Positions 1 to 41,598 of a DNA stretch of 41,598 nt are shown piece by piece. The notes under the pieces were generated by a model. The model ran no database searches, had not been told where the DNA came from, and was given only the letters and a program-made list of their open reading frames with translations. Each line of letters starts with the position of its first letter. Within the stretch, counting starts at the first letter, position 1. This stretch comes from a virus. The stretch spans positions 1 to 41,598 of IMG/VR virus record IMGVR_UViG_3300007754_001006. The stretch is one strand, 5' to 3'. The translations under genes were made by a program, and so were the position numbers.

Positions 1-111
1 GCATATCTTATCTACGATATTGGCGAAGTGTGGGCAGAGCTTATGGACATTCATGATCTTTTAGTGCAAATTTTAGAACATTTAAAATTGCAATCAGGAA
101 CTAGCATATGA
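1..111 (+). CDS. C-terminal fragment of an unidentified protein (cut by window edge)
   Basis: Frame 1 is open from the first base to a TGA at 109-111, giving the last 36 residues of a protein whose start lies outside the window. The stop overlaps the ATG of the next gene in an ATGA arrangement, typical of translational coupling in this genome. The tail is rich in hydrophobic and acidic residues (for example GEVWAELMDIHDLL). I do not recognise it and cannot assign a function. Confidence 0.6.
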   Translation, partial: AYLIYDIGEVWAELMDIHDLLVQILEHLKLQSGTSI

Positions 112-782
112 AAGTTTACGTAGGCTACGACACTCGAGAAGATATAGCATATCAAGTTTGCGAACATTCGATTAAAAGACGTAATGGACAAATCGAAGTT
201 ATCCCTTTAAAACAAAAAGATTTGAGGGAAAAAGGTGTCTATACAAGAGAAGTTGACAAACTTGCCTCAACAGAATTTACATTTACAAGATTTTTTATTC
301 CATATCTAAACAACTACAAAGGTTGGGCAATTTTTTGTGACTTAGATTTTGTTTGGCGTATATCTCCTACAGAACTAGAACAATATTGTGATGATTCTAA
401 AGCAGTTGTTTGTGTGCAACACGATTATAAACCTAAAGAAGGGTTAAAAATGGATGGCCAAGTACAATTAGTTTACCCAAGAAAAAACTGGTCAAGTATG
501 GTACTTTGGAATTGTGGACATCCTAAAAACAAAGTACTAACACCCGAACTATTAAACAAAGAAACAGGAAAATTTTTACATAGATTTTCTTGGTTAAATG
601 ATTCTGACATAGGAAATTTACCTCCTATATACAATTGGCTAGTAGGTTGGTACAAAGAACCTAAAGACGGCATACCTAAAATACTTCATTATACTGAAGG
701 CGGACCATGGTTTGAAAATTATAGAAACTGTGAGTATGCTGATGTGTGGAAGAAAGAATTAATTAATTTATTCAGTGCCTAA
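108..782 (+). CDS. Putative GT-A fold glycosyltransferase
   Basis: A 224-aa protein that probably transfers a sugar from a nucleotide-sugar donor. It starts with a short beta-strand-like segment (MKVYVGYDTRED) and has a DxD-type metal/donor motif, FCDLDFVW, around residues 77-83. A C-terminal HYTEGGPW segment resembles the histidine-containing end of GT8/GT32-like enzymes. It is translationally coupled to the partial gene upstream and followed 6 bases later by an unknown gene and then an oxygenase. The family assignment rests on motif recognition; donor and acceptor are unknown. A phage gene of this kind would act on host surface glycan or on virion or DNA decoration. Confidence 0.65.
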   Translation: MKVYVGYDTREDIAYQVCEHSIKRRNGQIEVIPLKQKDLREKGVYTREVDKLASTEFTFTRFFIPYLNNYKGWAIFCDLDFVWRISPTELEQYCDDSKAVVCVQHDYKPKEGLKMDGQVQLVYPRKNWSSMVLWNCGHPKNKVLTPELLNKETGKFLHRFSWLNDSDIGNLPPIYNWLVGWYKEPKDGIPKILHYTEGGPWFENYRNCEYADVWKKELINLFSA

Positions 783-788
783 TATGTT

Positions 789-1223
789 ATGTTCAATAAA
801 ATACTTAAATCACATTTACAATACTATCCTGTAGAACACATATACAGTAATAATCTTCTTGACATAAACGAATTTGATAGATTATATGAAAACCAATCTA
901 GGTTTAATGGCGAACGTTGGACAGAATTTAAAAACAAACACAAATTAGATTGTACTTTTTTAAATGATCTAAACAATATTAATATGCAAGTAAAGGTACT
1001 CTGCTTATTATTTTTTAAAGAAAGAGCAGATAATAAAAAATCTCAAGATATTAAAATAGGCGTCAAGGAAATAAAATATATTCAAAATGCACTTTTAATT
1101 TTACCAAATAATCTTTCAACCTTTAATATTTTAACACGAAAAAAACCATACATACGCAGACCTTGTTTACAAATAAACTTGTCATTAAAACAATATAACC
1201 ATATTATAGGAAACTTAAAATGA
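789..1223 (+). CDS. Hypothetical protein, 144 aa
   Basis: I do not recognise this protein. It is lysine- and asparagine-rich, with several aromatic residues near the N terminus (HLQYYPVEHIY) and no membrane segment or obvious catalytic motif. It lies between a GT-A glycosyltransferase and a 2OG-type oxygenase, and its TGA overlaps the ATG of the oxygenase (ATGA). It is therefore probably co-translated with them and may belong to the same modification pathway. That role is inferred from position only. Confidence 0.55.
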   Translation: MFNKILKSHLQYYPVEHIYSNNLLDINEFDRLYENQSRFNGERWTEFKNKHKLDCTFLNDLNNINMQVKVLCLLFFKERADNKKSQDIKIGVKEIKYIQNALLILPNNLSTFNILTRKKPYIRRPCLQINLSLKQYNHIIGNLK

Positions 1224-1828
1224 TTGGGCAACAATTTGTAAACAAGTGTCTTAACACAGAAATTATTACAACTCCATGGGCTCATCAATATATTGACGAT
1301 ACATTTGATAAATCTACATTTAAAAAATTACAAGCACAATGTATTGAAAAATTAAATTTTCCAACAACAGAATTAGTACAAATACATCCAGAAAATTATA
1401 AAGAATATGGAATAGATTTTTATAATGAAACTTTGAATATTTGTGAAAATTTATATGAAAATATGAAAGTGTTATGTGGACGATATCCAAAATATCGATG
1501 GTTTAAAAACTTAGGAGTCAATGTACATATATCTGTTACTCCACCGTTACCGTGGCAATTTTATATACACCAAGAGGGTATCGAAAAAATTTGGAGTTCG
1601 GTAACATATATTGCTCCTGAAAGTAACGTAGGAACCAAAATGTATACAGAACAAAAAGAAGATGCTTTTGTTAAAGAGGCAAAATGGAAGCCTAACAGCA
1701 CTTTTATATTTTGCGGACAGCAAGGTAAGACTTGGCACAGTTACGAAAGTAATCAAACTAAAAACAGAATTACATTTAATCTTTTTATAATGAAATATCG
1801 TGCAAAAAAATGCTTTTATAGTGAGTGA
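1220..1828 (+). CDS. Putative 2OG-Fe(II) dioxygenase
   Basis: A 202-aa protein with the C-terminal layout of a 2-oxoglutarate/Fe(II) hydroxylase. A first metal-ligand segment (YIHQEG, about residues 114-119) begins the jelly-roll strands. A later WHSYES segment supplies the distal histidine, and the basic residue of KNRITFNLF could bind the 2OG carboxylate. The family normally uses HxD/E...H; here the acidic ligand is not certain. It overlaps the preceding gene by 4 bases, and its 3' end overlaps the convergent sulfotransferase by 13 bases. The likely role is hydroxylation of a sugar, lipid or peptide in the local pathway. The substrate cannot be read from sequence. Confidence 0.55.
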   Translation: MIGQQFVNKCLNTEIITTPWAHQYIDDTFDKSTFKKLQAQCIEKLNFPTTELVQIHPENYKEYGIDFYNETLNICENLYENMKVLCGRYPKYRWFKNLGVNVHISVTPPLPWQFYIHQEGIEKIWSSVTYIAPESNVGTKMYTEQKEDAFVKEAKWKPNSTFIFCGQQGKTWHSYESNQTKNRITFNLFIMKYRAKKCFYSE

Positions 1829-2403
1829 TAAAGTTCTAAATCTTCTTTGTAAAGACTATCCCAAACACTTTTAGTGTCGTTATCTAACAAATCAATTGTA
1901 GGCAATTTATAATCTATTCTTTTTTGTTTCCAATATTTTGTAACAAACTGCTCTATTCCTAGTTGTTCTCCAACGTATTCGCAAATACCAACCCAATTAT
2001 CATATGAAAATATTTTTACATTGTTGTCTATAAACATTTTTTGAGGTAAAAAATGATTTTGATATAATTCGTGTCTTATATTTGTTAGTATATCTTTTAC
2101 CCACTTGTTTAAACTATTGAATTCATTTATTCTTTTACGCCATACAAATTCACTTACTGTTCTTTGCCACGGATGCCGAACAACTGCAAACGAAGTAATT
2201 TCATTAAGATTAAAAAATTTTTTAATATATGTAATGTCCATATGTTGTGGTGGCACGCCTCCATACTGTTTATGAGATGCTTTTGTAATATAAGATACAT
2301 CAACTTTTCTATCTTTTAAATCATGCATGATTGTTGTGCCGCCAGTTTTAGGTATATGTATGTGCAAGAGTTCTTTATTACCGTTTTTATAAAGAGGCAT
2401 CAA
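1816..2403 (-). CDS. Sulfotransferase family protein
   Basis: A 195-aa protein with the two signature elements of PAPS-dependent sulfotransferases. LHIHIPKTGGTT near residues 13-24 is the 5'-phosphosulfate-binding loop. FAVVRHPWQRTVSEF around residues 72-86 is the 3'-phosphate-binding segment with Arg and Ser. It is short relative to typical carbohydrate sulfotransferases, but both PAPS elements are present. It is the last gene of a minus-strand operon (SGNH hydrolase, GT-B-like, FkbM, GT-A, this gene) with overlapping junctions. A reasonable inference is sulfation of a sugar made by the neighbouring glycosyltransferases. ATG codons at 2403 and 2400 are both possible starts. Confidence 0.75.
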   Translation of the reverse strand: MMPLYKNGNKELLHIHIPKTGGTTIMHDLKDRKVDVSYITKASHKQYGGVPPQHMDITYIKKFFNLNEITSFAVVRHPWQRTVSEFVWRKRINEFNSLNKWVKDILTNIRHELYQNHFLPQKMFIDNNVKIFSYDNWVGICEYVGEQLGIEQFVTKYWKQKRIDYKLPTIDLLDNDTKSVWDSLYKEDLELYHSL

Positions 2404-3085
2404 ACATTTCCTTTGCTTTAATTAACATTTCATAATTTGGTTTAAATTTTTGGTAACCACTTGCATGGCCAAAATAAGAATTTACACCATTTTTTTTATT
2501 ATAAGACCAATCTAACCATTCAATATCTACTCCGGATTCTAACATAGCATATATGAGCATCTCATTATCATCACCTTTTAATGTTTTATAATCCAAATGT
2601 TTTTTCATTTTATCTACTGAATTTTTTGTTAACATAAACACCCCTGCATTAAATCTATTTTTTTGTAATGTTTCAGGTTTAAATTTTTCTAAACAAGTAC
2701 CTTTTGCATTATTTTTATGCAGTCTTAAACTGTGTCTTAAAGCTATTCTATCTCGTACAGGCTTAAAAGTATCGGTACTCCGATACTCATCAAATACATT
2801 TGGTGCTTTAGGCCAGACAATTACATCAGTATCTAAATATAAAATATGCGTATAATCTTTCCACCATTGATCATTAAAAAATAAATCAAACCGTTCAAAC
2901 GTAGGATGTATCCAATTTATTTTTTGATCTGTAACTAACTTATAATCTAAATTATATTTTTTTGCATATTGCTTAACTGACTTAACTGAATACTCATATA
3001 ATTCTTCACTTACTCCAATTTGATTATAAGTTGGATCTTTATATTGTTTTGCAGGAACAAAAAATTGAACAATTAAAGGTTTCAT
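2387..3085 (-). CDS. GT-A glycosyltransferase with DTD motif
   Basis: A 232-aa protein of the galactosyl/nucleotide-sugar transferase type. It has a conserved N-terminal VQFFVPAK strand, an HPTFERFDLFF segment, and the donor/metal motif ILYLDTDVIVW at residues 81-91. A distal GDDNEMLIY helix and a GHASG-type ending follow. It is a clear paralogue of the minus-strand protein at 6313-7044, which has the same HPTxERFDLxF and DTDV blocks. It overlaps FkbM by 4 bases upstream and the sulfotransferase by 17 bases downstream. Donor and acceptor are unknown. Confidence 0.75.
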   Translation of the reverse strand: MKPLIVQFFVPAKQYKDPTYNQIGVSEELYEYSVKSVKQYAKKYNLDYKLVTDQKINWIHPTFERFDLFFNDQWWKDYTHILYLDTDVIVWPKAPNVFDEYRSTDTFKPVRDRIALRHSLRLHKNNAKGTCLEKFKPETLQKNRFNAGVFMLTKNSVDKMKKHLDYKTLKGDDNEMLIYAMLESGVDIEWLDWSYNKKNGVNSYFGHASGYQKFKPNYEMLIKAKEMFDASL

Positions 3086-3777
3086 TTATTAAAAATATAA
3101 TTAAATTCTTCGTTGTTTCTTTTATGTTTAGAATCTAAACGCAACCCTAAATCGATTATTTTACCAACAATATGTTCGTGCTTTTGATCAACTTCAATTA
3201 ATACAGACTTGGCTTGTTGTATTGTTGATATTGCACCTTTAAAAACTCTGTCCTCAAATCCGTCAACATCAATTTTTATATAATCTGGTTGTGGTAATAT
3301 TTTTTTACCTACAAGATAATCTAAATGTATTTCAACACACCCGTGATAATAATTTCCTTTAGTATCTACAACATTATCCGCTACTCCTTCGTACATATTT
3401 TTTACACCTATATGAGATAATGCAATTCTATTGCTTACTGCAACACACCAGGCTTGACAATTATTAAGTTTATTGAGATTAATACTGTCTAATAAATTTT
3501 TATAATTTGCTGAATGTGGCTCAAATGCATACACATCATTTCCAGTTTTAATTGCACTATACAAAGAATATATTCCTATGTTTGCACCAATATCAAAAAA
3601 TACTGATTGTTTTTCAAATGCATTTAACCATTTAATAGTTTCTGGCTCTTTTGATAACAACCTATCAACTCTATTTTTTATATACGTTTTTTGTTCTGTA
3701 TTGTTAGCAAAAATTATTTTCTTTTCTCCAATCGGAAAAACAAATTGTTTATTATTAAATTTTTTAAGTTTTGGCAT
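3082..3777 (-). CDS. FkbM-family SAM-dependent methyltransferase
   Basis: A 231-aa class I methyltransferase of the FkbM type. The SAM-binding motif I is FFDIGANIGIYSL (about residues 61-73). The acidic post-motif is VYAFEPHSANYKNL, and the family-typical YIKIDVDGFED segment is near residue 166. FkbM proteins usually O-methylate sugars or polyketides. In this operon of glycosyltransferases and a sulfotransferase, sugar O-methylation is the natural inference. Its start overlaps the stop of the upstream GT-B-like gene by one base (TAATG). Confidence 0.85.
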   Translation of the reverse strand: MPKLKKFNNKQFVFPIGEKKIIFANNTEQKTYIKNRVDRLLSKEPETIKWLNAFEKQSVFFDIGANIGIYSLYSAIKTGNDVYAFEPHSANYKNLLDSINLNKLNNCQAWCVAVSNRIALSHIGVKNMYEGVADNVVDTKGNYYHGCVEIHLDYLVGKKILPQPDYIKIDVDGFEDRVFKGAISTIQQAKSVLIEVDQKHEHIVGKIIDLGLRLDSKHKRNNEEFNYIFNK

Positions 3778-4586
3778 TATAATATTCCTTTATCTAAAAG
3801 TATTTCAACTGCAACACCGTTTGCAAATTCTTCTGGTGTAAATTGTTGGTATGCTAATGAATATAACCAGTCTTCGGCCCCCACAAAATACGGATTCTCA
3901 ATATCCGAAAAATGATTAGCTGAAACAGATTCCGCAAAACTTTTTACATCACATATAGTAGGTATACCCATACATTGAGCCTCCACAGCACTAATGGAAC
4001 AAGATGTTACACACACCCAGGCATCTTTTAAATCTTCTGCAAGTGAAACTTTAGCTTCGCTTGGTCCTGACGTTCCTCTACCGCGTGGTTTATGTCTTAT
4101 CTTAATAGGCCTGTCTGTATGTTTTTTAATCTCGTCAACTGTTTCATTTATCCAGTTGGGTCTACCTAAATATTGGTGAATTCCGGCAGAACTTGGACAA
4201 ATTAAAATATTTTTTCCTTTAAAATTTGGTGCTTGAACTTTCATTCCAAATTTCTCAAATCTATCAGCTTTACACCCTTTTATAAAAGGAACGTGTATTC
4301 TATTTTTACAAATACGCCAATAATGATTATCAGATTTTAAATTATTATTGTCAAATCTTCCAAAATATGGAGTATCAGTAAACCAATATGTTTGTTTACG
4401 TGCTTCTAATTTTTTAACTAATTGTAAATTATTATTAACAAATCCCCAAAACATTGAATTAGATAATACTTCAATAGCAGTATTATCAAGCACCTTAACT
4501 TGTTCTGGCCAGGACTTTTTAACTCCATTAAAAACTTCCCAGGCTTTACTGTTTTTATTATTGTATGGTGCGTAAATTGTTAACAT
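3777..4586 (-). CDS. GT-B-like surface-polysaccharide protein (paralogue 1)
   Basis: A 269-aa protein, one of four paralogues in the window (others at 7086, 7891 and 11839). They share a central ILICPSS-type strand, a helix plus basic strand (TDRPIKIRHKPRG), a DAWVCVTSCSISAVEAQCMGIPT segment with the Ser/Glu-rich nucleotide-binding look of GT-B enzymes, and a C-terminal LAYQQFTPEEFANG signature. The layout resembles capsule polysaccharide or CDP-glycerol-transferase-like GT-B C-terminal domains. It lies in the SGNH/FkbM/GT-A/sulfotransferase operon. The activity is inferred, not demonstrated. Confidence 0.6.
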   Translation of the reverse strand: MLTIYAPYNNKNSKAWEVFNGVKKSWPEQVKVLDNTAIEVLSNSMFWGFVNNNLQLVKKLEARKQTYWFTDTPYFGRFDNNNLKSDNHYWRICKNRIHVPFIKGCKADRFEKFGMKVQAPNFKGKNILICPSSAGIHQYLGRPNWINETVDEIKKHTDRPIKIRHKPRGRGTSGPSEAKVSLAEDLKDAWVCVTSCSISAVEAQCMGIPTICDVKSFAESVSANHFSDIENPYFVGAEDWLYSLAYQQFTPEEFANGVAVEILLDKGIL

Positions 4587-5226
4587 CTATAAATTCTTTC
4601 AATTCGTTTGCCCATTTTGTATGCCCTTCGACTGATGGGTGTGGGTCTTTAACACTTACAATCGTATTCTCTTTCATTATAAAATCATAATGATTATTAT
4701 TAAATTTAAAAAATCTTTTTTTATCTATACTTTCAACTATTTTATTAAAATCGGGATTACTTAAATTAACTGCATTAGGTAAAGCATTATACATTACATA
4801 TGGAATTTTGTTTAATTTAAAATACGTTTGTAAATTAAAAACATGATCTAAATATTTCATTGTAGCATTATCGTCAATAGCCCATCCAGGATTTGAATTA
4901 ATAAATTTAAGATGATCTACAGTTTTCCAAGTACGCCAAGTTAAATCCATATTAGGTATTCTCTTCCATTTCCATCTATCATTTGTAACATAATCGTTTC
5001 TAAATGAACTAGACCATCCTATAACTGCAAAAGTACTAGCCGAACCGTTCTGTTCAAACCATAATTTTGTAGTAAAGCTGATCCGATCATTTCCTCTACC
5101 ACCCATAGCAAGATTAAATAATTGTAAATTATATTGTTTGGCAAGTATTTGTGTTACAAAAGTGTTAACACCGTCTTTAGGACGGGGAGTAAGAAAACTA
5201 CAACCATTTGAAAACAATTTAGACAT
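4558..5226 (-). CDS. SGNH/GDSL-like hydrolase
   Basis: A 222-aa protein with SGNH hydrolase blocks in order. SNGCSFLTP (residues 6-14) corresponds to block I, with Ser as nucleophile. NLAMGGRGNDR corresponds to block II with the oxyanion Gly and includes Asn. The C-terminal KDPHPSVEGHTKWA supplies the Asp and His. Such enzymes are often O-acetyl transferases or esterases on polysaccharides. It is the first gene of a five-gene minus-strand operon and overlaps the next gene by 29 bases. A divergent promoter region separates it from the GT61-like gene. Confidence 0.75.
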   Translation of the reverse strand: MSKLFSNGCSFLTPRPKDGVNTFVTQILAKQYNLQLFNLAMGGRGNDRISFTTKLWFEQNGSASTFAVIGWSSSFRNDYVTNDRWKWKRIPNMDLTWRTWKTVDHLKFINSNPGWAIDDNATMKYLDHVFNLQTYFKLNKIPYVMYNALPNAVNLSNPDFNKIVESIDKKRFFKFNNNHYDFIMKENTIVSVKDPHPSVEGHTKWANELKEFIDVNNLRTIQ

Positions 5227-5247
5227 ACTGCTATTTTATAGTATAAT
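5220..5247 (+). promoter_or_regulatory. Candidate sigma70 promoter for the 5256 gene, nearly leaderless
   Basis: TAGACA at 5220-5225 (5 of 6 to TTGACA) and a perfect TATAAT at 5242-5247 are separated by 16 bases. The expected start of transcription is about 5-6 bases after the -10, almost on the ATG at 5256. The mRNA would then have little or no leader. The same 29-bp gap must also carry the divergent minus-strand promoter for the SGNH operon; a TATACT/TATAAA-like box can be read there on the other strand. Confidence 0.5.
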
Positions 5248-5255
5248 TATTTAAA

Positions 5256-6329
5256 ATGCAAACAGTGAAAAATATTACCAGCTTAAAATACTTTCTAGAT
5301 CGTTTTGATACTCTAGATCAAGGATTTTCATATAATGTAAACTACCATTCTATCGCATCTAAAACTCATTTTAATAGTCTGCCAACATTTGTTGCTGATT
5401 TTTATAACTGTTCTACACACAGTTTGCCTCTACTTGTTACTGAAGATAAACATTTAATCACCGAACACGTGTGGCCATTGATACACAAATATAAAAATAA
5501 ACCTCAAAAAGTTCATAACCTTTTTACTAAATGGGGTGAAACAATTAGTATAGATATGCCACTAGTTACTAAACAATTTAATGAAACTTACAGATATGTT
5601 TGGTTGCCTATTGACGAATATAGTGCTGAGAATCCATGGCACATATGGATTGATGTAATATCAAAATTCCGTTTACTTGAAAAAAAGAACGGCTTACCTT
5701 TTGCAAAATATGTTTATATTATGTCTAATCCTAGCAAGTATTTTGATAAAGTTGCTAAAGAATTATTTCCTAATGTAAAATATTACGTTATGCCAAAAAA
5801 TTCAGTATGGCGATTTTCACATTTACTTGTTCCTTCAACAAGCAATTATCTCGATGGAATTACAACACCAAGTATGCCACCATGGTTAAGACATTTTGGT
5901 TACAAAAATAAACAAAAACCGTATAGAAAAATTTTTATTACAAGAAAAGGTGCTAGTAATCGAAATATTACAAATCAAGAACAATTATTATTAGCATTAA
6001 AAGGCTGGGAAACCGTAACACTTGATAACCTCTCTATAAAAGAACAAATTAGAACTTTTGCAGAAGCAACACATATCTTATCACCACATAGTGCCGGACT
6101 TATAAATTTATTATGGTGTGCTAAAGATACAAAAATAATAGAAATACAACATAAAGAATGGATAGATAAAAAGGTATATCCAATCCTTTCACATCATTTA
6201 GGATTAAAACATATAGTCTATCTTGCTGAAACTGAAAAAGTTACAATTAAAAAACCTAAAAATAAAAAATTAAAAGATATGGTTAATTTGAAAGTTAATA
6301 TTCCTCTTCTACTTAAACATTTAGACTAA
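5256..6329 (+). CDS. GT61-like glycosyltransferase (DUF563)
   Basis: A 357-aa protein whose C-terminal half carries the GT61 pattern. There is a KIFITRKGASNRNI loop near residue 226 and a long helix with SIKEQIRTFAEATHI. A loop near residue 274-284, SPHSAGLINLLWC, matches the family's HGAGLxNLLF motif with Ser replacing the first Gly. Members transfer xylose or similar sugars to glycans. The gene stands alone between divergent and convergent neighbours; its 3' end overlaps the minus-strand GT-A gene by 17 bases. Confidence 0.75.
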   Translation: MQTVKNITSLKYFLDRFDTLDQGFSYNVNYHSIASKTHFNSLPTFVADFYNCSTHSLPLLVTEDKHLITEHVWPLIHKYKNKPQKVHNLFTKWGETISIDMPLVTKQFNETYRYVWLPIDEYSAENPWHIWIDVISKFRLLEKKNGLPFAKYVYIMSNPSKYFDKVAKELFPNVKYYVMPKNSVWRFSHLLVPSTSNYLDGITTPSMPPWLRHFGYKNKQKPYRKIFITRKGASNRNITNQEQLLLALKGWETVTLDNLSIKEQIRTFAEATHILSPHSAGLINLLWCAKDTKIIEIQHKEWIDKKVYPILSHHLGLKHIVYLAETEKVTIKKPKNKKLKDMVNLKVNIPLLLKHLD

Positions 6330-7044
6330 CAGCAGGAAAAGTTTCTTTTAAAAAATTATATATTTTATTTCCTGCTCTATATTTTTTTCCACCTGCTACG
6401 TGTAAAAACCATACATCTTTAGGATTAAAAGATATTTTCAACCCATTATTTTTAAAATTAAATCGAGGATCCATATCTTGATACTTAACTCCACTTTCAA
6501 TTACAGACCAATTTAAAAACTGCCCATCATCACATTTAAACTCTTTATAACGTTTTATCCATGGCATCATTTGATCTCTTACACTACGAGTAACCATCCA
6601 TACACCTGTTTGAAAAAATATATCTCTTACTTTTTGTGAATTACAATCTTTTATTATAGTATCTTTAAAATTATTATTAATATTAAACAACGTCATTCTT
6701 CTATATTTTTTGTATGCTGGCGATTTAAATGCATCTAAATCAGTGTATTGTGCAAATATATCTGGAGCATGATCTAATGCAAACACATCAGTATCTACAT
6801 ATAATATTTGATCGTATTCGTCTAACCATTCTTTATTAAACCATAGGTCAAATCTTTCCCATGTTGGATGCATATAACCAAACTTTGGTTCAGTAACTCT
6901 TAAAAAATCATGTCCGTATTTGTTACAATACTTTTTAAAACTGTATTCAGAATACTTTTCAACATCTGTTGGACCAATACCATTAAACTCTGGTTGTGAA
7001 TAAAGGTTAATGTCTATATAATATTGAATAATGAGATTTTTCAT
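6313..7044 (-). CDS. GT-A glycosyltransferase with DTD motif (paralogue of 2387-3085)
   Basis: A 243-aa protein with HPTWERFDLWF (about residues 59-69) and the donor/metal motif QILYVDTDVFAL (DTD at 84-86), followed by a CDDGQFLNW segment and a C-terminal FLHVAGGKKY. It aligns block by block with the minus-strand GT-A at 2387-3085, so the two are duplicated copies that have diverged. It has its own exact T4 late-type box immediately upstream. The sugar and acceptor are unknown. Confidence 0.75.
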   Translation of the reverse strand: MKNLIIQYYIDINLYSQPEFNGIGPTDVEKYSEYSFKKYCNKYGHDFLRVTEPKFGYMHPTWERFDLWFNKEWLDEYDQILYVDTDVFALDHAPDIFAQYTDLDAFKSPAYKKYRRMTLFNINNNFKDTIIKDCNSQKVRDIFFQTGVWMVTRSVRDQMMPWIKRYKEFKCDDGQFLNWSVIESGVKYQDMDPRFNFKNNGLKISFNPKDVWFLHVAGGKKYRAGNKIYNFLKETFPAVSLNV

Positions 7045-7050
7045 TTTTAA

Positions 7051-7058
7051 TATTTATA
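7051..7058 (-). promoter_or_regulatory. Exact T4-type late promoter box (TATAAATA)
   Basis: On the minus strand the bases 7058-7051 read TATAAATA, the consensus late promoter of T4-like phages, recognised by the phage late sigma factor with the sliding clamp as activator. It sits 6 bases upstream of the ATG of the GT-A gene ending at 7044, so transcripts would start close to the initiation codon. In an AT-rich genome an 8-mer can occur by chance, but its position is right. Confidence 0.55.
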
Positions 7059-7085
7059 AACTGGAAATTACATAATTAAATTTAA

Positions 7086-7901
7086 ATGATCTATTGCGTT
7101 AAAACTGACCGACATAACACAGAAAAATATATAGAAAGTGCTAGTAGAGGAATTCGTGGTTCAAAAATAGTACCGTACAACGAAGCAATACAATCTAAAG
7201 ATTGTGAAAAAGTTGTATTCATGGGATTTTTACGAGGAGGTAATTTAGTATATAGATGGGCAGAACTAGTCGGTATAGATTTTTATTACATCGATCGACC
7301 ATATTGGGGTGAAAGTAGACGAACACCTTATTTTATGAGATGTACAAAAAATGCTCATGTAAAACTTTTTAATGACAATCGTCCCGACGACCGATTTAAA
7401 AAATCGTTTAAAAACCCAATACTACCATATCATAAAAATGGCAAATACATTTTAGTCATACCTCCTAGCCATTCAGTAGCACTTATGTTTGGTGCTCAGT
7501 CATGGTTAGATGACACATTAAAAATTTTAAAAGCAAATACCGATAGAGAAATTATTATAAGAGAAAAACCATACAACCCTAAATCATTTTTAGATAGTAA
7601 AGGTAAAATGATGCCTGGCAAAAGTGAAAATAAACAACCACAAAAGCCATTTGAATGGGATCAAGTTCATGCAGTTGTAACATTTAATTCATCAATTACA
7701 ATAAAAGCATTAACAAATGGAGTACCATGTTTTGCTAATTTTGAAAATCCGTGCCAACCAATATGTGAAATGGATTTCGCAAAAATCGAAACACCCAAAT
7801 ATGAAGATAGAGAACCTGTATTTTATTCACTAGCTTATGGACAATTTACACAAGAAGAATTTAGAAATGGATACTACATGGAAATACTAGATGGATATTG
7901 A
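7086..7901 (+). CDS. GT-B-like surface-polysaccharide protein (paralogue 2)
   Basis: A 271-aa paralogue of the proteins at 3777, 7891 and 11839. Shared blocks are YILVIPPSHSVAL, TDREIIIREKPYNP, the HAVVTFNSSITIKALTNGVPC nucleotide-binding-like segment, and the C-terminal LAYGQFTQEEFRNG signature. It has no membrane segment or signal peptide, so it should act in the cytoplasm. It opens the operon that continues through another paralogue, a ferredoxin, an asparagine synthetase and more transferases. Its 3' end overlaps the next gene by 11 bases. A CATAAT box at 7071-7076 may be its -10. Confidence 0.6.
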   Translation: MIYCVKTDRHNTEKYIESASRGIRGSKIVPYNEAIQSKDCEKVVFMGFLRGGNLVYRWAELVGIDFYYIDRPYWGESRRTPYFMRCTKNAHVKLFNDNRPDDRFKKSFKNPILPYHKNGKYILVIPPSHSVALMFGAQSWLDDTLKILKANTDREIIIREKPYNPKSFLDSKGKMMPGKSENKQPQKPFEWDQVHAVVTFNSSITIKALTNGVPCFANFENPCQPICEMDFAKIETPKYEDREPVFYSLAYGQFTQEEFRNGYYMEILDGY

Positions 7902-8874
7902 AATTTTTAGAAGAACAGTAAAAGACCGTAGACGCGGTGCTAGTTGGGAACTTCTACAACATATGGCCGAAGGTATTCGTGCTTGTGGAGATAATCCTAT
8001 TATAGTTAACGAACATAAAACTGGAGATTGGTCAGCTAACGAAATGGAACCTACTGCAAAAATTGGTTGTATGTTTGGCTATGGAGGTACAAATCAAATG
8101 CATCATACTAAAGGACGTAGACGAGATTTAGTTGAACGTGCAAAGAAAAAAGGCATTTACATTATTACATTTGACGGTGGTATATTATCTAGTTTTGGAA
8201 ATACAATAACAGATCCTAATCACCACTGGCGTGTAGCATTGTACTCTCCTATGAGAAATGGAAATTTTTTAAGTGATAATAGCCCGCCTGATAGGTGGGA
8301 ACATATGAAAAAAATATGGAATATAAAATATGAACCATGGAGAAAATCTAATCCAGAAGATCCTATATTATTTGTATTACAACCAAAAGATAATTGGAGT
8401 ATGAACGAATTAGATCCAATTGATTGGTTTAACGATGTATATAAAAAATTAAGACCTTTAACAAAAAGAAAATTTTTAGTACGTCCCCATCCAAATCATA
8501 TGGCGGCAATGGACAACAGAAAAGAAGAGTTTCCAAAAGATGTTGAAGTTATAATAGGACAAAAATTCTTTAGTGGCGACGAGAAAAAGTACTACAGATT
8601 TAATTTTCAAAATGCATTAAATAATTGTCATGCTGTTATATCTCACAACTCTACTGCTACCATTGATTCCTGCATCCGTGGCGTCCCTACCTTTGTTACA
8701 TCAGATCTTGCTATTTGTTGGCCTGTTGCAAACACTGATCTTTTAAAAATAGAATCACCTATATATCCAGATAGAACACAATGGGTTTATGACTTAGGTT
8801 ATAAACAATGGACAGAAGAAGAAATTAAAAATGGTACAGTGCTTAAACGTTTTAAAGAAAAATTAGGATTATAA
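7891..8874 (+). CDS. GT-B-like surface-polysaccharide protein (paralogue 3)
   Basis: A 327-aa protein, the longest of the four paralogues. It has an N-terminal Rossmann-like half with [13 protein letters not shown], then [12 protein letters not shown], a [11 protein letters not shown] strand-loop (RPHP is typical of capsule/CDP-glycerol-type GT-B domains), [23 protein letters not shown], and the ending [20 protein letters not shown] with the following acidic residue is the expected nucleotide-binding site. Its stop overlaps the ferredoxin start by one base, so the two are coupled. The precise activity is unknown. Confidence 0.65.
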
Positions 8875-9209
8875 TGACTTATATTATTAACGACAAATGT
8901 ATTAAATGTAAACTAATGGATTGTGTAGAAGTATGTCCTGTCGATTGTTTCTACGAAGGAGAGAATATGTTGGCCATTAATCCCAACGAGTGTATAGACT
9001 GTGGGGTATGTGAACCTGAATGTCCAATAGATGCAATAGAACCAGATACTAATGAAGATGCAAGTAGCTGGGTTGACCATAATCAAAAATATAGTGAAAT
9101 ATGGCCACGAATTACTAAAAAAGGAAAGCCGCCCGAAGATGAAGCAAAATGGCGAGACGTTCCGGATAAGTTTAAACACTTTAGTGAAAAACCCGGACAA
9201 GGAAGTTAA
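8874..9209 (+). CDS. fdxA: 7Fe FdxA-type ferredoxin
   Basis: A 111-aa low-potential electron carrier with the cysteine pattern of [3Fe-4S][4Fe-4S] ferredoxins such as Azotobacter FdI. The cysteines are C9, C12, C17, C21 and C25, then C40, C43, C46 and C50, each run ending in CP ([16 protein letters not shown]). The C-terminal tail ([20 protein letters not shown]) also fits the FdxA family, so it looks full-length and intact. It is coupled to the GT-B-like gene before it and sits 2 bases from the asparagine synthetase after it. In a phage it could feed electrons to the radical SAM or oxygenase enzymes encoded elsewhere in the window. That link is inference. Confidence 0.9.
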
Positions 9210-9211
9210 TA

Positions 9212-10936
9212 ATGTGTGGAATATACGGCATAACTGAAAAAAATTATGGATTTATAAATCAATATATTCAAATATGTAAACATCGAGGACCAAACGGAGA
9301 AGGTATTTGGAATGATGATGATGTTACTTTAGGACATAATCTTTTAAGCATCATGGCTGAACCAAATAAATCTACACAACCTTGGATAACACCTAAAGGA
9401 AATATACTTGTATACAACGGAGAAATTTTTAATTACTACGAACTTAAAGCAAAATACAAACAATTTATAGACACTACAGGTTGCGATACCGAACTACTTG
9501 CTTGGGGATTAGATAACTTTGATTTAAATTTTATAGACGAAATTGATTCTATGCATGGCTTTGCATATTACAACATAAAGAAAAAAGAAATTATTCTTAG
9601 CAGAGACCATGCAGGAATTAAACCTGTATTCTATGCTGAAATAAAACAAGGATTAGTGTTTGGTTCTGAAATAAAAGGTATGTTGAGTAAAGTACCTAAT
9701 GCAAGAAAAATGGATAAACTTGCTCTTAGTTTCATGAGTAGAACCGGAATTAATGCTTTGCGTAATACTTTCTTTACAGGAATTAAAAAATTACTTGCCG
9801 GAGAAACAATTGTATATGACATTACAAATAAAAAAATAAAACAACGACATCGAATATTTGTAAAACCAAACAGCAATAAAAAATTTAATCCCAACGAATT
9901 TAGACAAATGGCACATAAAACAGTAAAAATGTGTAGTATCGGACGAAGAAAAATTGGTGTATTTTTAAGTGGTGGACTGGATTCTAGTTTAGTTGCATAC
10001 GAATTAGGAAAAGTAAAAGATAAAGTTAATTCATTTACAAACAAAATGTATCCAAATGTTAAAGTAGATGAAGATTATAATGAAGATGCAAATTGTGCCT
10101 TAATACTTGCAAAAAAAGAAAACTTTAACCACGTCGAGATACAAATTACTCCTGAAAATTTTATGGAGTCATGGGATGATTCAATATACTATATGGAACA
10201 ACCTGTTTATAATCCAAGTATGTCTATGTATTGTTATACAAATAAATTTTTATCTAATAACGGTATTGTAGTAACCATGGCAGGTGATATGGGAGATGAA
10301 ATACTTGCAGGATATCCAAAATATTGGAAAATGAAAAAAATATTAAATTCACTATCGTCTTGGGACGACATTTTAAAACACTGGTTAAAAAGAATTAAAA
10401 GACCATTACAATTAACTGATACACCAGTTAATGATGAAGAATTACTTGCTGAATTTAAAAAATGTTATAGCGGAGAATTGTGGAATCCTGACGATCCTAT
10501 TGCATCTTATATGGCTTTAGATTGTGTTGCACAAGTTCCAGAAGAAATGTTTAATCGAAATGACAAGTATGGAATGGCATATAGTATGGAAGGTAGGTTT
10601 CCTCTTGCTACAAAATTATTCATGCAATATTGTTTGGACATTCCGTCTACAATAAAAATGGGTGTAGACAAAAGCGATACAAAAATTTTAACAAAAATTG
10701 CATATAAAGGACTTATGCCTGACGCAATAATTAATAAAGGAAAAACCGGATGGACGGTACCTGTAGGACACTGGTTAACAACAAATGTTAATGAGAACCT
10801 TAAAAGTTTTTATGTAAATGCTATCGGGGACAACAGTAAATTAAATATTATTAAAGCAAGTCAAAAAGCTGGAAAGGCGATTGTACCTGCATGGATAGTT
10901 AAAGACTGGATTAAAAAATACAAAATGTATTTTTAA
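9212..10936 (+). CDS. asnB: Glutamine-hydrolysing asparagine synthetase / amidotransferase
   Basis: A 574-aa AsnB-family enzyme that couples glutamine hydrolysis to ATP-dependent amidation of a carboxylate. Cys2 of MCGIYG is the N-terminal nucleophile. RGPNGEG and YNGEIFNY form the glutamine pocket, and SRDHAGIKPV is the usual linker. The synthetase half has the pyrophosphate loop FLSGGLDSSL (253-259) and MAGDMGDEILAG. Length matches bacterial AsnB (about 550-630 aa). All key residues appear present. It may supply asparagine to the infected cell or, as in O-antigen clusters, amidate a sugar acid. The glycosyltransferase operon context favours the latter slightly. Confidence 0.9.
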   Translation: MCGIYGITEKNYGFINQYIQICKHRGPNGEGIWNDDDVTLGHNLLSIMAEPNKSTQPWITPKGNILVYNGEIFNYYELKAKYKQFIDTTGCDTELLAWGLDNFDLNFIDEIDSMHGFAYYNIKKKEIILSRDHAGIKPVFYAEIKQGLVFGSEIKGMLSKVPNARKMDKLALSFMSRTGINALRNTFFTGIKKLLAGETIVYDITNKKIKQRHRIFVKPNSNKKFNPNEFRQMAHKTVKMCSIGRRKIGVFLSGGLDSSLVAYELGKVKDKVNSFTNKMYPNVKVDEDYNEDANCALILAKKENFNHVEIQITPENFMESWDDSIYYMEQPVYNPSMSMYCYTNKFLSNNGIVVTMAGDMGDEILAGYPKYWKMKKILNSLSSWDDILKHWLKRIKRPLQLTDTPVNDEELLAEFKKCYSGELWNPDDPIASYMALDCVAQVPEEMFNRNDKYGMAYSMEGRFPLATKLFMQYCLDIPSTIKMGVDKSDTKILTKIAYKGLMPDAIINKGKTGWTVPVGHWLTTNVNENLKSFYVNAIGDNSKLNIIKASQKAGKAIVPAWIVKDWIKKYKMYF

Positions 10937-10948
10937 TTAAATATTTTT

Positions 10949-11842
10949 ATGAAAATTAAAATAATCACATCATACAAACCAGGTACCTGGGATTCGTTTT
11001 CTAAAAGAGGAATTGAATCCATGGCAAAACATTTACCTAAAAACGTTGATATTGTTGTATACAACGAAGAACCAAAACCCGATTATAATTCAGATAGAAT
11101 TAAATGGATTGACTTGAATACTGCTGAACCAGAACTATTTAAATTTAAAAATAAACATAAGAACGATCCTGTTGCTTGTGGAGAAACTACACCAATTGAA
11201 GGTGGCGTAAGACGTCTACCTAATGCTGGAGGTAGGGATAGAGGTAAAGGCTCGTACTTATGGGACGCTGTAAGATTTTCAAATAAAGTATTTTGTGTTA
11301 TTAATGCTGTAAAAAATTCGCCAGAATATGATTATGTTGTATGGATAGATGCTGACACATATACATTTAGACCAATGCCAATTAAATTTTTAGAAACCCT
11401 ATTACCTATAGACACAATGCTAACTTACCTAGGACGAGAAAGATTTGAATTAAAAGACGGAGGCAAATATCCAGAATGTGGATTTGTTGGATACAATTTA
11501 CGACATCCTGAAGTACAAAACTTTGTTAACGAATGGGAACAACTGTACACTACTAACAATGTTTTTAAATTGTTAGAATGGCACGACTCTTTTATACTTT
11601 GGCACCTTGCTAAAAAATTTAAAAAAGAAAAAAATATCAAAATAAACGATATTGGCTATGCTAAAGGAGTAAAAGGACATCATGTTTTTGTTAACAGTGA
11701 ACTTGGCTTATACATGGACCACATGAAAGGCAAACGAAAACAACGCGGAACATCTGCCAAAAATGATTTACGTCCTCCTAGACCTGACGCTCCTGCTGAC
11801 GTTTCAAAAATTGACTATTGGAAAGAGAGACCAGCATCATGA
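10949..11842 (+). CDS. GT-A-like glycosyltransferase with DAD motif
   Basis: A 297-aa protein with an N-terminal KIKIITSYKPGTW strand, the metal/donor motif YVVWIDADTYTF (DAD at 134-136), then GFVGYNLRHPEVQNFV and LEWHDSFILWHL, a layout seen in capsule-associated GT-A transferases. The end is basic and proline-rich (TSAKNDLRPPRP), likely disordered. It is 12 bases after asnB, and its stop overlaps the next ATG (ATGA). The donor is unknown. Confidence 0.7.
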   Translation: MKIKIITSYKPGTWDSFSKRGIESMAKHLPKNVDIVVYNEEPKPDYNSDRIKWIDLNTAEPELFKFKNKHKNDPVACGETTPIEGGVRRLPNAGGRDRGKGSYLWDAVRFSNKVFCVINAVKNSPEYDYVVWIDADTYTFRPMPIKFLETLLPIDTMLTYLGRERFELKDGGKYPECGFVGYNLRHPEVQNFVNEWEQLYTTNNVFKLLEWHDSFILWHLAKKFKKEKNIKINDIGYAKGVKGHHVFVNSELGLYMDHMKGKRKQRGTSAKNDLRPPRPDAPADVSKIDYWKERPAS

Positions 11843-12711
11843 AAATAAGCGTATTTCAAAAATATGGACCATTAAATTCTAAACCTATTCTTGATGCTTT
11901 TATAAAAAGTTTAAAAGATACTAATGAAGAAGTATTAATTAATGACGAAGGAAATTCTGATGTTGCAGTAATTTGGTCTGTATTATGGCGTGGAAGGATG
12001 CATAGCAATAAAAGAATATGGGATAAATTCAAACAACAAAACAAACCAATTATTGTTTTGGAAGTTGGCGGACTACAAAGAAACGGAACTTTTAAAATTG
12101 GTATTAATGGTATTAACAGAGATGCAGATTTTGTTAATCAAGAAGTAGATGATAAACGTTGGCCTTTATTTAAAAAAGAATTAAAACCATGGAATCAAAC
12201 AGGAGATAAAATTATAATATGTGGACAACATGATGCAAGTGAACAATGGAAAGGCCTTCCACGAATGCAAATGTGGATTGAGCAACAAATAAAAGAAATA
12301 AGAAAGCATACTACACGTCCTATAATAGTACGACCACATCCTCGAAATCCATTTAATATCGACAGAGACAAATATCAAAATGTAAAAATAAGACAACCTA
12401 AAAGAGACTGGGCAACAATTGATGATACTGATTTTAGATCAACATTAAATGATGCTTGGGCAGTTATAAATCACTCATCTAATCCTGCAATGGAGGCTGT
12501 ATTCGCAGGCATTCCTGTTTTTGTATCTAAATCCAGTTTATGTTATGAAGTTGGTAATGCAGAATTAAATGCAATTAATAATCCTGTAATGCCAAATAGA
12601 GAAGCATGGGCAAATAAATTAGCATATACCGAATGGTGGCCTAAAGAAATAAATGCTGGTATACCATGGCGTAGAATTAAAAAACGTTTAGAAGAAAAAT
12701 ATTTAATATGA
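11839..12711 (+). CDS. GT-B-like surface-polysaccharide protein (paralogue 4)
   Basis: A 290-aa protein starting at the ATG at 11839, which overlaps the previous stop in an ATGA. An upstream in-frame TTG at 11818 is less likely. It shares IIICGQHDASEQW, TTRPIIVRPHPRNP, DAWAVINHSSNPAMEAVFAGIPVF and LAYTEWWPKEINAG with the other three paralogues. This copy has both the RPHP motif and the Ser-Asn/Glu nucleotide-binding stretch best preserved. It is coupled by another ATGA to the DUF115-like gene. It probably acts in the same glycan pathway. Confidence 0.65.
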   Translation: MKISVFQKYGPLNSKPILDAFIKSLKDTNEEVLINDEGNSDVAVIWSVLWRGRMHSNKRIWDKFKQQNKPIIVLEVGGLQRNGTFKIGINGINRDADFVNQEVDDKRWPLFKKELKPWNQTGDKIIICGQHDASEQWKGLPRMQMWIEQQIKEIRKHTTRPIIVRPHPRNPFNIDRDKYQNVKIRQPKRDWATIDDTDFRSTLNDAWAVINHSSNPAMEAVFAGIPVFVSKSSLCYEVGNAELNAINNPVMPNREAWANKLAYTEWWPKEINAGIPWRRIKKRLEEKYLI

Positions 12712-13460
12712 CTATTCAACCGGATCAATTAGAAAAAGAAATTAAATGGGAACCTTATGCTGGCGAAACAGTTAATACTAATCTCATAATTCGTGGTGGG
12801 AAAAAATATCAAGAAACTGCATTTTACAAAGATAGAGTTAAAGCCATACCTCGAGGTAATGCCTATATTATAGGAAACGGTCCATCACGAAAAGATTTTG
12901 ATTTAAACACACTTAAAGCAACAGGACAAACTTATGGTTGTAATGCTTTATACCGAGACTTCATCCCTGATTATATTTTTTCTGTTGACGCAAAAATGAC
13001 TGCTAAAATGATAAAGGATAAAGTTTATGAAAAATGTATTCACTATGCACCGGCTTTAGAAGTTAACAGATATCCAAAAGGCGGGCCTTCGTTATTACAT
13101 TTAATTCCAAACAACCCACACTGGATTTCAGGTAATGCCGCATTCTGGACCGCAGGAGTTCATGGACACAAAAATATATATCTTATTGGTTTTGATTTTA
13201 AAGAATACGGAAAAGATCAGCTGAACAACATTTATCAAGATACTGAAAACTATGGACCACGACACGATCATAAAATATTTGAGGCATGGCTTAAACAATT
13301 TAGAGATTATTTAAAAATGAGACCTTATTGTAATTTCTTTGTAGTACATGACGATCCGCCCGACTACCTTAACTATCTTCAAACGGGTACTGATTTAAAA
13401 AATTCTAAACTAATAACTTACAAAGAATTTACTGATACAGTCTTAAACCGTGCAATTTAA
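12708..13460 (+). CDS. DUF115-like Rossmann-fold protein, possible glycosyltransferase
   Basis: A 250-aa protein with a nucleotide-binding-like AYIIGNGPSRKDFDL segment near residues 51-65, YGCNALYRDFIPDYIFSVD, and a later GNAAFWTAGVHGHKNIYLIGFDF. This pattern (GNGPS followed by a D/S-D strand and GxxA) is that of DUF115/motility-associated glycosyltransferase-like proteins and some sialyltransferase-like folds. It ends the plus-strand glycan operon and converges on the SprT-like gene with a 32-base overlap. Enzyme activity is inferred only. Confidence 0.55.
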   Translation: MTIQPDQLEKEIKWEPYAGETVNTNLIIRGGKKYQETAFYKDRVKAIPRGNAYIIGNGPSRKDFDLNTLKATGQTYGCNALYRDFIPDYIFSVDAKMTAKMIKDKVYEKCIHYAPALEVNRYPKGGPSLLHLIPNNPHWISGNAAFWTAGVHGHKNIYLIGFDFKEYGKDQLNNIYQDTENYGPRHDHKIFEAWLKQFRDYLKMRPYCNFFVVHDDPPDYLNYLQTGTDLKNSKLITYKEFTDTVLNRAI

Positions 13461-13893
13461 AATAGTTTCTCCAACTATAAAAATTAGAATTGTGATTTGA
13501 GTATGGATCTTTCCATACTTGCATTTGATATAAATGTACCATTTCATGTGCAAGAGTTTCAATAAAATCTTTCCATTTAGGAAATTTGTTGTGTAATTCT
13601 ATTTTATATTTGATAGGAACGTGATACGGAATTATTTTTTGATTAAATCTTCCTGCTCTACATTTTCTATTATCCCAGTCCGCAATACATAATCCCCAAT
13701 CAAATTTCATGGAACGTACAGTAATTTCTGGCTCAATTAAGTTACCACCAAACATACCTCTATTCAATATTCTAAACCAACTCTGACATTGTTCAATTGT
13801 TGGCATAAATTTTTTAACATTTTTACGTTTTTCCAAGGCTTTTTTAACTCTAAGTCTTAGTGTTTTATTACGTTTTTGTACTGTTCTTTTCAT
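13429..13893 (-). CDS. SprT-like zinc metallopeptidase domain protein
   Basis: A 154-aa protein with an HExxH zinc site in ETLAHEMVHLYQMQ (about residues 115-128). It is preceded by a basic N terminus and a WFRILNRGMFGG segment typical of the SprT/Spartan fold (a helix that begins FNxxLF...). A third ligand could be a histidine in the C-terminal SNHNSNFYSW. SprT-like proteins in marine phages are common but uncharacterised; they are thought to be proteases or DNA-associated proteins. It is divergent from the replication operon. Confidence 0.75.
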   Translation of the reverse strand: MKRTVQKRNKTLRLRVKKALEKRKNVKKFMPTIEQCQSWFRILNRGMFGGNLIEPEITVRSMKFDWGLCIADWDNRKCRAGRFNQKIIPYHVPIKYKIELHNKFPKWKDFIETLAHEMVHLYQMQVWKDPYSNHNSNFYSWRNYFKLHGLRLYQ

Positions 13894-13896
13894 AGG

Positions 13897-13925
13897 TTGA
13901 CCGTTTTTACCAAGTATGTTATACT
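13897..13925 (+). promoter_or_regulatory. Strong sigma70 promoter for the replication operon, nearly leaderless
   Basis: TTGACC at 13897-13902 (5 of 6) and TATACT at 13920-13925 (5 of 6) are 17 bases apart, the optimal spacing for a bacterial sigma70 promoter. Transcription should start near 13931-13932, only about 5 bases before the ATG at 13937. There is no Shine-Dalgarno sequence there, which suggests leaderless initiation. This is the best host-type (early) promoter I found in the window and it heads the replication gene block. Confidence 0.7.
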
Positions 13926-13936
13926 AGTATTTAATC

Positions 13937-15298
13937 ATGAATATGCCAGAATTAACACCCGTTGAAACGCCAAAAACAATTAACGAAGCGATCAATATAT
14001 TAGCATATAACGATTATTTTTACCGACAAGACCCAAACGATCCAAAAACACACGTTAACCCACATCCAAAAGATAAAGAGACTGTACGTTCTTTAGCTGA
14101 GTCACAATATCCGTGGACTGAAAAACAGGGTAAATTAGCCGTAATAATCTTAAAAAGATACCTAACAAAATTTCAAAAATTTAAATTAGACATTAAAGAA
14201 TTATTAGATGCTCCAATATATAAAGACCCTTTCCGTAAAATAGATTTTGAAAAAAGTATAGAAAAATATATTAACGAAAACGAAGAACCTAAGATTGATT
14301 TAAAATTTCCCTACAACAAAAAACTTGTAACACTTATAAGATGTTTAAAAGATAAAAAAGGTTTACCAATGGGCTTTACTCATTATAATGGTGAATCTAA
14401 AGTTTGGTCTTTTAAACAAACAGATCTTACAACATATTATCTTACACTAATTGCTATACGTTATGATTTTAAATTTATTGACGTTACATTATTGGATGAT
14501 TACGATGAAGTTAAAAAAGAAATTGAACCATATAAACAGCCATCGGCAAACTTAATTGCAGGAGAAATTGTATTGAACAATGCTCCAGACTCTTTGCTAG
14601 AATATTGGAATAAAAATTTAAAAAATAAAAAACCTTTAATACAACTCGATGCTCTTAAAAACTTATGTATATCTACACGTTGTATAGATATTAAGGCTGA
14701 CACTATACTTGGTAAAAAAATTGCACATAATAATTCTAATAAACTTTGGCTAAACAAAAAAGAATACAGCAAGAATGAAGTTATTGCAGGACTCATAGAA
14801 TTAGACTGTTTTCCAATTATAATGCCGGTAACAGGCGAAATAAACACACTGGAAGACATAAAAGAATATTGGAGTTGGATAAATGCATTTGAACGCAGTG
14901 GCATAAACATATTAAAACAACTTTCGTTTGGCTTTGAAATTAAAGAACCTGTAAGAGAAAATAAAGTTATTGCTAGTGACTTTGGAAATATTTTTCCAGT
15001 TGACAAACTAGATGACGAAAATTTTGGAAACTTATTTGAATTACATCAAATGAGTAAACAATTTAAATACATTGACAATACTACTAAAGTAATTTTTGTA
15101 AGAAATAGAATACCACGAACATTAATAAAATCTAAAATTAAACCACGTGCTTCGTTAGTTACATTAGGTGGTGGGTTTTTCTCAGGAGGTAATGATAATC
15201 TTAAAAGATTTCTTGAAAATTTACCTAAAAAGTTGTATTATAGTGATAGTCAACCATCCAACTGGGATTGGAATGACAAAATTATAATAAAGCTATGA
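13937..15298 (+). CDS. Unidentified protein at the head of the replication operon, 453 aa
   Basis: I do not recognise this protein. It is charged and soluble, starts MNMPELTPVETP (a second ATG lies at 13943), and has no obvious Walker or nuclease motif. The C terminus has a glycine-rich VTLGGGFFSGGNDN stretch. Its stop overlaps the UvsW start in an ATGA, so it is coupled to that helicase. It is probably a replication or recombination accessory factor, by position only. Confidence 0.6.
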   Translation: MNMPELTPVETPKTINEAINILAYNDYFYRQDPNDPKTHVNPHPKDKETVRSLAESQYPWTEKQGKLAVIILKRYLTKFQKFKLDIKELLDAPIYKDPFRKIDFEKSIEKYINENEEPKIDLKFPYNKKLVTLIRCLKDKKGLPMGFTHYNGESKVWSFKQTDLTTYYLTLIAIRYDFKFIDVTLLDDYDEVKKEIEPYKQPSANLIAGEIVLNNAPDSLLEYWNKNLKNKKPLIQLDALKNLCISTRCIDIKADTILGKKIAHNNSNKLWLNKKEYSKNEVIAGLIELDCFPIIMPVTGEINTLEDIKEYWSWINAFERSGINILKQLSFGFEIKEPVRENKVIASDFGNIFPVDKLDDENFGNLFELHQMSKQFKYIDNTTKVIFVRNRIPRTLIKSKIKPRASLVTLGGGFFSGGNDNLKRFLENLPKKLYYSDSQPSNWDWNDKIIIKL

Positions 15299-16749
15299 GT
15301 TCATGTAAATTGGTAATTAAAGATGAAGTTAATGTTAAATTTGAAAATTTAGATTTAAAGTGGCGTCAAAAACTTTCTAATAAATTTAAATATCAAGTTC
15401 CTTATGCTTATCATTTGCCGGCTGTAAAGCTAGGTAGATGGGACGGCAAGATAAGTTTTTTTAGTTTAGGTGGCACTACATATCTTAACCTAGTAGACCA
15501 AATACTTCCAATACTTGAAGCAGGTGGAGTATATGTTGAACTTGACGATAAAAGAACAAAACATAATTTTGAATTTAAATTAATAGATAAAAATTATCTA
15601 TCAGATATAACATGGCCAGACAATCATCCTTGTGCTGGACAACCAATTGTTTTACGTGACTACCAAGTAGAAACAATTAATAAATTTTTAGAAGCACCAC
15701 AAAGCCTACAAGAAATTGCCACTGGTGCAGGTAAAACAATTATTACTGCCGCACTTTGTAAGTTAGTTGAACCTTATGGACGTACACTAACAATTGTACC
15801 TAATAAAAGTTTAGTAACACAAACAGAAGAGGATTTTCTTGCGTGTAATTTAGATACAGGAGTTTATTTTGGTGACAGAAAAGAAGTAGGTAGATATAAT
15901 ACAATTGCAACCTGGCAATCAATTAATGTTCTTGAGAAAAAAGATAAAATAGAATTTAAAGAAGTAATGCAAGGAATTCAAACAATAATAGTTGACGAGG
16001 TACATATGGCAAAAGCAGATGTACTAAAAAGATTACTAACAGGAGCATTTGCAAATGCAGGTATACGTTGGGGATTAACAGGAACAATACCAAAAGAAGA
16101 TTATGAATTTTACGGAATAAAATGTTCTTTAGGAGACGTAACACATAGAATTCCTGCAAAGGAATTACAAGACAAAGGTGTATTGGCTAAATGTCATGTT
16201 AATGTTTTACAAACACAAGACCATCCAATGTTTAAAAGTTACCCAGAAGAATTAAAATGGCTTACAACTGATGATACTAGAATAACTTGGGTAGCACAAA
16301 CAATTAGTGATATTGCAAGTTCAGGCAACACACTTATATTAGTCGATAGAATTTCTGCTGGGAATTTACTTGAAACGAAAATAAAAGATTCAGTTTTTAT
16401 ATCCGGAGCAACTAAAACATTAGACAGAAAGGAACATTATGATGAAGTGTCTATTGCAAAAAGTAAAATTATTATAGCAACATACGGAGTTGCTAGTGTT
16501 GGAATTAATATTCCTAGGATATTCAATCTTGTTCTTATTGAGCCTGGTAAATCCTTTGTACGTGTAATACAAAGTATAGGACGAGGCATTCGTAAAGCAG
16601 AAGACAAGGATCATGTACAAATTTGGGATATAACTAGTAGTTGTAAGTTTGCAAAAAGACATTTAACCCAAAGGAAAAAGTTTTACAAAGAGGCAAATTA
16701 TCCGTATACTATAGAAAAAATAGATTATGAAAATCCTTACATTAGATAA
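15295..16749 (+). CDS. uvsW: UvsW-like superfamily 2 DNA helicase
   Basis: A 484-aa SF2 helicase. An N-terminal small domain includes LGRWDGKISFF, which resembles the DNA-binding UvsW N-domain. RDYQVETI is the Q-like motif, and Walker A is ATGAGKT at 142-148. The Walker B/DExH box is VDEVH (233-237), LTGTIPKE is motif III, and a C-terminal RecA domain has IQSIGRGIRKAED (motif VI with both arginines). T4 UvsW unwinds branched DNA and R-loops and helps switch from origin- to recombination-dependent replication. Length fits the family. It overlaps genes on both sides. Confidence 0.9.
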   Translation: MSSCKLVIKDEVNVKFENLDLKWRQKLSNKFKYQVPYAYHLPAVKLGRWDGKISFFSLGGTTYLNLVDQILPILEAGGVYVELDDKRTKHNFEFKLIDKNYLSDITWPDNHPCAGQPIVLRDYQVETINKFLEAPQSLQEIATGAGKTIITAALCKLVEPYGRTLTIVPNKSLVTQTEEDFLACNLDTGVYFGDRKEVGRYNTIATWQSINVLEKKDKIEFKEVMQGIQTIIVDEVHMAKADVLKRLLTGAFANAGIRWGLTGTIPKEDYEFYGIKCSLGDVTHRIPAKELQDKGVLAKCHVNVLQTQDHPMFKSYPEELKWLTTDDTRITWVAQTISDIASSGNTLILVDRISAGNLLETKIKDSVFISGATKTLDRKEHYDEVSIAKSKIIIATYGVASVGINIPRIFNLVLIEPGKSFVRVIQSIGRGIRKAEDKDHVQIWDITSSCKFAKRHLTQRKKFYKEANYPYTIEKIDYENPYIR

Positions 16750-17230
16750 TCGAACATATGCGTTAGAAAAAATCCCGGAATGGGTCGATGAAAAATTAAG
16801 ATTTGCAGTATTAGATAATTCAAACCCAGAAGAGCCCGATTTCTTTTACATACCTTTAATATTTTTAGAATCATTTAATGCTCCTGCGGCAGTATTACAA
16901 ATAGGTGATCACAAAATAAAAATGCCATTAGATTGGAAAATGTTAATAGGAGAACAAGGACAACCCGAAATGCACGTACTACCAATTACAAGTTTAAATG
17001 ATAGAGGCTTTGATGCATTTACATTTAATCCTTTATCTAGTAGTAAACCCGATTTCTATCCAATTGATGTTATTGATATCTACACTGAAGTAAAATGGTA
17101 CTTTCCTAAAATGAAATCAGGACAACTACTTGCGGTACCATTACAAAATGGCAAAAAACCTATATGTGCTTATTTTGTAAAAGATATTTCAAGACAATGT
17201 GAACAAATTGATTATGGCTCAGTATGGTAA
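16727..17230 (+). CDS. Conserved-looking phage protein of unknown function, 167 aa
   Basis: The protein begins with ILTLDNRTYALEKIP and has FFYIPLIFLESFNAPAAVL, KMPLDWKMLIG, and EVKWYFPKMKSGQLLAVPL. From memory, similar sequences occur as uncharacterised proteins in marine T4-like phages, but I cannot verify this. It has no known catalytic motif. It is too short and lacks the repeats expected of the gp45 sliding clamp, which I considered because of the location. It overlaps UvsW by 23 bases and the next gene by 7 bases. Confidence 0.6.
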   Translation: MKILTLDNRTYALEKIPEWVDEKLRFAVLDNSNPEEPDFFYIPLIFLESFNAPAAVLQIGDHKIKMPLDWKMLIGEQGQPEMHVLPITSLNDRGFDAFTFNPLSSSKPDFYPIDVIDIYTEVKWYFPKMKSGQLLAVPLQNGKKPICAYFVKDISRQCEQIDYGSVW

Positions 17231-17487
17231 AAGGAACTAAGGTAAAAATAAAAGCACCGTTCATGGATATACCTGTAGGTGAAGGAGGTAAAGAATTACC
17301 AATACTAATGGATAGAAATTTTATGAACAACCTTATGGAGTACATACAAAAAAAAGAATTAAAAATGATTCATTGTGATGTTGTAAAACATCATGTAGTA
17401 TTAGAGTTTATAGATAAACTTGAAGCAACAAGATTTGCATTAGGATACGCAGAAATATATGCCAAAACAGAACCGGAAATTTTTTGA
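17224..17487 (+). CDS. Small unknown protein, 87 aa
   Basis: Not recognised. It begins MVKGTKVKIKAPF and contains a possible helix (NNLMEYIQKKELKMI) and a VVLEFIDKLEATRFALGYAEIY tail. No zinc, Walker or membrane motif is present. It lies between the 167-aa protein and the gp62-like gene with overlaps on both sides (7 and 29 bases), so it is almost certainly a real co-translated gene. I compared it with T4 RegA and saw no convincing match. Confidence 0.6.
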   Translation: MVKGTKVKIKAPFMDIPVGEGGKELPILMDRNFMNNLMEYIQKKELKMIHCDVVKHHVVLEFIDKLEATRFALGYAEIYAKTEPEIF

Positions 17488-17914
17488 ATTAAGAAACGGA
17501 TTAAAAGCCGTAGATTTTCGTAATAAAGACTATTATGATAGAATAGATAACCTTGAAAAATCTTTGTATTCACCTTATATGTTAATGAGATATGCATCTT
17601 GTGTAAGTTCTAAAGATAAATTTTATGTAGAACATTATGTTGAAATGATTAATGAATGTGTAAACAAACATTGTTTTACTCTCGGATCAAAGCATAAAAA
17701 ATTATTATGGATACTAACTGCTATGTGTGGAGCATTAAAACAGCAATTTCATCCATGGATAAAACCTATGAAACGTGTACCGAACAAATCTTTAAAACAA
17801 CTATTAACATTATATCCTAATGCTAAAGAAAATGATTTAGAAACACTAGACATTGTTATAACAGACAGAGAACTAGAAGAATTATTAGAAGCACATGGAA
17901 TCGAACCAAAATAA
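17459..17914 (+). CDS. 62: Clamp-loader small subunit, gp62-like
   Basis: A 151-aa protein that fits the phage clamp-loader A subunit. It has SPYMLMRYASCVSSKDKF, a long helical VEHYVEMINECVNKH, the short central KHKKLLWILTAMCG, and a basic FHPWIKPMKRV region. This corresponds to the YxxVNRxLS...ANEMN...YxFLLN...PRKRFxxW order of T4-like gp62 proteins. In T4, gp62 forms a 1:4 complex with gp44 to load the gp45 clamp; neither gp44 nor gp45 is visible in this window. The N terminus is short. The assignment is moderately sure. Confidence 0.6.
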   Translation: MPKQNRKFFELRNGLKAVDFRNKDYYDRIDNLEKSLYSPYMLMRYASCVSSKDKFYVEHYVEMINECVNKHCFTLGSKHKKLLWILTAMCGALKQQFHPWIKPMKRVPNKSLKQLLTLYPNAKENDLETLDIVITDRELEELLEAHGIEPK

Positions 17915-18581
17915 ATGCACCTATTGTGGTAAGACATTTGCACGTGAACGAACATTACAAGTTCATTTATGTGAGCCTAAACGTAGACATTTACAAAAAA
18001 ACGAAAAATGGGTGCAAAATGCTTTCATGGTATATCAAAGATTTTATGAGATACATCAGCACACAGGCAAAACAAAAACATATGACGAATTTTGCAAGTC
18101 TTCTTATTACAATGCATTTGTAAAATTTGGCAGATACGTTATGCATATTAATCCATTATATCCCGAAAAATATATTGACTATGTAATATTATCAAAAGTT
18201 AAACTAGACCACTGGGCTCGTGATGATTTATATGAAGCATACCTTATTAATGCTCTTAAAAATGAACCAGTTGAAGCGGCACTACAAAGAAGTATTGCAA
18301 CTATGATGGATTGGGCAGAAGAACAAAATGCACAATGGTCTGATTATTTTAGACTTGTGAATACTACTCGAGCTGTACAACATATTCAACAAGGAAAAAT
18401 ATCTCCTTGGCTGTTACTTGGTTGCTCTGCAGGTAAAAAAATGTTAAACTTATTTACAGACGAACAATTACAAATGACGCAAAGGTATATTAATCCAGAA
18501 TATTGGGCAAATAAATTTAGGAGTTATCCAGCAGATCATTTGTTTGTACAAGAAACAGCCAAGGAGGCTCGCATTGAGTAA
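17895..18581 (+). CDS. C2H2 zinc-finger protein in the replication block, 228 aa
   Basis: The first 30 residues form a classical C2H2 zinc finger: C8-x2-C11 (NKCTYCGKTFARERTLQVHL), with H24 and a second histidine after the EPKRRH turn. The rest is alpha-helical with many aromatic residues (MVYQRFYEIHQHTG, MDWAEEQNAQWSDYF) and no catalytic signature I can name. A nucleic-acid-binding role is likely from the finger, and the position between gp62-like and DnaE-like genes supports a replication or transcription role. Its stop at 18579-18581 overlaps the next start, which is a TTG. Confidence 0.6.
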   Translation: MESNQNKCTYCGKTFARERTLQVHLCEPKRRHLQKNEKWVQNAFMVYQRFYEIHQHTGKTKTYDEFCKSSYYNAFVKFGRYVMHINPLYPEKYIDYVILSKVKLDHWARDDLYEAYLINALKNEPVEAALQRSIATMMDWAEEQNAQWSDYFRLVNTTRAVQHIQQGKISPWLLLGCSAGKKMLNLFTDEQLQMTQRYINPEYWANKFRSYPADHLFVQETAKEARIE

Positions 18582-18798
18582 ACTAGATATCGAAGTAACA
18601 GATGAATTAAAATTTGAAGTTGGTGATTGTTGTATTATAATAAAACCCAACGGAACAATAAGAAAAGTAATTTTACCAGAAATGAATAATAGAGTACCAC
18701 AAACTGCAGGATATAAAAAAATGTTGAAAGTAATTGATATATTAAAACCTGGTGCAAAGAAAAATTTTACTGATTACAATAAAAGGAAATTACACTAA
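18574..18798 (+). CDS. Small acidic/basic protein, TTG start, 74 aa
   Basis: I place the start at TTG 18574 because a perfect AAGGAGG Shine-Dalgarno lies at 18561-18567, with six bases between. An ATG at the farther upstream in-frame position (18544) lies inside the previous gene and has no such site. The sequence (FEVGDCCIIIKPNG, VILPEMNNRVPQTAGYKKMLKVIDIL) resembles, from memory, small conserved proteins of marine T4-like phages. No function is known to me. The last base overlaps the start of the DnaE-like gene. Confidence 0.6.
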   Translation: MSKLDIEVTDELKFEVGDCCIIIKPNGTIRKVILPEMNNRVPQTAGYKKMLKVIDILKPGAKKNFTDYNKRKLH

Positions 18799-19388
18799 TG
18801 CCTGATGTAGACATAGATTTTTTTGATAGAGACGGTGTGTTAAAACTTTTTAAACACGCACCAGCATCTATTATTAAAAATGAAAAAATTGAAAAACATA
18901 AAACTGGAGTTTATTTTCATGCAGTTCCAACTGATCCTATTAATGGACACGCAACACTAGATTATAAAAAAGCCGATGATAGAGGTTATTTTAAAATTGA
19001 TTGTCTTAATGTAAACATCTACAAAAATATAAAATCTGAACAAGAACTTGTAGAATTAATGATACAAGAACCCGATTGGGATATATTAAAAGATCAAAAA
19101 ATTGTAGATCAACTATTTCATTTAAATGGACATTTTAATATTGTATCCAAACTAGAACCTAAAAACATTGAGCAACTTGCGGCTGTATTAGCAATTATAC
19201 GTCCAGCAAAAAGAGGACTAATGTATAAAGACTGGAAAGAAATATTAAAAGAAATTTGGGTTAAACCAACTGATGGTAGTTACTTTTTCAAAAAATCACA
19301 CGCAGTTGCTTACGCTCATGCAATCGTAGTTCAGATGAATTTGATTAAAAGAGCTAAATATAACTTTAGTGCAACACAGGAAACGTAA
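18798..19388 (+). CDS. Miniature DnaE/Pol III alpha-like protein, 196 aa
   Basis: A 196-aa protein that shows, in the right order, several signature segments of bacterial DNA polymerase III alpha. PDVDIDFFDRDGVL (residues 2-15) aligns with the PDxDxDF motif carrying two of the three catalytic aspartates. GYFKIDCLNVNIYK (63-76) aligns with the KFDFLGL segment carrying the third. IEQLAAVLAIIRPAKRG resembles the DLxALYRPGP block, and FKKSHAVAYAHA (164-175) resembles FxKSHAAAYA. DnaE is normally about 1,100 aa, so this is either a stripped catalytic core or a repurposed relative. No PHP, OB or thumb domains fit. Similar small proteins may occur in other marine T4-like phages. Confidence 0.65.
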   Translation: MPDVDIDFFDRDGVLKLFKHAPASIIKNEKIEKHKTGVYFHAVPTDPINGHATLDYKKADDRGYFKIDCLNVNIYKNIKSEQELVELMIQEPDWDILKDQKIVDQLFHLNGHFNIVSKLEPKNIEQLAAVLAIIRPAKRGLMYKDWKEILKEIWVKPTDGSYFFKKSHAVAYAHAIVVQMNLIKRAKYNFSATQET

Positions 19389-19680
19389 AAGTACTAAAAA
19401 AATCAAACCACAAACTGAAACTCTACCCACTGAATTTACTGACGTTGAATTAGTTAGATTAATGGATCGAACTATTAAAACTAGACGTCCAGCAAAAGTA
19501 CTGTGCCGTGGCACAGAAATTGACGAAGATTGGCTTTGGGATATTTTTCCAACATGGAAAAGTAACTGGCAGAAAAAAGGTTTGAAAATGAGATACAATA
19601 AAAGACAACATTGTATTTTTTTGAACTACTCTAAAGAGTTAGCAAATGCTTATCAGGTGTTTTTAAAATATACTAGGTAG
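19369..19680 (+). CDS. Small basic protein, 103 aa
   Basis: Not recognised. The apparent start is GTG at 19369, inside the end of the DnaE-like gene; an internal ATG at 19462 is an alternative. The N terminus is strongly basic (HRKRKSTKKIKPQ), followed by a helical EFTDVELVRLMDRTIKTRRP segment and IDEDWLWDIFPTWKSNW. Such a composition would suit a nucleic-acid- or polymerase-binding accessory protein. I considered late-transcription coactivator gp33 but have no motif evidence. The 3' end overlaps the convergent 124-aa gene by 8 bases. Confidence 0.5.
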   Translation: MQHRKRKSTKKIKPQTETLPTEFTDVELVRLMDRTIKTRRPAKVLCRGTEIDEDWLWDIFPTWKSNWQKKGLKMRYNKRQHCIFLNYSKELANAYQVFLKYTR

Positions 19681-20047
19681 GTCTTCTTACTAATTGGATT
19701 GTTCTTCGTTTTACCCGTTTCTTCGAAATTTCAGAAAGTCGTACAGTTGGGCCATGCACAATTTCAATATCTTTAGCACTTAAAGTAATTAACGTAGAAC
19801 GGAAATATTTAAAATCTCCTTTAAGAAATATATTAATTGGTATTTTTCTATTAGATTCATGCCACCAAATTTCACCAGACTTAAGATATCTCATCTTATC
19901 TTGTGGACTCATGATTCTACCATAGTCATAGAAACTTATGACATGGTTATCTTGATTTTGTACAATACCAACAAATTCCATGTCGCCTTTACGAATAAGG
20001 CTTAAAAATGGAAATTTATCCTTCAATGTGTTAAAAATTTCATTCAT
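19673..20047 (-). CDS. Conserved-looking phage protein, 124 aa, opposite strand
   Basis: A soluble protein with FLSLIRKGDMEFVGIVQNQDN, a YDYGRIMSPQDKMRYL loop, GEIWWHESNRKIPINIFL and a strongly basic C terminus (SKKRVKRRTIQLVRRP). I recall proteins of this type as uncharacterised genes in marine T4-like phages. It may be a small beta-barrel protein with a basic tail, which would suit nucleic-acid binding. It is the only minus-strand gene in the replication block, converging with the 103-aa gene and diverging from the putative virion gene. Confidence 0.6.
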   Translation of the reverse strand: MNEIFNTLKDKFPFLSLIRKGDMEFVGIVQNQDNHVISFYDYGRIMSPQDKMRYLKSGEIWWHESNRKIPINIFLKGDFKYFRSTLITLSAKDIEIVHGPTVRLSEISKKRVKRRTIQLVRRPT

Positions 20048-20055
20048 CGTGTATC

Positions 20056-20063
20056 CATAAATA
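20056..20063 (+). promoter_or_regulatory. Late-type promoter box (CATAAATA) for the putative virion gene
   Basis: CATAAATA, one base off the T4 late consensus TATAAATA and followed by C as in the box at 40514, lies 17 bases before the ATG at 20080. The expected start is about 20069, giving a leader of roughly 11 bases. The position fits a late-expressed structural gene. Confidence 0.5.
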
Positions 20064-20079
20064 CTGTTAAATATGTACT

Positions 20080-20880
20080 ATGCAAACAGTCTCAAGGTAT
20101 TTACTATCAAACTTGGTAATTGGTTATATAAATGGTTACCATGGAAGGAATTCAAAAGTGTACGATAGACGTATAACACTACATAAAGGGGTATCTAATC
20201 CGGTAAGTTTTACTTTTAAAAACGAGGATCAGAAAGCTCAAGATATTACTACCAAAACATATGAATTTAACATAATTGATTCTGAAACTAAAAAATCAGC
20301 ATTAACACGAAATTTAAGCATATTAGACGACGGTTCTACAGTATCAACCAAAGGTACAGCATCGATTACAATATCTGAGGGCGATCTTTTAGATTTAGAT
20401 GCTAAATTTTACAACTTTTCAGTTAGAGAAGTTAAGTCAGATAATTCTCGAGAAATTACATATGCTGACACTGGCTACAATGCCGCAGGTACTTTGGAAA
20501 TACTTGATGGTGCATATCCTGATGCTGTTAATAGCACAAGTATATCTTCTTTTACAGTTACAGACGGACCATTAGCAAAAACTTCAAGTTCAATTGATGC
20601 TAAACCAGGAATAAACAATAACAAAGCATTACACACAATTGCAGTATATACTAAAAACTTTTCAGGTGCTTTAAGAGTACAAGGTACAATGGCTTCATCT
20701 CCTACAGGTGCAGACTATTTTGATATTACCTTGGATGGACAATCATCTCCTGTAACTTTTTCTAGTTCTACCACTGTTACCAACTATAACTTTTATGGTG
20801 TTTACACAAACGTAAGATTTAGTTGGGGTAATGATACTGGTAATAACGGAATCATTGACAAAATCCTATATAGACAGTAA
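20080..20880 (+). CDS. Putative virion/tail-associated beta-strand protein, 266 aa
   Basis: A protein with a beta-rich, Thr/Ser/Gly/Asn-rich composition typical of virion decoration, fibre or baseplate proteins. The N-terminal part (DRRITLHKGVSNPVSFTFKNEDQ) resembles the phage BppU/Ig-like N-terminal domains that start with a QRITLHxGV-type strand. The C-terminal half (FSGALRVQGTMASS, YTNVRFSWGND) looks like a repeating beta-sandwich. It lies between replication genes but has its own late-type promoter box. The exact virion location cannot be read. Confidence 0.55.
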   Translation: MQTVSRYLLSNLVIGYINGYHGRNSKVYDRRITLHKGVSNPVSFTFKNEDQKAQDITTKTYEFNIIDSETKKSALTRNLSILDDGSTVSTKGTASITISEGDLLDLDAKFYNFSVREVKSDNSREITYADTGYNAAGTLEILDGAYPDAVNSTSISSFTVTDGPLAKTSSSIDAKPGINNNKALHTIAVYTKNFSGALRVQGTMASSPTGADYFDITLDGQSSPVTFSSSTTVTNYNFYGVYTNVRFSWGNDTGNNGIIDKILYRQ

Positions 20881-20891
20881 AATAGTAAAGT

Positions 20892-21905
20892 ATGAACCTG
20901 ATCCAGAATACAATTCTGAATTCGTTACCTGCGAATAAAAAGAAAACACCTTCCGGGTGGCTATCTTTTAATGCACCCTGTTGTATACACAACGGGGAAA
21001 CCCAAGATAAAAAGAAACGTGGCGGAATAATGACATCAGCTGATGGCACATTATCTTACCATTGTTTTAATTGTGGTTATAAAGCATCTTATGTCATTGG
21101 GCGAAAACTATCTCAAAAAATAAAACAATTCATGGCGTGGCTTGGCATAGCCGACGACACAATTAAAAAACTTGCCATGGAGGCTATGCGTCACGAAGAA
21201 TCTAACATAACACAACCACGAAGAAGATTTGTAACATTTAAAAAAACAGAAATGCCAAAAAATGCACACCAATTATCTTTTTGGTTAGAAAAATATGTTG
21301 CAAAAGATTTAACACAACCACAATGGGAAAAAATAGATACTATATTAAATTATTTAAAAAGTAGAGGCATTGGTGCTGATTGGTACGATTTTATGTATTC
21401 TCCTGTTTCAATTTGGGATATAGATAAAAGATTATTAATTCCATTTTATTGGAAAGGAGATATTGTAGGCTATACAGGTAGAATATTTGAACAATCAAAC
21501 AAAATAAAATACTATACTGATGTACAACCAGGCTACGTGTTTAATATAGATGCACAGGATTGGACAAGAAAATTTGTTATTGTAACTGAAGGACCGTTTG
21601 ATGCTATTGCTGTTTCTGGTATTAGTATATTAGGATCAGAAATAAATGATGTACAGCGAGAAATAATAAACGGACTTGGTCGTACAATTATTGTTGTCCC
21701 AGATCGAGACAAGCCTGGAGAAAAATTAGTTAATCAAGCAATTGAATTTAATTGGAACGTAGCATTTCCTGAGTGGGATAATTCTATTGACGATGTTGCT
21801 GATGCAGTTAAAAAATATGGAAGATTGTTTACTATACAAACTATTTTACGATCTACAGAATCAAATAAATTAAAAATAGAATTAAAAAGGAAAATGTATG
21901 GCTAA
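20892..21905 (+). CDS. 61: DNA primase, gp61-like (zinc and Toprim domains)
   Basis: A 337-aa primase. The N-terminal CHC2-type zinc ribbon uses C30/C31, H33, C58 and C61 (APCCIHNG and YHCFNCGYK). The Toprim core has VTEGPFDAIA (residues 231-240, catalytic Glu) and VVPDRDKPGE (268-277, DxD metal site). In T4, gp61 synthesises RNA primers and acts with the gp41 helicase, which is encoded three genes downstream. It is a little shorter than T4 gp61 (342 aa). It overlaps the following oxygenase-like gene by 8 bases. Confidence 0.85.
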   Translation: MNLIQNTILNSLPANKKKTPSGWLSFNAPCCIHNGETQDKKKRGGIMTSADGTLSYHCFNCGYKASYVIGRKLSQKIKQFMAWLGIADDTIKKLAMEAMRHEESNITQPRRRFVTFKKTEMPKNAHQLSFWLEKYVAKDLTQPQWEKIDTILNYLKSRGIGADWYDFMYSPVSIWDIDKRLLIPFYWKGDIVGYTGRIFEQSNKIKYYTDVQPGYVFNIDAQDWTRKFVIVTEGPFDAIAVSGISILGSEINDVQREIINGLGRTIIVVPDRDKPGEKLVNQAIEFNWNVAFPEWDNSIDDVADAVKKYGRLFTIQTILRSTESNKLKIELKRKMYG

Positions 21906-22548
21906 AGAAATAAAAAATTTTATTTCAGAAATCGAACTAGAAAAAATTGTAAAGATTATGTCTAAATTGCCTACAGGATGGAAATATAAAGATACTGTTG
22001 GCACAAGTATCGGTATAGGTCATCCCTTAAGAAATTGGTTTAACAAACTTGTTTTTAAGAAAGTACAGAAAATTTTTGGCGATAAATGTAAAATGCTTTT
22101 TTCGATGTACTTAGACGAAGATGATCCATTCAAGATACATAGTGATTATTTTCATAAAAGGATAGGAGAGCCATTTATAACTTTTCTTATTCCGTTAAGT
22201 GTAGACAACAATAAAAATAAAGTACATCTAGCAAAATCAATAGTTTTTGACCAAATTGATACGTTTGTTGACAACGATATTCACACTAAAAAATCTTATA
22301 CTCATGATTTTAAAAAAATATATAACAAACCTTTAGATAACAACGCTTCTTATCTCCATGAAACGGAATTAGCTCATCTTGATAAGAACGATTTAAAATT
22401 CTTATCAGTCAAAAAAGTTTTACCGTGGACAAGGGGTAATGCCATATACTGGGAGGCAAAATCATTACATTGTAGTAATGATTACAAACAAAAAGGAATG
22501 ACAAGTAAGCAGGCAATTGTAATTCACACATATAAGGAAGAAGAATAA
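21898..22548 (+). CDS. Putative 2OG-Fe(II)-type oxygenase, 216 aa
   Basis: A protein with KIHSDYF (HxD metal motif, about residues 80-86), a central FITFLIPLS strand pair, and a late RGNAIYWEAKSLHCSNDY with the distal histidine, followed by a basic region and QAIVIHTYK. This is the order expected of a 2OG-Fe(II) jelly-roll. A long lysine-rich insert lies between the ligands. It overlaps the primase by 8 bases and ends directly at the radical SAM start. Co-transcription of an oxygenase and a radical SAM enzyme within the replication operon suggests an accessory insertion. Confidence 0.55.
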   Translation: MAKEIKNFISEIELEKIVKIMSKLPTGWKYKDTVGTSIGIGHPLRNWFNKLVFKKVQKIFGDKCKMLFSMYLDEDDPFKIHSDYFHKRIGEPFITFLIPLSVDNNKNKVHLAKSIVFDQIDTFVDNDIHTKKSYTHDFKKIYNKPLDNNASYLHETELAHLDKNDLKFLSVKKVLPWTRGNAIYWEAKSLHCSNDYKQKGMTSKQAIVIHTYKEEE

Positions 22549-23490
22549 ATGATTAGTTGGCATATTGAACCTACTAGTAAATGCACGTTAGAATGTCCTT
22601 TGTGCGATCGTACTTGGTTTTATGAAACATTTAAAAAAAGATTAATACACGAAATAAATGTTGATAACCTTGTAAATTTTTTAGGACAAAATGCAGACAT
22701 TTCATTTTGTGGAAATAATGGTGATCCAATTTATCATAACAAATTTATAGAATTATGTTCAAAATTAAAATCCAATAATTGTAAAATTTCAATTACAACA
22801 AACGGTAGTTATAGAACAATCGATTGGTGGAAAAAACTTGCACAAATACTAAATGAAACCGATAAAATTACATTTAGTATAGACGGTTTAGAAGACACAA
22901 ATCATTTATATAGAAAGAATTCTGATTGGAAAATGCTAATGGATGCTGTTCTTATTATGGCCAATTCTAATACACCCATTGTTTGGAAATTTATAGTTTT
23001 TAAACATAATCAACATCAAATAGATGAGGCCAAACAAGCAAGTAAAGACCTTGGCTTTGTTGATTTTATGTTAGAATATAGTGATCGGTGGCTTGATCAA
23101 AAAGATTTAATGCCCGATAAAAAATACGTGAACCAACATCTTACACATCAAGAAAAAGTTTTATCAGATAGCAATTATACGTTTTCTATGCGACCTAAAT
23201 GTTTAAAAAATGATTTACCAAACAACCATTTATACATTGACGCTGAAGGTAATTTTTATCCTTGTTGTTGGTTTGGTACATATAGATATAAGTTTAAAAG
23301 TTTGTTCTCACCTAAAAACGGTGATTTTAACATAGCAAAATATTCTAGTGCAGACATTTTAAACAATGAGAAAATAAAAGATTTTTTTAATACAACAAAA
23401 GACTTTAACTCTGCTCACGAATGTTGTAAAATACAATGTGGAGGAAAATATTCGAAGAAGATTTGGGAATATGGAGTAAACAATGGCTGA
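22549..23490 (+). CDS. Radical SAM protein with C-terminal SPASM-like cysteines
   Basis: A 313-aa enzyme with the canonical radical SAM cluster site C12-x3-C16-x2-C19 (KCTLECPLCD). GNNGDPI (GGE-like SAM site), ITTNGSY and KITFSIDGL follow. The C terminus carries YPCCWFG and HECCKIQCGG, a SPASM/twitch-type auxiliary Fe-S site. Members modify peptides or sugars by radical chemistry. It starts right after the oxygenase stop, and its own end overlaps gp41 by 8 bases. The substrate is unknown. Confidence 0.8.
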   Translation: MISWHIEPTSKCTLECPLCDRTWFYETFKKRLIHEINVDNLVNFLGQNADISFCGNNGDPIYHNKFIELCSKLKSNNCKISITTNGSYRTIDWWKKLAQILNETDKITFSIDGLEDTNHLYRKNSDWKMLMDAVLIMANSNTPIVWKFIVFKHNQHQIDEAKQASKDLGFVDFMLEYSDRWLDQKDLMPDKKYVNQHLTHQEKVLSDSNYTFSMRPKCLKNDLPNNHLYIDAEGNFYPCCWFGTYRYKFKSLFSPKNGDFNIAKYSSADILNNEKIKDFFNTTKDFNSAHECCKIQCGGKYSKKIWEYGVNNG

Positions 23491-24910
23491 ATATACATTT
23501 GACGTACAAAAACTTTATTTAGAAATGCTATTAGCAGATGCTGAAGCATTTGCTAGAGCACAAAATATTTTTACTCCTACGAGTTTTGATAGACGATTAC
23601 AACCTATTGCAAAATTTATAAAAGATTATGTTGACAAATATAAAGTTATGCCAGAGGTTAACCAAGTTAATGCAAAATTTGATATTAAATTAAAATCAGC
23701 AAAAGATTTAGATCCATCTCACTTCACATGGTTGTTAGATGAATTTGAAACGTTTTCCAGACACAAGGCACTAGAAAGTGCAATACTTCAATCCGCGGAC
23801 TTACTTGAAAAGGGCAACTATGCTCCAGTAGAGGATATGATTAAAGATGCAGTAAGCATTGGATTGACTCGTGATCTTGGTACAGACTACTTTGAGGATC
23901 CGAAAGGTAGACTTGAGTTCTTAAAGAACTCTCACGGACAAGTCAGTACAGGTTGGCCAGCAATAGACAGAAAACTCTTCGGAGGATTTAGCAAGGGAGA
24001 ACTAAACATCTTTGCAGGTGGATCAGGCGCAGGCAAAAGTTTATTTTTACAAAACCTTGCTCTTAACTGGGCACTGGCTGGCTTGAACGTAGTTTATATT
24101 TCTTTTGAATTATCAGAAGAATTAGCGGCAATGAGAATGGATGCAATGGTAACAAACATACCAACAAGGCAAGTTATGAAATCAATGTCTGATGTTGAGA
24201 TGAAAGTTAAAATGGTTAGTAAAAAATCCGGTCATTTACAATTAAAATATCTTCCGGCAAGTTCAACTATAATGGACATTAGAACTTACATTAAAGAACT
24301 TGAACTTAAAAATAAAAAGAAAATTGATGCTGTACTAATTGATTATTTAGATCTCATGATGCCAAAAAGCAAAAAAGTATCTCCAAGTGATTTGTTTGTA
24401 AAAGACAAATATGTTTCAGAAGAATTAAGAAATTTTGCAGTAGGAAACCAATGTTTATTAGCAACGGCATCACAATTAAACAGAGCTAGTGTAGAAGAAA
24501 TGGAATACGATCATTCACATATAGCAGGTGGTTTATCTAAAGTACAAACAGCAGATAACGTAATTGGAATATTTACAAGTAGAGCGATGAGAGAACGTGG
24601 CAGGTATCAAGTGCAATTTATGAAAACAAGATCAAGTTCTGGTATGGGACACAAAGTTGACTTAGAATTTGATGTGGATACATTAAGAATACGAAACTTA
24701 GAAGAGGAAGAAGACCAGGGACAATTCCATTATAAAACATCAGAAGTATACAAAACACTTAAACAAAAATCTAAAATAACACCAACTGATGCAACACCTG
24801 AACTAGATCCTACTAAAGGCGAAACTATGGGTGTTAAACAAAAAGCAGAAGTCGAAGGTGGCAAACTAAGAAAACTACTATTAGATTTACACTCAGACGA
24901 AGAGCAATAA
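23483..24910 (+). CDS. 41: Replicative DNA helicase, gp41/DnaB-like
   Basis: A 475-aa DnaB-family 5'-3' helicase. The N-terminal helical domain is about residues 1-120. Then come STGWPAIDRKLFGGFSKGE, Walker A GGSGAGKS (179-186), VVYISFELSEELAAMRM, Walker B VLIDYLDLM with the downstream ATASQLNRAS, and an arginine-finger region (RYQVQFMKTRSSSG). In T4, gp41 forms the hexameric helicase that recruits gp61 primase, encoded just upstream. Length agrees with the family. The last 60 residues are charged and probably flexible. It is the end of the replication operon. Confidence 0.9.
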   Translation: MAEYTFDVQKLYLEMLLADAEAFARAQNIFTPTSFDRRLQPIAKFIKDYVDKYKVMPEVNQVNAKFDIKLKSAKDLDPSHFTWLLDEFETFSRHKALESAILQSADLLEKGNYAPVEDMIKDAVSIGLTRDLGTDYFEDPKGRLEFLKNSHGQVSTGWPAIDRKLFGGFSKGELNIFAGGSGAGKSLFLQNLALNWALAGLNVVYISFELSEELAAMRMDAMVTNIPTRQVMKSMSDVEMKVKMVSKKSGHLQLKYLPASSTIMDIRTYIKELELKNKKKIDAVLIDYLDLMMPKSKKVSPSDLFVKDKYVSEELRNFAVGNQCLLATASQLNRASVEEMEYDHSHIAGGLSKVQTADNVIGIFTSRAMRERGRYQVQFMKTRSSSGMGHKVDLEFDVDTLRIRNLEEEEDQGQFHYKTSEVYKTLKQKSKITPTDATPELDPTKGETMGVKQKAEVEGGKLRKLLLDLHSDEEQ

Positions 24911-24940
24911 TCCATTATAAACGCATTTATCCACTATTTT

Positions 24941-24967
24941 TTTACCATACCTTATGTTTTTGGTAAA
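24941..24967. repeat. 7-bp inverted repeat upstream of the DctP-like gene
   Basis: TTTACCA at 24941-24947 and TGGTAAA at 24961-24967 are perfect inverted copies separated by 13 bases. They lie in the 101-base gap between gp41 and the DctP-like gene. There is no T-run after the second arm, so it is unlikely to be an intrinsic terminator. It could be an operator or an mRNA structure. The downstream arm overlaps GGTAAATA (24962-24969), a weak late-type promoter box. Confidence 0.4.
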
Positions 24968-25011
24968 TACAAGCACGTTTTAAAATAAATTGAAATACAA
25001 GGAGTGATTCA

Positions 25012-25941
25012 ATGAAAAACATCAAATGGTTAATCGCACACCAACCGGAATATTTGTTTCTTAGAACTGCGAAAGCATTTGCAAAAATGCTTGAAAAGGT
25101 ACTCCCAGAGTACAAAATAGAGATATTGACAACTGAGCAATATCTAAAACAATCTCCAGAATTCAAAAGAGAAGATATTGTGAATTTAGTTGAAAAAAAC
25201 GAAATCCAAATGTCTCAAACTGAAGTATGGGAATTAGAAAATCATACGTATGATAAAAACTTTTTAGTTTTTGATATGCCATGGTTATTCAAAGACCACG
25301 GTCATGCTAGAAGAGTTTTAGAAGGACCAATTGGACAAGCAATCAACTCTAGACTTGTAAAACAAACAGGTGTTAGAGGATTAGCATACACATACTCAGG
25401 TGGTTACAGAACAGTTGGTATGGAAAACACACCAATTAAAAACTTATCTGATTTAGCAGATAAAACAATCAGAGTAAACGGAAACCCAATTACTCAAGAA
25501 TTTTGGGCAAACTTTACAAATACTACGAGAGTTAAAACACCAAGACTAGGTGGAGAATTAAGTGATCTAGAACTTCCAAAAGGCGTTGACGGAAAAGATA
25601 CAACATATATTAGATTCCAAAATGCTAAAAGTTTCTTGAAGTCAGAACACTCTTTATTCTTAACAGACATTCTTATTAGTGATGCGTTCTTCCAAAGTTT
25701 ATCTAAAGAAGAACAAGATATCTTTACTAACACTGCCTACAAAGCGGCAAGATTAGAAAGAAAATGGTCACAAGAAGATGCTGAACAGTTTGAAAAAACT
25801 GCTAAAGAAAGAGGTTGTGAAATTGTTGAATTAAGCGAAGAAGATAAAACAACAATGAAACAAGAAGCCGAAGAAATTTATACTAAATGGGATAAGAAAT
25901 TTAGCCCAGGTCTTTTAGACGGTATAGCAAAATTACAGTAA
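25012..25941 (+). CDS. dctP: TRAP transporter DctP-like solute-binding protein without signal peptide
   Basis: A 309-aa protein with the fold signatures of TRAP (tripartite ATP-independent periplasmic) substrate-binding proteins. It has an N-terminal strand then a long helix (RTAKAFAKMLEKVLPEYKIEIL), GGYRTVGMENTPIKNLSDLADKTIRV (conserved Arg and the PIKxxxDLxGxKIRV core), NPITQEFWANF, and FQNAKSFLKSEHSLFLTDIL. Real family members begin with a signal peptide; here residue 1 leads straight into the mature fold. The start is secured by an AAGGAG at 24999-25004. The gene is monocistronic with an intrinsic terminator. No DctQ or DctM partner is seen. Confidence 0.8.
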   Translation: MKNIKWLIAHQPEYLFLRTAKAFAKMLEKVLPEYKIEILTTEQYLKQSPEFKREDIVNLVEKNEIQMSQTEVWELENHTYDKNFLVFDMPWLFKDHGHARRVLEGPIGQAINSRLVKQTGVRGLAYTYSGGYRTVGMENTPIKNLSDLADKTIRVNGNPITQEFWANFTNTTRVKTPRLGGELSDLELPKGVDGKDTTYIRFQNAKSFLKSEHSLFLTDILISDAFFQSLSKEEQDIFTNTAYKAARLERKWSQEDAEQFEKTAKERGCEIVELSEEDKTTMKQEAEEIYTKWDKKFSPGLLDGIAKLQ

Positions 25942-25956
25942 ATTAATTTACAAATT

Positions 25957-25982
25957 AAGGCGGCTTTATGTCGCCTTTTTTT
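25957..25982 (+). terminator. Rho-independent terminator after the DctP-like gene
   Basis: AAGGCG (25957-25962) pairs with CGCCTT (25972-25977) across a 9-base loop and runs into a seven-base T tract ending at 25982. It is the clearest intrinsic terminator in the window and closes the single-gene DctP-like unit 15 bases after its stop. Confidence 0.85.
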
Positions 25983-26014
25983 GTGGCGGTGGCTAATTGC
26001 ATTTAAATATCCAT

Positions 26015-26659
26015 ATGCAATTACAAACGTTATGGTCAGATTTTTCTACAAAGCAACTAGACTATATTACCAACATTATTAAGAACAGTGATGCTAACTC
26101 CATATGTGAACTTGGCACATTTGTTGGTACTAGTGCTAAACATATTTGGGATGGTATTAAAGACACCGACAAAAAATTATACCTTGTTGACAACTATTTT
26201 TTCCTACCTAAAAAATATAGATCGCATTTTTTTAACACTGTAAAGAATTCTATAGACAAAGACACAAAAAACATTATTCCTATATTACAAAGTAGCCACA
26301 AGTACGATTGGACACAACACGATTTTATAATTTTTGGTCATCATGATTACGATCATATGCTACCTGACTTTAATATACTTTTACAAAGTAATGTAAAATA
26401 CGCAATAATTGATATTAATTCTAGGTGTTTTGATAGATTTAATTTATTATTACACTCGGTTGTAACACAAGAATCTAATTTAAAATTACAATATTATATT
26501 GATGGCATTTTTGTTTTAGGTAGAGAAAAATTAAAGTGTACATTACCTACTAAAAATAAATTATTTTTTCATCAACAAATTAAGTGTATGCCAAAAGGAA
26601 CCGGAACATATTTACAAGCCATCAAAGATATACAAAATATGTTAGGAATTGAAAAATGA
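26015..26659 (+). CDS. Putative class I SAM-dependent methyltransferase
   Basis: A 214-aa protein starting at ATG 26015; a TTG at 25997 is also in frame. It has SAM-binding motif I, SICELGTFVGTSAKHIWDG, and a following acidic strand KKLYLVDNYFF, as in CmcI-like and class I methyltransferases. A HHDYDHMLPDFN segment follows, with a later DINSR strand. The target is unknown. Its stop overlaps the next gene by 4 bases, so it forms a coupled three-gene unit with the oxygenase and the asparagine-synthetase-like gene. Confidence 0.6.
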   Translation: MQLQTLWSDFSTKQLDYITNIIKNSDANSICELGTFVGTSAKHIWDGIKDTDKKLYLVDNYFFLPKKYRSHFFNTVKNSIDKDTKNIIPILQSSHKYDWTQHDFIIFGHHDYDHMLPDFNILLQSNVKYAIIDINSRCFDRFNLLLHSVVTQESNLKLQYYIDGIFVLGREKLKCTLPTKNKLFFHQQIKCMPKGTGTYLQAIKDIQNMLGIEK

Positions 26660-27207
26660 TATTAAAAGAATATATCGAATGGACTAAAACTATAAACGAT
26701 TATGAAACTGCACCCAACGTTGCAAATACAAAGGCCTGGGGTTTTAAAAAATTAAAAAAAGTAAATATTCCGGAAATAAAAATAGAAAATGCTACAGAAG
26801 GAGATGAAGGCTATTGGAGTTTTAGAAACGAAAAACTAACAGAATGGGCAAGAGAACAATGGGAAGATTTAACATTTCTCGAGGCAAAAATACAGATACA
26901 AACCCCCGGGCAAGTCTGTAAACCACATTTAGATTTTTTAGGATATTACTTAGAAGATATATGTATGGCACATCCAGGTTTACTAAAACTAAAACATTCA
27001 TTAGATGCTCCAGCAATAGATATATGGCGTATGTTTATTGCCGTAGAAGATCGGGTTTGGGGACAACGATTTGTAATTAATGACTGGGATTGGATATGGA
27101 AAGCAGGAGATTGTATACGATTAAACAACTGGCAAGCACTCCATTGGACGAAAAATACAAGTTCGGTCGACAGAACAATTATTAAAGTAACAGGAGTTAA
27201 ATTTTGA
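26656..27207 (+). CDS. Putative 2OG-Fe(II) / aspartyl-beta-hydroxylase-like oxygenase
   Basis: A 183-aa protein with the layout of aspartyl/asparaginyl beta-hydroxylase-type oxygenases. A first ligand segment CKPHLDFLGYY (HxD, about residues 93-103) is followed by IWRMFIAVEDR and GQRFVIND. A later WKAGDCIRLNNWQALHWTKN supplies the distal histidine, and a final VDRTIIKVTG carries the Arg that would bind 2-oxoglutarate. All three iron ligands and the arginine can be placed. It is coupled to genes on both sides by 4-base overlaps. Its substrate is unknown. Confidence 0.7.
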   Translation: MILKEYIEWTKTINDYETAPNVANTKAWGFKKLKKVNIPEIKIENATEGDEGYWSFRNEKLTEWAREQWEDLTFLEAKIQIQTPGQVCKPHLDFLGYYLEDICMAHPGLLKLKHSLDAPAIDIWRMFIAVEDRVWGQRFVINDWDWIWKAGDCIRLNNWQALHWTKNTSSVDRTIIKVTGVKF

Positions 27208-28784
27208 AATTTTTTATTTCTAATAAAGAAAAATTAACTAACAAACACGGACAGTGGTATTGGTGGGCAGATAAAAAGTGTAATGTAACACAAAACGAAG
27301 AACACCTTGTAATTTACTCTGGATATGTTATTGAAGAACCTATAGATGAAATTGTTTTTCGAGATCCCCATTTATTAGAAAATTCAAACGGTACATTTTG
27401 GGCAGTAATTTTAACAAAAACATCTGTAAAAGTTATAGTTGATTACTTCTGTCAATCTAAAATTTTTTATCGACAAACAGACAGAATTGAAATTACAAAC
27501 GCAATACATTTGTTTCCGTTTAATTCAAAAGATATTGATATGCCGGAAGTAATGAATAGACTTAATGTACCAGAAAAAGAACGAAATTATAAAGCATTAA
27601 CAACGTTTGAACGTTGGGAACCATTTATTTTAGACTGGGCCTCATACACTGACATAGCTCCTAGTTTAGGAATAAGACAATATTCTCCGTCCAAATGTAA
27701 AACTATTTTTAAAAATACTTTTATATTAGAACCCGATCATTGTTTAGAAATTGTTGATAATATTCTTAAGATTAAAAGAATTCATAACACACACAAGTCA
27801 ATTCTTAATGCATTAAGTCCAACGATACCGGCATTTAATACAAGTACAGAAATTGAAGAATATATTCATTTTTGTATGGATAGTCATGCATCAGTTATCA
27901 AACAAAATTATAAAAATATTACTAGCAGTATAAGTGAAGGCATTGATTCTGTTTTACAGGATCAATATTTTCCTGATTCTAAAAAAATTATGTATCACTT
28001 TGCTCCTTCAAATGGACCGTTTGATTACAAGCAAAAAACTAACAATAAAACAAAAAATAAAAATATACAAGTTGACCATTTTCCTTTAGACAAAGATAGC
28101 ATAAGCAAAATTGCTAGTGAAGTTATGAACGACCCTAGTTGTTTTTATTGGGATACTCTTCCCTCACAATGGCAACTTGCAAACATGAAAAGTAAACCTG
28201 ATGTTTTATTATTTGGGCAAAACGGAGACAATATGTTTATGCACAAACCGTTTTTCTATTACGAATATATGTTTGCTAAACAGATTCCAAAAAAAATATC
28301 TATACAACAAAAATTAGAAGAATTTAACAAAACACTTGACGATTTTAAGGATTGTTATTCGTCTAGAGATAATTTGTGGAGTCAACCTGTAAAAACTTGG
28401 CGAGAAGCATTCCACGACATGACTGAAGAAGAATTAATAAAAGAATTAGAATCTGACAAAGAAGATGCATGGAAAGATGATTTTGCAAGAAAAAATACGC
28501 CTGGTTTATATAATAGAGAAATTTCACACGCAGGAGATACACTAGTTACGTCTTTATATTGTGATAAAAGAATATTTTATAAAGTAATGAGTATGCCTGA
28601 GAACATTATGCTTGAAAGTATTAAAGAAGCACAAATACAAAAAAATATTTTAAAATCTAAATTTAATTACACATTTGAAACACCGTATAAAGATCAAGCA
28701 GAATTTAATGCAGTACATATAATTAAACCAATGTATATGAACGGTATGAAACACTGTTTAAAAAATCATTTACCAGATGCGTAA
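27204..28784 (+). CDS. Asparagine-synthetase-like ATP-dependent amide synthetase lacking the glutaminase Cys
   Basis: A 526-aa diverged AsnB relative. The start is TTG 27204 with AGGAG at 27192-27196. The N-terminal domain has a glutaminase-like shape (RDPHLLEN, GTFWAVILT) but no Cys at position 2, so glutamine hydrolysis is unlikely. The synthetase domain has a modified PP-loop SISEGIDSV (242-250, for SGGxDS), LLFGQNGDNMF (335-345, for GxGGDE) and SLYCDKRIFYKVMSMP (for the PFLDxRLxE block). Beta-lactam synthetase and carbapenam synthetase are such glutaminase-dead AsnB relatives. The 2OG oxygenase next door adds to that analogy. The activity is inferred. Confidence 0.65.
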   Translation: MKFFISNKEKLTNKHGQWYWWADKKCNVTQNEEHLVIYSGYVIEEPIDEIVFRDPHLLENSNGTFWAVILTKTSVKVIVDYFCQSKIFYRQTDRIEITNAIHLFPFNSKDIDMPEVMNRLNVPEKERNYKALTTFERWEPFILDWASYTDIAPSLGIRQYSPSKCKTIFKNTFILEPDHCLEIVDNILKIKRIHNTHKSILNALSPTIPAFNTSTEIEEYIHFCMDSHASVIKQNYKNITSSISEGIDSVLQDQYFPDSKKIMYHFAPSNGPFDYKQKTNNKTKNKNIQVDHFPLDKDSISKIASEVMNDPSCFYWDTLPSQWQLANMKSKPDVLLFGQNGDNMFMHKPFFYYEYMFAKQIPKKISIQQKLEEFNKTLDDFKDCYSSRDNLWSQPVKTWREAFHDMTEEELIKELESDKEDAWKDDFARKNTPGLYNREISHAGDTLVTSLYCDKRIFYKVMSMPENIMLESIKEAQIQKNILKSKFNYTFETPYKDQAEFNAVHIIKPMYMNGMKHCLKNHLPDA

Positions 28785-28840
28785 ATTTTTATAAATGCGT
28801 AAAATTAAAAATACGCGAAGCGTAAAATAATAGCGTAAAA
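28779..28840. repeat. Cluster of four GCGTAAA repeats with a GCGAAGC mini-hairpin
   Basis: GCGTAAA occurs at 28779, 28797, 28820 and 28833, the first overlapping the end of the AsnB-like gene. The third copy is the right arm of a small palindrome TACGC-GAA-GCGTA (28812-28824), whose core GCGAAGC is the well-known exceptionally stable DNA mini-hairpin. The segment lies in the 111-base gap between the AsnB-like gene and the next operon. It may be an mRNA-stability, termination or protein-binding site; which one is not readable. Confidence 0.5.
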
Positions 28841-28873
28841 AGGTTTCTCCCTCCTCTGATCTAGATAATTAAG

Positions 28874-28881
28874 TATAAATT
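28874..28881 (+). promoter_or_regulatory. Late-type promoter box (TATAAATT) for the small-gene operon
   Basis: TATAAATT, one base off the T4 late consensus, precedes the ATG at 28896 by 14 bases. A GAGGA Shine-Dalgarno lies between at 28884-28888. This would drive the overlapping run of a 68-aa gene, a DUF1289 gene, a 58-aa gene and a radical SAM gene. Confidence 0.5.
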
Positions 28882-28895
28882 ATGAGGACAATACC

Positions 28896-29102
28896 ATGGG
28901 TATACATCACACATATAAGTCACAAGCCGGCGAACGAAAAGCTAAAAAACAAGCTAAACAAATGGAACGCCAACGACTTTCTCGTAATAGACAACTCTTA
29001 AAACAACAACAACAAACAAATAATGACTCGTATGTCGTGCCTGATGGTGTTACACTAACACTAGATATGATAACAACTCCTAATAAAAATGGCAAAATTT
29101 AG
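28896..29102 (+). CDS. Small basic, glutamine-rich protein, 68 aa
   Basis: Not recognised. The first half is highly basic and helical (GERKAKKQAKQMERQRLSRN) followed by a QQQQ run, then a VVPDGVTLTLDMITTP tail. This suggests a nucleic-acid-binding or scaffold peptide with a short structured C terminus. A good Shine-Dalgarno and a late-type promoter precede it, and it overlaps the DUF1289 gene by 14 bases. Confidence 0.55.
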   Translation: MGIHHTYKSQAGERKAKKQAKQMERQRLSRNRQLLKQQQQTNNDSYVVPDGVTLTLDMITTPNKNGKI

Positions 29103-29277
29103 TATTAGCAGTCATGAAATTTATCGATTTCCTTGTATTGGTGTGTGTAGCATTGACGACGATAGTGGCTACTGTTTTGGGTGCAGTCGCACTGAAGAAG
29201 AAGTATATAAGTGGGAAGACCCAAACACTACAGACGAATGGAAAAAGAAAAACGAAGAAGAATTAAAAAATAGATGA
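29089..29277 (+). CDS. DUF1289 small cysteine-rich protein
   Basis: A 62-aa protein with the DUF1289 signature. FPCIGVCSIDDDSGYCFGCSRTEEEVYKW is the family pattern PCxGxCxxDxxxGxCxGCxRTxxEIxxW, with four cysteines that could bind iron-sulfur or zinc. The family is common in proteobacteria and of unknown function. It is intact and full-length. It sits in an overlapping small-gene operon directly before a radical SAM gene. Confidence 0.85.
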   Translation: MAKFSISSHEIYRFPCIGVCSIDDDSGYCFGCSRTEEEVYKWEDPNTTDEWKKKNEEELKNR

Positions 29278-29450
29278 TAAGCAACTACACAACAAGCCTC
29301 GCCACGTATCTATATGAACGTATAGATGAACACCAAGCAAACCAGGAAGTAAGGCGTACACACCCAATGGCATGGCCAACAGGTTTGTACTTTACTACGC
29401 AACACTTGGCAAAATGGATAGAGGAGCATGATAAATCAGAGACTATTTGA
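29274..29450 (+). CDS. Small protein, 58 aa, overlapping both neighbours
   Basis: The ATG at 29274 overlaps the DUF1289 stop (ATGA). The frame runs to TGA 29448-29450, 23 bases into the radical SAM gene. The product begins MISNYTTSLATYLYERI and includes HPMAWPTGLYFTTQHLAKWIE, with a helical C terminus. The chain of overlaps, without a gap, makes it likely real. I do not recognise it. A GAGGAG inside its end serves as ribosome site for the following gene. Confidence 0.5.
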   Translation: MISNYTTSLATYLYERIDEHQANQEVRRTHPMAWPTGLYFTTQHLAKWIEEHDKSETI

Positions 29451-30459
29451 TTGGTATAAAATAGATACTAACAAAAATTTACAAATTAAAAACATATGCC
29501 CTCGACCATATGATACTCTTCTTATAGATAAAAACGGATCTTGTTATGCTTGTGAGTGTACATCTTGGTTGCCACAAAGCATAGGAAACTTACAATTAAA
29601 ATCATTAAACGAAATAATTAATTCCAAAACACACAAACACTTACAAGAGTCTGTTGCAGACGGAACTTATCGTTATTGTAATGAGCATCAATGCTCTTAT
29701 ATGAAGTCTGGTGCTGTATTGCATGGCCAGCCGGAACGCATACAGCATTTAAGACTTGCTATAGATGATAGTTGTAATTTAAGATGTCCTAGCTGTCGTA
29801 AAGGTTTAATATTTCATAAAGAAGGTTCAGCATATACATTAGGAATTAAACTTGCAGACAAAATAAACGATTGGTTATACAATTATAAACATCCAATCCA
29901 AGTCCACATAGGATCAGATGGCGATCCTTTTGCTTCACACGTATATAGACACTTCATGGAACAAACTCCAGAGCGAGATAATATAAAGTATTCCATATTA
30001 ACTAATGGACTTATGTTTAAAGAGTTTCATACTAAAGTACCTTACGTTATTAACAATTTACAAGAACTAGGTGTTAGCATAGACGGTGCAAGTAAAGAAA
30101 CATATGAAAAATTAAGACTAGGCGGCAATTGGAATAAAATTAATGAAAACCTAGACTGCATATCTGAATTAAAAGAGAAACACAATTTTAGATTTACATT
30201 ATACTTTGTTGTACAAAAAAACAACTATCACGAAATGGAAGATATTACACTGCTAGGTAAAAAATATAATGCTGATAGGGTTTGGTTGAGTCGAATACAA
30301 GACTGGAATACATTTGAAAATTTTGAAGAACATAACATATTCAACACTGCACATCCATTAAATTCTGAATATCTAAAACAACTAAACAAGTTAGAAGAAT
30401 TTTCTAAAACTTCAAACGGTGATATTTTAGAAGAAGCAACCTTAAGACAACTTCATTAA
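29428..30459 (+). CDS. Radical SAM protein with SPASM-like cysteines ahead of the core
   Basis: A 343-aa protein in which the auxiliary cysteine-rich segment comes first. C24, C39, C42, C44, C84 and C89 lie in a SPASM/twitch-like region (GSCYACECTSW, RYCNEHQCS). The radical SAM site follows at C116-x3-C120-x2-C123 (DSCNLRCPSC). GSDGDPFASH (SAM site), ILTNGLM and LGVSIDGASKETYEKLR complete the barrel. The start has GAGGAG 7 bases upstream. The substrate is unknown; SPASM-type enzymes commonly modify peptides. The 3' end overlaps the minus-strand oxygenase-like gene. Confidence 0.75.
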   Translation: MINQRLFDWYKIDTNKNLQIKNICPRPYDTLLIDKNGSCYACECTSWLPQSIGNLQLKSLNEIINSKTHKHLQESVADGTYRYCNEHQCSYMKSGAVLHGQPERIQHLRLAIDDSCNLRCPSCRKGLIFHKEGSAYTLGIKLADKINDWLYNYKHPIQVHIGSDGDPFASHVYRHFMEQTPERDNIKYSILTNGLMFKEFHTKVPYVINNLQELGVSIDGASKETYEKLRLGGNWNKINENLDCISELKEKHNFRFTLYFVVQKNNYHEMEDITLLGKKYNADRVWLSRIQDWNTFENFEEHNIFNTAHPLNSEYLKQLNKLEEFSKTSNGDILEEATLRQLH

Positions 30460-31065
30460 ATTAAACGGGTCTTTTAATGGCATAGTAGCCAACATAATTC
30501 TTGGATACTTTGCTTGTGGACCTGGCATCACGCGATGTGGTAGATAACTGTTAAACACTATAGGACACGTATGCATATGATAACGTTCACGCAACGGATA
30601 TAAATTAGCTACGGTATTATGTATTGCATCGAGATTATAACAATACTCTCCGTCGGTAAATTCATTTAAAATTTCAGGAAACTCACGCAACTTCTCATCA
30701 GGTATATCATACCATTCAGTATATACATCCTCAGTATTGTATATAGGAAAATTTATTTTAAAGTTTCTGTCGGGTGCTCCATGATGCAAAACAAATCCTT
30801 GTGTCATTGCTTCTGTAAGAACTCCTACTGTGATTTCTTGAATTGGTATTTTTACGTATTGAAAATATTCAATTAAAGCTGGAGCACTGCGAGCCAAGTC
30901 TTTGTAATCAATTTTCATCCAGAACCCTTTTGACGTGCGGTCTTCGAGAAAGCCAGTATTAGTGCGTATCCATTGCATTACTTGTTGTTTTATATCTTCG
31001 AGATTGTATACAGGTAACTCATGAACTGCTTTGTATTGTGTTTGATTTCCAAGGTAATCTATCAT
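30442..31065 (-). CDS. Putative cupin/2OG-oxygenase-like protein, 207 aa
   Basis: I set the start at ATG 31065 (MIDYLGNQ), because the longer frame from 31149 crosses the promoter region and the divergent gene. The protein has FVLHHGAPDRNFKINFPIYN (possible HxA/HxxP ligand segment), a YNLDAIHNTVANLYPLRERYHMHTCP middle, and NSYLPHRVMPGPQ with a late His-Arg. This order resembles aspartyl-hydroxylase-like jelly-rolls, but the iron ligands are not certain. A late-type box lies just upstream. Confidence 0.45.
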   Translation of the reverse strand: MIDYLGNQTQYKAVHELPVYNLEDIKQQVMQWIRTNTGFLEDRTSKGFWMKIDYKDLARSAPALIEYFQYVKIPIQEITVGVLTEAMTQGFVLHHGAPDRNFKINFPIYNTEDVYTEWYDIPDEKLREFPEILNEFTDGEYCYNLDAIHNTVANLYPLRERYHMHTCPIVFNSYLPHRVMPGPQAKYPRIMLATMPLKDPFNLMKLS

Positions 31066-31073
31066 AAAAAAAA

Positions 31074-31081
31074 TATTTATT
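31074..31081 (-). promoter_or_regulatory. Late-type promoter box (AATAAATA) on the minus strand
   Basis: Read on the minus strand, 31081-31074 is AATAAATA, one base off TATAAATA. It lies 8 bases upstream of the ATG at 31065, the spacing also seen for the exact late box at 7051-7058. Confidence 0.45.
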
Positions 31082-31114
31082 GCACTACATTTGACAATTA
31101 AATATTCAGCAATC

Positions 31115-31627
31115 ATGAAAATAGCAATAACAGGACATAAACGCGGCATTGGTAAAGCATTTGCGGAACAATTATCTACCCGTGGACACGAAATAATTGG
31201 TATATCGCGAAGTGATGGAGAGAATATACGTAGAACAATTCACACAGCATCTATAATAGAACCTTGCGATTTTTTTATTAACAATGCAATAAGTTTTTAT
31301 GCTCAGACTGAATTGTTATTTGAAGTTTGGCACCGGTGGCAACCTTACAAAGATGTTCATTATATCTGGAATATATCAACAAAAATATGTGCTGAGTCAC
31401 GTGATTTTGAAATAAACGGACTAACCATGAGAGAGTCAATGCAATATCGCAATCAAAAAATGAGCTTGGAACTTGCTCATGAACAATTAAATGCACAGGC
31501 CAGCAATATAAAGATGTCTTTGATCCGTCCTGGCAGTGTCAACACACAAAAGTTTAGTCCTTCTGACAGTATTTCGGCTGAGGCATACGTCAAGCAAGTG
31601 TTAGAAAACCAAGGAATATTATTATAA
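31115..31627 (+). CDS. Short-chain dehydrogenase/reductase-like protein
   Basis: A 170-aa Rossmann protein with the SDR dinucleotide motif KIAITGHKRGIGKAFAEQL at the N terminus (TGxxxGIG), FFINNAISFY (the NNAG-like segment, altered), and LIRPGSVNT (the PG motif). SDRs are usually about 250 aa, so this is a short form. Catalytic Tyr/Lys may be YRNQK near residue 112. I start it at ATG 31115; a TTG at 31091 is possible. It probably reduces or oxidises a sugar or similar. The next gene starts directly after its stop. Confidence 0.65.
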   Translation: MKIAITGHKRGIGKAFAEQLSTRGHEIIGISRSDGENIRRTIHTASIIEPCDFFINNAISFYAQTELLFEVWHRWQPYKDVHYIWNISTKICAESRDFEINGLTMRESMQYRNQKMSLELAHEQLNAQASNIKMSLIRPGSVNTQKFSPSDSISAEAYVKQVLENQGILL

Positions 31628-32170
31628 ATGTTGTCTAGTTGGGGCAATTTATTAAACACGGATTGTCATGTTATAAAAATTAAAGGCTTATACGTTTATC
31701 CAATATTTAAAAATGGATCAACGCAACTACTTGCACAAAAAGATAAACTAATTGTTAATAGTAATATTAAAAAATTAAAAAATATTGTTGTTATTTTAAG
31801 AGATCCTACAGAAAGATTTATAGCCGGAGTCAACAAAGTAGCTTTTGTTAAAAAAACAACAGTTACTAAAACAATGACAAAAATAAAAAACAACAAACTA
31901 ATTGATAGACATTTTATTCCACAATTTATTTGGTTGTTACATTTAAAAAAATATTTTGATGGTGATGTAGAATTAACACCAATGTATACATTAGACAGAT
32001 TATTAACAAACAAAACTAGAGACGAAAGCTGGCCGAAAAATAAAATTACTGTTAATCCTATAAAAAAATTTATCAACATCGACGAAAAAATGATACAAAA
32101 ATATATGCATAAGAATATAAAACTAAAAACTATTATAAAGGATTTAATAAATGTTTTGCCCAAGAATTAA
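31628..32170 (+). CDS. Sulfotransferase-like protein (second copy)
   Basis: A 180-aa protein with a YVYPIFKNGSTQLL loop (residues 23-36), matching the K-x-G-S/T-T 5'-PAPS-binding element, and IVVILRDPTERFIAGVN (residues 53-69), matching the 3'-phosphate element with R and S/G. It has a different sequence from the one at 1816-2403, so they are separate acquisitions rather than recent duplicates. It overlaps the radical SAM reading frame by 20 bases (ATG 32151). The substrate is unknown. Confidence 0.65.
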   Translation: MLSSWGNLLNTDCHVIKIKGLYVYPIFKNGSTQLLAQKDKLIVNSNIKKLKNIVVILRDPTERFIAGVNKVAFVKKTTVTKTMTKIKNNKLIDRHFIPQFIWLLHLKKYFDGDVELTPMYTLDRLLTNKTRDESWPKNKITVNPIKKFINIDEKMIQKYMHKNIKLKTIIKDLINVLPKN

Positions 32171-33230
32171 TCATTTTGTTAGATTAAATGACAATGGCAC
32201 AATTGGTAAATGTGGGCATATGACAAATGCAAAGTGATTTAAAACTTTTAAAGACTTACATAAAAGCCAATGGCTTAAAAAAATTGAACTTGATATGACG
32301 TTAGATGCTTGGCCAGAAGAATGTATAAGATGTAAACAAACCGAAGAAGTAACTGGAGAAAGTATTAGAACTAAAAGTATCGAACGACATAAAATATTAC
32401 ATCCACTTAAAGAAGATTATCTAGTTGTTGGTGGAGTATTAGATAACGTATGCAATAGTGCTTGTCAAACTTGTAATGCAAATCTTTCAACTAAAATAGG
32501 AAGTTTAGAAAAAAATTATATAAAAACAAACAATCTTCAAACGTTTTTTGGGTTACCACAACACAGAATTTTAGAAGTAGATGTTAATGGCGGAGAACCT
32601 ACTGCTAGTAAAAATTATAAAATTTTATTAAAAAACTTACCATCTAATACAAAAATAGTAAGAATGAATACTAACGGTTCAAGAATGATTAATGAATTAA
32701 TTGATTTATTAGAAAATAAAATTATGGTTATTGTTACAATAAGTTTTGATGGTACTGAAAACGTGCATGATTACGTACGGTGGCCAATTAAATGGGAAAA
32801 ATTTATAAAAACAGTTGCAAAATATAAAAAACTACAAAAACAATACAAACTACTTAAATTAGATTTCTGGACTACTGTAAGTTGTTTAAATGTTGGAGAC
32901 TTTCCAAATATTATAAAATATGCATCAGATAATAATATTAATCATGCATGGGCATTTTTAAACACGCCCGACGTATTAAATGTAAAATATAAAAATCCAT
33001 TTACTGTTGATGCAAAAATAGATTTTTTATCAAGCAACAATAAAATGTTACACGAAATGGCTACACATATAGCAATCGAATCCGATAATACAAATGGTGG
33101 TGTAATTGATGAACAACCTAACTTAGAACTGTTTATTAAAAAACAAGACTATCTTAGAAAAATTAATATTAATGATTATTTTAATTTTGATGAGAATCTA
33201 TTCAATAGCAATTCAGCAAACCCTTTATGA
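32151..33230 (+). pseudogene. Radical SAM protein gene with an in-frame TGA at codon 29
   Basis: From ATG 32151 the frame reads MFCPRINHFVRLNDNGTIGK and continues to KCGHMTNAK, meets TGA at 32235-32237, then continues in the same frame (FKTFKDLHKSQWLKKIELD) into a 311-aa stretch beginning MTLDAWPEEC. The two parts look like one protein: the N-terminal cysteine-rich segment flows into C58/C61 and the radical SAM site C101-x3-C105-x2-C108 (NVCNSACQTCN). DVNGGEPTASKN is the SAM-binding GGE motif. Either a nonsense mutation, a sequencing error or readthrough. Without readthrough only the shortened form from 32295 could be made. Confidence 0.7.
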
Positions 33231-33889
33231 TGTTTTTCTCCATAATGTATACCATCTTGTGCTATATTTGGATCAGTAATTCTTTCTCTGCGTGATCCTT
33301 TTCCAAAATATTGATCCCATGGTGGCCAGCAACTCCTAAGCGTAGCATAATCCATTACATTTAAATTAGCTGGAAGAATAGGTATCTCTTCTGCAAAACA
33401 GTGAAATACTTTTGCATGATTATGGTCAGCAAATTTTTGTACAAAAAAAAGATTTTTTAAAAAATTTTGATGATCTGTAATATCTGTTTCGTATCTTAAT
33501 TGTTTGTCTCGACCAAATAAATGGATTGGAATTTTATCTAAATGTTCTCTTCTACTAACACTTGGCCAACAACAAATAATAATTTTAGGAAATAAAACTT
33601 TTTCTGTTCCATATAAAATACGAACCATTTTATCTGCCGAACACCCTGGTACCGCTAGATTCCAGTACCTTAATAATTTTGTATTATGTTTTGATAAGTG
33701 GGATACCCAATATGTTTCTTCTGCATGACCAACTCCAAAGGTATGTGAACATCCTAATATAACTACATTCTTTTTCCCTGCGGGTAAAGGAGCAAATTCT
33801 GGACAACGATAGCCAAACGAATTTACTTTCATTCCTTCAGCATTATTGTTTACAGGAATTTCTTTATCTGAAAAATGCCCAATATTCAT
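33176..33889 (-). CDS. SGNH/GDSL-like hydrolase (second copy)
   Basis: A 237-aa protein with block I VVILGCSHTFGVGHAEETYW (nucleophile Ser in the GCSHTFG turn), NLAVPGCSADKM as block II, and C-terminal DGIHYGEKHHKGFAELL, which supplies Asp/His. This is the SGNH arrangement found in polysaccharide acetylesterases and acyltransferases. It differs from the copy at 4558-5226 in all but the motifs. Its end overlaps the radical SAM frame by 55 bases, an unusually long convergent overlap. Confidence 0.75.
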   Translation of the reverse strand: MNIGHFSDKEIPVNNNAEGMKVNSFGYRCPEFAPLPAGKKNVVILGCSHTFGVGHAEETYWVSHLSKHNTKLLRYWNLAVPGCSADKMVRILYGTEKVLFPKIIICCWPSVSRREHLDKIPIHLFGRDKQLRYETDITDHQNFLKNLFFVQKFADHNHAKVFHCFAEEIPILPANLNVMDYATLRSCWPPWDQYFGKGSRRERITDPNIAQDGIHYGEKHHKGFAELLLNRFSSKLK

Positions 33890-34185
33890 TACGTACTTCC
33901 TCGTGACAATTCCATTTTACGTTTTAATTGATGTTGTATGAATACTTCAATAAAGCTCATTTTACCGGGCAATACCTTACCATATTTTATTCTTGCTATG
34001 GTAAGATGTTTTGCTTTAGCATAACATTCCATAAGTGCTCTTGTTTTGATATAACGTATTTTTAAAGCATTGTTGTCATGCAAATATTTTACAAATGGGG
34101 ATTCATCTATTATAAGATTCTTTGCTAATTCTATTGGACAATGTTCGTTGTAACCTTTTAACTCCATTGTAAAGAACCATTTCAT
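33889..34185 (-). CDS. Small basic protein, 98 aa
   Basis: Not recognised. It begins MKWFFTMELKGYNEHC (the second ATG at 34167 is an alternative start) and has a long amphipathic basic middle (NALKIRYIKTRALMECYAKAKHL) and RKMELSRG at the end. No known motif is visible. It lies between tRNA-Asp and the SGNH hydrolase in the same direction, overlapping the latter by one base. A TATAAT-like box lies on the minus strand just before its start. Confidence 0.45.
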   Translation of the reverse strand: MKWFFTMELKGYNEHCPIELAKNLIIDESPFVKYLHDNNALKIRYIKTRALMECYAKAKHLTIARIKYGKVLPGKMSFIEVFIQHQLKRKMELSRGST

Positions 34186-34207
34186 ATACGTAATTATAAA
34201 GAGATCA

Positions 34208-34283
34208 TGGCGGTCTGTACGGGAATCGAACCCGTGATCTTCTCCGTGACAGGGAGACGTGTTAACCGCTACACTAACAGACC
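34208..34283 (-). tRNA. tRNA-Asp (GTC)
   Basis: The minus strand forms a full cloverleaf. The acceptor stem GGTCTGT/ACAGACC closes 34277-34283 with 34212-34218. The anticodon stem TCTCC/GGAGA holds loop CTGTCAC, anticodon GTC, and the T-arm has GGTTCGAATCC. The discriminator is G and CCA is encoded at 34208-34210 in reverse. Length is 76 bases. It shares orientation with the other two tRNAs, from which it is separated by a membrane-protein gene. Confidence 0.95.
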
Positions 34284-34291
34284 GTTATGGT

Positions 34292-34690
34292 CTATTCAGT
34301 TACCACTGGACAGTTTGGATTTGCAATTGCATCTTCCAAAGCTGAAGCACTAGCATTCAGTTGTGATTCTAAATTAGCAACTGTACTTTCTAATTCTCCT
34401 CTTAGAGCATCAGAGTCGTTCAGTCTAGCATTAACCGCCACTGAATCGGCTTCCAAACCTGCAATTACAGATTCTAATCCTGCTATTGCGTCATTGCGAA
34501 CTGCTATTTCGTCTGACAATGATTCAGTTAGAGTTGCTGACGCCGAAATTTCATCGTTAGCATTAGACAAGTCTGCTTCTAAATCTTTAACTGTTCCTGC
34601 TTGATTTGTTACAATAATCAACAAAACAACAACGAGGATAAAATAAAGCCACGGTGCCGGTTTTGCAATTAATTTTTTGATTGTTTCCAT
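34292..34690 (-). CDS. Single-membrane-segment coiled-coil protein, 132 aa (spanin-like)
   Basis: I start it at ATG 34690 (METIKK); the longer frame runs into tRNA-Ala. One N-terminal transmembrane helix (PWLYFILVVVLLIIVTNQA, about residues 13-31) precedes a long heptad-like coiled coil (VKDLEADLSNANDEI to LESQLNASASALED) and ends NCPVVTE. This topology (N-in, coiled coil in the periplasm) suits an inner-membrane spanin or another lysis/injection protein. A TATAAT-like box precedes it. No outer-membrane partner is identified next to it; the lipoproteins nearby are candidates. Confidence 0.6.
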   Translation of the reverse strand: METIKKLIAKPAPWLYFILVVVLLIIVTNQAGTVKDLEADLSNANDEISASATLTESLSDEIAVRNDAIAGLESVIAGLEADSVAVNARLNDSDALRGELESTVANLESQLNASASALEDAIANPNCPVVTE

Positions 34691-34739
34691 AATAATATTA
34701 TTATATAGTACTATTATATAACAATACAAGAATAATCTT

Positions 34740-34815
34740 TGGTGGACCGAATGGGATTCGAACCCACGACCCCCTGAATGCAAATCAGGTGCTCTCCCAA
34801 CTGAGCTATCGGCCC
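34740..34815 (-). tRNA. tRNA-Ala (TGC)
   Basis: On the minus strand the acceptor stem GGGCCGA/TCGGTCC pairs with one G-T. The D-arm has TAGCTCAGTTGGGAGAGC, the anticodon stem CCTGA/TCAGG surrounds TTTGCAT (anticodon TGC), and the T-arm has GGTTCGAATCC. The discriminator is A and CCA is encoded at 34740-34742 in reverse. Length is 76 bases, and the gene is intact. Confidence 0.95.
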
Positions 34816-34911
34816 GTAGTATGTATCCAAATCGTATATTACCAAAATCACCAAAATCACCAAACGTACCAAACAGCTACCATGCCTGGACATGGTACAA
34901 ATCTGCGTGTG

Positions 34912-34987
34912 TGGTGCCGACACAGGGACTCGAACCCCGAACCTACTGATTACAAATCAGTTGCTCTACCAATTGAGCTATGTCGGC
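34912..34987 (-). tRNA. tRNA-Thr (TGT)
   Basis: The minus strand shows acceptor stem GCCGACA/TGTCGGC, D-arm TAGCTCAATTGGTAGAGC, anticodon stem ACTGA/TCAGT with loop TTTGTAA (anticodon TGT), and T-arm GGTTCGAGTCC. The discriminator is A and CCA is encoded at 34912-34914 in reverse. Length is 76 bases. It is intact and is the first of the three in transcription order. Confidence 0.95.
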
Positions 34988-35084
34988 TATCTATATATTA
35001 TACTATAACTCCTAGAAAAATCAACCGTTTAAAGCGTTATAGAGCGGCGTACACGCATGGTAAAGGCTTATCAAGTGTCTTTAT

Positions 35085-35154
35085 ACATAAGCAATATTAC
35101 CATGCAATCCTTACATATCTGAGTTGTAAAAAACACATAAGTAATACTACCATG
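35085..35154 (+). repeat. Two 20-bp direct repeats, 50 bp apart, each ending in ATG
   Basis: ACATAAGCAATATTACCATG (35085-35104) and ACATAAGTAATACTACCATG (35135-35154) match at 18 of 20 bases. The second ends at the start codon of the 61-aa gene; the first ends at an ATG that meets a stop after 6 codons. They lie in the 164-base gap between tRNA-Thr and the next gene and may be a duplicated promoter/leader or a regulatory site. Nothing else gene-like is visible in that gap. Confidence 0.6.
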
Positions 35155-35337
35155 AGAGATAAAATACATTTAATTAAACATTCAGAACAACTTGCTGAAA
35201 CTAAAAAAGAAAAAATACTATTCAGAACTCAACGTCAACCCGTTGAAGCAGGTGCTCATGGTACTTTAGATTACACAATTAAAAAAGGTGTAAACAAAAA
35301 TAAAATCGCAGACGACAGAATCATTAAAAGCAAATAA
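35152..35337 (+). CDS. Small basic protein, 61 aa
   Basis: Not recognised. The start at ATG 35152 lies at the end of the second direct repeat; no Shine-Dalgarno is visible. The protein is lysine-rich and polar (LIKHSEQLAETKKEKILFRT, GAHGTLDYTIKKGVNKNK), with no membrane segment. It may be a small late or virion-associated protein; context gives no more. Confidence 0.5.
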   Translation: MRDKIHLIKHSEQLAETKKEKILFRTQRQPVEAGAHGTLDYTIKKGVNKNKIADDRIIKSK

Positions 35338-35368
35338 AAGTCTTAAACTATTAGTTGTAAATAATAGC

Positions 35369-35527
35369 ATGAAACAGATGTTAAAGAAATTTTGGAATTG
35401 GAAAATAAAACTAATTCGTGACTACCCAGTGTGGTGTGCATATGCGGCCTGGCTGGAAGGAATTATAATCGGAATATTAATCTATCATTTTTGGATGATG
35501 GATGTATTAAGTTGTTGCAATGGATAA
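35369..35527 (+). CDS. Small single-membrane-segment protein, 52 aa
   Basis: The ATG at 35369 opens a frame giving a basic, aromatic N terminus (MKQMLKKFWNWKIKLIRDYP) followed by a membrane helix (AAWLEGIIIGILIYHFWMM) and a short SCCNG end. A small palindrome (CTATTA/TAATAG, 35348-35367) lies directly before the ATG. Its end overlaps the next gene by 8 bases. The type is frequent in phage lysis and membrane-remodelling modules, but no specific family is recognised. Confidence 0.5.
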   Translation: MKQMLKKFWNWKIKLIRDYPVWCAYAAWLEGIIIGILIYHFWMMDVLSCCNG

Positions 35528-35747
35528 AAAAATAGAACGAAATATAATATGGACTCTCGCCGTAATATTAATTTTAGTTGGCGTACTTGGTTGCGTTTCT
35601 ATTCCAACAACTAATTTAAATCCTAAAAAAACTACTCCACTTGATACTATAATAATAATGAAAGATCTTGGTACTGCACTTGGTTGTGCGTTTGTTCCAA
35701 ATGATCCTGCTTGTCAAAGAGAACCACTCGAATTACATACAAGGTAA
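35520..35747 (+). CDS. Small lipoprotein, 75 aa
   Basis: The N terminus is basic (MDKKIERN) followed by a hydrophobic core and a lipobox LVGVLGC (about residues 19-25), so Cys25 would be lipidated. The mature part (VSIPTTNLNPKKTTPLD to PNDPACQREPLE) is short and proline-rich. A short lipoprotein in a phage membrane-gene cluster could be an outer-membrane spanin subunit, and the coiled-coil protein at 34292-34690 could be its partner. Both are inferences from topology. Confidence 0.6.
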   Translation: MDKKIERNIIWTLAVILILVGVLGCVSIPTTNLNPKKTTPLDTIIIMKDLGTALGCAFVPNDPACQREPLELHTR

Positions 35748-35748
35748 T

Positions 35749-36063
35749 TTAAATTGCTAATCGATTTTCTGTAAAATCTAAACCTTCTAACTCTTTAGGT
35801 TTACCCAATGGATACGATGGCTCTAGTCTGAACTCTTCGCCTGTATCGTCGTTCTTGCAACCAGCAACTAGCCAATCCCATTTAAACTGACCGTCTACAA
35901 CAAATTCCCACATAACATCATAGGTTCCGTTATTCCTTGTCTGTAAAGTAAGTTCTGTTTTACAGGCTTCCATTGTATCATATGTTTGTTGCATTTGAAA
36001 CGTTTGTTGTGTTGCTATTGGATCTTGTGTTATAAGATAAGCAAGAATTAAAATTTTATACAT
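35749..36063 (-). CDS. Small putative secreted protein, 104 aa
   Basis: Not recognised. It starts with a short hydrophobic stretch (MYKILILAYLIT) that could be a signal or anchor, followed by a polar domain with two cysteines (ACKTELTL, AGCKNDD) that may form a disulfide, and WEFVVDGQFKWDW. It ends close to the convergent lipoprotein gene (1-base gap). It is 4 bases downstream of the larger lipoprotein gene on the same strand. Confidence 0.5.
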   Translation of the reverse strand: MYKILILAYLITQDPIATQQTFQMQQTYDTMEACKTELTLQTRNNGTYDVMWEFVVDGQFKWDWLVAGCKNDDTGEEFRLEPSYPLGKPKELEGLDFTENRLAI

Positions 36064-36067
36064 ATAA

Positions 36068-36691
36068 TTAAAAAACTATATCTTTACCTTCTGACTTATT
36101 ACAATATTGCATATTCAAAACGAAATTTAACCCTGACGATTTAAAACAATGTGAATATGATTTTTGTTTTATTTTATGTTTAAAATTTGGTGCGAATTTG
36201 TCTAATGTTGTGTAATTTGTTAATTTTACATAATGTACCGGTGACTCATTAATATGCGTTGCTATGCTTGGTTCATTTTTGTGAATTGGTGTATAAGGTC
36301 TAATTGATTCTTTTTCAACATGAATTTTCTTTTTACCTAGGAACCAGTTTCCTTTATCTTTTGGTAGGAACCCTCCAAAATCATTTAAAGATTTATTTGC
36401 AATTTCGAAACTAGTAATCGATAATTCTTTATTTTTAAAGTGTTTTTTAAGACGTTTTTCTGTATATTTGTTTTCAACAGCCGCGTACATATGTTGACTT
36501 ATTGTTTTACCAGTTGATTTATGTGATGCTAAATTAACAAGAGCACTTGCCGCCTGATGCTCATATTTTCCAGTAGCTGTTGCTATTGCACCATTAATTG
36601 AAAGACTACCTTCAAGGGTAGATACCAGTGGAAGACCCGAACATCCATTTAAAAACGTTACTAATAGTATTGCGCCTAATAACCGTTTCAT
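36068..36691 (-). CDS. Lipoprotein, 207 aa
   Basis: I start at ATG 36691 (MKRLLGAILL), giving a lipoprotein signal with lipobox FLNGC. The mature part has a repeated small-residue segment (SLSINGAIATATGKYEHQAASALVN) and a polar body with three late cysteines (HCFKSS, QYCNKS). It is one of at least four lipoproteins or membrane proteins between 34 and 37 kb. The function is unknown. It may act at the outer membrane in exclusion or lysis. Confidence 0.6.
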   Translation of the reverse strand: MKRLLGAILLVTFLNGCSGLPLVSTLEGSLSINGAIATATGKYEHQAASALVNLASHKSTGKTISQHMYAAVENKYTEKRLKKHFKNKELSITSFEIANKSLNDFGGFLPKDKGNWFLGKKKIHVEKESIRPYTPIHKNEPSIATHINESPVHYVKLTNYTTLDKFAPNFKHKIKQKSYSHCFKSSGLNFVLNMQYCNKSEGKDIVF

Positions 36692-36734
36692 AGTCAATTA
36701 TTTAAACTCCTATTAAATTAGTTATAACTATATA

Positions 36735-36941
36735 TTACTCTGCAATTTGATTGCATTGTTCTTTTGTTGCCTTCAATCCATCTTCAGAATTAAATAACCA
36801 AACATAAGAATAAACAACCTGATCCCCATCAATCACACACTTCTTACCATAAGAAAGTGTTGGATTTTTTACAGAACAAGCTGTTAGCAAAACAGTTGCA
36901 AATAATATAACAACTAATCTTTTTATAAATGTATTTATCAT
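36735..36941 (-). CDS. Small lipoprotein, 68 aa
   Basis: Starting at ATG 36941 (MINTFIKRL), it has a basic N terminus, a hydrophobic core VVILFATVLL and lipobox LLTAC. The mature part is about 50 aa (SVKNPTLSYGKKC to KEQCNQIAE) with two more cysteines that may form a disulfide. It heads the minus-strand lipoprotein run and diverges from the radical SAM genes. Confidence 0.6.
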   Translation of the reverse strand: MINTFIKRLVVILFATVLLTACSVKNPTLSYGKKCVIDGDQVVYSYVWLFNSEDGLKATKEQCNQIAE

Positions 36942-37009
36942 AATATACACACATAATAACACATATCACGATACAGTCAACCACGAAAAATAGCAAATAA
37001 TTAACAATA

Positions 37010-38056
37010 ATGCAACCATTTGAACAATCTCCTTACTGGAAAACCTTACAACCTATCATTGAGAGTGGAGCAATTCGGGCCGCTATTGACGGCGTTTACA
37101 AATATCCTTATAGAATAAATTTATATCCTGGCGCTAGTTGTATGTTCAAATGTTTATATTGTGGACGAAATTATGATGCTGTTATAAAGAAAAGTGAAAA
37201 TGTATACAAACAAATTATAGAACAAGACGATGGTAAAGATAAGAATCGATTCGGTATTACCGGAGGATTAGAGCCTCTTACCAGTCCTTACATTAATGAT
37301 ATATGTAAAGATTTAGTTGATAAAGGATATAAATCTAGAATGATTACTAATGGTTTTTTATTAAATGATAAAATACTATCAAAAAATCCTTACATAAATT
37401 CCTTAGATCATTTAAGAATATCTTTATATGGATTAGATAACGAAGAATACGTAGCAACGACCAGACATAACAAAGGGTGGCAAATTGTAAAAGAAAACTT
37501 AACCAAGTATAATAAACGAGATGACAAAACTAAATTATTTTTAAACTATGTTCTATTACCAAAACATTTTGAAAATTTACAAAGCATTATAAATTATATA
37601 CAAGATATAGGCGGTACAAATAATTTGTCGTTAAGAGAAGACTATACATTCCAATATGAAATAAATGAACGAAATAAAATCCAGGATACACTATTGACAT
37701 TTGACGAACGTATTAAAAAAATGAACACAACTGTTGATTACGGCTACGCTCTTCAAGACGCTATGAATGGTAAAGACACGCATCTAATGAGAGTAACCTA
37801 TAATGAATTGAGTCCAAAACAAGCTCCACAAATAAAAATCTGTGTAGTTCCTAATGGTAACATTTATTCATACATGGCGGCTGGATTTCCGGATAGGCCG
37901 GGAGCATTACGTCATGCATTAGGTAATGTTAATAATAGTTCTATTGAACAAGAATTGAAGAAGCAAGTTGAGGTTGCACCTAGAGAAGATGATATGCAAT
38001 ACTTAGATGCATACAATCATTTAATTTTAAAATATATTCATGAGAAAAGTTCCTAA
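37010..38056 (+). CDS. Radical SAM protein, single-cluster type
   Basis: A 348-aa radical SAM protein with C44-x3-C48-x2-C51 (GASCMFKCLYCGRNY), a GITGGLEPLTSPY SAM-binding segment, MITNGFLL and LRISLYGLDNEEY. The C-terminal IKICVVPNGNIYSYMAAGFP resembles a truncated SPASM core with only one clear cysteine. The substrate is unknown; the motif spacing would allow a sugar or amino-acid target. It overlaps the next radical SAM gene by 17 bases, starting a three-gene run. Confidence 0.75.
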   Translation: MQPFEQSPYWKTLQPIIESGAIRAAIDGVYKYPYRINLYPGASCMFKCLYCGRNYDAVIKKSENVYKQIIEQDDGKDKNRFGITGGLEPLTSPYINDICKDLVDKGYKSRMITNGFLLNDKILSKNPYINSLDHLRISLYGLDNEEYVATTRHNKGWQIVKENLTKYNKRDDKTKLFLNYVLLPKHFENLQSIINYIQDIGGTNNLSLREDYTFQYEINERNKIQDTLLTFDERIKKMNTTVDYGYALQDAMNGKDTHLMRVTYNELSPKQAPQIKICVVPNGNIYSYMAAGFPDRPGALRHALGNVNNSSIEQELKKQVEVAPREDDMQYLDAYNHLILKYIHEKSS

Positions 38057-39272
38057 AACATATTGCCGAATGCCTTTTAAACAAGTTATTGTAGACAAAT
38101 CTGGCCTAATGAAATTTTGTTATTATAATTTTTTTCCATGGAGAACTAACGCAAAACACGACTATACTTTTCCTGACGATAAAAAACATATTAACGATGT
38201 TGACGACATTAATGATTGGTTTCATGGTTCATATATGAACCAAGTGCGTAAATCAATGCTAGAAGGTAAACCTTTAAAAGAATGTATTGGTTGTTATCAA
38301 TGTGAGGAACGCGGTGAACAATCAATTAGACAAGAAACTAATTACAAATATTTTGAAAAAAATAAAGATGAACCACTAGACAACGTCAAATTAGAAACTT
38401 TAAACTTAAAATTTGGAAACAAATGTAACTTGAAATGTAAAATGTGTGACCCGTGGACTAGTAGTAAATTACAAACAGAGTGGGAAGAAATAGGTTGGGA
38501 ATACAATGATCCAATTGTAAAAAGTTCAACTAAAGATAAAGTTGATTATAACTGGCCAACAAAAGAAAAAAATATTGAAAAATTAAAAGCCATGGCTAAA
38601 CATTACAAACATATTCATTTCTCTGGTGGCGAACCACTATTACATAAAACGTTATTTGATTGGATGCAACATTGTATTGACAACAACTATGCAAAAAATA
38701 TTGATTTTGAGATTGTAACAAACGGAACAGTTATACCTCCTCAATTCATTACAATGGCTGAAAAGTTTAATTCTGTTGCAATAATTTTGGGTATAGATGG
38801 TTTGGATAATACATTTAACTATATTAGATATCCCGGAAACTTTGATATTGTTGAACGGAACGCAAACTTTTATCATAACTGGTTAAGAAATAAACCTAAC
38901 TCTAGATTTACTATTAATTTTTGTTTACAAGTTTTTAATTTGCACCACCTTAGTAATTTTATAGAACGATATACTCCTCTTTGTATTAATTCTAAACCCG
39001 GAATAATTTACTTAGAAGATCCAGCTTATATGTCTTATAATCTATTAAATGCCAACGATATTAAACAACAAATAAAAAAATTATTAATATTAAAACAATC
39101 ATCTAACAACGAACCCATGAACGAAATTATACAAGAATGTTTAACTAAACTATCTACTACAAAACAAAACTGGGCCGGCTGGAAAGAATTAAAACAATTT
39201 ATTACAACGCAAGACAACCACAGGAGTATTAATATTGCAAATTATATTCCCGAACTAGCTCATTATTTTTAA
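38040..39272 (+). CDS. Twitch-domain radical SAM protein (tandem paralogue A)
   Basis: A 410-aa protein with the auxiliary cluster segment at the N terminus (C9, C27, C82, C85, C88: TYCRMPF, KFCYYNFF, ECIGCYQCEE) and the radical SAM site at C129-x3-C133-x2-C136 (NKCNLKCKMCDP). HFSGGEPLLHK is the GGE motif, and VTNGTVIP and ILGIDGLDNTFNYIRYPG follow. The C-terminal third is unassigned. It is paralogous along most of its length to the next gene. Enzymes of this layout occur in marine phages, but their substrates are not established as far as I know. Confidence 0.8.
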   Translation: MRKVPKTYCRMPFKQVIVDKSGLMKFCYYNFFPWRTNAKHDYTFPDDKKHINDVDDINDWFHGSYMNQVRKSMLEGKPLKECIGCYQCEERGEQSIRQETNYKYFEKNKDEPLDNVKLETLNLKFGNKCNLKCKMCDPWTSSKLQTEWEEIGWEYNDPIVKSSTKDKVDYNWPTKEKNIEKLKAMAKHYKHIHFSGGEPLLHKTLFDWMQHCIDNNYAKNIDFEIVTNGTVIPPQFITMAEKFNSVAIILGIDGLDNTFNYIRYPGNFDIVERNANFYHNWLRNKPNSRFTINFCLQVFNLHHLSNFIERYTPLCINSKPGIIYLEDPAYMSYNLLNANDIKQQIKKLLILKQSSNNEPMNEIIQECLTKLSTTKQNWAGWKELKQFITTQDNHRSINIANYIPELAHYF

Positions 39273-39273
39273 T

Positions 39274-40518
39274 ATGAAGGAAGTTTCTAAATCTTATTGT
39301 AGAGTACCATTTGATAGTATTACTGTTACGCCAACAGGACGTATGCAAATGTGTTGTGAGGCACAATGGACTGCTTTACTTTCAACAGAGAAAACTTCAA
39401 TTAAAGATTTAGATAGTATTGACAAATGGTTTAACAGTGATTATCTTAACAACGTAAGAAAATCTATGTTAAAAGGTAAGCTATTACCTGAATGTGTAAC
39501 CTGTTATAAAAATGAAAAGCTATATGGTAGTTCTATTCGAACTGCTATTAATAAAGAATATTTTGCTAAAAATAATAATACAACAGAATACAGCATTAAA
39601 AAAGTAGATTTTAAACTCGGAAACAAATGTAATTTAAAATGTAAAATGTGTTTTCCTTATGCATCTAGTGAGCTTTGGAAAGAATGGAAAGCACTTGGAT
39701 GGAACAGTAAAGAAAAAGATCCAAACAAAGATACATCATGGAAATATTATGATGGATATTTTAAAGAAGACTATGCATGGCCAAAGAATAAAACCAACAT
39801 GGACAAAATAAAAAAGGTAGCGGTAAAGAGTAAACTTATTCACGTTACTGGAGGTGAGCCAACATTAAATCCAGAGTTCTTTGATTTATTACGACATTGT
39901 ATTGATACTGGCGTTGCAAAAAATATTATGCTCGACATTACTACCAATGCAACAAAAATTCATCCAAAATTTTTTGACATGGTACGACAATTCAAAAAAC
40001 TTGATCTTATTATTAGTATGGATGGTATTGATAAAACGTATGAGTATGTAAGATATCCAGCAGTATATAATACTGTCTACAAAAATATTTTAAAATACAA
40101 TGCGTTTGTAAAAACATTAAACAAAGATTCAACATTAAGATTTAATTTTGTATTACAAATGTGGAACATACACTCAACTCTAGATGTTATAAAAACACTT
40201 ACTCCTTTAGCTGTGAACGAAACACAAGTACCTGTAATGATTGAAGTTCTAAACGATCCACGTTTTATGCATTGGGATATTCTTCCAGAATGGTATATTA
40301 AAAAAATTGTAGCAAATATTCACAAAGAGAAACAAGCAAACCACCCAGAATTAATTAGATATGGAATATTTGCTTTTGCTGAAAAACTTACAGCATACAA
40401 AGAAAGAGACGTAACAGAACTTAAAAAACAGCTATTAGAGTTCACTACTATACAAGATAAACACAGAAGAATCAATTTAAAGGATTATATACCAAATTTG
40501 GAGTATTTTTTCCGATAA
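39274..40518 (+). CDS. Twitch-domain radical SAM protein (tandem paralogue B)
   Basis: A 414-aa protein aligned to the preceding gene. SYCRVPF with C9, C27/C28 (MCCEA) and C74/C77 form the N-terminal auxiliary site. NKCNLKCKMCFP has C119, C123 and C126, followed by HVTGGEPTLNPE, TTNATKIHPKFF and ISMDGIDKTYEYVRYP. Both paralogues end in a LKDYIP or IANYIP segment after DxHRxIN. The copy is complete. It begins one base after the stop of paralogue A; the late-type box at 40514 overlaps its end. Confidence 0.8.
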   Translation: MKEVSKSYCRVPFDSITVTPTGRMQMCCEAQWTALLSTEKTSIKDLDSIDKWFNSDYLNNVRKSMLKGKLLPECVTCYKNEKLYGSSIRTAINKEYFAKNNNTTEYSIKKVDFKLGNKCNLKCKMCFPYASSELWKEWKALGWNSKEKDPNKDTSWKYYDGYFKEDYAWPKNKTNMDKIKKVAVKSKLIHVTGGEPTLNPEFFDLLRHCIDTGVAKNIMLDITTNATKIHPKFFDMVRQFKKLDLIISMDGIDKTYEYVRYPAVYNTVYKNILKYNAFVKTLNKDSTLRFNFVLQMWNIHSTLDVIKTLTPLAVNETQVPVMIEVLNDPRFMHWDILPEWYIKKIVANIHKEKQANHPELIRYGIFAFAEKLTAYKERDVTELKKQLLEFTTIQDKHRRINLKDYIPNLEYFFR

Positions 40519-40521
40519 ATA
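40514..40521 (+). promoter_or_regulatory. Late-type promoter box (GATAAATA) for the small-protein run
   Basis: GATAAATA followed by C, one base off TATAAATA and like the CATAAATAC box at 20056, lies 30 bases before the ATG at 40551. A strong GAAGGAGGA Shine-Dalgarno (40537-40545) lies between. It would drive the six small genes to the end of the window. Confidence 0.55.
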
Positions 40522-40550
40522 CGCACATATATAATTGAAGGAGGAATACT

Positions 40551-40664
40551 ATGTTTTTTACATTAGGATTAATTATAGGATTTGTTCTAGGATGGTGGGT
40601 TAATGAGAAAGTTGAAAATCTCGCTGACAAGGTAAATCCTTTGAATTGGTTCAAGAAAAAATAA
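40551..40664 (+). CDS. Tiny membrane protein, 37 aa
   Basis: A 37-aa peptide with an N-terminal hydrophobic helix (FFTLGLIIGFVLGWWV) and a basic amphipathic tail ending LNWFKKK. It has an excellent Shine-Dalgarno at 40537-40545. The tail ending NPLNWFKKK is echoed in the gene two downstream (LNPFKKN), suggesting shared ancestry or common membrane targeting. It is similar in type to phage holin-like or membrane-anchoring peptides; the function is unknown. Confidence 0.55.
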   Translation: MFFTLGLIIGFVLGWWVNEKVENLADKVNPLNWFKKK

Positions 40665-40676
40665 GGAGAAAACGTT

Positions 40677-40850
40677 ATGCTAGAAGAACTAAAAAACTGG
40701 ATCTTTAGTATTGCTAGAGATTTCATTGATGGTGCAACTGCTGGTGCAGGAGAACTATGTGATGAAACTGTCGAAACTGCAGGTACAATTTGCGATGAAA
40801 CTAAAAAAGCAAATGCCAATTTCGTAAAAGCAATCATGGACAGTGTATAA
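40677..40850 (+). CDS. Small acidic protein, 57 aa
   Basis: Starts with ATG 40677, preceded by AAGGAGAA (40663-40670). The product is acidic and helical (MLEELKNWIFSIARDFIDGA, then a repeated GELCDETVETAGTICDET with two ELCDET/TICDET copies). No signal or membrane segment is certain. It is the second gene of the small-protein run. Confidence 0.5.
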   Translation: MLEELKNWIFSIARDFIDGATAGAGELCDETVETAGTICDETKKANANFVKAIMDSV

Positions 40851-40877
40851 TAGTAAGTAACAGAAGGAGAAAACTAT

Positions 40878-41039
40878 ATGTGGAAACCAAATCTTAAAGG
40901 ACTTACTGATAAAGTTAAACAAGCAGGATCAAAAACTGCTGGCTTTGGTAAGGGTCTCGGAACTAAGGCTAAAAATCTTGGTAAAAGTTCTGTAGGTAGA
41001 GTTAAAAGACTAAATCCGTTTAAAAAAAATAAGGAGTAG
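40878..41039 (+). CDS. Small basic protein, 53 aa
   Basis: Starts with ATG 40878 after AGAAGGAGA (40862-40870). It is rich in lysine, glycine and serine (LKGLTDKVKQAGSKTAGFGK, KAKNLGKSSVGRVKR) and ends LNPFKKNKE. This composition resembles DNA-binding or internal-head peptides, but I cannot tell. Its stop lies 3 bases before the next start, and its end supplies that gene's AAGGAG. Confidence 0.5.
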   Translation: MWKPNLKGLTDKVKQAGSKTAGFGKGLGTKAKNLGKSSVGRVKRLNPFKKNKE

Positions 41040-41042
41040 TTT

Positions 41043-41267
41043 ATGTGGAAGTGGCTAGAAAAGTTAGTCGGTGTAAACGACGAACCTTTGGTTTTAACTA
41101 AAGAAATCAAACGTGCAAGAACAAAAAAAGGTAGATACAAAGGCGACGATAAATCTACAGACGATTATAATGAAGCATGGGTAGGTGGTAAAGCGCCTAA
41201 AAAAAGAGTATATAAAATAAAAGGCAAAAAATACGTGCTCAAAAAAAGAATTAAAACAAATAAATGA
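41043..41267 (+). CDS. Small basic protein, 74 aa
   Basis: Not recognised. It begins MWKWLEKLVGVNDEP, as the previous gene begins MWKP, and continues into a basic, polar tail (RARTKKGRYKGDDKST, KAPKKRVYKIKGKKYVLKKR). The AAGGAG at 41031-41036 is its ribosome site. The last bases overlap the next start (ATGA). Confidence 0.55.
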   Translation: MWKWLEKLVGVNDEPLVLTKEIKRARTKKGRYKGDDKSTDDYNEAWVGGKAPKKRVYKIKGKKYVLKKRIKTNK

Positions 41268-41416
41268 AAATAAGCGACCAAACTTCTATATCAATGCCAA
41301 TGAGAAACTTGCTGTCTATTGTGGCGGCAGTTGCGGTAGGAGTTTGGGCAGACACGAAAAAGCATACAGAGAAAAGAAATCCTGGGAATAACACATCATT
41401 AAGTACTACTATATGA
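41264..41416 (+). CDS. Small protein with one hydrophobic segment, 50 aa
   Basis: ATG 41264 overlaps the previous stop and its own TGA (41414-41416) overlaps the next ATG, both as ATGA. The peptide has an uncharged middle (PMRNLLSIVAAVAVGVWA) that may cross the membrane, then a basic polar tail (DTKKHTEKRNPGNN). In a gene run ending in a lipoprotein this could be part of a lysis module. I do not recognise the family. Confidence 0.5.
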   Translation: MKISDQTSISMPMRNLLSIVAAVAVGVWADTKKHTEKRNPGNNTSLSTTI

Positions 41417-41598
41417 AGGAAGAGAACAAAGTACCATTGTTAGCGGTAGCAATATTAATAGTTTTCTTATTACTATGTGTTGCTTGTACAAAAACAAATA
41501 AAACTTTTATATTGGACCCTACAATTACATATCCCGAAGAAAGAAATGTATTAGTTGCAGTACCGATAATTTCTGTTGACATTATTCCTCTAGAATAA
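41413..41598 (+). CDS. Small lipoprotein, 61 aa
   Basis: The N terminus has a short charged start (MKEENK) and a hydrophobic core with lipobox LLLCVAC (the last C about residue 25), so it should be lipidated. The mature portion is short (TKTNKTFILDPTITYPEERN) with a C-terminal hydrophobic VLVAVPIISVDIIPLE. It ends exactly at the window end with TAA. Small lipoproteins of this size are typical outer-membrane spanins. The inner-membrane partner would be the preceding gene, which is uncertain. Confidence 0.6.
   Translation: MKEENKVPLLAVAILIVFLLLCVACTKTNKTFILDPTITYPEERNVLVAVPIISVDIIPLE

Follow-up and report, generated by a model that had tools for sequence, protein, structure and literature searches.

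It is common for phages to encode oxygenases, methyltransferases, and radical SAM proteins whose purpose is obscure. Within the AsnB superfamily, beta-lactam synthetase and CarA do without Cys2; in CarA, we take Tyr345 to be catalytic, and Glu380 is presumably the catalytic Glu of the dyad. The title of one study reportedly names a tyrosyl-glutamyl dyad. The beta-lactam and carbapenam pathways also employ a 2-oxoglutarate (2OG) oxygenase, as described in PMC6097109. Another member of the superfamily is the nitrile synthetase PesC, which, according to PMC13060819, acts after aspartate hydroxylation of its peptide, is nearly inactive otherwise, and uses glutamine. Together with four compared amidating enzymes it retains a Glu-Tyr pair, which that paper reports for five AsnB-like enzymes, and the oxygenases of its pathway are given there as MNIO and HExxH types.

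Here, we describe a phage locus in which a 2OG oxygenase gene adjoins a diverged relative of AsnB. It lies in a 41,598-nucleotide stretch of viral DNA (IMG/VR record IMGVR_UViG_3300007754_001006), which we call the window. Its features are as follows:

9212..10936, + strand: canonical AsnB (Cys2, SGGLDSS, GDE), 574 aa; Pfam Asn_synthase (PF00733) 1.1e-43 and GATase
25012..25941, + strand: DctP-like TRAP-type solute-binding protein, 309 aa, upstream of MT-OX-ASN; Pfam DctP 2.5e-30
25957..25977, + strand: intrinsic terminator-like hairpin 3' of DctP, from a sequence scan of the stretch
26003..26009, + strand: TTAAATA motif, 12 nt 5' of the MT start, from a motif count in the window
26015..26659, + strand: MT, class-I SAM methyltransferase-like protein, 214 aa; Methyltransf_24 E 0.0012 and a conserved SAM motif
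26656..27207, + strand: OX, predicted Fe(II)/2OG oxygenase, 183 aa; HxD...H...R site and AlphaFold2 model
27204..28784, + strand: ASN, probable diverged AsnB-superfamily protein, 526 aa, without Cys2 and with PP-loop SEGIDS; hhalign profile

The initial annotation described three genes overlapping by 4 bases each, and the MT/OX and OX/ASN junctions do overlap by exactly that number. Please note that the MT open reading frame, as listed, begins at an in-frame TTG (25997) and that we took the ATG at 26015 as its start; ASN starts with TTG in the window, and its relatives use ATG, TTG, or GTG at the aligned position. Since the frames are under purifying selection (for ASN, two close pairs give dN/dS values near 0.19 and 0.11) and MT-OX-ASN recurs in eight phages, two of them near-identical, the operon is not a product of chance. 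The canonical AsnB lies outside it, about 16 kb off in the window. PADLOC returned zero matches among five proteins, and no account of the locus was found among the listed titles and starts of abstracts of open-licence papers.

On sequence and model, OX belongs to the Fe(II)/2OG oxygenases, with an HxD...H...R site on a double-stranded beta helix. H91xD93, H163, and R173 are invariant in 13/13 sequences, and the AlphaFold2 model is confident (pLDDT 94.9, pTM 0.90). The best VIA-align rows for this model are PiuC (Z 12.3), PHD2 (11.6), and prolyl-4-hydroxylases, with AspH lower (10.1) and SnoN, SnoK, and OkaE as high or nearly so; the protein/peptide hydroxylases PHD2, P4H, and AspH make up many of the rows listed, most of them PHD2. 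OX shares fold and site with the PiuC/prolyl-4-hydroxylase/AspH group but is only 8-16% identical to it in the rows listed. Foldseek places cupins of other function in its best rows and AspH at rank 21, and neither clavaminate synthase nor CarC is among the 50 VIA-align entries listed for the model. Asp_Arg_Hydrox is the top Pfam family for OX, matched by six of 13 members at E values down to 0.00025; the window copy has zero Pfam matches.

For MT, a conserved motif and sub-threshold Pfam matches point weakly to a methyltransferase. The class-I SAM motif ([ED]xGxFxG and DNY) is present in 12/12 members, four of which match Methyltransf_24 and two Methyltransf_3 (E up to 0.1); the window copy's match to the former is below the Pfam cut-off, and four of the 12 also weakly match TetR_C_26. 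In tblastn searches of 50,697 phage records, the window and L072 copies of both OX and MT gave zero matches, as did the window ASN, and the DctP-like protein gave four weak ones (21-27% identity).

ASN probably belongs to the AsnB superfamily, as a strongly diverged member. A seven-sequence ASN profile aligns with a set of 15 AsnB-type proteins at a pairwise hhalign E of 6.8e-8 (score 68.7, 302 columns), with domain order in agreement, and the best of 200 column shuffles reached E 0.013, scoring at most 28.9; other settings aligned 462 columns. The alignment starts at AsnB column 51, the first stretch being missing or unrecognisable, and the C-terminal half of ASN aligns poorly. Taken alone, parts of ASN give weaker alignments: residues 1-200 reach E 7.4e-5, across just 29 columns, and residues 205-526 reach E 0.001. 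Against only three phage AsnBs the profile gives E 0.59. The window ASN has no Pfam match, one of six members matches Asn_synthase at E 0.091, and no AsnB turned up when PDB sequences were searched with phmmer and with a profile. The AlphaFold2 model, made with five sequences, has a mean pLDDT of 34.7 and neither supports nor opposes an AsnB fold. Of the families named by the initial annotation, that of OX is supported by fold and site and that of ASN by hhalign; MT is a candidate methyltransferase by its conserved SAM motif, with Pfam sub-threshold.

The loss of Cys2 and the altered PP-loop that had been noticed in the window copy extend to all seven full-length ASN members, which have MK at positions 1-2 and SEGIDS in place of the SGGxDS of AsnB. 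Of 13 comparison proteins whose loop could be located, two (L055 and L063) have SSGVDS, so the first Gly of the loop is not absolute. The same seven replace DE.F.GY with D[NQ]MF[ML]H[KT], that is, Glu with Asn or Gln and Tyr with Lys or Thr; the motif could be located in 12 comparison proteins, 11 of which have the Glu, while L063 has Thr. Going by spacing, this Glu and Tyr probably equate to Glu363 and Tyr368 of PMC13060819. Like AsnB, ASN has Asp-Ser in the PP-loop and a C-terminal Lys (QKNILK), but it has none of Cys2, SGGxDS, and the DE.F.GY Glu/Tyr. With the nucleophile and the acyl-transfer residues lost, we infer that ASN either performs a changed ATP-dependent reaction or serves as a non-catalytic binding or regulatory subunit.

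The conserved unit is DctP/MT/OX, with ASN optional, rather than an MT-OX-ASN operon. MT adjoins OX in 14 of 15 OX-bearing phages and the DctP-like protein is present in 12 of 14 assessable ones, whereas ASN occurs in 8/15, the other seven having OX without adjacent ASN; these counts include near-identical contigs (L020/L021, L070/L071). That the three genes should be found together in other genomes had been set beforehand as a test, and MT and OX do lie upstream of ASN in eight of nine ASN-bearing phages; L051 has ASN without the trio. DctP/MT/OX stay together where OX and MT are swapped in order (L068, L072) or MT is inverted (L069, L070), two rearrangement types on which the linkage rests, and among relatives 34-44% identical in OX and MT. 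In the L069 record, about 10 kb separates the locus from the helicase gene that serves as its anchor in other phages, so the linkage exceeds shared synteny. L031 has OX with neither MT nor DctP nearby, L026 has MT-OX without DctP or ASN, and in L072 a different radical SAM gene follows MT. Where a capsid gene is on the contig, the module belongs to gp23-type, T4-like phages. Two scans for ASN in genome contigs, covering only stretches that match a few short peptides, found zero copies.

The DctP-like protein shares its family profile with TRAP solute-binding proteins (it also matches NCBIfam TRAP_S1 at 3.3e-25, above cut-off, and PF03480 is above cut-off in 10/12 records, the L026 and L051 records having no match), but it sits in a phage modification locus and has no evident signal peptide. 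It begins straight at the mature domain, with AGGAG immediately 5' of the ATG, and no signal peptide is evident in 10 aligned copies, the N-terminus being judged by eye. Longer alternative frames are present at two loci (L027, L070). No TRAP membrane family was among the matches of the window proteins scanned.

We tentatively favor, at somewhat less than an even chance, an auxiliary phage module in which a DctP/MT/OX core modifies a molecule and ASN is an optional rewired or non-catalytic partner. OX would hydroxylate a small molecule, a peptide, or a residue in a protein; MT would methylate the product, on the new hydroxyl or elsewhere; the DctP-like protein would bind substrate or product inside the cell; and ASN would keep the AsnB scaffold, having lost the glutaminase nucleophile and usual acyl-transfer residues. 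A small-molecule or peptide-modifying unit, as proposed by the initial annotation, remains the foremost type of explanation. The module is supported by the cohesion of the trio in diverged and rearranged relatives, the complete metal and 2OG site of OX and its confident fold, the purifying selection on ASN, and the fixation of the ASN changes in 7/7. We also count for it the PesC peptide pathway of PMC13060819, in which an AsnB-like enzyme is paired with hydroxylation of aspartate. PesC and the amidating enzymes share the superfamily with ASN but have the Glu-Tyr pair that ASN lacks, the MNIO/HExxH oxygenases described there are unlike OX, and no precursor peptide is established here. Counted against the module are the L031 and L026 exceptions, the Foldseek cupin ranking, the sub-threshold Pfam matches of MT, the near-identical contigs and the mere two types of rearrangement behind the linkage, and the by-eye reading of the DctP N-terminus. 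A bolder version, in which ASN founds a new AsnB-superfamily family, an intracellular DctP carries an intermediate between OX, MT, and ASN, and the product (a metabolite or peptide mark) helps infection, we consider unlikely.

The resemblance to beta-lactam and carbapenam synthetases suggested for ASN did not survive comparison. CarA likewise lacks the DE.F.GY Glu and Tyr (GSDLLFGGI) and shares the superfamily, and an AsnB relative without Cys2 beside a 2OG oxygenase could be functional as an ATP-dependent synthetase of amides or lactams, with OX as tailoring oxygenase. However, CarA has SGGLDSS and Tyr345, whereas ASN has SEGIDS and, at the Tyr345 position (TGYGSD), a Gln339 invariant in 7/7, so the comparison fails at the synthetase site. 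Nor did the proposed synthetase-oxygenase pairing hold, the constant partners of OX being MT and the DctP-like protein; with OX lacking adjacent ASN in seven of 15 phages and ASN lacking OX in one, we regard a working synthetase of this kind as very unlikely. Beta-lactam synthesis is thus not favored, the locus offers no evidence of antibiotic synthesis, and annotators should remember that an AsnB-like gene plus an oxygenase does not equal a beta-lactam. It would be even less credible that these are unrelated auxiliary genes, separately kept in one variable slot beside the helicase gene: the solitary ASN of L051, the reduced set of L026, and the radical SAM gene of L072 suit such cargo, but the MT-OX adjacency and the trio's survival of strand flip and distance from the helicase do not.

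A non-catalytic pseudo-synthetase acting as partner or regulator of the canonical AsnB in the same phages is rather unlikely, although the PP-loop and DE.F.GY replacements would suit one. Canonical AsnB is encoded by the window phage, G007, and G010, which all carry ASN, and in L027 it stands between OX and ASN, overlapping ASN by 4 bases; yet AsnB also occurs in G015 and G016, where ASN was not detected, it is distant from ASN in the window, and the retained Asp-Ser and Lys are needless for a pure scaffold. The module could instead hydroxylate and methylate a residue of a protein from the phage or its host, perhaps during virion maturation or takeover of the host, as the many PHD2, P4H, and AspH rows and the Asp_Arg_Hydrox matches would allow. 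PiuC tops those rows, however, with SnoN, SnoK, and OkaE about as high, and the constant TRAP-type partner indicates a small ligand; we find a protein target quite unlikely.

Two other AsnB-associated pathways were considered and are not favored. For a lasso peptide cyclase, PF13471 (Transglut_core3) was found in 0/12 records, possibly fragments, with the control found in only 3/14. For 7-deazaguanine DNA modification, as encoded beside Motura's AsnB-like gene, TGT was found in 0/10 records, and QueC was sub-threshold in 1/10, at the canonical AsnB; these records too may be fragments.

The locus offers a compact, linked, and testable set for fishing out the substrate: a confidently folded oxygenase, a putative methyltransferase, and a ligand-binding protein. 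ASN, as a conserved and selected AsnB relative, provides a natural test of the scaffold without its standard catalytic residues.

The sequence around the DctP-like gene carries possible expression signals. The stretch has four terminator-like hairpins against 1.8 expected, and a hairpin plus T-run follows DctP in eight of nine listed relatives with a co-directional next gene, being absent in L068. TTAAATA, which may act as a phage promoter for MT-OX-ASN, occurs five times 10-18 nt before a start in the window against about 0.1 expected, a count that includes the MT site itself, from which the motif was picked. Among the listed relatives it precedes the MT or OX start in 10/11, the exception being L069, in which MT is inverted.

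The constant unit of this locus is a gene for a TRAP-type solute-binding protein with no evident signal peptide (DctP), a methyltransferase-like gene (MT) and an Fe(II)/2-oxoglutarate (2OG) oxygenase gene (OX); ASN, encoding a 526-aa diverged AsnB-superfamily protein, is their variable partner. The positions and 4-base overlaps claimed in the initial annotation were confirmed at both junctions, MT/OX and OX/ASN.

Features at the locus
25012-25941, plus strand: DctP-like gene, 5' of MT (Pfam E 2.5e-30)
25957-25977, plus strand: terminator-like hairpin 3' of DctP, also seen in 8/9 of the relatives inspected whose following gene is co-directional
26003, plus strand: TTAAATA motif, 12 nt 5' of the MT start
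26015-26659, plus strand: MT
26656-27207, plus strand: OX
27204-28784, plus strand: ASN

Given the hairpin after DctP and TTAAATA before MT, MT-OX-ASN may form a separate transcription unit. The motif, which we take to be perhaps a phage promoter resembling the T4 late type, lies 10-18 nt 5' of gene starts at five sites in the window (26003, 10937, 20067 and 31098, plus strand; 36705, minus strand) against ~0.1 expected, although it was picked after seeing the MT site, itself one of the five.

With the window and its two 100%-identical records treated as a single phage, OX occurs in 15 phages, or about 13 distinct ones since L020/L021 and L070/L071 are near-identical pairs; the scans used detect contigs that share a few peptides or a single pattern, and records may be fragments. 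MT adjoins OX in 14 of the 15 (exception L031), and DctP lies beside MT/OX in 12 of 14 assessable phages (missing in L026 and L031; L071 was excluded because its contig ends inside MT). Gene order is swapped between OX and MT in L068 and L072. An inverted MT is found in L069, L070 and L071 (cut by the contig end in the last), and L040 carries DctP-MT and then ends. In L069 the helicase is ~10 kb from the trio, so the linkage is more than inherited synteny around the helicase. The proposal that MT, OX and ASN form one cassette holds in part. All three occur together in eight phages, with ASN 3' (the window's phage, L019, L009, L010 (cut), L020, L021 (cut), L022 and L027, whose OX and ASN are separated by a canonical AsnB), but ASN is absent beside OX in 7/15 (L026, L031, L068-L072); record-wide searches of these seven, which may be fragments, found no ASN elsewhere. 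L051 has ASN without the trio, directly 3' of the helicase.

Single-sequence and small-profile searches with ASN gave no AsnB match, AlphaFold2 gave no usable model, and Pfam Asn_synthase matched two near-identical relatives weakly, below cut-off (E ~3e-4, one record each). A seven-sequence ASN profile was compared with 15 AsnB-type proteins (3 from the same phage group, 11 from plasmids, 1 from phage Motura; two short, at 431 and 426 aa, and one, L063, itself without Cys2). It aligned over 302 columns (score 68.7, E 6.8e-8, as a single pairwise comparison), against 28.9 (E 0.013) for the best of 200 column shuffles and 13.3 for the reversed profile. Other settings gave 462 columns (E 5.9e-9, likewise pairwise) from AsnB column 51, pairing the PP-loop as well as the motifs GxxxDxxF and TxF...L.P. 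A score far over the shuffles and the paired motifs place ASN, at the level of sequence profiles, in the AsnB superfamily, bearing out its proposed kinship with asparagine synthetases.

The reported loss of Cys2 and altered PP-loop recur in 7/7 full-length members, with SEGIDS instead of SGGxDS; in the DE.F.GY motif all seven replace Glu by Asn/Gln and Tyr by Lys/Thr. ASN keeps Asp-Ser in the PP-loop and also the Lys of QKNILK. Two comparison proteins (L055 and L063) have SSGVDS, so the first PP-loop glycine is replaceable; the Glu of SEGIDS appears in 0/13 PP-loops found among the comparison proteins. L063, an AsnB-like protein from a Rhizobium johnstonii plasmid, lacks Cys2 and reads SDTLFGG, so the Glu of DE.F.GY is lost there as well. 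In PMC13060819, Glu and Tyr five residues apart are common to five AsnB-like enzymes compared, and in PesC changing Tyr abolished activity and changing Glu reduced it; from the spacing we infer that this is the DE.F.GY pair. ASN is maintained, as dN/dS is ~0.19 (window vs L003) and ~0.11 (L012 vs L013).

The window copy of OX alone had no Pfam match; among 13 relatives, six matched Asp_Arg_Hydrox (best E 0.00025) and two TauD. Its structure model (pLDDT 94.9) was ranked differently by different methods: VIA-align rows put PiuC first (Z 12.3), then PHD2 (11.6), prolyl-4-hydroxylases (~11) and AspH (10.1), and Foldseek alone put small cupins on top (E 2.4e-5) and AspH at rank 21 (9.1e-5). Against a viral library, Foldseek matched phage proteins, some named aspartyl/asparaginyl/proline hydroxylase. 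The conserved residues decide: HxD...H...R is invariant in 13/13 sequences, upholding the 2OG oxygenase assignment. MT is probably a class-I methyltransferase, as its relatives conserve the class-I SAM motif; Pfam matches of MT and its relatives were sub-threshold.

The beta-lactam analogy (pathway facts from PMC6097109) is backed neither by the ASN active site nor by gene linkage. CarA, like ASN, lacks the Glu and Tyr of DE.F.GY, but keeps SGGLDSS intact where ASN has SEGIDS, and has Tyr345 (in TGYGSD) where ASN has Gln339. We tentatively favor, at slightly under even chances, a module that modifies a small molecule, a peptide or a residue in a protein, with ASN a rewired or non-catalytic partner; one molecule would be both hydroxylated and methylated. 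The nitrilobacillin pathway (PMC13060819) similarly combines hydroxylation with an AsnB-like enzyme, nearly inactive without prior aspartate hydroxylation, but its oxygenases are of other types than OX.

Other genes in the window
8874-9209: ferredoxin-like gene, directly before canonical AsnB
9212-10936, plus strand: canonical glutamine-type AsnB
22549-23490, 29428-30459, 32295-33230, 38040-39272: radical SAM genes, four across the 41.6-kb window
28896-29102: small basic protein, 68 aa (MGIHHTYKSQ...)
30442-31149, minus strand: oxygenase-like candidate
31628-32170: sulfotransferase-like motifs KNGST and RDPTERF, by eye

The 68-aa protein, found in 5/15 loci tested (the window's phage counted), always lies shortly upstream of a radical SAM/SPASM gene (29428 in the window), and in some loci another small ORF separates the two; a peptide substrate and an ordinary small protein of the phage are both possible readings. 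The product of 30442-31149 is possibly another oxygenase-like protein: Pfam gave no credible match, L072 has a 68% identical copy, and a distant L027 homologue (15630-16112, 26%) shows HKD...H...R by eye. Pfam gave zero matches for 31628-32170.

The window genes are 100% identical within a 121,819-bp IMG/VR contig, of which, the AsnB and ASN offsets being equal, the window is the final 41,598 bases. This contig has genes for a gp23-type capsid protein and for a terminase (gp23 in 2/10 and terminase in 3/10 records tested). The helicase directly 5' of the locus has its closest counterparts, among the best 12 of 1,887 records, in Pseudomonas and Agrobacterium phages (45-49% identity) with genomes of 284-490 kb. 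AsnB genes are also present in virus records G007, G010, G015 and G016. Achromobacter phage Motura (L064) has a 7-deazaguanine gene group in which an AsnB-like gene is annotated between QueC and a tRNA-guanine transglycosylase; the role of this gene there seems to merit its own study.
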